Assembly: GCA_016186715.1 (NCBI GenBank)
Contig: JACPLA010000079.1
Span: 1 to 44,101 of the forward strand
Length of the DNA: 44,101 bases
Reading direction: 5' to 3'
Origin: Ignavibacteriales bacterium
Lineage (GTDB): Bacteria; Bacteroidota; Ignavibacteria; UBA10030
The notes beneath the pieces are model-generated. The model made no database searches, had not been told where the DNA came from, and was given only the letters and a program-made list of their open reading frames with translations. Shown here piece by piece: positions 1-44,101 of the stretch. The position numbers were made by a program, and so were the translations under genes. Position 1 is the first letter of the stretch. Every line of letters starts with the position of its first letter.

Positions 1-171
1 AATATGACCGAATGGCACCTTGAGAAGCTCGGCCACATATTTCATTGTGTCTTTCGAAATGTAGCCAAACTGTTCCTGCGCCATCCACAGCACCGGCAGG
101 ACGATGGCTTGCGTACTTGGATAGCGCTTCTTCAGCTCTTCAATCCGTTTGAGATTCTCTTCGGAAAGCAT
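1..171 (-). CDS. nuoE: NADH-quinone oxidoreductase subunit E (24 kDa), N-terminal part, cut by window edge
   Basis: NuoE carries the [2Fe-2S] cluster N1a of the peripheral arm of respiratory complex I. Only the first 57 codons are inside the window, so the cluster cysteines are not visible. The N-terminal helical domain is recognisable: YPSTQAIVLPVLWMAQEQFG (residues about 17-36), followed by YISKDTMKYVAELLKVP, which matches the usual 'A-x-LP-x-L-x-x-A-Q-E-Q-x-G-x-(I/L)-S' pattern. It lies 125 bp downstream of nuoD in the usual nuoA-B-C-D-E order. No Shine-Dalgarno sequence is visible before the ATG at 171, and an inverted repeat (208-261) fills the gap. The family and order make this call secure despite truncation. 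Confidence 0.9.
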   Translation of the reverse strand, partial: MLSEENLKRIEELKKRYPSTQAIVLPVLWMAQEQFGYISKDTMKYVAELLKVPFGHI

Positions 172-207
172 TCTTGGTGATTTGTTAAATCGTGAGATGG
201 AAGTCCG

Positions 208-261
208 GGTAGAAGTCCGACTTCTTCCTTTGTCTTTCCGGGCAGAAGTCGGACTTCTACC
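208..261. repeat. Perfect 18-bp inverted repeat with 18-bp loop (REP-like)
   Basis: Arms at 208-225 and 244-261 are exact reverse complements (GGTAGAAGTCCGACTTCT and its complement), separated by 18 bp. Each arm is itself nearly palindromic, AGAAGTC-C/G-GACTTCT, so several alternative hairpins are possible. A partial third copy of the motif, GGAAGTCCGGGT, lies just left at 199-210. It sits between nuoD and nuoE in transcribed sequence without a T-run, so it looks like a REP-type extragenic palindrome or mRNA-stabilising hairpin, not a classical terminator. Confidence 0.75.
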
Positions 262-296
262 ATTATTTGCCCCCCCGCTCTCAGCTCCGTCGTCTC

Positions 297-1553
297 CTAC
301 TTATCCGCCTCTCCCATCACAGGATCGAGACTGCCGATGATTGCAACTACGTCCGAGATCATTTCTCCCTGGAGCATGACGGGGAGGGACTGCAGATTGA
401 CAAACGACGGCGACCGGATTTTCATCCGCCAGGGTTGGCCTTCACCGTTACTATAGATGTAAAACCCCAGTTCCCCTTTTGGAGCTTCTACCGCGTGGTA
501 CACCTCGCCCACCGGCGGGTCCACACCGAAGTTCACAATCATGAAATCGTGGATCAGCTCCTCCATCTTCGTGTACACCCGCTCTTTGCGTGGGAGCACT
601 TTCTTCGGTTTGAACGCGTTAATCTCGCCTTTCGGAATCCGTTCAAGACATTGCTGAACGATCCTCTCGCTTTGTTTCATTTCGTCCAGTCTGACATAAT
701 AGCGGGCAAGCGTATCGCCCCCCTCATACACAGGGATATCAAAATCGAGTTTCTCATAGACCAGGTAAGGGTTTGCCCTGCGGAGATCGAGACCGACGCC
801 GCACGCGCGCAGGCCGGGTCCGGTCAGTCCGAGATCTAACGCATCTTCCTTCGAAATCACACCAATGCCGTCGGTCCGTCCGATGAAGATTCTGTTCCGG
901 CTAAGAAGTTTTTCCGATTCTTCAAGATTCTCCGGGAACTCCCCGATGAACTTCCGCACCATCTGCTCAGCCTCGGCGGTCATGTCGTGGGCAAGCCCGC
1001 CGATGCGCGTATAACTTGTCGTGAATCTTGCCCCGACGAGATTCTCAAATACGTCGTAGAGTTTTTCCCGCTCGCGGAAGGTCCACATCCACACCGTCAA
1101 CGCCCCCACATCCATTGCAAGCGAACCGAGCCACATCAGGTGGGAAGAGATCCGGGCAAGTTCGGAGATGATCGTGCGGACATACTGAGCGCGGGGAGGC
1201 GTTTCTACACCAAGAAGTTTTTCAACCGCAAGGACGTAAGCGACATTGTTCGAGAGCGGCGAGAGGTAATCGAGTCTGTCGGTATGAGGAATGTACTCGT
1301 GGTAGGTGCAGTTCTCCGCAAGCTTCTCGTAGCCGCGATGGAGATACCCCACCTCCGGCACGCATCCGATGACCGTTTCCCCATCAAGCCGGATCAGGAG
1401 TCGCAGCACGCCGTGCGTGGCCGGATGCTGAGGGCCCATATTGAGTATCAGATCGTTTTCAAGCGGGTCGTCGAAAGAGATCGATGTATTCTGATCCTCG
1501 AGCGCCTGAAGGATTTTCGATTTCCGGGAGACTTCTTGTGCAGCGTGATCCAT
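297..1553 (-). CDS. nuoD: NADH-quinone oxidoreductase subunit D (49 kDa)
   Basis: NuoD forms much of the quinone-binding pocket of complex I next to NuoB. The 418-aa product has the diagnostic MGPQHPATHGVLRLLIRLDG near residues 39-58, then GYLHRGYEKLAE and HTDRLDYLSPLSNN, and ends in DVVAIIGSLDPVMGEADK, close to the family C-terminus ending in GE-x-D-(R/K). Length is typical for a stand-alone NuoD (about 400 aa), so nuoC and nuoD are not fused here. The ATG lies 2 bp after the nuoC stop, so translation is probably coupled. It sits third to last in the visible nuoABCDE run. No odd residues noted. Confidence 0.98.
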   Translation of the reverse strand: MDHAAQEVSRKSKILQALEDQNTSISFDDPLENDLILNMGPQHPATHGVLRLLIRLDGETVIGCVPEVGYLHRGYEKLAENCTYHEYIPHTDRLDYLSPLSNNVAYVLAVEKLLGVETPPRAQYVRTIISELARISSHLMWLGSLAMDVGALTVWMWTFREREKLYDVFENLVGARFTTSYTRIGGLAHDMTAEAEQMVRKFIGEFPENLEESEKLLSRNRIFIGRTDGIGVISKEDALDLGLTGPGLRACGVGLDLRRANPYLVYEKLDFDIPVYEGGDTLARYYVRLDEMKQSERIVQQCLERIPKGEINAFKPKKVLPRKERVYTKMEELIHDFMIVNFGVDPPVGEVYHAVEAPKGELGFYIYSNGEGQPWRMKIRSPSFVNLQSLPVMLQGEMISDVVAIIGSLDPVMGEADK

Positions 1554-1555
1554 GA

Positions 1556-2032
1556 TTACTTTTTCGGGAGGGGAATCGATCCGGGGATTCCCATGAGGGG
1601 AAAATCTTTTCGAAGGGGGAAATGTTCAAACTCGTCGGGCATATAAATCCGCCGGAGGTCGGGATGGCCGTCGAAGACGACGCCAAACATGTCATACGTC
1701 TCACGCTCAAGCCAGTTCGCCGTCCGCCAGACTCCGGTCACCGAAGGGACATGCGGATCCTCTTCCTCGGTGAACGTCTTGAGGCGGATACGATGACGAT
1801 TGACGAGGGAGTAAAGATTGTAAATGACCCCAAAGCGCCTGACAGGGGTGTACATATCGATCCCGCAGAGGTCCGCTAAAAGCTCGAACCTGAGATCTTC
1901 TTTCAGGAACTTGCAAACCTCGACAACACGCTCCTTGGGAATCACGACGGTCAACTCCCCTCTGAACTCACTCGAATCGAGCACTGCGTCCGCGTGGACC
2001 GTTCGCAGCCTTTCGAGGATACGCTGGTTCAT
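1556..2032 (-). CDS. nuoC: NADH-quinone oxidoreductase subunit C (30 kDa)
   Basis: NuoC is a peripheral-arm subunit of complex I that packs against NuoD. The 158-aa product carries the family signature [20 protein letters not shown] (about residues 109-128), followed by [20 protein letters not shown]. The preceding segment, [20 protein letters not shown], also fits the family. Its ATG overlaps the nuoB stop in ATGA (2029-2032), a standard translational-coupling arrangement. Length is normal for the stand-alone form. Confidence 0.97.
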
Positions 2033-2562
2033 TGGGCAGCCTGCGGCTTGGCTTTGCGGCGGGGGAAGTCTCCGATGAGGGCGGTGGTGCTACCGCGGCT
2101 TTCTCCTCGCTGGACTTTCTTTTGTAATATCATCAACGCATGCAACAGGTTGTCCGGACGGGGCGGGCACCCGGCGACGTACAGGTCGACGGGCAGAAAC
2201 AGATCGATTCCCTGCACGACGGAGTATGTCCGATACATCCCCCCGGAGGAAGTGCAGGCTCCCATGGCGATGACCCATTTGGGATCAGGCATCTGATCAT
2301 AAATCTTTTTTACAACCCGGGCCATCTTGTAGGTGGTGGTTCCGGCGACAATCATCACGTCTGCCTGGCGGGGAGAAAATCGAAATACCTCCGAACCAAA
2401 CCGGGAGGCATCGAAGCGGGGACCCGCAAAGGCCATCATCTCAATGGCACAGCACGAAATTCCCATCGGCATCGGGAAGAGGGAGTTTTTTCTGCACCAG
2501 TTGATGGCATCCTCAAGCTTCGTCAGCATCAGGCTGTCGCCCAGAGCATTCTCTAATCCCAT
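2029..2562 (-). CDS. nuoB: NADH-quinone oxidoreductase subunit B (PSST)
   Basis: NuoB holds the terminal [4Fe-4S] cluster N2 that passes electrons to quinone. With the start at 2562 the protein is 177 aa, and the four expected cysteines are seen at C37, C38 (ISCCAIEMM), C103 ([10 protein letters not shown]) and C132 ([10 protein letters not shown]). The open frame extends upstream to 2673, but the internal ATG at 2562 is chosen because an AAGGAG sits 7 nt before it. It also overlaps the nuoA stop by 10 bp, and the product then begins where family members begin. It overlaps nuoC by 4 bp downstream. Confidence 0.97.
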
Positions 2563-2909
2563 TCCAACGCTCCTTTCCTCCAGACATAGAAATATCCGAC
2601 AAGCAAGATCAGAATAAACACAAACATTGTGACGAACCCCATCATCCCCAGTTCGTTGAACGCGACGGCCCACGGATAAAGGAACACGACCTCAATATCG
2701 AAGATAATGAACAGAACGGCGACCATGTAGAACTTGATGGAAAATCGTTCCCGGGCCGTGCGGACAGGCTCCATACCGCTTTCATACGTCGACAATTTCT
2801 CCGCGCTCGGACGTCTGGGACCAAGCCACTCATTGAGCTTCACCATCACGAGACCAAACAGGGCCGCTGCGCCCAGCATCATGAAAATCGGAATGTAGCT
2901 TTCTAACAT
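2553..2909 (-). CDS. nuoA: NADH-quinone oxidoreductase subunit A
   Basis: NuoA is a small membrane subunit of complex I near the quinone channel. The 118-aa product has three hydrophobic helices (about 8-28, 60-82, 88-110). It carries the conserved loop [20 protein letters not shown], which corresponds to the family 'YE-(S/C)-G' loop, and then [15 protein letters not shown]. It is the first gene of the nuo operon, with its own promoter at 2952-2980, and its stop overlaps the nuoB start. Confidence 0.97.
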
Positions 2910-2951
2910 AAACTCGGAAAATGCGAAAAAAGTGACGATGCTCGATTCAGA

Positions 2952-2980
2952 AGTTTAGAGAAAAATGGAGTGAAAGTCAA
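2952..2980 (-). promoter_or_regulatory. Predicted promoter of the nuo operon
   Basis: On the minus strand TTGACT (2980-2975) and TAAACT (2957-2952) are separated by exactly 17 bp, 42 bp upstream of the nuoA ATG. It matches the TTGnnn-N17-TAnnnT pattern seen upstream of several other genes in this window. This is sequence-only inference. Confidence 0.6.
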
Positions 2981-3035
2981 TGAAAGGAGACGTGAGGGGT
3001 TAGATCCACATCAGGAACTCTTGTTGAAAAGGCCC

Positions 3036-3536
3036 TCATTTCTGACTGTCAACGAATGCGTCCAAGACGATCTTCAGATGCAGGAAGCCCTGTCCGAGAT
3101 GCTCTTCGCCAAACGGAGCATTGTCGGGGTTTCCCTCATCGTCCTCCATGAGCGCCTGCGTGATGTAGCGAAGGACCTCCGGCTCAGCGGAATTGAGCGC
3201 CATCGCCTCTGCCGCACTGAAGAAGTCCCCCTCGGAATCCGATGCCATCTTCTCCAGCAAAGCTTCGTTAGCTTTTTCAGCATGCGTCAGTCCTTTCTCT
3301 GTGACCTTTCGCAAACCGGTCGGTTTCTGCTTCATGAGATGCCACACAACGACTCCGGCAAAGAAAAATGCCTCAGATTCCTCTTTGTCGAATCGTTCGT
3401 TTTCGCTCGAGGCAAGAAGATAAGCAAGAACAAACGGCTGCTCCTTGCTCATTTGCTTCACCAACGCCTGAGCCTGCGCGGGATCCTGTGCCGAAAGTTT
3501 TTCAACCGTTTGGCTGATTGTCTTAGCCGATATCAT
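3036..3536 (-). CDS. Unrecognised acidic soluble protein, 166 aa
   Basis: I do not recognise this family. The product is soluble, mostly helical in appearance and acidic in its C-terminal half (MEDDEGNPDNAPFGEEHLG). It has no signal peptide, membrane segment or cysteine motif. An alanine/glutamine-rich start (SQTVEKLSAQDPAQAQALVK) precedes EESEAFFFAGVVVWHLMKQK and a helix AEKANEALLEKMASDSEGDF. The open frame also has a TTG at 3545, but the ATG at 3536 is preferred because AAGGGG lies 9 nt upstream of it and would abut the TTG. The gene stands alone between the nuoA promoter and the lipoprotein gene. Codon use looks like its neighbours, so it is probably real. Confidence 0.75.
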   Translation of the reverse strand: MISAKTISQTVEKLSAQDPAQAQALVKQMSKEQPFVLAYLLASSENERFDKEESEAFFFAGVVVWHLMKQKPTGLRKVTEKGLTHAEKANEALLEKMASDSEGDFFSAAEAMALNSAEPEVLRYITQALMEDDEGNPDNAPFGEEHLGQGFLHLKIVLDAFVDSQK

Positions 3537-3649
3537 AGAAGTCAACCCCTTTTTCCTTTCTCATTTTTCATTCCCCGTTTCTCCCACGCTCCGCGGCTCG
3601 TTCCCCTCCCTCTGCCCCCATGCTTCGTCGCTCCGCTTCTACACGTGTT

Positions 3650-5410
3650 TTATCTTAGTTCAATCCTCACACCCTCCAGGGGCCAGCGCGCACGGAGTTT
3701 GAGCGTATCCGGATGCACCACAAAGCGTTCCGAAGCTACAAAAGGAAAGGACTTTCCTGCATCATACATACCGTTGTTGTTGCTGTCCCGAAAAGCGTCG
3801 AGAACATAGCTGCCTTCAAGGAGTCTCCCGAAGACAAAGCTGCCCGGAGTTTCCAGTTTTATCTGCTGAGATGCGGCATCGCGCCTGCCGATGTTCGATG
3901 CACGTAGGAGAATCGCCCCCGCCGTATCACTCTGATTCCAATCGACAACTGTCCCCTCGATGCTGCTGAATCGGTCCGCATCAAGCGTCTCAAAGCTGAC
4001 CGTCAGCACGGTATCCTTTGGCCGATTTCCCGAATAATCCTCGAGAATCCCCTGCCTGATCAGAAGCCGGTACCATGACAACCCGGCTAACTCATGTTCC
4101 GGGCGAAACGAAATCCCTGCGCTCCCATTCCACCCTCCGACCGTTGCGACAGGACGATTCAGACTGTCCCTCAATTGAACAACGTCCCCCCAGTCCACAC
4201 TCCGTACCGGCTCACTCAAGGTCACTTGAACTTCAGACATTAACAGAATACTACGGGAACTGTCGGGGGGCAACCAGCGCAATTCTGGCGCTACTGTATC
4301 GGGTACAACAAGCGGAATGAAGTCAAGCGAATTTGCCAGCGGGCTGATTTCATGGCCGACGGAATCGCGAACCCCTTGCACGGTCAGCCGAAAGGGCGAA
4401 TTCTCAAACGGACGTTCTGTCAACACAAAGACAGAATTGAGTTTCGGCACTGCGGGGGCCACATCACTCACCTCGAAAGACCGGATTCCCGCCGTGTCCG
4501 AAATCAAAAACGCACCGGAGCGAATTGTCGCGATATCAAGATTCTTGGAAAATTCAGCCACAATCATCCGTTCGTGAATTGCATCAACCTTCACGAGACG
4601 CGGCGCCGTCGTATCTTCCCGGGCCAAACGAAACAGGAGCCCGGTCCGAAGCGTGTCGGAGTCCGAGAGGCGCATATCGGCCTGAGATATGCCGATCTCG
4701 TCCGTTTCCGGATCATACAGCAGGTTCTTGTATTCGTCACGGATTGCAAACAACCTGTACGCGCCAAACGAAAGATGTCTGAAAGAGAACTTCCCGCTCT
4801 TGCCAGTTTGAGTGATATAATCCGGCTTGGAGGATTGTGGGTCAAGGGTGTCTGGATTCAGACCGTCAAGCCTGTACGCAAACACCATCACTCCCGCAGC
4901 CGGATCATTCCTGAGGGCCGAGTACACCGTCCCATCGATGCCTCCCCGGTCGATCTCCCCCCCGGTCGCGAAAGCAAGGATAAACGCTTCCGCCATTCTG
5001 TTTTTGTTTCTCGTATCCACAACATCGGTTCCGACCGTAACGACATACGTTGTGTTCTCCCTCAACCTTTCGCTAAAGGCGATTTCCACTTCTGTTCCGC
5101 TCCAGTCGAATTCAAGAGGACCCACGAATGGAGAAATGAATACCGACTCTTCGAACGATCGTCGGTCGACGTATTCGTCGAACTCAAAGGCTATCCTGCT
5201 ATCGTGGAAAAAGGTGGTATTGGGAGCGGGATAAACCGAAATAATCACCGGCGGGTCGGTATCGAGAGGTCCGCCGGACGGTGGAACCTGGCCGGCGCAA
5301 GAGACAAGACAAAAGCACCAAATCCCAATAACGAAATTCCAAACAAATCCGAAATCCGAATGAAAGAAATTCAAAACGGCGCTGTTTTGATCATTTCCGA
5401 TTTCGGTCAT
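3650..5410 (-). CDS. SbsA-type Ig-like domain lipoprotein with repeat-derived signal peptide
   Basis: Predicted lipoprotein of 586 aa, probably outer-membrane or cell-surface anchored. After a hydrophobic stretch (FVWNFVIGIWCF, about residues 22-33) comes lipobox LVSC, with the lipidated Cys at about 38, then PSGGPLDTDPPVIISVYPAP. This is the usual beginning of Bacteroidota/Chlorobiota proteins with an N-terminal SbsA Ig-like (Big_5) domain, which continues with DSRIAFEFDEYVDRRSFEES and the typical TTYVVTVGTDVVD. The C-terminal part has a carboxypeptidase-regulatory-like segment (SSIEGTVVDWNQSDTAGAIL) and a calcium-loop-like DSNNNGMYDAG. Residues 1 to about 33 are encoded by repeat copy A (5314-5489), so the repeat supplies the start codon and most of the signal peptide. 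An in-frame upstream start at 5485 would add 25 residues and seems less likely. Substrate or partner unknown. Confidence 0.88.
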   Translation of the reverse strand: MTEIGNDQNSAVLNFFHSDFGFVWNFVIGIWCFCLVSCAGQVPPSGGPLDTDPPVIISVYPAPNTTFFHDSRIAFEFDEYVDRRSFEESVFISPFVGPLEFDWSGTEVEIAFSERLRENTTYVVTVGTDVVDTRNKNRMAEAFILAFATGGEIDRGGIDGTVYSALRNDPAAGVMVFAYRLDGLNPDTLDPQSSKPDYITQTGKSGKFSFRHLSFGAYRLFAIRDEYKNLLYDPETDEIGISQADMRLSDSDTLRTGLLFRLAREDTTAPRLVKVDAIHERMIVAEFSKNLDIATIRSGAFLISDTAGIRSFEVSDVAPAVPKLNSVFVLTERPFENSPFRLTVQGVRDSVGHEISPLANSLDFIPLVVPDTVAPELRWLPPDSSRSILLMSEVQVTLSEPVRSVDWGDVVQLRDSLNRPVATVGGWNGSAGISFRPEHELAGLSWYRLLIRQGILEDYSGNRPKDTVLTVSFETLDADRFSSIEGTVVDWNQSDTAGAILLRASNIGRRDAASQQIKLETPGSFVFGRLLEGSYVLDAFRDSNNNGMYDAGKSFPFVASERFVVHPDTLKLRARWPLEGVRIELR

Positions 5411-5489
5411 TTGAACCTTGTTTGAAAATTCCTGCCCGCCTGCAGAAGTCTTAAGTGCCAGGCGGGGGTGCTTGAATCTTGGCACTTAC
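5314..5489 (-). repeat. Interspersed repeat, copy A
   Basis: One of three related minus-oriented copies. Plus-strand landmarks in order are AGCACCAAATCCCAATAA, ATTCCAAACAAATCCGAAAT, CGAATGAAAGAAATTCAAAA, then TTTCGGTCATTTGAACC. A TGCCCGCCTGCAG...GCCAGGCGGGGG segment able to form a CCCGCCTG/CAGGCGGG hairpin follows, and the copy ends near CTTGGCACTTAC. Copy A runs directly into the Ig-like lipoprotein gene and encodes its N-terminus. The junction lies near 5314-5317. Confidence 0.85.
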
Positions 5490-5497
5490 CTGGTTGA

Positions 5498-5678
5498 AGC
5501 AGCAAATCTCAATAACCAAATTCCAAACAAATTCAAATTTCACAATGACAAAAATTCAAAACAAGCTCTTACGTTTCGGTCATTTTGACTTTTAGTCACT
5601 TGAACCTTGCTTGAAAATTCCTGCCCGCCTGCAGGAGTCTTAAGTGCCAGGCGGGGGTGCTTGAATTTTGGTGCTTAC
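5498..5678 (-). repeat. Interspersed repeat, copy B
   Basis: Second copy, same orientation as A and only 8 bp from it. It shares AATCTCAATAACCAAATTCC, AAACAAATTCAAATTTCACA and the full GC-rich hairpin block (arms 5624-5631 and 5648-5655), and ends in GGTGCTTAC. The centre has diverged: the AATCCGAAATCCGAATGAAA stretch is replaced. Copies A and B therefore look like separate insertions or an old tandem duplication. Confidence 0.85.
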
Positions 5679-5680
5679 CG

Positions 5681-5878
5681 TCATTTCCCATGCCCGACCT
5701 TCTTCTTGCTCAAGGCTTCGTTCGCTTCAATATAGTTTGCCCCAACGGAACCGGATGCTCGGATGAGTTGTCGACAATATTCCAGGTTCGCTAGATCCTT
5801 CGGAACTTTTCTGACGAAATCCCGGACTCTTTTGGCAAACGCCTCGGTGCGCTCTTCAAGATCATAGTGTTTCCTCAT
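5681..5878 (-). pseudogene. Four-helix-bundle protein (23S rRNA intervening-sequence/S23 family), C-terminally truncated
   Basis: The 65-residue product begins MRKHYDLEERTEAFAKRVRD and contains RQLIRASGSVGANYIEANEA, the hallmark of the small four-helix-bundle family TIGR02436 (also called 23S rRNA-intervening sequence proteins; related to diversity-generating-retroelement Avd proteins). Full members run to about 115-125 aa. Here the frame breaks right after EALSKK, where it meets repeat copy B, so helices 3-4 are missing. The ATG at 5878 has GGGGGGA upstream. The gene is sandwiched between repeat copies B and C, an arrangement suggesting that the gene and repeat travelled together. Probably non-functional. 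Confidence 0.75.
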
Positions 5879-5895
5879 GTTCCCCCCAAAGGTGA

Positions 5896-6035
5896 AGCAC
5901 CAAATCTCAATGATCAAAAATTCCAAACAAATCCGAAATCCGAATGAAAGGAATTCAAAGCGGCGCCGTTTTAGTCATTTCCGATGTTGATCATTTGAGC
6001 CTTGTTTGAGATTTGATGCTTGAATTTTGGTACTT
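5896..6035 (-). repeat. Interspersed repeat, copy C
   Basis: Third copy, same orientation, lying between mltG and the four-helix-bundle fragment. It shares AGCACCAAATCTCAATGATC, TTCCAAACAAATCCGAAATC, CGAATGAAAGGAATTCAAAG and the GGCGCCGTTTT block with copy A. It lacks the CCCGCCTG hairpin block and ends TTGAATTTTGGTACTTA. Its left end touches the ribosome-binding region of the four-helix-bundle fragment, so the repeat serves as that gene's 5' flank. Confidence 0.85.
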
Positions 6036-6040
6036 AATCT

Positions 6041-7228
6041 CTACCCTCCCTGCCCAGCCCGCTGCATCTCGCGCCGGACTCTCCGGTAAAGCCTGATGGC
6101 ACGCTGATGCTCGGCATAGTTCGTACTAAATGTGTGCCCTCCCTGTCCGTTAGCGACAAAAAACAAGTATCGATGGTCAACGGGATATAACGCCGCCAGG
6201 ATGGCTTTCCTCCCCGGATTGTTGATCGGCCCCGGCGGCAGCCCGTAATGGAGATACGTGTTATAGGGAGATTTGATCTTTAGATCGCTGAACAAAAGTC
6301 GACGGGGGCCGTCCTGCAAGACGTACTGAATAGTCGGATCGGCTTCCAGCCGCATCCGCCTCTTCAGGCGGTTGTGATAAACCCCCGCTATCATCGCACG
6401 CTCGTCATCAAGTTGCGCCTCGCCTTCGACGATCGAGGCAAACGTGACTACCTCGTGCATCGAAAAACCCCACTCTTCCTGGCGAGCCCTGAGTGAGTCG
6501 TGGTAGAAGTTTTTGAACGCCGCGACCAAACTTTCTACAATCTGTTCTTCGTTGGTTTGCCAGTGGAAAAAATATGTGTCGGGGAGAAGATATCCCTCCA
6601 GCGTCTCCCCCGGTAATCCAAAGGCCTCGGCCGTTTCCCTATTGCTGCATAATTCCGCAATTTTCGCCGAATCGACGCCGAGTTCCGCACTCAGCCGTCT
6701 GGCAATACTACGAACCCGCAGTCCCTCCGGGATCGCGACGGGAATGAGCTTTCTCGAGGCCCCATCGCGTAAGTCACGCAGAATGCCAAAATTGGATACC
6801 CCGCTTTCAAAAACGTAACGTCCGACCATCATTTCCTTCGTCCAACCGAGAATCCTCCCCGCAATGCGGAGCCCCAGCCGGCTGCCGACAATTCCTTCCG
6901 CCGCCAGTGATTCCACCACTGTGTTGAACGATGCGCCACGCGAAACCGTGATCGTCCGCGTTGACGGCGAGGAAAACCAATTCGGCCACCAAAACACCCA
7001 AATGAAGAACACGACAAACAGTAAGAAGAGGGCTGAGGGCGGCACCATCCACCGCCGGAACGTCCCGCTTTCCAAAAGTTTCTTCAGATCAAGCTTCATT
7101 TCTTTGCAGACCGCTGCGATTTCCCTCGCATAGTGTGCCCGCTCATTGAGGAGTTTCACGAGCTCCACATCAATCGCGTCGATCTTTTGCCTCCACGATT
7201 CCAGCGAGTTTTTTGGCTCTTCCTTCAT
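6041..7228 (-). CDS. mltG: Endolytic transglycosylase MltG with N-terminal chorismate-mutase-like helix
   Basis: MltG is an inner-membrane lytic transglycosylase that cuts nascent glycan strands and sets their length. Residues about 62-81 form one membrane helix. The LysM-like and YceG catalytic regions follow, with the catalytic glutamate at E268 in FASIVEGEAQLDDERAMIAG, then YHNRLKRRMRLEADPTIQYV, LPPGPINNPGRKAILAALYP and HTFSTNYAEHQRA. Residues about 8-44 (LESWRQKIDAIDVELVKLLN, then ERAHYAREIAAVCKEM) match helix 1 of an AroQ-type chorismate mutase, including Arg13 and Arg30 in the positions of catalytic Arg11/Arg28 of E. coli. Helices 2-3 are absent, so mutase activity is unlikely. The start at 7228 overlaps the trpA stop (ATGA). 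M44 could start a plain MltG but has no clear ribosome site. Confidence 0.93.
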   Translation of the reverse strand: MKEEPKNSLESWRQKIDAIDVELVKLLNERAHYAREIAAVCKEMKLDLKKLLESGTFRRWMVPPSALFLLFVVFFIWVFWWPNWFSSPSTRTITVSRGASFNTVVESLAAEGIVGSRLGLRIAGRILGWTKEMMVGRYVFESGVSNFGILRDLRDGASRKLIPVAIPEGLRVRSIARRLSAELGVDSAKIAELCSNRETAEAFGLPGETLEGYLLPDTYFFHWQTNEEQIVESLVAAFKNFYHDSLRARQEEWGFSMHEVVTFASIVEGEAQLDDERAMIAGVYHNRLKRRMRLEADPTIQYVLQDGPRRLLFSDLKIKSPYNTYLHYGLPPGPINNPGRKAILAALYPVDHRYLFFVANGQGGHTFSTNYAEHQRAIRLYRRVRREMQRAGQGG

Positions 7229-8022
7229 GAAGCCGGCCTGAGCTTGTTCATAAACCTCACCGCTGCGTTTACCGCTTCCTTTTTCGTTTTGGCGCCCGCC
7301 ATCGCGTCGATCATCGCCGATCCGACTACGGCCCCGTCAGCATGGCGCCAGACTTGTCTCACATGGTCGGGATTTGAGATACCAAAACCGACGACGAAAG
7401 GTTTACGCACATTGTTTTTCACGCGCAAAAGGAACGAATCGAGACCCCCGTTGTCGCCAAGCTCGGTCCGTTGTCCCGTGACGCCAGCGACAGAGACGCA
7501 GTAGGAGAAATCCGTTGAATAATTGTCGATCATTCTGATTCGCTCTTCATTCGTCGTCGGCGCGATGAGAAAAATGTTGCTCACAGATGCTTGCTTCGCC
7601 GCTCCCACGAGCTCCGACGCCTCTTCCGGCGGAAGATCCGGGACAATCAAGCCGTCGACACCTGCCTGACTGGCGTGCTGTATGAACCTTTCAACCCCAT
7701 ACCGGAGAATCGGATTCATGTAACCCATGAGAATCACGGGAAGATCCTGTTCCGATCGAAATTCTCTTATCGCCCGAAGAATGATCGTCAATGAAACTCC
7801 GTTTTCGAGGGCTACCTGGGAGGAATATTGAATTGTTTTCCCGTCGGCCAGTGGATCCGAAAAGGGAATTCCCACCTCAATCAGGTCCACTCCCGCCTCT
7901 GCAAGACCGTTGAGCAATGGAAGCGTCACACCCGGGCGAGGAAACTCCGGCGTGAGGTACGGGATCAGTGCTTTCTTACCCGACTCTCTCAACCGGCTGA
8001 ACTTCAAAGCAATCCGATTCAT
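7225..8022 (-). CDS. trpA: Tryptophan synthase alpha chain
   Basis: TrpA cleaves indole-3-glycerol phosphate to indole and glyceraldehyde 3-phosphate; the indole goes to TrpB. The 265-aa TIM barrel shows catalytic Glu49 in LIEVGIPFSDP and Asp60 in LADGKTIQ, then VDGLIVPDLPPEEASEL, TTNEERI, SVAGVTGQR and FVVGFGISNPDHV. No other trp gene is in the window; trpA lies between tsaD and mltG. AAGGG precedes the ATG. The stop overlaps the mltG start, suggesting that an aroQ-like gene once followed trpA, as in other trp/aro clusters. Confidence 0.97.
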   Translation of the reverse strand: MNRIALKFSRLRESGKKALIPYLTPEFPRPGVTLPLLNGLAEAGVDLIEVGIPFSDPLADGKTIQYSSQVALENGVSLTIILRAIREFRSEQDLPVILMGYMNPILRYGVERFIQHASQAGVDGLIVPDLPPEEASELVGAAKQASVSNIFLIAPTTNEERIRMIDNYSTDFSYCVSVAGVTGQRTELGDNGGLDSFLLRVKNNVRKPFVVGFGISNPDHVRQVWRHADGAVVGSAMIDAMAGAKTKKEAVNAAVRFMNKLRPAS

Positions 8023-8163
8023 ATCCCTTGTTCAGTCATATCGTTCAAAATGAGGAGTCTCAGGGGTTCCTCGCAAGAGAAATCGCTTCGCACAGGCACG
8101 ATTGGGCGCGGAATCGGCGATTTCAAAGTGGAGATCTGTTCAAGGTATTCATGGATCGAGACG

Positions 8164-9186
8164 CTATCCGGTTTGCGCAATCTCAAGGTTGGGTTCGGCG
8201 GCAAGTTCCGGACTGGAAAATATCCCTTCTCGTGCCTTGAGGTACCCCATCATCGCCACCATAGCCCCGTTGTCGGTGCAGAACTCGAATGCCGGCACAC
8301 AGAGCACAAGGCCCGCTCGACCAGCCTCTTCTGAGAGCCGCCGTCTCAATTCCGAGTTTGCCGCCACCCCTCCGGCGACCGCGATGTCCATTACACCGAA
8401 CTTCCGGGCAGCCAGGAACACCTTTTGAATCAACACATCAACCACCGCCGACTGAAAACTTGCACAGAGGTTGGCGAGAAGCCGTTTGTCGTTCCGAAGG
8501 GTGTCCGTCGTGATTCGTTCACGTCGGAGGTAATAGAGCATGGAGGTCTTGAGTCCGCTGAAACTGAATTCAAACGGGTGATCTTCCAAATAAGGGCGGG
8601 GAAAGGCCACAAAGGCGGGATCCCCCTCCCCGGCAAGGCGGTCAATAGCAGGTCCTCCGGGATACCCGATCCCGAGCATTTTGGCCACTTTGTCGAAAGC
8701 TTCCCCGGCGGCATCGTCTCTCGTTTCACCGAGGAGTGTGATATCCAGAGCGGATCTTACGAGGCAGAGCTGAGTATGGCCGCCCGACACCGTGAGGTTC
8801 ACGAATGGGAAACTCGGCTTGGGGTCTTCGATCAGATTTGAGACGACGTGGGCTTCCATGTGATTGACCCCGACAAAGGGGATTCCGCGCCCCATCGCGA
8901 ACGCTTTGCCAAAGCTGAGCCCTACCAGGATTGAGCCGATAAGTCCTGGTCCGTAAACAGATGCGACAACATCAATCGCATCCTTTCCCACGTTGGCGTT
9001 GCGAAGAGCCTCCTCGACAACGGGAATAATCAGTCGCTGATGCGCCCGGGAGGCCAATTCAGGGACAACGCCACCGTATTCCGAATGGAACAATTGGGTC
9101 GTTGTCACATTCGAAAGAATCGTTCCATCCCTCAGCACGGCGGCAGAAGTTTCGTCGCATGACGTTTCGATTCCAAGCACGGTCAT
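8164..9186 (-). CDS. tsaD: tRNA N6-adenosine threonylcarbamoyltransferase
   Basis: TsaD transfers the threonylcarbamoyl group to A37 of ANN-decoding tRNAs (t6A), working with TsaB/TsaE. The 340-aa product begins MTVLGIETSCDETSAAVL, and has metal-binding His109 and His113 in NHMEAH, VSGGHTQL, GEAFDKVAKMLGIGYPGGP and FSFSGLKTSML, with a late FCTDNGAMVA. The open frame extends to 9384, but homology fixes the start at 9186. A promoter at 9195-9223 would start transcription at about 9188, and no Shine-Dalgarno is present, so the mRNA is probably leaderless. It is divergent from rpmB. Confidence 0.97.
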   Translation of the reverse strand: MTVLGIETSCDETSAAVLRDGTILSNVTTTQLFHSEYGGVVPELASRAHQRLIIPVVEEALRNANVGKDAIDVVASVYGPGLIGSILVGLSFGKAFAMGRGIPFVGVNHMEAHVVSNLIEDPKPSFPFVNLTVSGGHTQLCLVRSALDITLLGETRDDAAGEAFDKVAKMLGIGYPGGPAIDRLAGEGDPAFVAFPRPYLEDHPFEFSFSGLKTSMLYYLRRERITTDTLRNDKRLLANLCASFQSAVVDVLIQKVFLAARKFGVMDIAVAGGVAANSELRRRLSEEAGRAGLVLCVPAFEFCTDNGAMVAMMGYLKAREGIFSSPELAAEPNLEIAQTG

Positions 9187-9194
9187 AGGGTGAT

Positions 9195-9223
9195 AGTATA
9201 ACCAAAAAATCAGCCTCTCGCAA
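9195..9223 (-). promoter_or_regulatory. Predicted tsaD promoter giving a leaderless transcript
   Basis: Minus strand TTGCGA (9223-9218), 17 bp, TATACT (9200-9195). Counting about 7 bp from the -10 box puts the start site at about 9188, within 2-3 nt of the ATG at 9186. The bases before the ATG (ATCACCCT) contain no ribosome-binding motif. Confidence 0.6.
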
Positions 9224-9259
9224 CCAACAGCCGCATAACGGTTTGAAGGAAGATTTGTA

Positions 9260-9288
9260 TTGCCTCTTGGAATGATTCTGTGTATATT
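9260..9288 (+). promoter_or_regulatory. Predicted rpmB promoter
   Basis: TTGCCT (9260-9265), 17 bp, TATATT (9283-9288), followed by TG so that the box also reads TATATTTG, the Bacteroidota-type TAnnTTTG. It lies 47 bp upstream of the rpmB start and is divergent from the tsaD promoter. Confidence 0.65.
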
Positions 9289-9334
9289 TGTGCACTTCAA
9301 TATCTTAGCCGGGTTTTCGATTACGGAGTTTTTC

Positions 9335-9526
9335 ATGGCAAGAATGTGTGATATTTGCGGTAAGAAACCGATGGCGGGAAACAATGTGAGTCACGCCCAC
9401 AACCGTACGCCTCGGAGGTTCCTCCCGAATCTTCAGCGCGTGCGCGCAGTCGTGGGGGGTAATGTGCGCCGTCTGACTGTTTGCACGAACTGCATCAAAT
9501 CAGGCAGAGTCCGTAAAGCCGCCTAG
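9335..9526 (+). CDS. rpmB: 50S ribosomal protein bL28
   Basis: Small basic protein of the large ribosomal subunit, 63 aa. It begins [12 protein letters not shown] and ends [18 protein letters not shown], so both C-x2-C pairs of the zinc-binding form are present. [16 protein letters not shown] is the conserved core. The ATG at 9335 is preceded by GGAG; the longer open frame from 9260 is not used. A strong terminator follows at 9555-9583, so this is a single-gene unit. Confidence 0.97.
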
Positions 9527-9554
9527 ATTTTGATATTGTTTGTGGAAGAGAAAG

Positions 9555-9583
9555 AATCCCGCACCCCCCCGCGGGATTTTTTT
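9555..9583 (+). terminator. Rho-independent terminator after rpmB
   Basis: Stem AATCCCGC (9555-9562) pairs with GCGGGATT (9571-9578) around a C-rich loop, followed by a run of T to 9583. Confidence 0.85.
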
Positions 9584-9633
9584 GTTGGATGCAGGGAATG
9601 CCTGAAGCTGACTAGTTCAATCGACAGAAGCGC

Positions 9634-10260
9634 ATGAAGTTCTCCTTCTCACCGCCAAACCAGCTCACGATCCTGCGAATCCTGCTGACGCCGGTATTCC
9701 TCGCCTTCCTTTTTTCGGCCAATCCGGTCCTCCGCCAGCTTTCCCTTCTTATCTTTATCGTCGCTCTCCTCACCGATTGGTACGACGGGTGGGTCGCTCG
9801 CCGCTGGGGATATATCACCCGGTGGGGTACGTTCCTCGATCCGCTTGCCGACAAGATTGTTACTTCCGCTGCACTGCTCGCATTCGTCTATCTTGACATC
9901 GCTCCTGCCTGGCCGATCTGGATCATCGTTGTTCGGGATATTGCCGTCACGCTGCTCCGGTCATATTCAGAATTCAAAGGGAAACGTTTCGATACATCGA
10001 AATTCGCTAAAACAAAAACCTTTCTTCAGTTCGTCGTGATTTATTACGTTCTCCTCCTCCACATCGCCAATGAAACCGACTTCTTCCATTCCCGGTTCGG
10101 TGCGACCATCGACGTGTTGCTTGATCATACCCTGATCTACGTCCTGACTGTTTTGATTGCCGTCATCACAGTCTGGACCGGTATTTCCTATCTCATCGAT
10201 AACCGGAAAACAATCCGTGAGCTCACGACATTCTCAAGCCGGGTCACCGAGTCCCGCTGA
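9634..10260 (+). CDS. pgsA: CDP-diacylglycerol-glycerol-3-phosphate 3-phosphatidyltransferase
   Basis: Makes phosphatidylglycerophosphate from CDP-diacylglycerol and glycerol 3-phosphate, the committed step to phosphatidylglycerol. The 208-aa integral membrane protein has a perfect CDP-alcohol phosphotransferase signature DG-x2-AR-x8-G-x3-D-x3-D within DGWVARRWGYITRWGTFLDP then LADK (about residues 51-73). Six or so hydrophobic helices are visible. The next gene, pgpA, acts on its product and its start overlaps the pgsA end, so the two are coupled. A PssA-like enzyme is less likely given the LTILRILLTPVFL start and the neighbour. Confidence 0.95.
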   Translation: MKFSFSPPNQLTILRILLTPVFLAFLFSANPVLRQLSLLIFIVALLTDWYDGWVARRWGYITRWGTFLDPLADKIVTSAALLAFVYLDIAPAWPIWIIVVRDIAVTLLRSYSEFKGKRFDTSKFAKTKTFLQFVVIYYVLLLHIANETDFFHSRFGATIDVLLDHTLIYVLTVLIAVITVWTGISYLIDNRKTIRELTTFSSRVTESR

Positions 10261-10756
10261 CTCTTCGTCTCCCCTTCAGCCTGAGCGTCAGATTTCATGG
10301 ACCGTCAAGATATTTGCCTCGGGGCTGTTCACCGGATATTCGCCCATCGCCTCGGGCACAGTTGCAAGCGCTCTTGCAACGGCTATCTACTTCATCCCCG
10401 GCTTTGAACACCCCTTTTCCATCATCCCGGCTTCGTTTCTGACATTCATCCTCGGTGCAAAGGCCGCGGGAATCATGGAGGAACGGTTTGGCCACGATCC
10501 TGCGGAAGTCACAATAGATGAAGTCCTTGGAATGTGGATCTCCTTGATGTTCTTGCCGAAAAGTGTTGGAATTGCAATTCTCGCGTTTCTTGTGTTTCGG
10601 GCGCTGGATATCGTAAAACCCTGGCCGGCAAGGAAATTCGATTCGATTCCGGGTGGGCTGGGAATCATGTTGGATGACGTCGTTGCCGGTTTCTATACCA
10701 ACCTCCTGATGCATCTTGCAATTCGTCTCGACCTCCCCACACTCTTGCCTTTCTGA
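10217..10756 (+). CDS. pgpA: Phosphatidylglycerophosphatase A
   Basis: Removes the phosphate from phosphatidylglycerophosphate to give phosphatidylglycerol. Conserved PgpA blocks are SGLFTGYSPIASGTVASAL, a metal-site DEVLGMWISL, then DIVKPWPARKFDSIPGGLGI and MLDDVVAGFYTNL. The start is uncertain: the frame has a TTG at 10157 and a GTG at 10217, and nothing closer to the conserved region. I take the GTG, giving 179 aa with a polar Ser/Pro-rich leader of about 28 residues. It overlaps pgsA by 44 bp in another frame. Confidence 0.9.
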   Translation: MSSRHSQAGSPSPADSSSPLQPERQISWTVKIFASGLFTGYSPIASGTVASALATAIYFIPGFEHPFSIIPASFLTFILGAKAAGIMEERFGHDPAEVTIDEVLGMWISLMFLPKSVGIAILAFLVFRALDIVKPWPARKFDSIPGGLGIMLDDVVAGFYTNLLMHLAIRLDLPTLLPF

Positions 10757-10779
10757 GGGGCGATTTTCATCTTGTTTTC

Positions 10780-12030
10780 ATGAACGCTGAAATTATTTCA
10801 ATTGGCGACGAGCTGCTGATCGGTCAGGTGATCAACACCAATCAGGCCTTCATTGCCGAAAAGCTCAATTCCGTCGGAATTCCCGTTTTCAGGATGACAA
10901 CCGTCGGGGACGACAAGCAACAAATCCTGACCCTCCTGAAGCGATCATGGAACGAGGCAGAGGTCGTCACCGTGACGGGTGGACTCGGCCCGACTCACGA
11001 TGATGTCACGAGAAGTGCGATTTGCGATTTCTTTGAAACGGATCTTGTCAGAAATGACGAGGCCTTGCAGAACATCGAGCGGATTTTTTCCGCGCGGGGA
11101 CTTGCTGTGTCGAAAATCAATGAAGATCAAGCCTTAGTCCCCAGGGGGTGTTCCGTCATTCAGAACAGACATGGGACGGCTCCAGGTTACTTTTTTAATC
11201 GGGATGGGAAATATATGATCGTTATGCCGGGGGTGCCATACGAGATGACCGCGATGATGGAGAGTTTCGTTGTTCCGCATTTCACCAAACACATTACCGG
11301 TCTTATCATCCGGCACAAAACTCTGAAAACGACGGGAATTCCTGAATCACACCTTGCCGAGAAAATTGGCGATGCATCGGCGTTTGTTCTCCCGGGATCC
11401 GGTGCGACGTTGGCTTATTTACCAAGTCCGCTGGGGGTTCGGCTTAGAATATCAGTCCGGTCTGCTTCCATGGAAGAGGCGGGACGCAGAATTCAGGAAA
11501 TCGAATCAAAAATAAGGGAACTGGCCGGCAAATATGTCTACGGTGAGGATCAGGAAGAACTGGAAGAGGCTCTTGGAAGGCTCCTCACTCAACGAAGGCT
11601 TACGATTGCGGTGGCCGAATCATGTACGGGGGGGTTGATCGCCGATCGTCTTACAAATGTTCCAGGAAGCTCGGCATATTTCGAGCGGGGCGTCATATCG
11701 TACAGCAATGCTTCAAAGAAAGACGAGCTCGGCGTATCAGAAAACGATCTTAAGGCGCATGGTGCGGTCAGTCGAGAAGTTGCAGAGCGCATGGCGGAGG
11801 GGATTCGCAAAAAATCCGGAGCTGACCTTGGCCTTTCCACAACCGGAATTGCAGGGCCGAGTGGGGGGACGCCGGAAAAACCTGTTGGTCTGATCTGGAT
11901 TGGATATTCAGACGAAGAACACACCATTGCGATGAAATTTCACTTCGGAACAGATAGAAGGCGCTTTAAAGAGCGCGCGTCACAGGCTGCGCTCGAGCTT
12001 GTCAGGAGAAAGCTCCTTAAGATCGGATAG
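10780..12030 (+). CDS. cinA: CinA family nicotinamide-nucleotide amidase / competence-damage protein
   Basis: Two-domain CinA of 416 aa. The N-terminal MoaB/MogA-like domain (COG1058) begins AEIISIGDELLIGQVINTNQ and contains TVTGGLGPTHDDVTR. The C-terminal PncC-type domain (COG1546) has AVAESCTGGLIADRLTNVPG, with the serine of the amidase active site, and STTGIAGPSGGTPEKPVGLI. The family recycles NMN to nicotinate mononucleotide, and the N-domain of some members is an ADP-ribose pyrophosphatase. It sits just upstream of thpR and recA, a common cinA-(ligT)-recA order. No clear ribosome site precedes the ATG. Confidence 0.96.
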   Translation: MNAEIISIGDELLIGQVINTNQAFIAEKLNSVGIPVFRMTTVGDDKQQILTLLKRSWNEAEVVTVTGGLGPTHDDVTRSAICDFFETDLVRNDEALQNIERIFSARGLAVSKINEDQALVPRGCSVIQNRHGTAPGYFFNRDGKYMIVMPGVPYEMTAMMESFVVPHFTKHITGLIIRHKTLKTTGIPESHLAEKIGDASAFVLPGSGATLAYLPSPLGVRLRISVRSASMEEAGRRIQEIESKIRELAGKYVYGEDQEELEEALGRLLTQRRLTIAVAESCTGGLIADRLTNVPGSSAYFERGVISYSNASKKDELGVSENDLKAHGAVSREVAERMAEGIRKKSGADLGLSTTGIAGPSGGTPEKPVGLIWIGYSDEEHTIAMKFHFGTDRRRFKERASQAALELVRRKLLKIG

Positions 12031-12038
12031 GTTCAACG

Positions 12039-12602
12039 ATGCCGGCGCTTCGAAGTTTCATTGCCCTCCCCGTTCCTGCAGACCTCAAATCCGAAATCGC
12101 TGCACTTATTGCAGATCTTCAAAGCATTCCTTCAGATGTAAAATGGGAAGACCCCGAAAAGCTTCACCTCACGCTTCGTTTTCTGGGAAACGTAGATTTG
12201 TCGTTTGTGGAAGAGCTCTCGCAGTCGCTCCGCGGCCAACTCAGTTACCATTTTCCGTTTGAGATTACATACGAGGGCCTTGGAGCATTTCCGACATGGG
12301 CGCGGCCTCGAGTTATTTGGATCGGTGTGAGAGCCGACGAATCGTTGAGCGCGCTTCAAAGGACCGTCGAGGAAGTTGTCATCGGGCTCGGCCGGGAAAA
12401 AGAGGATCGTGAGTTCCATGCTCACCTCACGATCGGCCGTGTGAAAGGATTTCGTCATCTGGATCGCTTGACAGCAAAGGCAAAATCTGTTACCTTTGAG
12501 CCGGTCTCGACTCTTTGTAACAATGTCCTCATCGTAAAGAGCGAGTTACATCCAGCCGGATCCAGGTACACCGTTATTCACTCCATCCCTTTGAATTTGT
12601 AA
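12039..12602 (+). CDS. thpR: RNA 2',3'-cyclic phosphodiesterase
   Basis: 2H phosphoesterase of 187 aa that opens 2',3'-cyclic phosphates. Both HxTx motifs are present: HLTL near residue 43 ([12 protein letters not shown]) and HLTI in [12 protein letters not shown] near 129. The N-terminus [17 protein letters not shown] is typical of LigT/ThpR proteins. It lies 8 bp after cinA and 11 bp before recA, so the three are probably one transcript. The window also holds RtcB and archease, which act on the same kind of RNA end, but on another strand far away. Confidence 0.94.
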
Positions 12603-12613
12603 CCGGAGTTTTC

Positions 12614-13696
12614 ATGGCAGAAACCAATTCCAGAGAAGCCCGCATGCAGGCGCTGAAGATCGCGATCGACCAGATCGAAAAGCAACACGGCAAGGGCGCA
12701 ATCATGAAGCTCAGCGAGGGGCCTATTGCCAAGGTCGACGTGATTTCCACGGGATCGATCTCGCTGGATGCCGCATTGGGAATTGGCGGAGTACCCCGTG
12801 GTCGCGTCATTGAAGTGTTCGGCCCGGAATCTTCCGGGAAGACAACTCTCTGTTTGCATGTTATTGCCGAAGCGCAGAAAACCGGCGGTGTCGCCGCCTT
12901 CGTGGATGCCGAACATGCCCTTGATACTGCTTATGCGAAAAAGCTCGGCGTCGATGTGAACAATCTGTTGCTGTCGCAACCCGAATTCGGAGAGCAGGCG
13001 CTCGAAATCGTCGAGACTCTTGTGAGGAGCGGGGCGCTGGATGTCATCGTCGTGGACTCCGTGGCTGCCCTCACGCCGCGTGCGGAAATCGAGGGTGAAA
13101 TGGGGGATCCTTCCATGGGAGTGCAGGCGCGCCTCATGTCGCAGGCATTGCGGAAACTCACCGCCGCCATCAGCAAATCCAAGACGAGTGTGATTTTCAC
13201 GAATCAGCTGCGACAAAAGATCGGCATCATGTTCGGCAATCCGGAAACCACCACCGGGGGGAACGCACTGAAATTTTATGCATCGGTGCGACTGGACGTT
13301 CGGCGGATTGAGGCCATCAAGGACGGCCAAAGCGTGGTTGGAAACCGCACGCGAGTCAAAGTCGTAAAGAACAAGGTCGCTCCCCCCTTCAAAGAGGCGA
13401 TTTTTGACATCCTGTATAATGAGGGGATTTCAAGACTCGGCGACCTGATCGATGCGGCGGTAGATCAGGGAATTCTGGAAAAAAGCGGATCGTGGTTTTC
13501 TTACAAAGGCGACCGTCTCGGTCAGGGACGAGAGGCGGTGAAATCGTTCCTCCAAACGAATCCGAATGTTTCGAAAGAAATCGATACCTCGCTTCGAAAG
13601 AAGATAGGCTTGTTATCAGACGACCCTGCTGCCCCTCCCGCAGCAAAAGCTGAAGCACCTGCTCCCGCCTCATCCAAGCGAGCAGCAAAATCTTAG
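12614..13696 (+). CDS. recA: Recombinase A
   Basis: Strand-exchange ATPase for recombination and SOS induction. The 360-aa protein has Walker A GPESSGKT at 70-77, [29 protein letters not shown], the L2-loop region [20 protein letters not shown] and [20 protein letters not shown]. The C-terminal tail is Ala/Pro-rich and carries DDPAAPPAA, in place of the usual strongly acidic tail. GGAG precedes the ATG. recX follows after 10 bp. I see no obvious LexA box upstream, consistent with transcription from within the cinA-thpR run. Confidence 0.99.
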
Positions 13697-13706
13697 CACT
13701 TTTCCC

Positions 13707-14342
13707 TTGTACATAACCAAGATTCTCCGCAAGAAGGCGCGACAGCCGGTCTACGCCGTCTACGTTGACGGCTCGCTGGCGTTTGAACTGAGCGACGAAG
13801 TGCTGCTCAAGTTCGGACTGAAGACCGGAGACAAGATCGATGAGCAGGCGGTCGAACGCATCTCTACCTCCGAAGCGTTCCACAGGGCTCAAACCTTCGC
13901 CATCAACTATATCTCCTACCGCCCCCGGAGTTCCAAGGAGGTCCTCGATCATCTGCGCAAGAAAGGGTTTTCTCCCGACTTCGGAAGGAAGATCGTCCAG
14001 CACCTCCAGAAACAGGGGCTCGTCAACGACGTGGAATTTTCCCGGATGTTCGTGCGCGACAGATTGAAAAAGAAACAGGTCGGCAAAGCCTGGATCCGCA
14101 GGGCTTTGTACGAAAAAGGAGTATCAAGCCACATCGTCGAGAAGACCTTCAAAGAATATGTTTCCGACGACGACCAGGAGCTTGCGGCCCATCAGCTTGC
14201 GGAGAAACGACTGAGGCTTGCCGGGGGCTCGTTCGAAAAGCTGGACGAGAACAGAAAGCGGAAGCGACTCTTCAACTACCTTCTCCGGCGGGGCTTCTCC
14301 TCCGAAGTTGCCCTGAAAACGGTAAGAACTGTTCTCTCATAG
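13707..14342 (+). CDS. recX: Regulatory protein RecX
   Basis: RecX binds and restrains RecA filaments. The 211-aa product has three repeats of the RecX helical module: FAINYISYRPRSSKEVLDHL, FSRMFVRDRLKKKQVGKAWI and KRKRLFNYLLRRGFSSEVAL, with GLVNDVEFSR between. The start is a TTG (13707) placed 10 bp after the recA stop, with no ATG nearby and no strong ribosome site. This weak start could keep RecX low relative to RecA. Confidence 0.93.
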   Translation: MYITKILRKKARQPVYAVYVDGSLAFELSDEVLLKFGLKTGDKIDEQAVERISTSEAFHRAQTFAINYISYRPRSSKEVLDHLRKKGFSPDFGRKIVQHLQKQGLVNDVEFSRMFVRDRLKKKQVGKAWIRRALYEKGVSSHIVEKTFKEYVSDDDQELAAHQLAEKRLRLAGGSFEKLDENRKRKRLFNYLLRRGFSSEVALKTVRTVLS

Positions 14343-14344
14343 CC

Positions 14345-15388
14345 GTGCGCACATTTACAGCCAACAGACCCATCCTGAAAGTTTCTTTTTTGCTGGGTCT
14401 CCTCCTCGCCGGTTTCTGGGTCGCCTCGTTCGTTCCTTCCCTGGTCCTTGCCCTCATTCTCTCAACGCTCCTTGCCTTCGTGTTGAGACCCGTCGTGAAG
14501 ATCCTTGAGTTTCGCCTCGGTCTACGCGGGAGCATTGCTATCCTCTGCGTGTTTCTTCTCGGAGGAGGCACGTTTGTCCTCGCTGCCATTGAGCTCTTTC
14601 CCGTACTTGTCGATCGCATCGAGACGCTGTACAATCGATTCAGCAATTTTCCGTTCCAGGCAAAACTGAATGAGGCTGCCCACGATCTCTCACGGCACGT
14701 TCCGATCGCCGACGCCGTCACCGTTTCTGAGCGCGCGAACTCGTTCATCGCAGAGGCGGTCGCGTCTCTGGGTCAAACCGTCGAGAACATCTTCTCTACC
14801 ATCGCCATTCTCGGCATCGTCCCCTTCATCACGTATTTTGTTCTCGCTGAAGGCGATCGGGCTCTGAAGAGGCTTATCGAGCGGGTTCCGAACAAGTACT
14901 TCGAAATGACCCTCAACGTCCTTTACAAGATTCAACGCGATCTCGTTGGATATCTTCGCGGATGGATCCTCGACTCCATCATCATCGGTCTCCTGAGCGT
15001 CGCCGGACTATGGCTTATCGGCATCGATTATCCGGTCGTCATCGGATCTCTCGCCGGCATCGCCAACCTTGTTCCCTATCTCGGTCCGGTTGTGGGGGCG
15101 GTACCGGCATTTCTCGTTTCCGTCACCCAGTTTGGCGATTTCCGAATGCTTCTCCCTATCGTCGTCCTTACCGTCGCCATCCAGACTATCGACAACATCG
15201 TCGTACAACCGCTTTGTTTCGCGAAGGCCGTCGACATGCATCCGCTCACTGTGATCCTCGTTCTTGTTGTGGGAAATGAGCTGATGGGAGTGGTTGGCAT
15301 GCTTCTGGCAATTCCTATCGCAACCATTTTGAAGGTCTCAACCGTCGAAACGTATTGGGGACTGCGAAACTATCAAATCACTGCCTGA
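14345..15388 (+). CDS. AI-2E family transporter (PerM/TqsA-like)
   Basis: Polytopic membrane protein of 347 aa. Hydrophobic helices at about 12-30, 33-50, 60-85, 145-165 and several after 205 fit the UPF0118 / AI-2E exporter family. Family landmarks are PFITYFVLAEGDRALKRLIE, the GYLRGWILDSIIIGLLSVAG region, GSLAGIANLVPYLGPVVGAV and MHPLTVILVLVVGNELMGVV. The start is GTG at 14345, 2 bp after recX. Members export autoinducer-2 or act as ion antiporters; the substrate cannot be read from sequence. Last gene of the recA run. Confidence 0.92.
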   Translation: MRTFTANRPILKVSFLLGLLLAGFWVASFVPSLVLALILSTLLAFVLRPVVKILEFRLGLRGSIAILCVFLLGGGTFVLAAIELFPVLVDRIETLYNRFSNFPFQAKLNEAAHDLSRHVPIADAVTVSERANSFIAEAVASLGQTVENIFSTIAILGIVPFITYFVLAEGDRALKRLIERVPNKYFEMTLNVLYKIQRDLVGYLRGWILDSIIIGLLSVAGLWLIGIDYPVVIGSLAGIANLVPYLGPVVGAVPAFLVSVTQFGDFRMLLPIVVLTVAIQTIDNIVVQPLCFAKAVDMHPLTVILVLVVGNELMGVVGMLLAIPIATILKVSTVETYWGLRNYQITA

Positions 15389-15431
15389 CCCGTAAAAGAG
15401 AACCTCTCCACCTCCTCTTTTCCTTCCGTAC

Positions 15432-15460
15432 AAAAAAAAGAGGCTTGTCATCAAGCCTCT
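15432..15460 (-). terminator. Rho-independent terminator after the desaturase gene
   Basis: Arms AGAGGCTTG (15439-15447) and CAAGCCTCT (15452-15460) with a 4-nt loop. On the minus strand the hairpin is followed by a run of eight T. It therefore ends the minus-strand desaturase transcript. No comparable T-run serves the plus-strand gene. Confidence 0.85.
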
Positions 15461-15483
15461 CCGTCGACACCTCGTTTCACCGG

Positions 15484-16500
15484 TCACACGCAGACATGTT
15501 CCCGAATATGTTCCGGAATCAGTCGACGATTTGAGACGACACCGTTCACCAGCGCCTTGACAACATCAGCAAGAAACCTCCGATAGGACGTATACACGGA
15601 TGAGCCGGCAGTTTCGAACTCCTCATGGAGGATCTTGTGAACCTTGGGAAGATTATACCAGGGCACACCGGGGTAGAGGTGATGCTCAATGTGATAGTTA
15701 ATGTTACACATCAGGAAGGAAAGCACCGGATTCGTGGCAACCGTCCTTGTGTCTGTCATTTCGTTTCCGCTGGTCGTCATTCCGTGTTCCGCTATGCCCC
15801 GGATATTCGCGACCTGTCCCGCGACCAGAAGGGGAATCAACCAACCCTCGACCATCCACGCGGTCGGGATGAACAACCACCCGAGCGTGATAACTCCAAC
15901 CATGGCCGCAAACTCCGCGATGACGCCGATCCGTTCCTTCGGCGCGCCGTTTCGGACAGCGTTCACGGGAACCATGATCAAGTAAAGATAGACAGAGAAA
16001 AAGAACACGAGGACATAAACCCATCGGAGGATCGCTGAATCCTTGCTCACGTTCTCAATGTCATCCGGATCCTGCGGGCTTCGAAGGCGCTTGTGGTGAA
16101 TCGGATGCATGACCCGGTACCCCAGACCGGAGAAGAGAATCGGGATACCACAAATGAAGCCGATCCAGCGATCGATCTTTGGATTTCGGGTGAACAGATT
16201 ATGAGAGGATTCGTGGGAAAGCACCGACAGCGTGCTCAGCGAGAGGCCGCCAATCAAATAGCCGAGGATACCGACAACGATATTCTCAGAGGCGATCGCT
16301 ATCCACGCGGAAATCAACCAAAGACCATAGTGCAGAGCCAGGACCCAGTTCCATCGCCGATCCAACATGTGCAAGGATCGGATGGCCTGTTTCTTCTCGG
16401 CGGGAAAATCCTTCCGTCCAAAGATTTTCGTCACATCTCCGCCTGGACAAAAATAAAGATCGCTGGGCCTCTTGACCACAACCGATAATTCGGATATCAT
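15484..16500 (-). CDS. Membrane fatty acid desaturase-type di-iron protein
   Basis: Integral membrane desaturase/hydroxylase of 338 aa. The three histidine boxes that bind the di-iron centre are clear: HESSHN near residue 96, HPIHHKR near 132 and YHIEHHLYPGVPWYNLPKVH near 280, plus an extra EHG. Membrane helices lie at about 52-90 and 168-230. The family (PF00487) oxidises acyl chains, sphingolipids or carotenoids; which one cannot be told here. It stands alone, with its own terminator, and is convergent with the transporter gene. Confidence 0.93.
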   Translation of the reverse strand: MISELSVVVKRPSDLYFCPGGDVTKIFGRKDFPAEKKQAIRSLHMLDRRWNWVLALHYGLWLISAWIAIASENIVVGILGYLIGGLSLSTLSVLSHESSHNLFTRNPKIDRWIGFICGIPILFSGLGYRVMHPIHHKRLRSPQDPDDIENVSKDSAILRWVYVLVFFFSVYLYLIMVPVNAVRNGAPKERIGVIAEFAAMVGVITLGWLFIPTAWMVEGWLIPLLVAGQVANIRGIAEHGMTTSGNEMTDTRTVATNPVLSFLMCNINYHIEHHLYPGVPWYNLPKVHKILHEEFETAGSSVYTSYRRFLADVVKALVNGVVSNRRLIPEHIREHVCV

Positions 16501-16600
16501 ACTATTTTCCCCTCGCGCTTAGGTCAATATGTTTACTGCGCAACAAAATCACCCTTTCGGAAGTTCACATTGCGATCTCGACCTGTCGAGATTTTTCTCT

Positions 16601-16628
16601 AAAAAAAACCACTTCACAGGTGAAGTGG
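16601..16628 (-). terminator. Rho-independent terminator after bioY
   Basis: Arms CCACTTCA (16609-16616) and TGAAGTGG (16621-16628) around a 4-nt loop. On the minus strand they are followed by eight T. It lies 28 bp past the bioY stop. Confidence 0.85.
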
Positions 16629-16655
16629 CCTGGCTCCAACTCTTGAGAGCGTGCT

Positions 16656-17228
16656 CTAAGTTGGCTTGACGATGCCCGGCCCCACTGAACGGACGACAGC
16701 GCTGGCAGCGACAAGCTTCAGGATATCCCACCAGGAGAAAATCAAAAACCCGCTGGAAAAAGCATCTCCCCATTCCATCCCTGTCACTGCGCCTAATTGA
16801 AGCGTCCCCAACACAAAGACGGCCAACAGACCCAGGGCCATCGAGAACGCGATCCACCCGAAGGACCAACGAATGGAAAGAAGCCACCCGACAACAAAGG
16901 CCGCGATTGGAAATGAAAGCAGATAGCCTCCTGTCGGACCCAGGATCCTCGCAAGACCAAAACCGGCCGATGAAAATACAGGAAAACCTACGATCCCCAG
17001 GCCAAGGTAGAGCACCATACTGAGAGATCCTTTACGCATGCCGAGCAAGCCCCCGGAGAGCAAAACAAAGAATGTCTGCATCGTGAAAGGCACTGGTTGA
17101 TGCGGGATCTCAATCTGAGCCCCGACCGCAGTCAAGAGCGCAAATGTGACAATCCAAAAAGCCTTTACGGCAGCGTGTTCGCTGGTAAGAGCAAGTGACT
17201 TCAAGGCATAAACACGTGTTGGGGGCAT
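16656..17228 (-). CDS. bioY: Biotin transporter BioY (ECF S component)
   Basis: Substrate-binding membrane subunit of the biotin uptake transporter, 190 aa. Typical BioY blocks are IPHQPVPFTMQTFFVLLSGG, RKGSLSMVLYLGLGIVGFPV, FSSAGFGLARILGPTGGYLL and then LGTLQLGAVTGMEWGDAF. About six hydrophobic helices are seen. The frame opens upstream to 17291, but ATG 17228 gives the normal N-terminus. No bioM/bioN ATPase or transmembrane partner is adjacent, so it works alone or with a shared ECF module. No BirA operator was recognised. Confidence 0.95.
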   Translation of the reverse strand: MPPTRVYALKSLALTSEHAAVKAFWIVTFALLTAVGAQIEIPHQPVPFTMQTFFVLLSGGLLGMRKGSLSMVLYLGLGIVGFPVFSSAGFGLARILGPTGGYLLSFPIAAFVVGWLLSIRWSFGWIAFSMALGLLAVFVLGTLQLGAVTGMEWGDAFSSGFLIFSWWDILKLVAASAVVRSVGPGIVKPT

Positions 17229-17262
17229 TCTGTCAGACTCCGGGGTTTTCGTTGGGCTTAAA

Positions 17263-17291
17263 AATGTATGGAAACGCGCTTTAAAAAACAA
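17263..17291 (-). promoter_or_regulatory. Predicted bioY promoter
   Basis: Minus strand TTGTTT (17291-17286), 17 bp, TACATT (17268-17263), 34 bp upstream of the bioY ATG. Fits the window-wide promoter pattern. Confidence 0.5.
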
Positions 17292-17346
17292 GCATCACTA
17301 ACTTCTTGCGCACGACAAGGCAGCTCAACCCCGTGGTAATTTCGAA

Positions 17347-17375
17347 TTGACTTCGAGCCGTTTTTTCCGTATCTT
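17347..17375 (+). promoter_or_regulatory. Predicted promoter ahead of tRNA-Gln and prs
   Basis: TTGACT (17347-17352), 17 bp, TATCTT (17370-17375). This is the best promoter match in the 285-bp gap between bioY and the tRNA. The predicted start at about 17382 falls on the first base of the terminator-like hairpin at 17381-17413. A second, weaker candidate, TTGGCC-N17-TACGAG, lies at 17430-17458. Confidence 0.55.
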
Positions 17376-17380
17376 TTTTG

Positions 17381-17413
17381 CCCAACTCGAAGACGAGTTG
17401 GGTTTTGTTTTTT
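17381..17413 (+). terminator. Strong terminator-like hairpin upstream of tRNA-Gln
   Basis: Perfect 9-bp stem CCCAACTCG (17381-17389) and CGAGTTGGG (17394-17402), 4-nt loop AAGA, then TTTTGTTTTTT. It reads as a textbook intrinsic terminator on the plus strand. However, no plus-strand gene precedes it: bioY upstream points the other way. It may be a 5'-end stabilising hairpin, an attenuator or the end of a short RNA. Confidence 0.75.
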
Positions 17414-17513
17414 GGAGATCGTGCCTGCCTTGGCCTTTCCGGATCTCACGTTTACGAGGTGCCGACATTCAGGATCGGGGGGAGGGGAAGTCGCCCGCTC
17501 GAAAAATGGTTCT

Positions 17514-17585
<72 letters not shown>

Positions 17586-17622
17586 CAGATGGCGTGGTCA
17601 TCGACCGTCTACGACAAACGCG

Positions 17623-18567
17623 ATGAGCAAATTGAAAATATTCGCCGGCCGGGCGAATCAACCTCTGGCCGGGTTGATCGCCAAGGAAGCCGGGATCGCC
17701 CTCGGTGAGATTGTAATTGAAAATTTCAGCGACGGAGAGATTTGGGCGAAATACGCCGACAATATTCGCGGGGACGATGTCTACATCGTGCAGTCCACGC
17801 AGCCGCCGGCAGACAACTTGCTCGAGTTGCTGATCCTCATAGATGCTGCCCGGCGCGCCTCGGCCCGGAGAGTGACAGCAGTGATTCCCTATTTCGGGTA
17901 CGCGCGCCAGGACCGGAAAGATCAACCAAGGGTTTCGATCAGCGCAAAGCTGGTCGCGAACCTTATTACGTCTGCAGGGGCCGAGCGCGTCATCACTATG
18001 GATTTGCATGCCCCCCAGATCCAGGGATTCTTCGACATCCCGGTGGATCACCTGTATTCTTCCGCGATTTTCACCGATTACTTCCGGAAGAAAAAAATAC
18101 CCAAGCTGGCGGTCGCATCGCCTGACGTCGGCGGTATCAAGATGGCCAGATCGTACGCAAAACGACTCGAGGCCGACCTGATTCTTATCGACAAACGGAG
18201 GCCAAGGCAGAACGAAGCGGAAGTGATGAATATCATCGGCCAGGCACAGGGAAAGAATATTCTGATCGTGGATGATCTGATCGACACGGCGGGAACCTTC
18301 TGCAACGCGGCCCAGGCGCTGAAAGATCACGGCGCTCTGGATGTCTACGGAGCGTGCACGCACCCGATCCTTTCAGGCAACGCGGTCCAACGGATCGAGG
18401 CTTCACCCGTGACAACCGTCGCTGTCACGGATTCAATTCCCGCACAATCGAAGTCCGGAAAAATCGAAGTACAATCGGCGGCAAAGCTCTTCGCGGAGGC
18501 GATTATCCGAACCCACAATAATCAATCGATCAGCTCGTTGTTTGACGTTGACAAAGACAAGAATTAA
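17623..18567 (+). CDS. prs: Ribose-phosphate pyrophosphokinase
   Basis: Makes PRPP from ribose 5-phosphate and ATP for nucleotide, histidine and tryptophan synthesis. The 314-aa class I enzyme has the N-terminal FAGRANQPLAGLIAKEAG, NFSDGEIWAKYADNIRG, the flexible-loop region YARQDRKDQPRVSISAKLVA, VITMDLHAPQIQGFFDIPVD and the PRPP loop LIVDDLIDTAGTFCNAAQAL. The purC gene later in the window uses the same pathway. It is followed by rplY and pth, a widespread prs-rplY-pth order. Confidence 0.98.
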   Translation: MSKLKIFAGRANQPLAGLIAKEAGIALGEIVIENFSDGEIWAKYADNIRGDDVYIVQSTQPPADNLLELLILIDAARRASARRVTAVIPYFGYARQDRKDQPRVSISAKLVANLITSAGAERVITMDLHAPQIQGFFDIPVDHLYSSAIFTDYFRKKKIPKLAVASPDVGGIKMARSYAKRLEADLILIDKRRPRQNEAEVMNIIGQAQGKNILIVDDLIDTAGTFCNAAQALKDHGALDVYGACTHPILSGNAVQRIEASPVTTVAVTDSIPAQSKSGKIEVQSAAKLFAEAIIRTHNNQSISSLFDVDKDKN

Positions 18568-18584
18568 CGAGGAGAAGTGCGCTC

Positions 18585-19292
18585 ATGTCAGAAATAACGG
18601 TTCACGCAGAAATTCGGAAAGAAGTGGGAAAAAGAACGAAGAGGCTGAGGTTCGCCGGAAAGGTCCCGGGGATCTACTATGGTCATGGCCAGAACAATAT
18701 CCCTGTGATGCTTTCAGAGCTCTCGCTCCGCCCCTTGTTCAGGACCACGGCGACGCATGTCATTAACCTGAAACTCGATGACGGCTCGAGTCACACCTGC
18801 ATTCTCCGGGATATCCAATTCGATCCCGTCACCGACCAGCCTATTCATTTCGACCTCTTTGGTCTGAGCGCAAATGAGAAATTAACCATTGAAGTGCCGG
18901 TTGTTCTGAAGGGAACGCCGCAAGGCGTCAAGGACGGGGGCACGCTTCAGCATGTCATTCACCGACTGCGGGTCTCCTGTCTTCCGAAACATATTCCCGA
19001 CCATATCGAGCTGAACGTTGCGGATCTGAAGATCAACACGTCGATTCACGTCAAGGATCTGACCATCGAAAACGTGCACATTCTCGAAAATGAAAACAGC
19101 ACAGTCGCAGCGGTTGTGCCTCCGACCGTGTTGAAAGAGCCTACGCCTGAAGCGCCAGCAGTTCCTGAGGGTCCGATGGAACCGGAGGTGATCGGAAGGG
19201 GCAAGAAGGTTGAAGAGGGCGAGGAAGTTGAGGGTACTCCTGAGGCCGGCAAAGAAAAGAAAGAAGAGAAAAAGAAGGAAGAAAAGAAGTAG
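18585..19292 (+). CDS. rplY: 50S ribosomal protein bL25 (Ctc type)
   Basis: 5S-rRNA-binding protein of the large subunit, 235 aa, the long two-domain (TL5/Ctc) form. The N-domain has EIRKEVGKRTKRLRFAGKVP, then GIYYGHGQNNIPVML and DIQFDPVTDQPIHFDLFGL. The C-domain has VPVVLKGTPQGVKDGGTLQH and LPKHIPDHIELNVADL. A charged tail rich in Glu/Pro then Lys/Glu (GKEKKEEKKKEEKK) follows. AGGAG precedes the ATG at 18585. Confidence 0.97.
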   Translation: MSEITVHAEIRKEVGKRTKRLRFAGKVPGIYYGHGQNNIPVMLSELSLRPLFRTTATHVINLKLDDGSSHTCILRDIQFDPVTDQPIHFDLFGLSANEKLTIEVPVVLKGTPQGVKDGGTLQHVIHRLRVSCLPKHIPDHIELNVADLKINTSIHVKDLTIENVHILENENSTVAAVVPPTVLKEPTPEAPAVPEGPMEPEVIGRGKKVEEGEEVEGTPEAGKEKKEEKKKEEKK

Positions 19293-19300
19293 CTCCCCCG

Positions 19301-19882
19301 ATGCATCTTCTGGTTGGTCTCGGGAATCCCGGCAGGGGTTACAGGGGTACACGGCATAATATCGGGTTCGACGTGATCGACAGACTTGCGGATAAGCTGT
19401 CGATACCGCTCAGAGCCGGCAAGGGGGAATACCTGATTGGATCCGGTTCCGTTACAACATACGAAATCGGACTCGTTCAGCCGCTGACGTTCATGAATAA
19501 CAGCGGCGAGGCTGTTCTTGACATCCGGGATCGGTTCGATATTCCCCTCGACCGGTTCCTCATCATCTGCGATGACTTTCAGCTTCCTCTGGGGCACTTG
19601 CGGCTCCGCCCCGAGGGAAGCGATGGTGGGCATAATGGGTTGTATTCCATTATTTATCACTTAAAGTCGACCTCATTTCCGCGTCTTCGCTGCGGCATCG
19701 CATCGGATCTCCTGCCGCCAGACAAATCGCTGGCGTCCGGGTTCGTTCTCGATTCTTTCACTGCGGCCGAAGCCCCCCTTGTGGACGACATGCTCACCCG
19801 CGCGGTCGATGCATCACTTTCGTTTATCGTAGACGGCCTTGAAAAGACGATGAATCGTTACAACCAGAAACCATCACTCTAA
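19301..19882 (+). CDS. pth: Peptidyl-tRNA hydrolase
   Basis: Releases peptides from peptidyl-tRNA that drops off ribosomes. The 193-aa product begins MHLLVGLGNPGRGYRGTRHN, with the catalytic His in TRHNIGF at about residue 20. It then has QPLTFMNNSGEAV, the Asp of ICDDFQLPLGHLRLRPEGSD and GGHNGLYSIIYHL. It lies 8 bp after rplY, and hppA follows after 18 bp. Length and motifs are standard. Confidence 0.97.
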   Translation: MHLLVGLGNPGRGYRGTRHNIGFDVIDRLADKLSIPLRAGKGEYLIGSGSVTTYEIGLVQPLTFMNNSGEAVLDIRDRFDIPLDRFLIICDDFQLPLGHLRLRPEGSDGGHNGLYSIIYHLKSTSFPRLRCGIASDLLPPDKSLASGFVLDSFTAAEAPLVDDMLTRAVDASLSFIVDGLEKTMNRYNQKPSL

Positions 19883-19900
19883 CACAAGGAACGATACTCC

Positions 19901-21955
19901 ATGGAAATGCTCACACACTGGATACCTGGAATCGGCGGTGTCGGACTTCTGGTCGCCTTGATCATCTACTGGAATCTCAAGCGCCTTCCCGATGGAAACG
20001 ATGTGATGCGCGGAATCGCTTCCCAGATTCACGTTGGCGCAATGGCCTTCCTGAAGAGAGAGTATGTTGTCTTAAGTGTCTTTGTTTTGGTCGTCGTTGG
20101 CTTGCTCGGGTGGTTCCTCGGCATCGAGACAGCTCTCGCCTATATCAGCGGCGCTCTGTGTTCGGTTCTCGCCGGGTTCTTTGGTATGCAGGCCGCGACA
20201 AAGTCCAATGTTCGGACCACCGAGGCCGCGCGTTCCTCGGGACAGGGGAAAGCTCTCCTGACCGCTTTTGACGGGGGGGCGGTGATGGGAGTCAGCGTTG
20301 CAAGCCTTGGATTGCTTGGCGTCGGAACTTTCTTTCTCCTGTACGGCGACCCCGCGCACGCGAAAATCATCAACGGATTCGCAATGGGCGCTTCCTCAAT
20401 CGCCCTGTTTGCACGCGTCGGGGGCGGCATCTACACAAAAGCCGCGGACGTGGGTTCCGACCTCGTCGGCAAAGTTGAAGCAGGCATTCCCGAAGATGAC
20501 CCGCGGAACCCCGGCGTGATCGCCGACAACGTGGGCGACAACGTCGGCGATGTGGCCGGAATGGGAGCCGATATTTTTGAATCCTATGTCGGAGCCATTA
20601 TCGCAACCATCGCGATCGGGGCCACTCTTCTCCCTGAAGGACTGACAAGACTCAAGGCCGCCGCCGAAGTATCGGACGATTCGATCAAGTCCATCCTTAT
20701 GGCCCTCCCCCTTGTGCTTGCTGCGATCGGCCTCATCGCGTCGTTTGTCGCGATTGTCTCGATGAGAATTCTGAAGCAGTTTTCCCCCGCCGCAGCACTC
20801 CGATACTCCACCTTCATTGCCGCCGGATTGTTCCTACTCGGAAGTCTCTGGATTATCCGAACGGAAAGCGTGAGCAACAACGTCTTCTGGGCCGTCTTGT
20901 TTGGAACACTCGGCGGGATCCTCATCGGATTGATCACGGAATACTATACCTCCGCCGCGCCGGTCAAACGAATCGTCCTTGCAAGCAAAACAGGAGCGGC
21001 AACCAACATTATCCAGGGCCTCGCCGTCGGACTCGAGTCAACGGCGTTGCCGGTCCTTGCGATCTGCGCGGCGATCTTCGTGTCAAATCAGGTCGCGGGG
21101 TTGTACGGCATCGGGATCGCCGCGGTCGGAATGCTCGCTACTGTGGGGATTACGATGTCGGTTGACGCTTACGGGCCGATTGCAGACAACGCCGGAGGGA
21201 TATCCGAAATGTCGGGGCTTGGTCCAGACGTGCGAAAGATCACGGACGGCCTCGATGCTCTGGGAAACACAACGGCGGCGATCGGCAAGGGGTTTGCTAT
21301 CGGGTCCGCCGCCCTCACAGCACTTGCGTTGTTTGCGGCCTATTCCCAGGCCGTCGACGCCAACTTTCTGAGACGGGGACTCGCCCCGCTCCGGATCATC
21401 ATCACCGATCCCACTGTCGTCATCGGATTGTTTGTCGGGGGCATCCTCCCATTTTTTATTGCGGCACTGACGATGACATCGGTCGGCCGGGCTGCGGGAA
21501 AGATGGTTGATGAAATACGGCGTCAATTTCGGGAAATCCCCGGTCTCCTCGAGGGGAAGCCCGGAGTCAAACCCGACGCGGCACGCTGCGTCGACATTTC
21601 AACACGGGCGGCCCTGAAGGAGATGGTCGTTCCCGGAATTTCCGCCGTCGTTGCACCGGTGCTTGTCGGATTTCTTCTTGGGCCCGAGGCCTTGGGTGGA
21701 ATGCTGGCGGGCGCGACGGTCACGGGCGTCCTGCTTGCTCTTATGATGGCAAATGCCGGAGGAGCGTGGGATAATGCAAAAAAGGCGATCGAAAAGGGGG
21801 AGGTCCCGGGTGAAAAGAAAGGATCCGACGCTCATAAGGCCACCGTTGTGGGCGACACCGTGGGCGATCCATTCAAGGATACATCCGGCCCTTCCATGAA
21901 CATTTTGATCAAACTGATGTCAGTCGTTTCTCTTGTGATTGCACCGTTGTTATGA
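19901..21955 (+). CDS. hppA: Membrane-bound ion-translocating pyrophosphatase, K+-dependent type
   Basis: Couples PPi hydrolysis to H+ or Na+ export. The 684-aa protein has about 16 membrane helices and the active-site loops [18 protein letters not shown] (174-191), [20 protein letters not shown] (198-217) and a late [17 protein letters not shown]. The subfamily switch reads [10 protein letters not shown] with Ala460, the state found in K+-dependent enzymes; K+-independent ones have Lys there. Whether it pumps H+ or Na+ cannot be settled by eye. AAGGA precedes the ATG. It follows pth and precedes the rpsF operon. Confidence 0.97.
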
Positions 21956-21980
21956 GAACCGGCAACTCACACACACACAA

Positions 21981-22016
21981 CCCTGCTCTCGCCGCACAAG
22001 CCGCGAGGGCCTATTT
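21981..22016 (+). promoter_or_regulatory. Hairpin in rpsF leader: possible S6:S18 autoregulatory element or weak terminator
   Basis: Stem CTCGC (21988-21992) with GCGAG (22003-22007) can be extended by CC/GG across a small 5' bulge, and the loop contains two CCG/CGC tracts. A T-run (22014-22018) follows after a few bases, so a weak terminator for hppA is possible. Leaders of rpsF operons often carry an S6:S18-binding motif with a CCG element; the match here is suggestive only. Confidence 0.3.
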
Positions 22017-22042
22017 TTCACACATGTCCAAAGGGAAATCTC

Positions 22043-22474
22043 ATGAACCAACAAAGTAAACGGTCGTATGAAACGATCTTTATCGTTAATGCGACGCTCG
22101 ACGACGCTCAGATCGAGCATCTCATCGAGAAATTAAAGGAATTCCTTGTCAAACAAGGATCGGACATCCAATCCGTGGAGAGCTGGGGACGCAAGCGTCT
22201 TGCCTACTCGATCCAAAAAAAGAACAACGGTTTCTACGTGCTGTGCGAGTTTTCAGCCGGTCCGGAGATTGGTGCAAAACTTGAGCGCTACTATGCGCTC
22301 GAAGAGAATGTCATACGCTTTCTGATCGTTCAGCTGACAGATAAAGCGCTTCGTGCACGGCGAGAAAAGGCTGCCGCTGAAACAGAAACCCCGGGGGACG
22401 AACCGGCGAAACCGCTGCCAAAAACAACTCCTCCGGCGGCCGATAACGCGGATGGGGAAAACAATGCCGCTTGA
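22043..22474 (+). CDS. rpsF: 30S ribosomal protein bS6
   Basis: Small-subunit protein that pairs with bS18 on the platform. The 143-aa product has YETIFIVNATLDDAQIEHLI, VESWGRKRLAYSIQKKNNGF and a last strand NVIRFLIVQLTDKALRARRE. It carries a 35-residue Ala/Pro/Glu-rich tail. First gene of rpsF-rpsR-rplI. AAGGGAAATCTC precedes the ATG. Confidence 0.97.
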   Translation: MNQQSKRSYETIFIVNATLDDAQIEHLIEKLKEFLVKQGSDIQSVESWGRKRLAYSIQKKNNGFYVLCEFSAGPEIGAKLERYYALEENVIRFLIVQLTDKALRARREKAAAETETPGDEPAKPLPKTTPPAADNADGENNAA

Positions 22475-22529
22475 TGTCAAACGACATCCTTTCGCCCATC
22501 CTTCCACTTACTGACTGGAGAATAAAACA

Positions 22530-22832
22530 ATGCAACGAAGATCAACACCTGGCCGGGGACGGCCAATGGGACGCGGCAGAACCACAGGGCGCGGCGGTCC
22601 GCGGGGACAGCAAATCCGTAAGAAACGAGTCTGTCGGTTTTGTGAAAGCAAAGAAGTCTATATTGACTACAAAAACGAGAAAAAGCTTCAACGGTTTATC
22701 TCAGAACAAGGACGGATTATTCCGAAGCGAATCACCGGGACGTGTTCACGACATCAACGCATGCTTGTTCAAGCCATCAAACGGGCCCGCCACCTTGCTT
22801 TGCTTCCCTATGTCTCGGAGGCTGTAAAATAG
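22530..22832 (+). CDS. rpsR: 30S ribosomal protein bS18, RG-rich N-terminus
   Basis: Partner of bS6 in the 30S platform, 100 aa. The core reads [37 protein letters not shown] and [20 protein letters not shown], with C-x2-C and a third Cys consistent with the zinc-binding form. The first 27 residues are an arginine/glycine-rich extension ([20 protein letters not shown]). ssb, which often lies between rpsF and rpsR, is absent; the 55-bp gap holds only a GGAG ribosome site. Confidence 0.97.
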
Positions 22833-22863
22833 TGAACAGCATTTCCACCAAAGGAGATTGAAG

Positions 22864-23307
22864 ATGAAAGTGATACTACGACAAGACTTCAGCCAACTTG
22901 GTAAGATTGGTGACCTCGTCGAGGTGAAGGACGGCTATGCCCGGAATTACCTGATCCCGCGCAACATCGCTTATCCGGCCACAGAAAGCAGCGTTCGCAT
23001 GTTGGAAGAAGAAAAGAAACAGAATGCAAAGAGAGTGGAAAAGGAGCAGAAGGAATCGGAAAAGATTGCAGCGGAGCTCGGCAAGCTCTCCATCACAATC
23101 AAGATGAAGGTAGGAGAGGACGACAAACTGTTCGGCTCCGTTACCTCCCAGATGATCGCAGATGCCGTGTCCGAGAAAGGAATCCGGATTGAAAAACGTC
23201 AGATCGAACTCGAGGAACCAGTCAAATCCCTCGGCATCTATGACGTGAAGGTCAAATTGGATGGCGGAGTCACAGGCATGGTGAAGGTTTGGGTAGTGAG
23301 AGAATAG
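22864..23307 (+). CDS. rplI: 50S ribosomal protein bL9
   Basis: bL9 is an elongated L1-stalk-base protein, 147 aa. It begins MKVILRQDFSQLGKIGDLVE and has VKDGYARNYLIPRNIAYPAT. A long central helix (MLEEEKKQNAKRVEKEQKES) and the C-domain DDKLFGSVTSQMIADAV follow. The start is ATG 22864, with AAGGAG 7 nt upstream; a TTG two codons earlier is too close to that site. A terminator follows at 23334-23372. Confidence 0.97.
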   Translation: MKVILRQDFSQLGKIGDLVEVKDGYARNYLIPRNIAYPATESSVRMLEEEKKQNAKRVEKEQKESEKIAAELGKLSITIKMKVGEDDKLFGSVTSQMIADAVSEKGIRIEKRQIELEEPVKSLGIYDVKVKLDGGVTGMVKVWVVRE

Positions 23308-23333
23308 GATTCCCGTGAATCGAGTCGTTCTGC

Positions 23334-23372
23334 AGGCGTCGGAGATCTTTACATCCGACGCCTTTTTGTTTT
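23334..23372 (+). terminator. Rho-independent terminator after rplI
   Basis: Perfect 10-bp stem AGGCGTCGGA (23334-23343) with TCCGACGCCT (23354-23363), 10-nt loop, then TTTTTGTTTT. Confidence 0.92.
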
Positions 23373-23410
23373 CCGGCGAGCGATGGAACCGGCGTGGAAC
23401 CGCCCATTCC

Positions 23411-23440
23411 TTGACTTTTGGATTTAAAATTGAGTACCTT
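23411..23440 (+). promoter_or_regulatory. Predicted korAB promoter
   Basis: TTGACT (23411-23416), 18 bp, TACCTT (23435-23440), 57 bp before the korA start and just past the rplI terminator. The spacing is 18 bp where most others here are 17. Confidence 0.5.
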
Positions 23441-23497
23441 ATAGACAACGATTGAACGATTTTCTCCTTTTTTTGCTTTTTTTCTACGAAAGTCGCC

Positions 23498-25339
23498 ATG
23501 TCTGCAAAAACAACTCAGAAGCTTGATGAAGTAACAATACGTTTTGCCGGTGATTCCGGGGACGGAATGCAGCTCACCGGAACCCAGTTTACCAACACGA
23601 CCGCCCTCCTTGGAAATGATCTGAGCACGCTCCCCGATTATCCGGCCGAGATCAGAGCTCCCCAAGGGACCCTCTTTGGCGTGAGCGGCTTTCAGATCCA
23701 CTTCGGAAGCAGGGAGATTCACACGCCGGGGGATCAGTGCGATGTTCTGGTTGCCATGAATGCAGCGGCCCTGAAGGTGAATCTTGGGAGTCTCGTCGAT
23801 GGCGGGGCAATCATCGCCAACACCGAAGGATTCAACGACAAGAATCTCAAGCTGGCGGGCTATACGGCAAATCCTCTCAAGGACAGATCGCTTGGAAAGT
23901 ACCAGGTCTACGAAGTCGATATTTCCAAGTTGACGGCCCTTGCATTGCAGGACATGAACCTTTCGAGCAAGATCGTCGACCGGTCGAAAAACTTCTTTGC
24001 ACTCGGAATGATGTATTGGATGTATGACCGCCCCGTCGATTCGACCCTCGAGTGGATTCAGAAGAAGTTCGCCAACAAGCCGGAAATTATGGAAGCCAAC
24101 ACTCGGGTCCTGAAGGCGGGATGGAATTACGGAGAAACGACGGAAATCTTCACCGTCCGCTATCTGGTCGGTCCTGCGAAGCTGGCGCCGGGAAAATACC
24201 GCAACATCACAGGGAACGAGGCAACGGCCTGGGGCCTGATGGCTGCGGCCAGGAAAGCAAATCTCGATCTCTTTCTCGGTAGCTATCCCATCACTCCTGC
24301 GAGCGACATTCTCCACGAGCTTTCCATCTACAAGCATTTCGGCGTCAAAACGTTTCAGGCGGAGGACGAAATTGCCGGGGTGACATCGGCCCTCGGAGCC
24401 TCCTTTGGAGGCGCGCTTGGCGTCACCACCACAAGCGGCCCCGGAATAGCACTGAAAACTGAAGCGCTTGGCCTTGCCACGATGGTCGAGCTTCCGCTCG
24501 TTGTGTGCAACATTCAGCGCGGCGGACCGAGCACGGGCCTGCCGACTAAAACGGAACAGGCAGACTTGCTCCAAGCCCTCTACGGGCGAAACGGGGAAGC
24601 GCCTATTCCCGTTTTGGCCGCCTCAACACCGGCAGATTGTTTTGAAACTGTTTTCGAGGCCTGCCGGATTGCCATTAAGTTCATGACTCCTGTCATCTTT
24701 CTTTCCGACGGCTACCTCGGGAACGGATCGGAACCGTGGCTGATTCCCGACTATGACAAGATGCCGGACATTTCACCCACGTTTCGCACAAATCCCGAAG
24801 GGTTTCTTCCTTACTTGCGCGACGAGGTCACGCTCTCCCGTCCGTGGGCTATTCCCGGAACCGCCGGGCTGGAACACCGGATCGGAGGACTGGAGAAACA
24901 ACACCTCACGGGTAATGTCAGCTACGATCCTCAGAACCACGAAATGATGATAAAACTGCGGGCCGACAAGGTCGAACGGATCGCGAATGACATCCCTCTG
25001 GCCCAGGTTGACGGCGATGCCGAAGGGGCCCTCATCGTGGCTGGCTGGGGAAGCACCTACGGGGCGATCCGAAGTGCCGTTTCGCGTATCAGAGACACGG
25101 GCAAGAAGGTCTCCCATGTGCATCTACGATACCTCAATCCCCTTCCGAAGAACCTCGGCGAAATCCTGTACAAGTTCAAAAACGTCCTGGTTCCGGAAAT
25201 CAACATGGGTCAGCTTTCCAAGCTCCTGCGGGCGAAATATCTCGTTCCCACGATTAGCCTGAACAAAGTTCAGGGACTCCCCTTCAAGGCCATGGAGATT
25301 GAGAATAAGATTGAAGAAATTCTGAAAGGTTCATCATGA
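23498..25339 (+). CDS. korA: 2-oxoacid:ferredoxin oxidoreductase, fused gamma-alpha subunit (KorA type)
   Basis: With KorB this converts a 2-oxoacid, probably 2-oxoglutarate, and CoA to acyl-CoA, CO2 and reduced ferredoxin; the reaction is reversible. The 613-aa product has an N-terminal gamma domain (VTIRFAGDSGDGMQLTGTQF, about 11-30) and an alpha domain beginning GNEATAWGLMAAARKANLDL, with SYPITPASDILHEL, the pyrimidine-side motif. AEDEIAGVTSALGASFGGAL, NIQRGGPSTGLPTKTEQADL and VLVPEINMGQLSKLLRAKYL follow. The fused layout is typical of KorA. The stop overlaps the korB start (ATGA). No ferredoxin gene is adjacent. Confidence 0.95.
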   Translation: MSAKTTQKLDEVTIRFAGDSGDGMQLTGTQFTNTTALLGNDLSTLPDYPAEIRAPQGTLFGVSGFQIHFGSREIHTPGDQCDVLVAMNAAALKVNLGSLVDGGAIIANTEGFNDKNLKLAGYTANPLKDRSLGKYQVYEVDISKLTALALQDMNLSSKIVDRSKNFFALGMMYWMYDRPVDSTLEWIQKKFANKPEIMEANTRVLKAGWNYGETTEIFTVRYLVGPAKLAPGKYRNITGNEATAWGLMAAARKANLDLFLGSYPITPASDILHELSIYKHFGVKTFQAEDEIAGVTSALGASFGGALGVTTTSGPGIALKTEALGLATMVELPLVVCNIQRGGPSTGLPTKTEQADLLQALYGRNGEAPIPVLAASTPADCFETVFEACRIAIKFMTPVIFLSDGYLGNGSEPWLIPDYDKMPDISPTFRTNPEGFLPYLRDEVTLSRPWAIPGTAGLEHRIGGLEKQHLTGNVSYDPQNHEMMIKLRADKVERIANDIPLAQVDGDAEGALIVAGWGSTYGAIRSAVSRIRDTGKKVSHVHLRYLNPLPKNLGEILYKFKNVLVPEINMGQLSKLLRAKYLVPTISLNKVQGLPFKAMEIENKIEEILKGSS

Positions 25340-26385
25340 GTACACTCGTAGAAGAAGCGATACGCGCCAATCTGGCTCCGGAAGGAAAATTGACGGCGAA
25401 AGACTTTCAGAGCGACCAGGACGTGCGCTGGTGTCCCGGCTGCGGAGACTACTCGATCCTCGCACAGACGCAGCGGATCATGCCCGATCTCGGAATCCCT
25501 CGCCATACAATGGTCTTTGTTTCCGGAATCGGGTGCTCGAGCCGATTTCCGTACTACATGAACATGTACGGCATCCATGGCATCCATGGACGTGCGACGG
25601 CCATCGCCTCGGGACTGAAGATGGCCCGTCCGGACCTTTCCGTCTGGGTAGTGACCGGCGACGGTGATGGACTGAGCATCGGCGGCAATCATCTGATCCA
25701 CCTCCTGCGACGAAATCTGGACATCAAGGTCCTGCTGTTCAACAATCAGATCTACGGCCTCACAAAAGGGCAGTACTCGCCGACATCCGAGACGGGAAAG
25801 ATCACAAAATCGACTCCGTATGGATCGATCGATTATCCTTTCAACCCCGCGTCTCTGGCGCTGGGGTCCTCGGCGACGTTTGTCGCCCGAACAATGGACC
25901 GCGATCCGAAACACATGCAGACCGTCCTGAAACGCGCGGCCGGACACCAAGGAACGTCCTTTGTTGAGATCTACCAGAATTGCAACGTGTTCAACGACGG
26001 GGCGTTCTTTCCATTTACGGAGAAAGATTCAAAGGAGGACAACGTCGTCTTTCTGGAACACGGCAAACCGTTGATCTTCGGCAAAGAAAAGGACAAGGGT
26101 ATCAGACTGAACGGGTTCACTCCCGAGGTTGTCTCTCTGAAAGACGGAAAATACTCGGCCGACGACCTTCTTGTCCACAACGAACACGACACGACGCTTT
26201 CATTCATTCTGGCAGACATGACATACAAGCCGAACCTTCCACGACCCATCGGCATCTTCCTTGCTCTCACTCGGCCCTGCTATGAACGAGAAATGCAGCA
26301 TCAGATTCAAGCAGCCAAAGAAAAGCGCGGCGACGGAGACATGAAAAAACTCCTCAATTCCGGAGAGACGTGGGTCATCAATTAG
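25336..26385 (+). CDS. korB: 2-oxoacid:ferredoxin oxidoreductase, beta subunit (KorB type)
   Basis: Thiamine-pyrophosphate-binding subunit, 349 aa. The TPP/Mg site is TGDGDGLSIGGNHL (about 107-120) with NNQIYGLTKGQYSPTS. Four cysteines placed as in the proximal [4Fe-4S] site are seen at C33 and C36 (WCPGCGDY), C67 (GIGCSSRFP) and C216 (QNCNVFN). Substrate is most likely 2-oxoglutarate given fusion type and length, but pyruvate or other 2-oxoacids cannot be excluded by eye. A terminator follows at 26403-26445. Confidence 0.95.
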   Translation: MSTLVEEAIRANLAPEGKLTAKDFQSDQDVRWCPGCGDYSILAQTQRIMPDLGIPRHTMVFVSGIGCSSRFPYYMNMYGIHGIHGRATAIASGLKMARPDLSVWVVTGDGDGLSIGGNHLIHLLRRNLDIKVLLFNNQIYGLTKGQYSPTSETGKITKSTPYGSIDYPFNPASLALGSSATFVARTMDRDPKHMQTVLKRAAGHQGTSFVEIYQNCNVFNDGAFFPFTEKDSKEDNVVFLEHGKPLIFGKEKDKGIRLNGFTPEVVSLKDGKYSADDLLVHNEHDTTLSFILADMTYKPNLPRPIGIFLALTRPCYEREMQHQIQAAKEKRGDGDMKKLLNSGETWVIN

Positions 26386-26402
26386 GTGTGTAACCCTCTG
26401 GC

Positions 26403-26445
26403 AAAAGGTGTGGTCTTTCTGTATAGGATCACACCTTTTTCTTTT
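26403..26445 (+). terminator. Rho-independent terminator after korB
   Basis: AAAAGGTGTG (26403-26412) pairs with CACACCTTTT (26430-26439), followed by more T to 26445. It ends 8 bp before the nrnA start, so nrnA must be read from a promoter upstream of the hairpin or by read-through. Confidence 0.8.
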
Positions 26446-26453
26446 TCGAGTCC

Positions 26454-27440
26454 ATGAAATCCCAGTTCGAACTCTTTCGGAACTTAGTTGAACACAGCGA
26501 CCAGTTTGTTCTCACGACGCACGTGAATCCCGACGGTGACGGGCTCGGCAGCGAACTCGCCCTGAGTCGATATCTGAGATCCCTCAAGAAGCATCCGACC
26601 ATCCTGAACCACAGCTCCACTCCTTTCTCTTATCAGTTTCTTGACCATGAGAACGAGATCGTCACATTCGACCCGGGCCCCCATTCCGCAGTCCTCGCCG
26701 ACGCCGAAGTTATTATTGTCCTTGACACCAATCAGCCGAGTCGTCTTGCGAACATGAAAGATCCCGTCATGGCGAGCAAAGCCAGGAAGGTGGTCATCGA
26801 TCACCACCTTGATGCCGATCCTTTTGCAGATCTCATGATCCTTGACGAGTCGGCGGCCGCGACGGGACAAATCGTCTACAATCTCCTCAAACACCTGAAA
26901 GGCCCTTCGTTTACACCGGAGATTGCCCAGGCATTGTACGTCGCCATCATGACGGACACGGGATCATTTCGCTTTCCGAAAACAGACAGCGAGGTTCATC
27001 GGGTCACAGCAGCCTTGATCGAAAGCGGGGCGGATCCCGTATCGGCCTATCAGCAAATCTATGAACAGTCGCCCCTGGAAAGAATTCACCTCCTGGGCCA
27101 GGTTCTCGCGTCTCTGAAGACCGCCCACAACGGTGCAGTCGCGTATCTTACCGTGACTCAAAAGATGTTCGCACGCACGAACACTTCTGAGCCCGACGTT
27201 GACCAGTTCGTCCCCTACGCTCTTGCGCTCAAAGGCGTCCGGATCGCACTGATGTTCACGGAGCTGCCGGATCAGATTAAAGTCAGTTTCCGATCAAAGG
27301 GGGATATCTGGATCAACAGGCTTGCTCAGGAGTTTGGGGGCAACGGACACAAGAATGCCGCGGGTGCTCGGATCGTCAACGGAACGTTGCGTGACGTGAT
27401 CGCAAGCGTACTCGACAAAACCCATACATATCTCGATTGA
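26454..27440 (+). CDS. nrnA: DHH/DHHA1 phosphoesterase, NrnA-like nanoRNase / pAp phosphatase
   Basis: Degrades very short RNAs and dephosphorylates 3'-phosphoadenosine 5'-phosphate. The 328-aa product has all DHH motifs: HVNPDGDGLGSELALSRYL (motif I, about 23-41), VLDTNQPSR (II), VVIDHHLDADPFADL (III) and TDTGSFRFPKTDSE (IV). The DHHA1 glycine motif FGGNGHKNAAGARI lies near the C-terminus. It precedes pepA by 10 bp. Confidence 0.93.
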   Translation: MKSQFELFRNLVEHSDQFVLTTHVNPDGDGLGSELALSRYLRSLKKHPTILNHSSTPFSYQFLDHENEIVTFDPGPHSAVLADAEVIIVLDTNQPSRLANMKDPVMASKARKVVIDHHLDADPFADLMILDESAAATGQIVYNLLKHLKGPSFTPEIAQALYVAIMTDTGSFRFPKTDSEVHRVTAALIESGADPVSAYQQIYEQSPLERIHLLGQVLASLKTAHNGAVAYLTVTQKMFARTNTSEPDVDQFVPYALALKGVRIALMFTELPDQIKVSFRSKGDIWINRLAQEFGGNGHKNAAGARIVNGTLRDVIASVLDKTHTYLD

Positions 27441-27450
27441 TGAGGATTCC

Positions 27451-28935
27451 ATGAAACTGTCCTTCCAGTCACGCAAGCCCACAGCCGTCGAAGCAGACGT
27501 TCTTGTTACGTTCATTCACCAAAGCGAACCAGAGCGATCCAGGGACCAGGAAGGATTGGTCAACCTCTTTGGCGAAGGCGCTATCCCTCCTCTCTCAATC
27601 CGGGATTTTGCGGGAAAGGAAAACGAAACGGCGCTTGTGTACGTTTCGGAGGGACGACGTCACAGACGTCTTCTTCTCGCAGGCCTTGGAGAACAACGAC
27701 AACCCTCTCCGGAACGATACCGCCGATCAGCCGCCGTGGCTGCCAAAAAGGCAAAAAGTCTGAAGGCGGCAAGCATGCTCTTCATCCTTCCCCTTCTGAA
27801 AAAGGCTGCCGAAGACGTCATCATGGCGCTGGGCGAAGGCGCATTGCTGGGCCTCTATCGCTTCGACAAATATGTTTCGAAACAGAAAGAGGAAGAGAAA
27901 CGTCTTTCGGAAATCATCTTCGCATCGGAAGATAAGAAGATTGCGGCGGCGGCAAAAGCAGCTCTTCACAGGGCTCAGATCATTGCCGAGGCAGTGATCC
28001 TGGCCCGCGATCTCGCCAATGCCCCTGGCAATGAGATCTATCCGGAAACCCTGGCAGAAGTAGCGGTCCAGTCAGGGAAAAAAGCCGGATACAAGGTCAA
28101 CGTCCTCAACGAAAAAGAGATCGAAAAACTCGGCATGGGGGGGATTATGGGCGTCTCCCAAGGAAGCACACGACCGCCCCGGTTTCTCATCCTCGAATAT
28201 GGTAGACCGTCAAAGAAGACGGTTGTCCTTGTTGGAAAGGGTGTCACGTTTGATACCGGCGGGATTTCAATCAAGCCGTCGGCGAACATGAGTGAAATGA
28301 AGATGGATATGTCGGGGGGTGCGGCGGTGATCGGCGCGCTGGAAGCTGTATCACGTCTTAAGCTTCCGGTACATGTCATTGGGCTGATCCCTGCCGTGGA
28401 GAACATGCCAAGCGGAAATTCCATCCGCCCCGGGGATATCCTTCGGCATTACAACGGGAAGACCTCTGAGGTGGACAATACAGATGCAGAGGGAAGACTC
28501 ATTCTGGCAGACGCCCTTGGCTATGCTGAACGATACAAGCCTGCCGCCGTGATCGATCTGGCGACGCTGACCGGCGCCTGTGTTGTAGCGTTGGGCCATC
28601 ACGCAACCGGAATGATGGGAAACGACGCCGGATTGATGAAGAGGTTAAAGGACGCGGGCGAAGCAACCTATGAGCGCGTGTGGGAGCTGCCCCTGTTTGA
28701 CGAGTACGAACGGTTGATCAAAAGTGATGTTGCCGACGTCAAGAATGTCGGAGGACGATGGGCCGGTGCGATCACCGCAGGCTGGTTTCTCCGAAAGTTC
28801 ATCGGAAACTATAAGTGGATACATCTTGACATCGCAGGAACTGCAATACTTGAGGAGAACGGAGAATATAATCAGAAAGGCGGATCCGGAGTCGGCGTGC
28901 GTCTCCTCACCGAGTTTCTCAGGCACTGGAAGTGA
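27451..28935 (+). CDS. pepA: Leucyl aminopeptidase (M17 family)
   Basis: Cytosolic di-metal aminopeptidase of 494 aa. The C-terminal catalytic domain has the metal and catalytic residues in VGKGVTFDTGGISIKPSANM, EMKMDMSGGAAV and the M17 signature NTDAEGRLILADAL, with ATLTGACVVALGHHATGMMG after it. The N-terminal macro-like domain is divergent, as usual. GAGGA precedes the ATG. Confidence 0.97.
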   Translation: MKLSFQSRKPTAVEADVLVTFIHQSEPERSRDQEGLVNLFGEGAIPPLSIRDFAGKENETALVYVSEGRRHRRLLLAGLGEQRQPSPERYRRSAAVAAKKAKSLKAASMLFILPLLKKAAEDVIMALGEGALLGLYRFDKYVSKQKEEEKRLSEIIFASEDKKIAAAAKAALHRAQIIAEAVILARDLANAPGNEIYPETLAEVAVQSGKKAGYKVNVLNEKEIEKLGMGGIMGVSQGSTRPPRFLILEYGRPSKKTVVLVGKGVTFDTGGISIKPSANMSEMKMDMSGGAAVIGALEAVSRLKLPVHVIGLIPAVENMPSGNSIRPGDILRHYNGKTSEVDNTDAEGRLILADALGYAERYKPAAVIDLATLTGACVVALGHHATGMMGNDAGLMKRLKDAGEATYERVWELPLFDEYERLIKSDVADVKNVGGRWAGAITAGWFLRKFIGNYKWIHLDIAGTAILEENGEYNQKGGSGVGVRLLTEFLRHWK

Positions 28936-28954
28936 TCCCCGAGACAAGCGATCA

Positions 28955-28983
28955 TTGCCTTTCCCCCTGGTTCTCCCTATTTT
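28955..28983 (+). promoter_or_regulatory. Predicted promoter of the GlcD-type gene
   Basis: TTGCCT (28955-28960), 17 bp, TATTTT (28978-28983), 18 bp before the ATG at 29002. The predicted leader is only about 12 nt. Confidence 0.45.
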
Positions 28984-29001
28984 ACACCCGGGTCGCCATC
29001 C

Positions 29002-30564
29002 ATGAGTTCTTTTTCCGCGACACTCGAACAGGATCTGAAAAGCCGTGTGAAGGGGAACTGTTTCTTCGATCTCCCCAGCCGAAAAGAATATTCGAGCGAC
29101 GAGAGTTGGTACCGCATCATCCCGGTTGCCGTCGTTCAACCGAGGGATGCTGAAGATGTTCAATCAGTCGTTGAATACTGCCACGAGAGGGAAATCCCGA
29201 TCATTCCCCGCGGCGGCGCCACAGGACTGGCCGGGCAGGCGATCGGGTTGGGAATCATCCTGGACTTCTCCAAACATATGACCGGGATTTTTGACATCAC
29301 GCCGGACAGCGTGAGGGTGGAGCCGGGTGTCGTCCTTGCCGCGCTCAATGAGAAGCTCGACGCCACGGACAGATTTTTTCCCATTGATCCCGCCAGCGGC
29401 AATCGATGCACGATCGGCGGAATGATCGGGACGAATGCAGCGGGAGCGCACGGAATCAAATACGGCGCGATGAAGCAGACGGTCAAGGAATTGAAGGTCG
29501 TTCTTTCAACCGGTGAAATCGCGATTCTCGGAGAAGCTGATTCTCCCGCACCGTCAGCCGGTCCGTTCTACGACTCGATCGTCTCAGAACTGACTCCCCT
29601 CCTGTCGGGAAACCGGGATTTGATCCACCAACGATATCCCGACGTTTTGAAGAACTCGTCAGGATATAATCTTCACGATGCATTGACGGCTACGGGAATC
29701 GATTTCCGCAAGATTTTGATCGGCTCGGAAGGTACCCTCGGGATCGTGGTCGAATCATCTTTGCGAATTTCCCCACGTCCGGCTCATCGAACCGGGGCTC
29801 TGGCATACTTTGACACAGAGGAAAAGGCCGTCGACGCCACAATTTTGGGCCTGGAGCATGATCCATCGGCGATCGAAATTCTTGACGACACCTATGTTTC
29901 CCTTGTCAAAGGGATGCACCCGGAGTTCGACGCGCTCATCCTTGATGGCGCCCGGGCGATGCTCTACTTCGAGTTTGAAGGAGACTCGCCCGACGACCTC
30001 AGCCGGAGCCTGATGCAATTGAACCGGTCACTCACTCTCACGCCGCCGATGAAGTTCATGCCCCTCGTAAAGAAGGAAGAACTCCGCACAGTCTGGAGGC
30101 TCAGGGAGGAAGCGAGCAGCATCATCAATAGCCAGAAAAGCCGCGGCAAGACCTCGTTTGTTGAAGACGTTGCCGTTCCCCTTCGATCCCTTCCGGCCTA
30201 CGTCAGGGGGCTGACTGATATTTTGCGGCGAAACGGGATCGGATTTTCCATCTACGGACATGCCGGCGTCGGAAACATCCATTGCGCGACTTTTGTTGAC
30301 TTGAAAAACCTCGAACACTACAAGGTCGTGGACCGCATTGCAAGTGAAGTGTATGCCCTCGCACGTTCCCTGGGCGGAACGCATTCAGGAGAGCATGGCG
30401 ACGGTCTTATCCGGACTCCTTTCCTGGAAGATCTCTACGGTCCCGAGATTTATGCTCTCTTTGGAAAGGTCAAGGACGCATTTGACCCCAGGGGTATTCT
30501 CAATCCGGGAAAAATCATCGGCCAACAAAGCGCGTCAATCCTTCATGATCTCATCATTCAATAG
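29002..30564 (+). CDS. FAD-linked oxidase, GlcD / D-2-hydroxyacid dehydrogenase type
   Basis: Vanillyl-alcohol-oxidase-fold flavoprotein of 520 aa. The FAD domain has PIIPRGGATGLAGQAIGLGI and DPASGNRCTIGGMIGTNAAG, then GSEGTLGIVVESSLRISPRP. The C-terminal domain has GHAGVGNIHCATFVDLKN and THSGEHGDGLIRTPFLEDLY, ending in the canonical DPRGILNPGKII. Close relatives oxidise glycolate, D-lactate or D-2-hydroxyglutarate. No C-terminal iron-sulfur domain is fused, and no GlcE/GlcF partner is adjacent, so the electron acceptor is unknown. Its end overlaps the next gene by 20 bp. Confidence 0.92.
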   Translation: MSSFSATLEQDLKSRVKGNCFFDLPSRKEYSSDESWYRIIPVAVVQPRDAEDVQSVVEYCHEREIPIIPRGGATGLAGQAIGLGIILDFSKHMTGIFDITPDSVRVEPGVVLAALNEKLDATDRFFPIDPASGNRCTIGGMIGTNAAGAHGIKYGAMKQTVKELKVVLSTGEIAILGEADSPAPSAGPFYDSIVSELTPLLSGNRDLIHQRYPDVLKNSSGYNLHDALTATGIDFRKILIGSEGTLGIVVESSLRISPRPAHRTGALAYFDTEEKAVDATILGLEHDPSAIEILDDTYVSLVKGMHPEFDALILDGARAMLYFEFEGDSPDDLSRSLMQLNRSLTLTPPMKFMPLVKKEELRTVWRLREEASSIINSQKSRGKTSFVEDVAVPLRSLPAYVRGLTDILRRNGIGFSIYGHAGVGNIHCATFVDLKNLEHYKVVDRIASEVYALARSLGGTHSGEHGDGLIRTPFLEDLYGPEIYALFGKVKDAFDPRGILNPGKIIGQQSASILHDLIIQ

Positions 30565-31921
30565 GCTTCTTTTCATTACTTCTCTTTGGCTTACAGTTGC
30601 CTCGGGCCAGCGCGGGGTTCCGTCTGGCGAGGAACAACAACGCCTTCCTGTCGTTTCCTTTGAAGCCATTCCGTTCTTCACGGAAGACACCGCTCAGTCG
30701 TTTGTCAACATCCATTACCGGATTCCGGAAGAGTTCTTCGTTGTTCAACGAAGCATTGAAACTCTGCGACTTTCGGATTTTGTCGCGAAAGGCGAGCTTC
30801 TCATAGAGCTGCGCGACAGCCGGGGAAACTCCACCGCGCGTGAAATACGTTCAATCATTCTCCGAAGCTCGGAAGCGCAAGGCGAGAGAACAAAATCTTC
30901 CGACCTTCAAGGAGCCTTTTCTCTCAAAGTCCTTCCGGGGACATACTCGATCTGGTTTACGATCGATGATCAGCAATCCGAAAGAACGTTCACGAACAAG
31001 AATCAGACCGTTACCACTCGCGGCCATCAGACGAGTGCGCTGGATCTCTCAGCCCCGGTTCTTTGCTTCGCGTCTGCAGACAGCGTTGGGAACCCTTTGT
31101 ACGAAGCGCTCAATCACGGCACGGATGTTTTTTTTGGCGAAAAAGGAGGATTTCTCTTTCATCTCTTCGCGCCCGTCGCCATTGACGATCTGTCTGTTCG
31201 TTTTGTGATAAAGAACCAACCTGACATGAAGGGGTTGGAATTGCAGCAATTCGACGGTGGGTCTTTGGTCCTCCATCCGGGAATTGTGAAACTTGCTCCC
31301 CGGAGCGAAGACGCAATGCTTGCGTTGCGGGAGCCTGTTCGCTATGTGATTGCCCCGGCCGAAAGGGGCTGGCAAAGCGTCTTTGTGCCGCTTCCTCTTG
31401 AGAAACTCCAGCCTGGACAAACAAGAATCTCGATGGAATTCCAATTTGGCGAGTCCAAAAAAAGATTTGATCGGACGTTCCGCGTGTTGTGGCCGGACAG
31501 ACCCCGTTCGTTGATGGACATTGATCTCGCCGTGGATGCACTCCAGCATATTGCCTCGGAAAATGAAATGGCGGCATTCCGAACTTTTTCCGACACACGC
31601 TCCGTCAGAGCCCTCTTCGATTTCTGGAGAAAAAAGGATCCCGACACCCTGACAGCGTATAACGGCATCATGGCCGAATACTATCGACGCGTCGACGTCG
31701 CCAATCAACAATTTTCGAGCCAGCGCAGCCCGGATGGCTACAAGTCCGACCGCGGGCGAATCTACATTCTGTACGGAGCTCCCGCCAATACCGAGCGTTT
31801 GTTTTCACCTCACCATCCCCCCCGGGAAATCTGGACCTATGGTTCCCTGCAACGGCGGTTCGTGTTTGAAGACCAGGCGAAAAATGGTGTCTATGTCCTT
31901 GTTGCCGCGGAGGAGTTTTGA
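30545..31921 (+). CDS. GWxTD-domain protein, secreted, with degenerate GWxTD motif
   Basis: Predicted exported protein of 458 aa. It begins MISSFNRLLFITSLWLTVAS, a signal peptide, starting inside the end of the upstream gene. The middle is beta-rich. The C-terminus matches the GWxTD domain (TIGR04514): FWRKKDPDTLTAYNGIMAEY, then SDRGRIYILYGAPANTERLF and REIWTYGSLQRRFVFEDQ. The name-giving GWxTD reads GYKSD here. Function unknown; the family is widespread in Bacteroidota, Chlorobiota and Acidobacteriota. A TTG-started pdxA overlaps its stop. Confidence 0.88.
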   Translation: MISSFNRLLFITSLWLTVASGQRGVPSGEEQQRLPVVSFEAIPFFTEDTAQSFVNIHYRIPEEFFVVQRSIETLRLSDFVAKGELLIELRDSRGNSTAREIRSIILRSSEAQGERTKSSDLQGAFSLKVLPGTYSIWFTIDDQQSERTFTNKNQTVTTRGHQTSALDLSAPVLCFASADSVGNPLYEALNHGTDVFFGEKGGFLFHLFAPVAIDDLSVRFVIKNQPDMKGLELQQFDGGSLVLHPGIVKLAPRSEDAMLALREPVRYVIAPAERGWQSVFVPLPLEKLQPGQTRISMEFQFGESKKRFDRTFRVLWPDRPRSLMDIDLAVDALQHIASENEMAAFRTFSDTRSVRALFDFWRKKDPDTLTAYNGIMAEYYRRVDVANQQFSSQRSPDGYKSDRGRIYILYGAPANTERLFSPHHPPREIWTYGSLQRRFVFEDQAKNGVYVLVAAEEF

Positions 31922-32907
31922 AACCGGTCGTTGCCATCACCATCGGCGATTTCAACGGGATCGGTCCGGAGATCGTGCTCAAATCTGCAACACTGCCGGC
32001 GATACGTCGCATCTGTATCCCCCTGCTCATCGGGCCCCTCGGCGTCTTTGAGCACATTCGATCTGACATCAAGCTGAAGGTAAAGCTTGAAAAAGCTGCT
32101 GCCGTTATTTCGGCACGCCAGGCGATTCCTGTTGTTGATGTGGGCGACGGCATTGGAGCCGACGTTCAACCCGGGAGTCTCTCAAAAACCGCGGGAAAAT
32201 CAGCCGGTCTTGCTATAGAAACCGCTGTAAAACTCTGCCTCGACGGGAAAGCGCATGCGATGGTAACGGCGCCCGTTTCGAAAGAGGCCCTTCATATGGC
32301 CGGGTACAATTTCCCGGGTCAGACAGAAATGGTGACGCTCTTTTCCAGATCCCCGCGAGTCGCCATGATGCTTGTTTCGAAGACAATGCGTGTGGGACTT
32401 GTGACCATCCACGTGCCCGTTCGCTCTATTGTCGATCGAATCTCTAAGGATAAGATCGTTGAAAAAGCCCTCGTCGTTTTTGAGTCGTTGAAGAATGATT
32501 TCCGAATTTCTCGTCCCAGGGTTGCCGTTCTTGGTTTGAACCCTCACGCGGGAGAGCACGGGATCATCGGCACGGAAGAGAAGGATATCCTGGTCCCGGC
32601 GCTTGAAGAACTCCGAACGCAGGGCGTTGAGGTCGAAGGCCCCTTTCCCGCCGACGCTTTTTTTGGGAACAAAGCGTATGTACGGTACGATGCCGTTTTG
32701 GCCATGTACCACGATCAGGGGCTCATCCCTCTCAAGATGAGCTCTTTCGGAAAAGCCGTGAACTTTTCCGCCGGGCTGTCCGTCATCCGCACTTCGCCCG
32801 ATCATGGAACGGCATACGACATTGCAGGAAAGGGAACAGCCAGTATTGACAGCATGATCGAAGCAATCAAGCTGGCAGTCCAATTTGCCGGCCACCGCCA
32901 TGATTGA
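31918..32907 (+). CDS. pdxA: 4-hydroxythreonine-4-phosphate dehydrogenase
   Basis: NAD-dependent enzyme of the DXP-dependent pyridoxal phosphate pathway, 329 aa. Family blocks are ITIGDFNGIGPEIVLKS, VTAPVSKEALHMAGYNFPGQ then TEM, the metal His165 in VTIHVP, GLNPHAGEHGIIGTEE, MYHDQGLIPLKM and RTSPDHGTAYDIAGKG. The usual GHTE substrate motif reads GQTE (134-137). The start is a TTG whose last two bases are part of the stop of the upstream gene. It overlaps ftsE by 8 bp. No pdxJ is in the window. Confidence 0.95.
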   Translation: MKPVVAITIGDFNGIGPEIVLKSATLPAIRRICIPLLIGPLGVFEHIRSDIKLKVKLEKAAAVISARQAIPVVDVGDGIGADVQPGSLSKTAGKSAGLAIETAVKLCLDGKAHAMVTAPVSKEALHMAGYNFPGQTEMVTLFSRSPRVAMMLVSKTMRVGLVTIHVPVRSIVDRISKDKIVEKALVVFESLKNDFRISRPRVAVLGLNPHAGEHGIIGTEEKDILVPALEELRTQGVEVEGPFPADAFFGNKAYVRYDAVLAMYHDQGLIPLKMSSFGKAVNFSAGLSVIRTSPDHGTAYDIAGKGTASIDSMIEAIKLAVQFAGHRHD

Positions 32908-33571
32908 ACTCCACGAAGTTTCAGTTTCGTTTGACGGCCAGCTCGTGCTTGAAGGAGCCGACTTTGCCCTGAAAGCAGGAGACTTCGTTTATCTTGTCGG
33001 CCAAACAGGCGCCGGAAAAAGTTCTCTCCTCAGACTTCTCTACATGGACCTCAAACCTCAACGAGGAACCGTCAGGGTCGCCGGATTCAGCTCCTCCTCC
33101 ATCACCCGACGCGAAATCCCCTTCCTTCGAAGACGACTTGGCGTTGTTTTTCAGGACTTCAAGCTTTTGGAGGACCGGGATGTCTACGAAAATGTGGCCT
33201 TTGCACTCTATGTCACGAATACGAAGCAACGCGAAGTGAAGAAACGGGTGTTGTTGGCCCTCGCCGATGTCGGACTGAGCCACAAACGGCTGCAGATGCC
33301 GCATGAATTGTCCGGAGGGGAGCAGCAGCGGGTTGTCATTGCTCGAGCCCTCGTCAATTCGCCCCCGTTGTTGCTGGCGGACGAACCGACGGGGAACCTT
33401 GATCCAGCCTCCTCAAACGAGATCATGGAATTGCTTCAGAAGATCAATATGCGGGGGACGGCTATTCTGATGGCGACTCATAACTACGATCTGGTCAAAC
33501 GATTCCCGGCACGTATCGTTCAACTGAAAGATGGAAGGTTAATGGACGTGGAGTTGAAAGAGAAGAGGTAG
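32900..33571 (+). CDS. ftsE: Cell division ATP-binding protein FtsE
   Basis: ABC ATPase that, with FtsX, activates cell-wall hydrolases at the division site. The 223-aa product has Walker [11 protein letters not shown] (33-42), Q-loop [20 protein letters not shown], signature [16 protein letters not shown], Walker [16 protein letters not shown] and the H-loop ATHNYDL. FKLL-x-DR-x-V-x-ENVAF is diagnostic of FtsE against LolD. ATG 32900 overlaps pdxA. No ftsX follows; the next gene is on the other strand. Confidence 0.93.
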
Positions 33572-33581
33572 CGCGGTTGTG

Positions 33582-33676
33582 TCAGAATCAGAATTTTTGT
33601 AGAATTTCAGCATTGACAGAAGAAGAGGTCGGTAATAATTCTGAAAATTCTCCAATTCTGAGAATTCTGATTCAGA
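33582..33676. repeat. Imperfect inverted repeat between convergent ftsE and nifU-like genes
   Basis: TCAGAATCAGAATT (33582-33595) is nearly complementary to AATTCTGATTCAGA (33663-33676), with one mismatch. A further GAAAATTC/GAGAATTC lies inside. The 120-bp gap is AT-rich. It may act as a bidirectional end of transcription, though no clean T-run terminator is seen. Confidence 0.5.
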
Positions 33677-33691
33677 TACAAAAGAAATACT

Positions 33692-33919
33692 TTATTTCAC
33701 TTGCTCCACCCGCTTGACGCTCTCATGAGCAAGCATGAGCGCACGCTCAATACCGGCCCTGAGGGTCATCATCGACATGGGACATGAAGTGCAGGATCCG
33801 GTCAAACGAACTTCCACAATCCCCTCCGCTGTCACCCTCACCAGCTCGACGTCACCACCGTCTTCCTTCAAATAAGGACGGATCCGTTCTATGGTCTGTT
33901 CTACCGATTGGTTATTCAT
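33692..33919 (-). CDS. NifU-like C-terminal domain protein (Fe-S cluster carrier)
   Basis: Small 75-aa protein consisting only of the NifU C-terminal (Nfu) domain. KEDGGDVELVRVTAEGIVEV and the C-x2-C at 43 and 46 in LTGSCTSCPMSM are diagnostic. Two monomers bind a [4Fe-4S] cluster between them. It lies 3 bp after mrp, which also handles Fe-S clusters, so the pair likely forms a delivery unit. Confidence 0.94.
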   Translation of the reverse strand: MNNQSVEQTIERIRPYLKEDGGDVELVRVTAEGIVEVRLTGSCTSCPMSMMTLRAGIERALMLAHESVKRVEQVK

Positions 33920-33922
33920 TGC

Positions 33923-35014
33923 TTACGTATTCAACAGAATTTCAATCTTCGGCATGGGAGGCGACATAACGTTCTGGATGCTGATTTGGGCAGCCAGGTT
34001 CCGCGCAATCTGACGGATCGTTTGAGCATGCGCCGATTTCGGCTCCCCGATGACGATTGGTATCCCTCGATCTCCGCCGATTCGAATTCCTGTATGAATG
34101 GGTATTTCACCAAGAAACGGAACTTGAAGCTCAGAAGCTGTTTTGCTCCCTCCCCCGCTGTCAAAGATATCCTCTCGTTGACCGCAATGGTTGCAAACGT
34201 AGTAACTCATATTCTCAACGATTCCAAAGACCGGAACATTGACTTTTGTGAACATAACCAGTCCTTTGCGGGCGTCCGCCAAGGCAACATCCTGCGGTGT
34301 TGTGACAATGACAGCTCCCGTCAGAGGAATCGTTTGCACCAGCGTGAGCTGAATATCTCCCGTGCCCGGCGGGAGATCGAATACCAGATAGTCAAGCTCC
34401 CCCCAATCGACGTCCGACAAAAACTGCTTGACGGCGCCGCTGGCCATGGGGCCCCTCCAGATTACTGCTTGCATAGGGTCGACAAGGAAGCCAATCGACA
34501 TGACTTTGATGCCGTGTTTTTCGAGGGGAAGTAATTTTTGGTTTGCCATCTTAGGCCGTTCATCGATGCCCAGCATCAAGGGGGCGCTGGGGCCGTAGAT
34601 GTCGGCATCAATCAGACCAACCCGCGCTCCATCCATTGCGAGCGAAACCGCAAGGTTGACTGCCACGGTTGACTTGCCGACACCCCCCTTTCCGCTCGCC
34701 ACGGCGATCGTGTTCCTGACGCCCGGGATGATTGCGTCTTTTCGTTCATTCGCATGTCCTACCACATTGGACGTCATCTCAATGGCAATAGTCGCAACCC
34801 CTCGGATCACTGACCGGATCGCCTTCTCGCTCTCGGCCTTCAACTGATCCCGAACGGGGCACGCCGGCGTTGTCAGCTCAAGCCGGAAACTCACGTCCCC
34901 CCCCTTGATCGAGAGGTCTTTCACAAACCCGAGCGACACAATATCTCTGTGAAGGTCCGGATCCTGTACGGACCGAAGGGATTGAAGGATGTTCTCCCGT
35001 GTCAAATCAAGCAT
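33923..35014 (-). CDS. mrp: Iron-sulfur cluster carrier protein Mrp/ApbC
   Basis: P-loop ATPase of the ParA/MinD type that transfers [4Fe-4S] clusters. The 363-aa product has an N-terminal MIP18 (DUF59) domain (residues 5-80, PACPVRDQLK). It has the deviant Walker A ASGKGGVGKST (106-116), DADIYGPSAPLMLG, DYLVFDLPPGTGDIQLTL, TTPQDVALADARKG, and the cluster-binding C-x2-C in YYVCNHCGQ (about 270). It has its own promoter at 35050-35078. Coupled with the nifU-like gene. Confidence 0.97.
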   Translation of the reverse strand: MLDLTRENILQSLRSVQDPDLHRDIVSLGFVKDLSIKGGDVSFRLELTTPACPVRDQLKAESEKAIRSVIRGVATIAIEMTSNVVGHANERKDAIIPGVRNTIAVASGKGGVGKSTVAVNLAVSLAMDGARVGLIDADIYGPSAPLMLGIDERPKMANQKLLPLEKHGIKVMSIGFLVDPMQAVIWRGPMASGAVKQFLSDVDWGELDYLVFDLPPGTGDIQLTLVQTIPLTGAVIVTTPQDVALADARKGLVMFTKVNVPVFGIVENMSYYVCNHCGQREDIFDSGGGSKTASELQVPFLGEIPIHTGIRIGGDRGIPIVIGEPKSAHAQTIRQIARNLAAQISIQNVMSPPMPKIEILLNT

Positions 35015-35049
35015 TTGAATTCCTCGGATTCATTCTTAGAAACGCTTCT

Positions 35050-35078
35050 AATATACTACAAATTGAACACTCAGACAA
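35050..35078 (-). promoter_or_regulatory. Predicted mrp promoter
   Basis: Minus strand TTGTCT (35078-35073), 17 bp, TATATT (35055-35050), 36 bp upstream of the mrp ATG. One of the best matches in the window. It separates mrp from rtcB. Confidence 0.65.
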
Positions 35079-35102
35079 CCTTCAAAGTTTCCGGCAGGAC
35101 TC

Positions 35103-36524
35103 TTACCCCTTGATCACACCGATCGGAACAAGCTTCGCGACCTTTTTCGCAATCCCCGCGTTGTGCACGACGTCGACAACGAGATTCACATCTTTGTAGG
35201 CGTTCGGGTTCTCCTCTGTCAGACCGCTTTTTGAAGCTCCTCTCACGAGAATTCCTTTTTCCTTGAGTTGACGGACAAGTTCTTCTGCTGTAATTTCTTT
35301 CTTCGCCGCGTGACGGCTTTTCGCTCTTCCGGCGCCATGGCAGCTTGAACCAAACGTCTCGTCCATTGCTTGTTCAGTTCCGACAAGAACATAGGAAGAA
35401 GTCCCCATGCTCCCGGGAATCAGGACTGGTTGACCGACTTCGAAATACCTCCGTGGGATCTCCGGCCTGTGTTTTGGAAATGCCCGGGTGGCGCCCTTCC
35501 GGTGAACGAGAACTTTTTTCATTTCTCCCCCTACCTTATGGACTTCCTCTTTTGCAATGTTGTGTGCCACATCGTACACAATGCCGAGACCGGCATGACC
35601 CAGGATCCGGCGGAATGCTTCCCGTATCCAATGGGTGATCATTTGCCGGTTTGCGAAGGCAAAATTCGCAGCGGCCGCCATTGCCTTCAAGTAGTCCTGG
35701 CCCTCGGGCGACTGTATCGGAACGCACGCAAGCTGACGATCGACGACTGTGATCTTGTATCTCTTCATCGCCTCTTGCATGATTTCGAGGTAATCGGTAC
35801 AGACCTGATGTCCCAGGCCGCGGGAACCTGTATGGATCATCACCACGATTTGATTCGGATGAAGACCAAAGACCTTCGCGGCTTCTTCGTGATACACTTC
35901 GGTCACGTACTGCACCTCGGCAAAGTGATTTCCCGATCCAAGGGTTCCAAGCTGATCCCGTCCGCGTTGTTTGGCTCGCTGACTCACCTTTGATGCGTCA
36001 GCATTCCTGATGCAACCGCTCTCCTCCAGGTACTCCAGGTCAGTGGCGGTTCCATACCCCGCTTCCACTGCCCACCCCGCTCCCTGCTCCAGCACCTTGT
36101 CGAGATCTTGGAAACTCAGTCCTACGATCCCTTTCTTGCCGGCTCCGCAGGGAATGTCACGAAACATCTGATTCAGCAAGGAATCCAAACGGCCCCCGAT
36201 CGCTTCGCGCTGAACGCTGGAGGCAAGCAAGCGAACACCGCAATTGATGTCAAACCCAACCCCCCCGGCGGAGACAACGCCTTCCTGGAGATCCGAAGCC
36301 GCAACGCCGCCAATCGCAAACCCGTATCCCTGATGAGCATCGGGCATCGCAAGTGAGCGCCCCACGAGCCCCGGCAGCGTTGCGACATTGGCAACCTGCA
36401 CCAGCGTTTGGTCACGCTCGATGGCCCGGATGAGCTGCTCATCCGCGTAGATCATTCCTTCCACCGTCATTCCGGGTTGGAATGATTTTGGAATGACGTA
36501 CCGATATGTGTCCAGCTTTTTCAT
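35103..36524 (-). CDS. rtcB: RNA-splicing ligase RtcB
   Basis: GTP- and Mn2+-dependent ligase joining 2',3'-cyclic-phosphate or 3'-phosphate RNA ends to 5'-OH ends. The 473-aa product has MPDAHQGYGFAIGGVAAS, the metal Cys95 in FDINCGVRLL, GTLGSGNHFAEVQYV, IHTGSRGLGHQVCTDY and the guanylylated His in SSCHGAGRAKSRHAAKK. It ends NLVVDVVHNAGIAKKVAKLV. The archease gene lies 5 bp upstream in the same direction, so RtcB activation is encoded in cis. No RtcR regulator or RtcA cyclase is seen. Confidence 0.98.
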   Translation of the reverse strand: MKKLDTYRYVIPKSFQPGMTVEGMIYADEQLIRAIERDQTLVQVANVATLPGLVGRSLAMPDAHQGYGFAIGGVAASDLQEGVVSAGGVGFDINCGVRLLASSVQREAIGGRLDSLLNQMFRDIPCGAGKKGIVGLSFQDLDKVLEQGAGWAVEAGYGTATDLEYLEESGCIRNADASKVSQRAKQRGRDQLGTLGSGNHFAEVQYVTEVYHEEAAKVFGLHPNQIVVMIHTGSRGLGHQVCTDYLEIMQEAMKRYKITVVDRQLACVPIQSPEGQDYLKAMAAAANFAFANRQMITHWIREAFRRILGHAGLGIVYDVAHNIAKEEVHKVGGEMKKVLVHRKGATRAFPKHRPEIPRRYFEVGQPVLIPGSMGTSSYVLVGTEQAMDETFGSSCHGAGRAKSRHAAKKEITAEELVRQLKEKGILVRGASKSGLTEENPNAYKDVNLVVDVVHNAGIAKKVAKLVPIGVIKG

Positions 36525-36529
36525 CCAGG

Positions 36530-36949
36530 TCAGATATCAACAAACACCGTGACATGAAAACCGTCAGATTCTTTTTTGATCGAAATCTGATGGTAGGTGA
36601 CGGCCTTGACATCCAACCTCGGCCGGTGTTTCTTTTCATCAAAGGCTTCCCCGAAGAGTCGTCCTTCAAGCGAGGTTGGAGTCACGCTGGCGAGGCTTGC
36701 CCGTCCCGTCAGAAATTTCTCTCCGTCGAACAGATAGATCACTTCGGAAAGCAGTTTCACAAGCAGCCCCTCGTAGTCAGGACCTTGCAGGAGGACGGAC
36801 TTTTCCACTCCAGGCTCAATCGTTATGGGATCGACCAGAGCAGAGACAAGCGCGAGAACGGCATTTTCGAATGCCCCGCCGATACTCTCACCCCAGGCTT
36901 CAATTCCCAGATCTGCCGGATGTTCAAGAATGCGGTAATGAGGGTCCAT
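36530..36949 (-). CDS. Archease (RtcB activator)
   Basis: Protein cofactor that speeds RtcB guanylylation and turnover, 139 aa. It begins YRILEHPADLGIEAWGESIG, containing the conserved Asp of the metal site, has LLVKLLSEVIYLFDGEKFLT, then VKAVTYHQISIKKESDGFHV and the characteristic terminal VFVDI. It precedes rtcB by 5 bp, which strongly supports the assignment. A 44-bp gap separates it from purC upstream. Confidence 0.96.
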   Translation of the reverse strand: MDPHYRILEHPADLGIEAWGESIGGAFENAVLALVSALVDPITIEPGVEKSVLLQGPDYEGLLVKLLSEVIYLFDGEKFLTGRASLASVTPTSLEGRLFGEAFDEKKHRPRLDVKAVTYHQISIKKESDGFHVTVFVDI

Positions 36950-36993
36950 CGTAATCCTGGAACGAACACCAGTCGGCGGGGTTCCACGTCTGA

Positions 36994-37893
36994 TTACACA
37001 AGCGTTTTCCCCGCCAGGATTTTCAGCGCCTCGAGATACAGGGCCGACGTTTTCAGAACGACATCTTCGGGCAATCTTGGGCCGGGCGGTTTCTTGTTAA
37101 AATTGACGGACAACAAATAGTCGCGGACAAACTGCTTGTCAAAGCTCGGCTGTGATCTTCCTTCCCGATACAGATTCTTTGGCCAGAATCGGGAAGAATC
37201 CGGAGTCAGAAGCTCGTCAATAAGAATCAACTCCCCCCCTTCATCAATGCCGAATTCCATTTTCGTATCGGCGATGATGATTCCTTTCTCCTCGGCAATC
37301 AAAGCCGCGCGCCGGTAGATCTCCAGGGAGAGTTCCCTCATCCGTTCCGCTCGTTCCTTACCCACAATTTCGACCATCCGGTTAAAGGAAATGTTTTCGT
37401 CGTGTGTGCCTACCTCTTCCTTTGTTGCGGGGGTGAAAATCGGTTCTGCCAACTTTGACGACTCTCCAAGTCCTGATGGAAGCGTGATACCGCAGACCAA
37501 CCCCGATTCCCTGTACTCCAGCCAACCCGATCCTGCCAAATATCCGCGCACCACGCACTCGACCGGAAGCGCGCGGGCCTTCCTGACCCACATGCTGCGA
37601 TCGGCCAGGTCATCCCAATACGGCTTACACGCGGAAGGAAAATCATACACGACAGTCGATCGGAGGTGGTTCTCAACGAGGTCGGCCGTGTGGCGAAACC
37701 AGAACTCAGAGATCTGGGTGAGAACCTTACCCTTGAACGGAATTCCCTGCGGCATGACGACATCGAAGGCGGAGAGCCGGTCAGTTGCAACAATAAGGAG
37801 GGAGTCATGAAGGTCGTAAATATCACGCACCTTTCCTCGACGGAGGGGACCCAACTCCCTGAAATGTGTATCATTGATTATCCGCTCTTGCAT
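36994..37893 (-). CDS. purC: Phosphoribosylaminoimidazole-succinocarboxamide synthase
   Basis: Adds aspartate to CAIR in purine synthesis. The 299-aa product has [88 protein letters not shown] and [19 protein letters not shown]. Length (about 300) is that of the longer, yeast-like SAICAR synthase clade. Flanked by aat and archease on the same strand. Confidence 0.98.
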
Positions 37894-37936
37894 GAAGACT
37901 CACTCCCCGTACAGGTGCAGACCGGGCCGCGCAGGA

Positions 37937-38536
37937 CTAATCGAATTTGCATTCAAACTCCAGCGCTTTTTCAAGCCTCTTCAGATATTCGTGACGGGAG
38001 ATTTCTTTAGCACCAAAACGCGCAAGATGCGGGGTCAGAAATTGAGTATCGAGAAGCAGGAACCCTCGTTCGCGAAGACGGGAAACGAGAAACACAAGCG
38101 ATACTTTTGAAGCGTCACGGGCAGACGAGAACATCGACTCTCCGAAGAAAGCGCCCCCGATGACCACTCCGTAGAGACCTCCCTCCAGACTCCCCTCTTT
38201 CCAGGATTCGACACTATGCGCGGAGCCCAGACGGTGCAGTTCGAGGTAGCTCCCGACGATTTCCTCTGATATCCAGGTTTCCGGTCGCTTTCCGCATTCA
38301 CGCATCACAGCTTCAAAGGCCGAATTAATTCTGACATCAAAAACATTCTTACGGACAGTTTGCCGGAGACTCCGGGAGATCTTGAATTCATCGATCTCCA
38401 GGACGGCGCGCGGATCCGGAGAATACCACTCAATCCGACGCGTCCGCGGATCAGCCATCGGAAAGAACCCATGACGGTATGCGTTGAGCAAGAACGTCGG
38501 GTCGATGATCCCGGAGTGAACTTCTTTACTCTGCAT
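37937..38536 (-). CDS. aat: Leucyl/phenylalanyl-tRNA-protein transferase
   Basis: Adds Leu or Phe to N-terminal Arg/Lys of proteins, marking them for ClpS/ClpAP. The 199-aa product has LLNAYRHGFFPMADPRTRRI, EWYSPDPRAVL, WISEEIVGSYLELHRLGSAH, SVESWKEGSLEGGLYGVVIG and FFGESMFSSARDASKVSL, then LLDTQFLTPHLARFGAKEI. GGCGGG precedes the ATG. Minus-strand run with the quinone oxidoreductase upstream and purC downstream. Confidence 0.96.
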   Translation of the reverse strand: MQSKEVHSGIIDPTFLLNAYRHGFFPMADPRTRRIEWYSPDPRAVLEIDEFKISRSLRQTVRKNVFDVRINSAFEAVMRECGKRPETWISEEIVGSYLELHRLGSAHSVESWKEGSLEGGLYGVVIGGAFFGESMFSSARDASKVSLVFLVSRLRERGFLLLDTQFLTPHLARFGAKEISRHEYLKRLEKALEFECKFD

Positions 38537-38574
38537 GTTCCCGCCCTTCCGATTCCTTCACGTCTGCACGTCAT

Positions 38575-39594
38575 TCACAGTTCGACAACAACCTTCCCTA
38601 CACTCTTCCTGCTTTGAAGGAACTCGTGAGCTGAGGCAATCTGATCAAAGCGGTACACACTACCAATCTGCGTTTTGATGATCCCCTTTTCATACCACCG
38701 GATCAAGACTTTTGCAACTCGCTTGAAAAGCTCGACCTTGTGAGCCAGAAAGTACAGATTGAATCCGATCAAGGAGACATTTCTGGAGACAAGGCTCGGT
38801 GGGAAAATGACGGCGACACGTGCGCTTTCCATGAGCATCTTGACCTTGCTGATGGACCTCTTTCCCGTCATTGCGGCAAACCCGAACAACACATATCGTC
38901 CCATGGGCGCAAGCAGGTTCCAACCCTTTCGAAAAACGGAGCCGCCAACGGAATCCAGTACAACGTCAACGCCATAGCCGTTGGACTCCCGCCTGATAAC
39001 ATCCGCAAAATCTTCTGCCCGATAGTTAACCAGATGATCGGCGCCGAGTTTCCGGGCGACTTCGAGTTTCGATGCAGACCCGGCTGTGGCAAAAATTTCC
39101 GCACCGAGATGTCTGGCGATCTGAATCGCCATGGTCCCTACTCCGCCGGCCGCCGCGTGGAGGAGGAGTTTTTCATTTCGTTTGATGTTTGCAAGAGTCA
39201 CGAGTCCGTGATACGCGGAGAACGAGGCAACGGAAAACGCCGCCGCCTGATGGAAAGTCATTTTCTTGGGGATGCGTGTCAGATAATCAGCCCGCGTTTT
39301 GACCACCTCGGCATAGGCCCCCTGCCTGCTGAACCCGAATACCCGGTCTCCTTTGCGAACACCCCGTACTTTTTTTCCAACCGTTTCCACAATACCGGCA
39401 AATTCAATGCCGGGAACAAATGGGGGATCCGGGATTCCCGGGTAGACACCCAGGCGGGCAAAGATATCCGCGAAATTCAGTCCAATGACTTTCACTCGTA
39501 CAAGCACCTCCCCTTCCCCCGGCTCTGGCATCGGAAGGTCCTGGATCTTGAGGACCCCGGGCGGACCGAATTTCGTGATCACTGCGGCTTTCAT
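38575..39594 (-). CDS. Zinc-less medium-chain dehydrogenase, quinone oxidoreductase (VAT-1-like)
   Basis: NAD(P)H-dependent oxidoreductase of the quinone-reductase branch of the MDR superfamily, 339 aa. It begins MKAAVITKFGPPGVLKIQDL and has VIGLNFADIFARLGVYPGIP, PGIEFAGIVETVGKKVRGV and the NADP loop LHAAAGGVGTMAIQIARHLG. The C-terminal part resembles synaptic-vesicle VAT-1-like proteins (LIGFNLYFLAHKVELFKRVA). Catalytic-zinc ligands are absent, as expected. The true substrate is unknown. The start ATG shares one base with the pfkA stop (TGATG). Confidence 0.92.
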   Translation of the reverse strand: MKAAVITKFGPPGVLKIQDLPMPEPGEGEVLVRVKVIGLNFADIFARLGVYPGIPDPPFVPGIEFAGIVETVGKKVRGVRKGDRVFGFSRQGAYAEVVKTRADYLTRIPKKMTFHQAAAFSVASFSAYHGLVTLANIKRNEKLLLHAAAGGVGTMAIQIARHLGAEIFATAGSASKLEVARKLGADHLVNYRAEDFADVIRRESNGYGVDVVLDSVGGSVFRKGWNLLAPMGRYVLFGFAAMTGKRSISKVKMLMESARVAVIFPPSLVSRNVSLIGFNLYFLAHKVELFKRVAKVLIRWYEKGIIKTQIGSVYRFDQIASAHEFLQSRKSVGKVVVEL

Positions 39595-40685
39595 CAATCA
39601 CCAAAACACGTACCTACGGCTCGCGCGGCCAGGACCAACTGAGAATCCGCCGGGACTGTCCGCAACTTCAGGATTGCTTGTTTCACAGGAACTGGGACGA
39701 CCTCCGTGCCCCTGAGACTGACCATGTGGCCAAACTTTCCCTCAGAGGCAAGCTGGAGGGCCATGGAGCCGAATTTAGTCGCAAGGATTCTGTCGTACGG
39801 CGTCGGGCTGCCTCCGCGTTGCAAATGTCCCAACACCGTTACGCGGGTTTCCAGGCCCGTCGCTTCTGTGATCTTCCTGCTGACGAGATCTCCGATTCCG
39901 CCAAGCCGAATGGGATCGGTTCGCTTGGAATCCTTTTCCTGAACCACGAGCTCCCCGTCTGCCGGTTTGGCTCCTTCGGCAACACAAACAATGCTGAACC
40001 TGCCTCCATGGCTGCTTCGTTCCATCACATATTCAAAGACCTTCTCCCAATGGAACGGGATTTCCGGAATCAAAATGACGTCAGCACCGCCAGCGAGCCC
40101 TGACCCGAGCGCGATCCACCCCGCATATCGGCCCATCACTTCGATAACCATGACGCGGTGGTGAGCGGACGCAGTTGTATGTAAACGGTCAATCGCTTCT
40201 GTCGCGACGGACAACGCCGAATCATAGCCGAATGTGACATCAGTCGAAGAGAGATCGTTGTCGATCGTCTTGGGAACCCCGATGAACGGAAACCCCAGAT
40301 CCGTGAACTTATCCACGATATGCATGGTACCGTCCCCCCCGATGGCGACCATGGCATCAAGATTCCAATCACGAAAGTGCTGCATCGCGCGCTCCGAGCA
40401 ATCCTGAACCTCGATTCCTTTTTCTGTCTCCACCGGAAAATGAAAGGGGTCCCCTTTGTTGGATGTGCCGAGGATGGTACCGCCCAGATTCACGATTCCG
40501 CTGACATCCCGTTTTGTCAGTTCCCGGATCCGTCCCTCCACCAATCCCTCGAATCCATCTTCAACTCCAAGGACGGTCGCTCCAAAATACGTCATTGCCG
40601 GTTTTGCCACGCTGCGGATCACCGCATTCAGACCGGGACAATCTCCTCCTCCCGTCAGAATACCTATTCGTTTGAGTGATTTCAT
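39594..40685 (-). CDS. pfkA: 6-phosphofructokinase, group III type
   Basis: Phosphorylates fructose 6-phosphate. The 363-aa product begins RIGILTGGGDCPGLNAVIRS and has GGTILGTSNKGDPF, AIGGDGTMHIVDKF, the catalytic Asp142 in PKTIDNDL, VMVIEVMGRYAGWIALGSGL and LGHLQRGGSPTPYDRI. The phosphoryl-donor site reads GGDGT (Gly at the E. coli 104 position, the ATP-type state), but PKTIDND has Lys at the position of Gly124, as in PPi-type enzymes. This combination is seen in the long 'group III' clade, usually ATP-using. Coupled to the downstream oxidoreductase. Confidence 0.95.
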   Translation of the reverse strand: MKSLKRIGILTGGGDCPGLNAVIRSVAKPAMTYFGATVLGVEDGFEGLVEGRIRELTKRDVSGIVNLGGTILGTSNKGDPFHFPVETEKGIEVQDCSERAMQHFRDWNLDAMVAIGGDGTMHIVDKFTDLGFPFIGVPKTIDNDLSSTDVTFGYDSALSVATEAIDRLHTTASAHHRVMVIEVMGRYAGWIALGSGLAGGADVILIPEIPFHWEKVFEYVMERSSHGGRFSIVCVAEGAKPADGELVVQEKDSKRTDPIRLGGIGDLVSRKITEATGLETRVTVLGHLQRGGSPTPYDRILATKFGSMALQLASEGKFGHMVSLRGTEVVPVPVKQAILKLRTVPADSQLVLAARAVGTCFGD

Positions 40686-40729
40686 GGCTCCTCAGGTTCT
40701 TGGATTTTTTTCAGCCCCTGTGACCGTCA

Positions 40730-40759
40730 AAGATACGCAAATATGAGACGCGATTCCAA
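40730..40759 (-). promoter_or_regulatory. Predicted pfkA promoter
   Basis: Minus strand TTGGAA (40759-40754), 18 bp, TATCTT (40735-40730), followed by TG to give TATCTTTG, an exact TAnnTTTG. It lies 44 bp upstream of the ATG. Confidence 0.5.
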
Positions 40760-40788
40760 ACCAGCGCTCCCGCCTGGGGCAATCGAAC

Positions 40789-40818
40789 AAAAAAAAGCCC
40801 CTTCCCGCAGGAAGAGGC
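40789..40818 (-). terminator. Rho-independent terminator after the duplicated membrane protein gene
   Basis: GCCCCTTCC (40797-40805) pairs with GGAAGAGGC (40810-40818) with one mismatch and loop CGCA. On the minus strand eight T follow. It separates this gene from pfkA. Confidence 0.8.
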
Positions 40819-40842
40819 CTCACAGAGGAAACCCAACGCGCT

Positions 40843-41640
40843 CTACGACGAAGCGGCAACCGATTCGGCCTCCTGTGCCTCCAAGCTCATCTGATATTTC
40901 TCTCCAAGCCAGGCCCCAAAGAGATTCAGGCAGAACCCCAGAATCAGGCCGAAGGCCAGGTAACCGCCCGAGACATGAAGCTCAAGCATGAATTCAAGAA
41001 ATGACCAGTCCAGGAGGACCGCAAGGAATCCGGCGATCGCGGGTTCCTTGAGAGTGACGCCCGGTGATTTGTACGCAACGATGAAACCCGTGACGGTCAA
41101 ACTCACGAGAAAGACTCCAAAGGCAACATTGAGGCTCAACCTGAAAAGCGGAGTAACCAGAAAGACGCCAAGCACATTCAGCGCAAATCCCAGGATGACG
41201 CCGACGATGACCCATTTGGCCTGAACATCGGTAAAGAGCCTCTTTGTTTCTTCCTCGCTGTGTCCCTCACTCCCCTGCAATTTTTCTCCTACCCACGCGC
41301 CAATCCAGCTGAGCCCAAAACCAAGTACCAGCAAGAGAAGATTGCGAAGAAGGTCCTGGCCGAGGGCCGCGCCGGTCGCAGACAGGAACGCGACAACAAC
41401 GAGCGCAACCAGGCCCCCTGCGATACTGGCTTCCTTGATCGTAACGCCCGGAGACATGTATCCGACGATGGCCCCCGTCGCAATGAATCCTGCCAACAAC
41501 ACCAGCGCTTGAATCGGAGTGCTGTGAAACGTCGGAAGAACAATGAGAAACGAGGCGCCGGCGATCACGGCTCCGACAACGACGCCGACAACAACCCATT
41601 TCCACTGCAACCGTCCTGACGAATTTGTACTGCCGTTCAT
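40843..41640 (-). CDS. Membrane protein of two tandem copies of an unrecognised four-helix module
   Basis: 265-aa integral membrane protein whose two halves (about 13-122 and 140-250) are clearly related. Matching landmarks are WKWVVVGVVVGAV with AKWVIVGVILGFA, GAIVGYMSPGVTIKEASIAG with GFIVAYKSPGVTLKEPAIAG, and LSWIGAWVGEKLQGS with LNLFGAWLGEKYQMS. Each half has four hydrophobic helices, giving eight in all, with a short acidic linker (GHSEEETKR) between. I do not recognise the family. It stands alone, with a strong GAGGGAGGA ribosome site, its own terminator and a possible promoter TTGCTT-N17-AATATT at 41689-41717. Function not inferable. Confidence 0.85.
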   Translation of the reverse strand: MNGSTNSSGRLQWKWVVVGVVVGAVIAGASFLIVLPTFHSTPIQALVLLAGFIATGAIVGYMSPGVTIKEASIAGGLVALVVVAFLSATGAALGQDLLRNLLLLVLGFGLSWIGAWVGEKLQGSEGHSEEETKRLFTDVQAKWVIVGVILGFALNVLGVFLVTPLFRLSLNVAFGVFLVSLTVTGFIVAYKSPGVTLKEPAIAGFLAVLLDWSFLEFMLELHVSGGYLAFGLILGFCLNLFGAWLGEKYQMSLEAQEAESVAASS

Positions 41641-41833
41641 AAGAATCCTCCCTCATTGAAAGTGATCGGTGGGTTTCGAAACTCCGCCAATATTGGAAAA
41701 ACAAGGCGGAAAAGCAACATGTTCTCGTGACTGGTAATTCGCTGTGGCTATGAGGATGAGGTCAGAAAGCAAAACATGAATGAGTGCGCGATCCTCTATA
41801 GAAACTCCCCCTGAAGTCAACGCAGGTAGGCCG

Positions 41834-41962
41834 ATGAATTACACTGTAGAGACATGGTCTCAAGATGACAATTCTTTTTTTGTCACAGTGAAGACGTTCA
41901 CACAAGAGCAGAATCTTCAGAAGGTGAGTCATCTGACTTATGGGCCCTCAGAGTCGGAATAA
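41834..41962 (+). CDS. Doubtful small ORF, 42 aa
   Basis: Reads MNYTVETWSQDDNSFFVTVK onward and ends GPSESE, with an alternating pattern that could form beta strands. AGGTAGG lies a few bases before the ATG. The stop codon TAA is the centre of the palindrome at 41953-41971. It is lower in G+C than neighbouring genes. No family is recognised; it may be a gene remnant or chance. Confidence 0.25.
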   Translation: MNYTVETWSQDDNSFFVTVKTFTQEQNLQKVSHLTYGPSESE

Positions 41963-41971
41963 CATTCCGAC
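41953..41971. repeat. Short palindrome (REP-like)
   Basis: GTCGGAAT (41953-41960), loop AAC, ATTCCGAC (41964-41971), followed by CTAC. A perfect 8-bp stem with a 3-nt loop in non-coding sequence. The GTCGGA/TCCGAC core is shared with the inverted repeat at 208-261. Confidence 0.65.
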
Positions 41972-41995
41972 CTACACCTGCGGTGCTTCTCGGGG

Positions 41996-43108
41996 CTACT
42001 GCCCTCCCGAAAGGAGGCTGAGCTGCGAATGATCATCGTCATCTTTGGAGGGGGAGTGAAGGCTTTTCAGGCGTTCCGTGAAGTTGTTCAATTGTTTGTC
42101 GGCTTTGTCGTAGTTGTTCTTCGCATTGGTCAGATGGAGGCCAAGGGTTTCAAACAGATCGGCAAATTTTCCGAGCTCACTCCCCAACCGCTGGAGGTTC
42201 TGAAAGATTTCCTTCGCACTTTGCTCGATTTCCAGCCCTTTCAGTCCCAGCGCAATCACACGAAGATGCGCATAAAAACTATTCGGAGAAACAGGAACAA
42301 CATGTTTCTTGGTCGCGTACGTGTAAAGCCCTGAATCCTCTGCAAAGGACTCGTCTTTGATGATCGTCTCATAATAGATGTTTTCTGCCGGAATATACAT
42401 CAGCGCGAAATCAAATGTCCCTTCATCCGGCCTGATGTACTTCCCCGCGATCGCGTCCACATGTTTCTTCACGTCGGAAACAAACGTCCTCGACGCGACT
42501 TTTTTCTCCTGATCGTTTTTTGCTTCCACCATCTTTCGAAAATTCTCAAGAGGGAATTTTGCGTCAACCGGAACTTTCCCGCCCGCCGTTTGAATCACGG
42601 CATCGACCGTCTCCCCCGTGCGAAAACGATACTGGATGCTGTAAGCGTTGACCGGCAGAACCTGTTTCAGAAGATCTTCAAGGAGCAACTCGCCGAGTCC
42701 GCCCCGGAGTTTGGGGGCTTTCAGCATCTCCTCAAGTTTCGAGACGCTTTGACCCAATTCCTTGATCTCCTGCGTTGCTTTCCCAAGCTCCCCCAACTTA
42801 CCCTGGACGTCCTGGATGACCTTCGCCGCGTTGTCCAGTCTTTGCCCCACCTGACCGGTGTTATTCTGCAGTTGCTGCGTAACGCTGGAAAGCTGTGTCG
42901 TCACAATCTGCAAATGCTGATTCACAGCCTCCGTCGTGTGCTTTAGGCTGGATGCAAGTTCGCTGCGGAGCGAATCGAGCTGCTGCTGGAAAAATGTGGC
43001 GCTCTGGAGCGGGTCCTGCGAGACCGACGGACGCCTCAGAAAAAGAACAATCAGGACAACCAGTCCGATGACAACAATGCTCAGCAGGATCGACATCAAG
43101 ATTTCCAT
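41996..43108 (-). CDS. rmuC: DNA recombination protein RmuC
   Basis: RmuC proteins limit sequence inversions and contain a predicted nuclease-like domain. The 370-aa product has an N-terminal membrane anchor (ILMSILLSIVVIGLVVLIVL), a long coiled coil (about 50-150, LRSELASSLKHTTEAVNQHL and following) and the RmuC domain beginning LRGGLGELLLEDLLKQVLP. AVIQTAGGKVPVDAKFPLEN, DFALMYIPAENIYYETI and VVPVSPNSFYAHLRVIALGL follow. The start is taken at 43108, 4 bp after the upstream stop at 43113; an upstream in-frame start at 43162 would overlap that gene. Confidence 0.95.
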   Translation of the reverse strand: MEILMSILLSIVVIGLVVLIVLFLRRPSVSQDPLQSATFFQQQLDSLRSELASSLKHTTEAVNQHLQIVTTQLSSVTQQLQNNTGQVGQRLDNAAKVIQDVQGKLGELGKATQEIKELGQSVSKLEEMLKAPKLRGGLGELLLEDLLKQVLPVNAYSIQYRFRTGETVDAVIQTAGGKVPVDAKFPLENFRKMVEAKNDQEKKVASRTFVSDVKKHVDAIAGKYIRPDEGTFDFALMYIPAENIYYETIIKDESFAEDSGLYTYATKKHVVPVSPNSFYAHLRVIALGLKGLEIEQSAKEIFQNLQRLGSELGKFADLFETLGLHLTNAKNNYDKADKQLNNFTERLKSLHSPSKDDDDHSQLSLLSGGQ

Positions 43109-43112
43109 ACGA

Positions 43113-44101
43113 TTACTTGATAAAGAAAATAACGGTGACAAGCAAACCGACGGCGATTGCAACCCCGCGGGACTTCTGTCTCGAACGCTGTTTCAAGGCG
43201 GTCCACCCTTTCGCCACCCCGACCATCAGAGCCGCCAAGCCGATTGTCCCGGTCAGAGATTCAAGAAGCGTGAATGTGCGGCCAAACATTGTCGCAAGGC
43301 TCCGCTCGTTCCAGAATGTGCCGTAAATGATCAGAAGATGAGCCACGTAGACTAACAGCGTTTCCCGGCTCACGTCCAGGGGAACAGACCTCCTGGTTTC
43401 ACGAAGTCGTGCGTACTGCCAGCAAACCGCCAGCAACAGAAGAACGATTCCAAAGCGTAACCCAAAGAATAACGGATTAGCGCGAATATCCGGAGAAACC
43501 AACGGAATTCGAACGGGAATGTTCGCCAAGGCGTAAAGAACGACCAACCCTACACCCCAGCCGGTCATCCGTCGAACAAACATTCGTTCCGATTCCGAAT
43601 CCTCCACGCGAAGGTACCGGGCTCCCACCACACCTCCGAACAGAATGAATCCCGCCCATGGAAACAGGGGAAAGAGAGAATCATGCCGGCTGTTCATGTA
43701 CGCAGCGACAGAAGGATGGAGAACCGTATTGAAATCGAATTCCCAGGTGAACGGAGCGGCCAATACCGCAGCGCTCCCCAGTATGAAGAGAAACTGCGCA
43801 TACTGTTTTCCACCGTGCAGAAACAGCCGGGCGACAAACATGACGAGAAGTCCAAGAGCGATGCAGTGGAGAACGTCCGCCTGGTAAAATTTCAACCAGC
43901 CTGCGTCCGTCGTTTCTCGCACGGTCTGCGTGAACGAAAAGAAGGGAATGTGCAAGGCGTACCCGATTCCTAAAATCAGCGCGAGGCGGCCCAGTTGCCT
44001 CCGGAACGCGGAGCCGAAACTCCTGAACTCCTCCATTTTTCGCTCACTGACAACAGTGAAGACAAGGCCTGCAACAAAGAGGAAAGCCGGAGCAACAAGA
44101 C
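43113..44101 (-). CDS. Membrane acyltransferase, DUF1624 / heparan-alpha-glucosaminide N-acetyltransferase-like, 5'-truncated
   Basis: Polytopic membrane protein running off the right edge; 329 codons are inside. The frame stays open beyond the ATG at 44036 to the edge, and the extra residues (VAPAFLFVAGLVFTVVSERK) match the conserved 'aPaFLFvaG' segment of DUF1624-type proteins, so the real start lies outside. Further on are QADVLHCIALGLLVMFVARL, SLFPLFPWAGFILFGGVVGA and LLVYVAHLLIIYG, typical of this and related acyltransferase-3-like families. The first helix, with the usual 'D-x-x-RG' motif, is not in the window. Acyl acceptor unknown. Confidence 0.82.
   Translation of the reverse strand, partial: LVAPAFLFVAGLVFTVVSERKMEEFRSFGSAFRRQLGRLALILGIGYALHIPFFSFTQTVRETTDAGWLKFYQADVLHCIALGLLVMFVARLFLHGGKQYAQFLFILGSAAVLAAPFTWEFDFNTVLHPSVAAYMNSRHDSLFPLFPWAGFILFGGVVGARYLRVEDSESERMFVRRMTGWGVGLVVLYALANIPVRIPLVSPDIRANPLFFGLRFGIVLLLLAVCWQYARLRETRRSVPLDVSRETLLVYVAHLLIIYGTFWNERSLATMFGRTFTLLESLTGTIGLAALMVGVAKGWTALKQRSRQKSRGVAIAVGLLVTVIFFIK

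Follow-up and report, generated by a model that had tools for sequence, protein, structure and literature searches.

In the review by Delihas, the open frames of miniature elements (MITEs) are described as fused to genes, with the signal peptide of Yersinia YPO1552 coming partly from a YPAL/RU-2 element (PMC2229807). Rickettsia palindromic elements (RPE) occupy in-frame positions within many genes, and translation has been shown for one such product, gmk (PMC2229807). In Coxiella, an S23-bearing intervening sequence (IVS) with terminal inverted repeats resides in the 23S rRNA (PMC4990558). The REPs are given as 20–40 bp (PMC3733652). The locus described here lies in a window that is the whole of a 44.1-kb contig (G000:C57) from the 2.39-Mb, 145-contig genome of an uncultured member of the Ignavibacteria. 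Here a conserved surface-lipoprotein gene now takes its start codon, and with it the greater part of its predicted export signal, from repeat DNA. The minus-strand order is yceG, the repeat array, the Big_5 lipoprotein, up3, up2, up1 and the 49-kDa NADH dehydrogenase subunit (nuo-type genes), and the order of yceG, lipoprotein and nuo-type genes recurs in many relatives. Read from yceG, the array comprises copy C, an S23 fragment, copy B and copy A, the three copies being 83–88% alike over their matching parts (Table 1).

Table 1. Features of the yceG–lipoprotein region, in window coordinates
Feature	Position	Strand	Evidence or remark
Mature Big_5 (Ig-like) lipoprotein, intact, single-copy in the genome	3650..5299	-	PF13205, 89.6 bits; orthologues in 57 relatives; no decay
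Native lipobox LVSC, family-conserved as L.SCA[GN]Q..P.GGP	5297..5308	-	29 orthologue signal peptides
Putative chimeric signal peptide MTEIGNDQNSAVLNFFHSDFGFVWNFVIGIWCFCLVS	5300..5410	-	codons from 5313 up are repeat, the remainder native
Repeat copy A, imperfect palindrome with inner GC-rich hairpin insert CCTGCCCGCCTGCAG...CAGGCGGGG	5313..5490	.	repeat finding, genome search, covariance model
Alternative TTG start in copy A, 25-aa signal peptide, without SD-like motif	5372..5374	-	sequence
ATG start codon in copy A	5408..5410	-	ATG in 11/12 repeat copies (GTG in B)
AAGG Shine–Dalgarno-like motif, repeat-derived, 5 nt upstream of ATG 5410	5416..5419	-	sequence
Alternative GTG start, 62 aa to Cys; basic n-region but too long	5483..5485	-	sequence
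Repeat copy B, inner insert same as in A	5497..5679	.	repeat finding, genome search, covariance model
Truncated S23 / 23S-rRNA-intervening-sequence four-helix-bundle gene, N-terminal half only; ATG 5878, GGGGGG upstream	5681..5878	-	TIGR02436, PF05635
Repeat copy C, without inner insert; high end 4 bases off the yceG stop codon	5895..6036 (~6036)	.	repeat finding, covariance model
yceG (endolytic transglycosylase family), conserved upstream neighbour	6041..7228	-	PF02618, 280 bits; synteny

The lipoprotein open reading frame runs on the minus strand from GTG 5485 down to 3650 and leaves the repeat as MTEIGNDQNSAVLNFFHSDFGFVWNFVIGIWCF followed directly by CLVSCAGQVPPSGGP; read from ATG 5410, MTEIGNDQNSAVLNFFHSDFGFVWNFVIGIWCF continues into CLVSC and then AGQVPPSGGP. 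The boundary of copy A is at 5313 (AAGCACC on the plus strand) and the Cys codon at 5297–5299, and the repeat contributes 98 of the 111 nt (32.7 codons) of the 37-codon segment that precedes the Cys, ending exactly at lipobox position −5, where it abuts the lipobox codons. The first-pass annotation had proposed that a repeat spans roughly the first 33 codons of the gene, that it supplies the start codon and a hydrophobic stretch, and that the native LVSC lipobox and family start are kept behind it. The first of these follows from the translation and the repeat boundary, the second from ATG 5410 in copy A and a core hydropathy (KD) of 2.63, and the third from the signal peptides of 29 orthologues. 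Its extent for the repeat, 5314–5420, was rightly located but too short, as the full copy A covers 5313–5490 and the whole array reaches to ~6036. Bar a small assembly risk, we regard the anatomy of the repeat–lipoprotein junction as near certain.

The lipoprotein was found in 58 of 61 genomes, its own included, with the nearest orthologue 54% identical; the named matches are mostly Ignavibacteria and Ignavibacteriales MAGs, and phmmer returned no relative of solved structure. None of the 29 orthologue signal peptides read is repeat-derived. Nearly all of the N-termini read have the same lipobox and family start behind unrelated short leaders (likely leaders mostly 16–38 aa), and residues 1–33 of the window protein are absent from the orthologues, which carry short signal peptides of their own, in keeping with a repeat origin of that segment.

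The gene yceG is directly upstream of the lipoprotein both here and in most relatives examined. The distance from the yceG stop to the Cys codon is 32–226 bp in most relatives measured and ~740 bp in this genome, where copy C, the S23 fragment, B and A fill it apart from short stretches of other sequence, namely 4 bp at the yceG stop, the S23 leader, ~19 bp past the S23 break and 6 bp between A and B. Because nearly all of this gap is repeat or S23 fragment, the native start and hydrophobic region were lost or replaced, not displaced; the 19-bp piece past the S23 break (GTCGGGCATGGGAAATGAC) could be a native remnant. The insertion inside the signal sequence suggested at first pass stands as far as the lipobox is concerned, which is native, but the native 5′ end is missing and not merely interrupted. 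In four relatives (L036, L046, L050 and L066) the normally short gap is widened to 424–1034 bp, which would make the yceG–lipoprotein spacing a possible site of repeated insertion. The same conserved adjacency bears on whether the array was misassembled and the real gene retains its native 5′ end. The genome is a draft in 145 contigs, three similar repeats in tandem are a common cause of misassembly, and the junction at 5313 is known from one assembly of one genome of the genus, but the gross join must be right given the adjacency in most relatives examined, and the junction falls exactly at the repeat end, like a real element boundary, where a misjoin would fall inside the repeat; we consider such an artefact very unlikely. 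In a separate observation on YceG itself, its N-terminus in the window matches chorismate mutase type II (PF01817, residues 12–42, 33.8 bits), a stretch which in relatives is a separate match further upstream of yceG, so that YceG in the window may be a fusion with a truncated chorismate mutase, brought about by an in-frame deletion.

Our preferred explanation, to which we assign a probability of roughly 0.6, is that an array of a MITE-like palindrome linked to S23/IVP (23S-rRNA-intervening-sequence-type) genes replaced the native 5′ end, and that the gene now starts in copy A with a chimeric lipoprotein signal peptide. The repeat would have settled between yceG and the lipoprotein in the order C, S23 fragment, B, A, and its arrival would have cost the gene its native RBS and start codon along with the greater part of the signal peptide. 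The gene would then most likely start at ATG 5410 in copy A, using the AAGG of the repeat, and in the exit frame the palindrome's T-rich arm would encode a hydrophobic run (FGFVWNFVIGIWCF) joined to the native CLVSC lipobox. From the sequence, we infer that ATG 5410 is used and that the product is exported by Sec and lipidated.

An SD-like motif comparable to AAGG (4-mer or longer) precedes 11 of the 24 window genes, against a background of 12%. At GTG 5485 the SD-like match is only a 3-mer. Translation from this GTG with a basic 62-residue leader, from which the frame is open (VPRFKHPRLALK...) and which would provide the missing basic residues, is the least probable of the alternatives, the leader far exceeding the likely leaders of the orthologues; since GTG 5485 is also inside copy A, the start would be repeat-derived in that case too. 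In RNA folding, an imperfect hairpin takes in or lies close to the SD/AUG region (z −3.4 for 211 nt and −1.9 for 123 nt), which could lower initiation.

As a signal peptide, the predicted chimera has a lipobox that fits the pattern [LVI][ASTVI][GAS]C and is conserved in orthologues, and its best 10-residue hydropathy lies within the orthologue range of 1.4–3.75. A positive n-region is absent: before the core, ATG 5410 leaves no K/R and three acidic residues and TTG 5374 no K/R and one acidic residue, K/R being gained only from GTG 5485. All orthologues whose start can be read carry one or more K/R from one or more of their starts. With an n-region that is net acidic and devoid of positive charge, the chimera is probably exported less efficiently. 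In the exit frame, the last 32 codons are free of stops in three of 12 copies (A, L003 and L012), and copy A is the only one both open in this frame and charge-free over the last 14 codons; at the charge-removing position most copies encode E, R or D, and copy A encodes G. When copy A was shuffled, the frame from start to junction was open in 53% of cases, and open with a core of at least 2.0 in only 3.8%, and the real copies gave such a core in 9 of 72 combinations over all orientations and phases, indicating that a hydrophobic leader is uncommon by chance and moderately favoured by the T-rich arm. The term exapted, used at first pass, implies selection, of which the charge-free open frame unique to copy A would be suggestive only. 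On balance the chimeric peptide more likely than not acts as an export signal, though probably a weakened one.

The acidic, K/R-free n-region and an AUG in or near a hairpin are also what would be seen if the insertion broke the gene, with poor or no translation from the repeat start, no export, and an early pseudogene or functionless fusion as the outcome. This is the rival that we take most seriously, and we still regard it as unlikely: the ORF is open across the junction, where few copies lack a stop in the last 32 codons of this frame, the hydrophobic core is correctly placed with an SD-like motif and an ATG, and the body shows no rate increase. The ratio of lipoprotein to yceG tree distance is 1.49 here and 1.41–1.92 in the other genomes, and 70 of the 71 residues invariant in those genomes are kept. 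The absence of decay would support present function, short of proof. With 83% identity still shared between the S23 fragment and its intact relative, the rearrangement may be a recent one, and an undamaged body would then be expected either way and say little on present function.

The repeat is a dispersed imperfect palindrome of ~130 bp (copies ~128–180 bp) whose ends, AAGCACCAAA...TTTGGTGCTT, form terminal inverted repeats; the inner GC-rich hairpin is present in A, B and some other copies. In its own genome, BLAST with the repeat gave 18 matches (best E 1e-91), and a covariance model built from 10 copies gave 33 matches at E ≤ 0.1 in ~18 places (best E 5e-25), far above chance, with most sites matched on both strands at the same place because the repeat is an imperfect palindrome. 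It is small, dispersed, multi-copy and without a transposase of its own, as MITEs are; in the repeat flanks compared by eye, no target-site duplication was obvious. Model matches occur in 15 of the 31 genomes searched (own included), with G005 highest among the relatives at 18 and its congener G018 at nine, and the repeat is also found in sister genera. No Rfam family matched 5200–6150 at E ≤ 1, and conservation of the hairpin at the RNA level was not evident, with compensatory change in only one of 26 pairs. In the 32 places inspected (18 in the own genome, 14 among relatives), the elements are intergenic, usually no more than ~60 bp from a plausible native start or stop; the window is the only place where the element supplies a conserved gene with its start. 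Nested in or beside several palindrome copies is a second GC-rich hairpin of the CCTGCCCGCCTGC...GCAGGCGGG type (5430–5470, 5620–5660, L003, L004, L006 and L007). A related repeat apparently encodes the C-terminal residues (KSQNPISKFETNWKS) of an isocitrate/isopropylmalate-dehydrogenase-like ORF at 871–923 of locus L160 (G005:C35), which would make that C-terminus repeat-derived.

The window S23 fragment scores 30 bits with TIGR02436 (cut-off 24) and 25.6 bits with PF05635, the latter below its cut-off. Copy C, said at first pass to encode a similar peptide, indeed gives FLIIEIWCF when translated in the equivalent frame. It precedes this truncated S23/IVP ORF, however, which is not an exported protein, and we rejected copy C as a second repeat-derived export signal. 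At L160, in a sister genus, an intact S23 gene that follows a comM-like gene has a repeat copy on either side; the S23 product there is 83% identical to the window fragment over 59 residues. A repeat copy in L014 also precedes the start of an S23-like ORF. In both L160 and the window, where S23 is intact and truncated, respectively, the ORF is framed by self-complementary repeats, and the element is situated between protein-coding genes, not in 23S rRNA. A further mark of 23S rRNA intervening sequences is excision from the transcript by RNase III. These arrangements place the repeat, as judged from sequence, in an S23/IVP-linked element tied to one S23 subfamily, with S23 no more than a candidate mobiliser. 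A general tie between S23 and this repeat was rejected, as 34 other S23 loci (seven own, 27 in relatives) have no repeat match, and many of those read carry different flanking inverted repeats.

S23/IVP four-helix-bundle genes were found in 30 of the 31 genomes searched, own included, with eight PF05635 matches in the window's genome. Those read are between protein genes, many flanked by low-complexity inverted repeats that differ from copy to copy, and their appearance is that of IVS-type elements located outside rRNA. In L160, a second, partial copy of the 3′ region of the comM-like gene follows downstream of the S23 element, at 2150–2700, which suggests duplication at insertion. A broader reading is that S23/IVP genes and their flanking palindromes form a class of mobile elements inserting between Ignavibacteria protein genes outside rRNA, that the conserved SD-like motif, ATG and T-rich arm of the palindrome can swap the start and signal peptide of a resident gene, and that the charge-removing change in copy A reflects selection for export; we hold it to be doubtful as a whole. 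What may prove the more general lead is the association with S23/IVP, whose S23 genes sit between protein genes in nearly every relative examined.

The locus would mean that the secretion signal of a conserved, chromosomally placed lipoprotein can be replaced by mobile-type DNA, signal peptides being tolerant sequences and T-rich palindrome arms tending toward hydrophobic runs. For annotation it is a warning, in that the N-terminus of this lipoprotein is repeat-derived and repeats can bring a start codon and an SD-like motif. Compared with known systems, YPO1552 likewise involves a small palindromic element; its open frame is hydrophobic and, through an in-frame fusion, forms part of a predicted signal peptide (PMC2229807). 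However, its product is a putative new exported protein made from the element and a chromosomal segment (PMC2229807), whereas the window element took the place of the leader in a lipoprotein that is conserved, syntenic and single-copy, and gives the start codon as well; the window repeat is of a different, S23-linked family from YPAL/RU-2. The RPEs are similar as palindromes of ~100–150 bp in frame within conserved protein genes (PMC2229807), but they occur in many genes, whereas the window repeat touches the start of a conserved gene at one of the 32 places. The Coxiella IVS shares the S23 four-helix-bundle ORF between self-complementary repeats (PMC4990558), and differs in its 23S rRNA location and in that S23 is truncated in the window. 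REPs with their RAYT (IS200-like Y1 transposase) resemble the repeat as dispersed intergenic palindromes, and the genome has seven Y1_Tnp matches, but REPs are only 20–40 bp (PMC3733652) and the repeat is absent near all six Y1_Tnp loci examined; RAYT was rejected as the mobiliser. The membrane segments derived from thymine-rich sequence also owe their hydrophobicity to T-rich codons, but these are yeast de novo genes (PMC7005711), whereas in the window a mobile repeat is joined to an old gene. In summary, the phenomenon is known in kind, and what differs here is the replacement of the leader in a conserved lipoprotein and the tie to an intergenic S23-type element.
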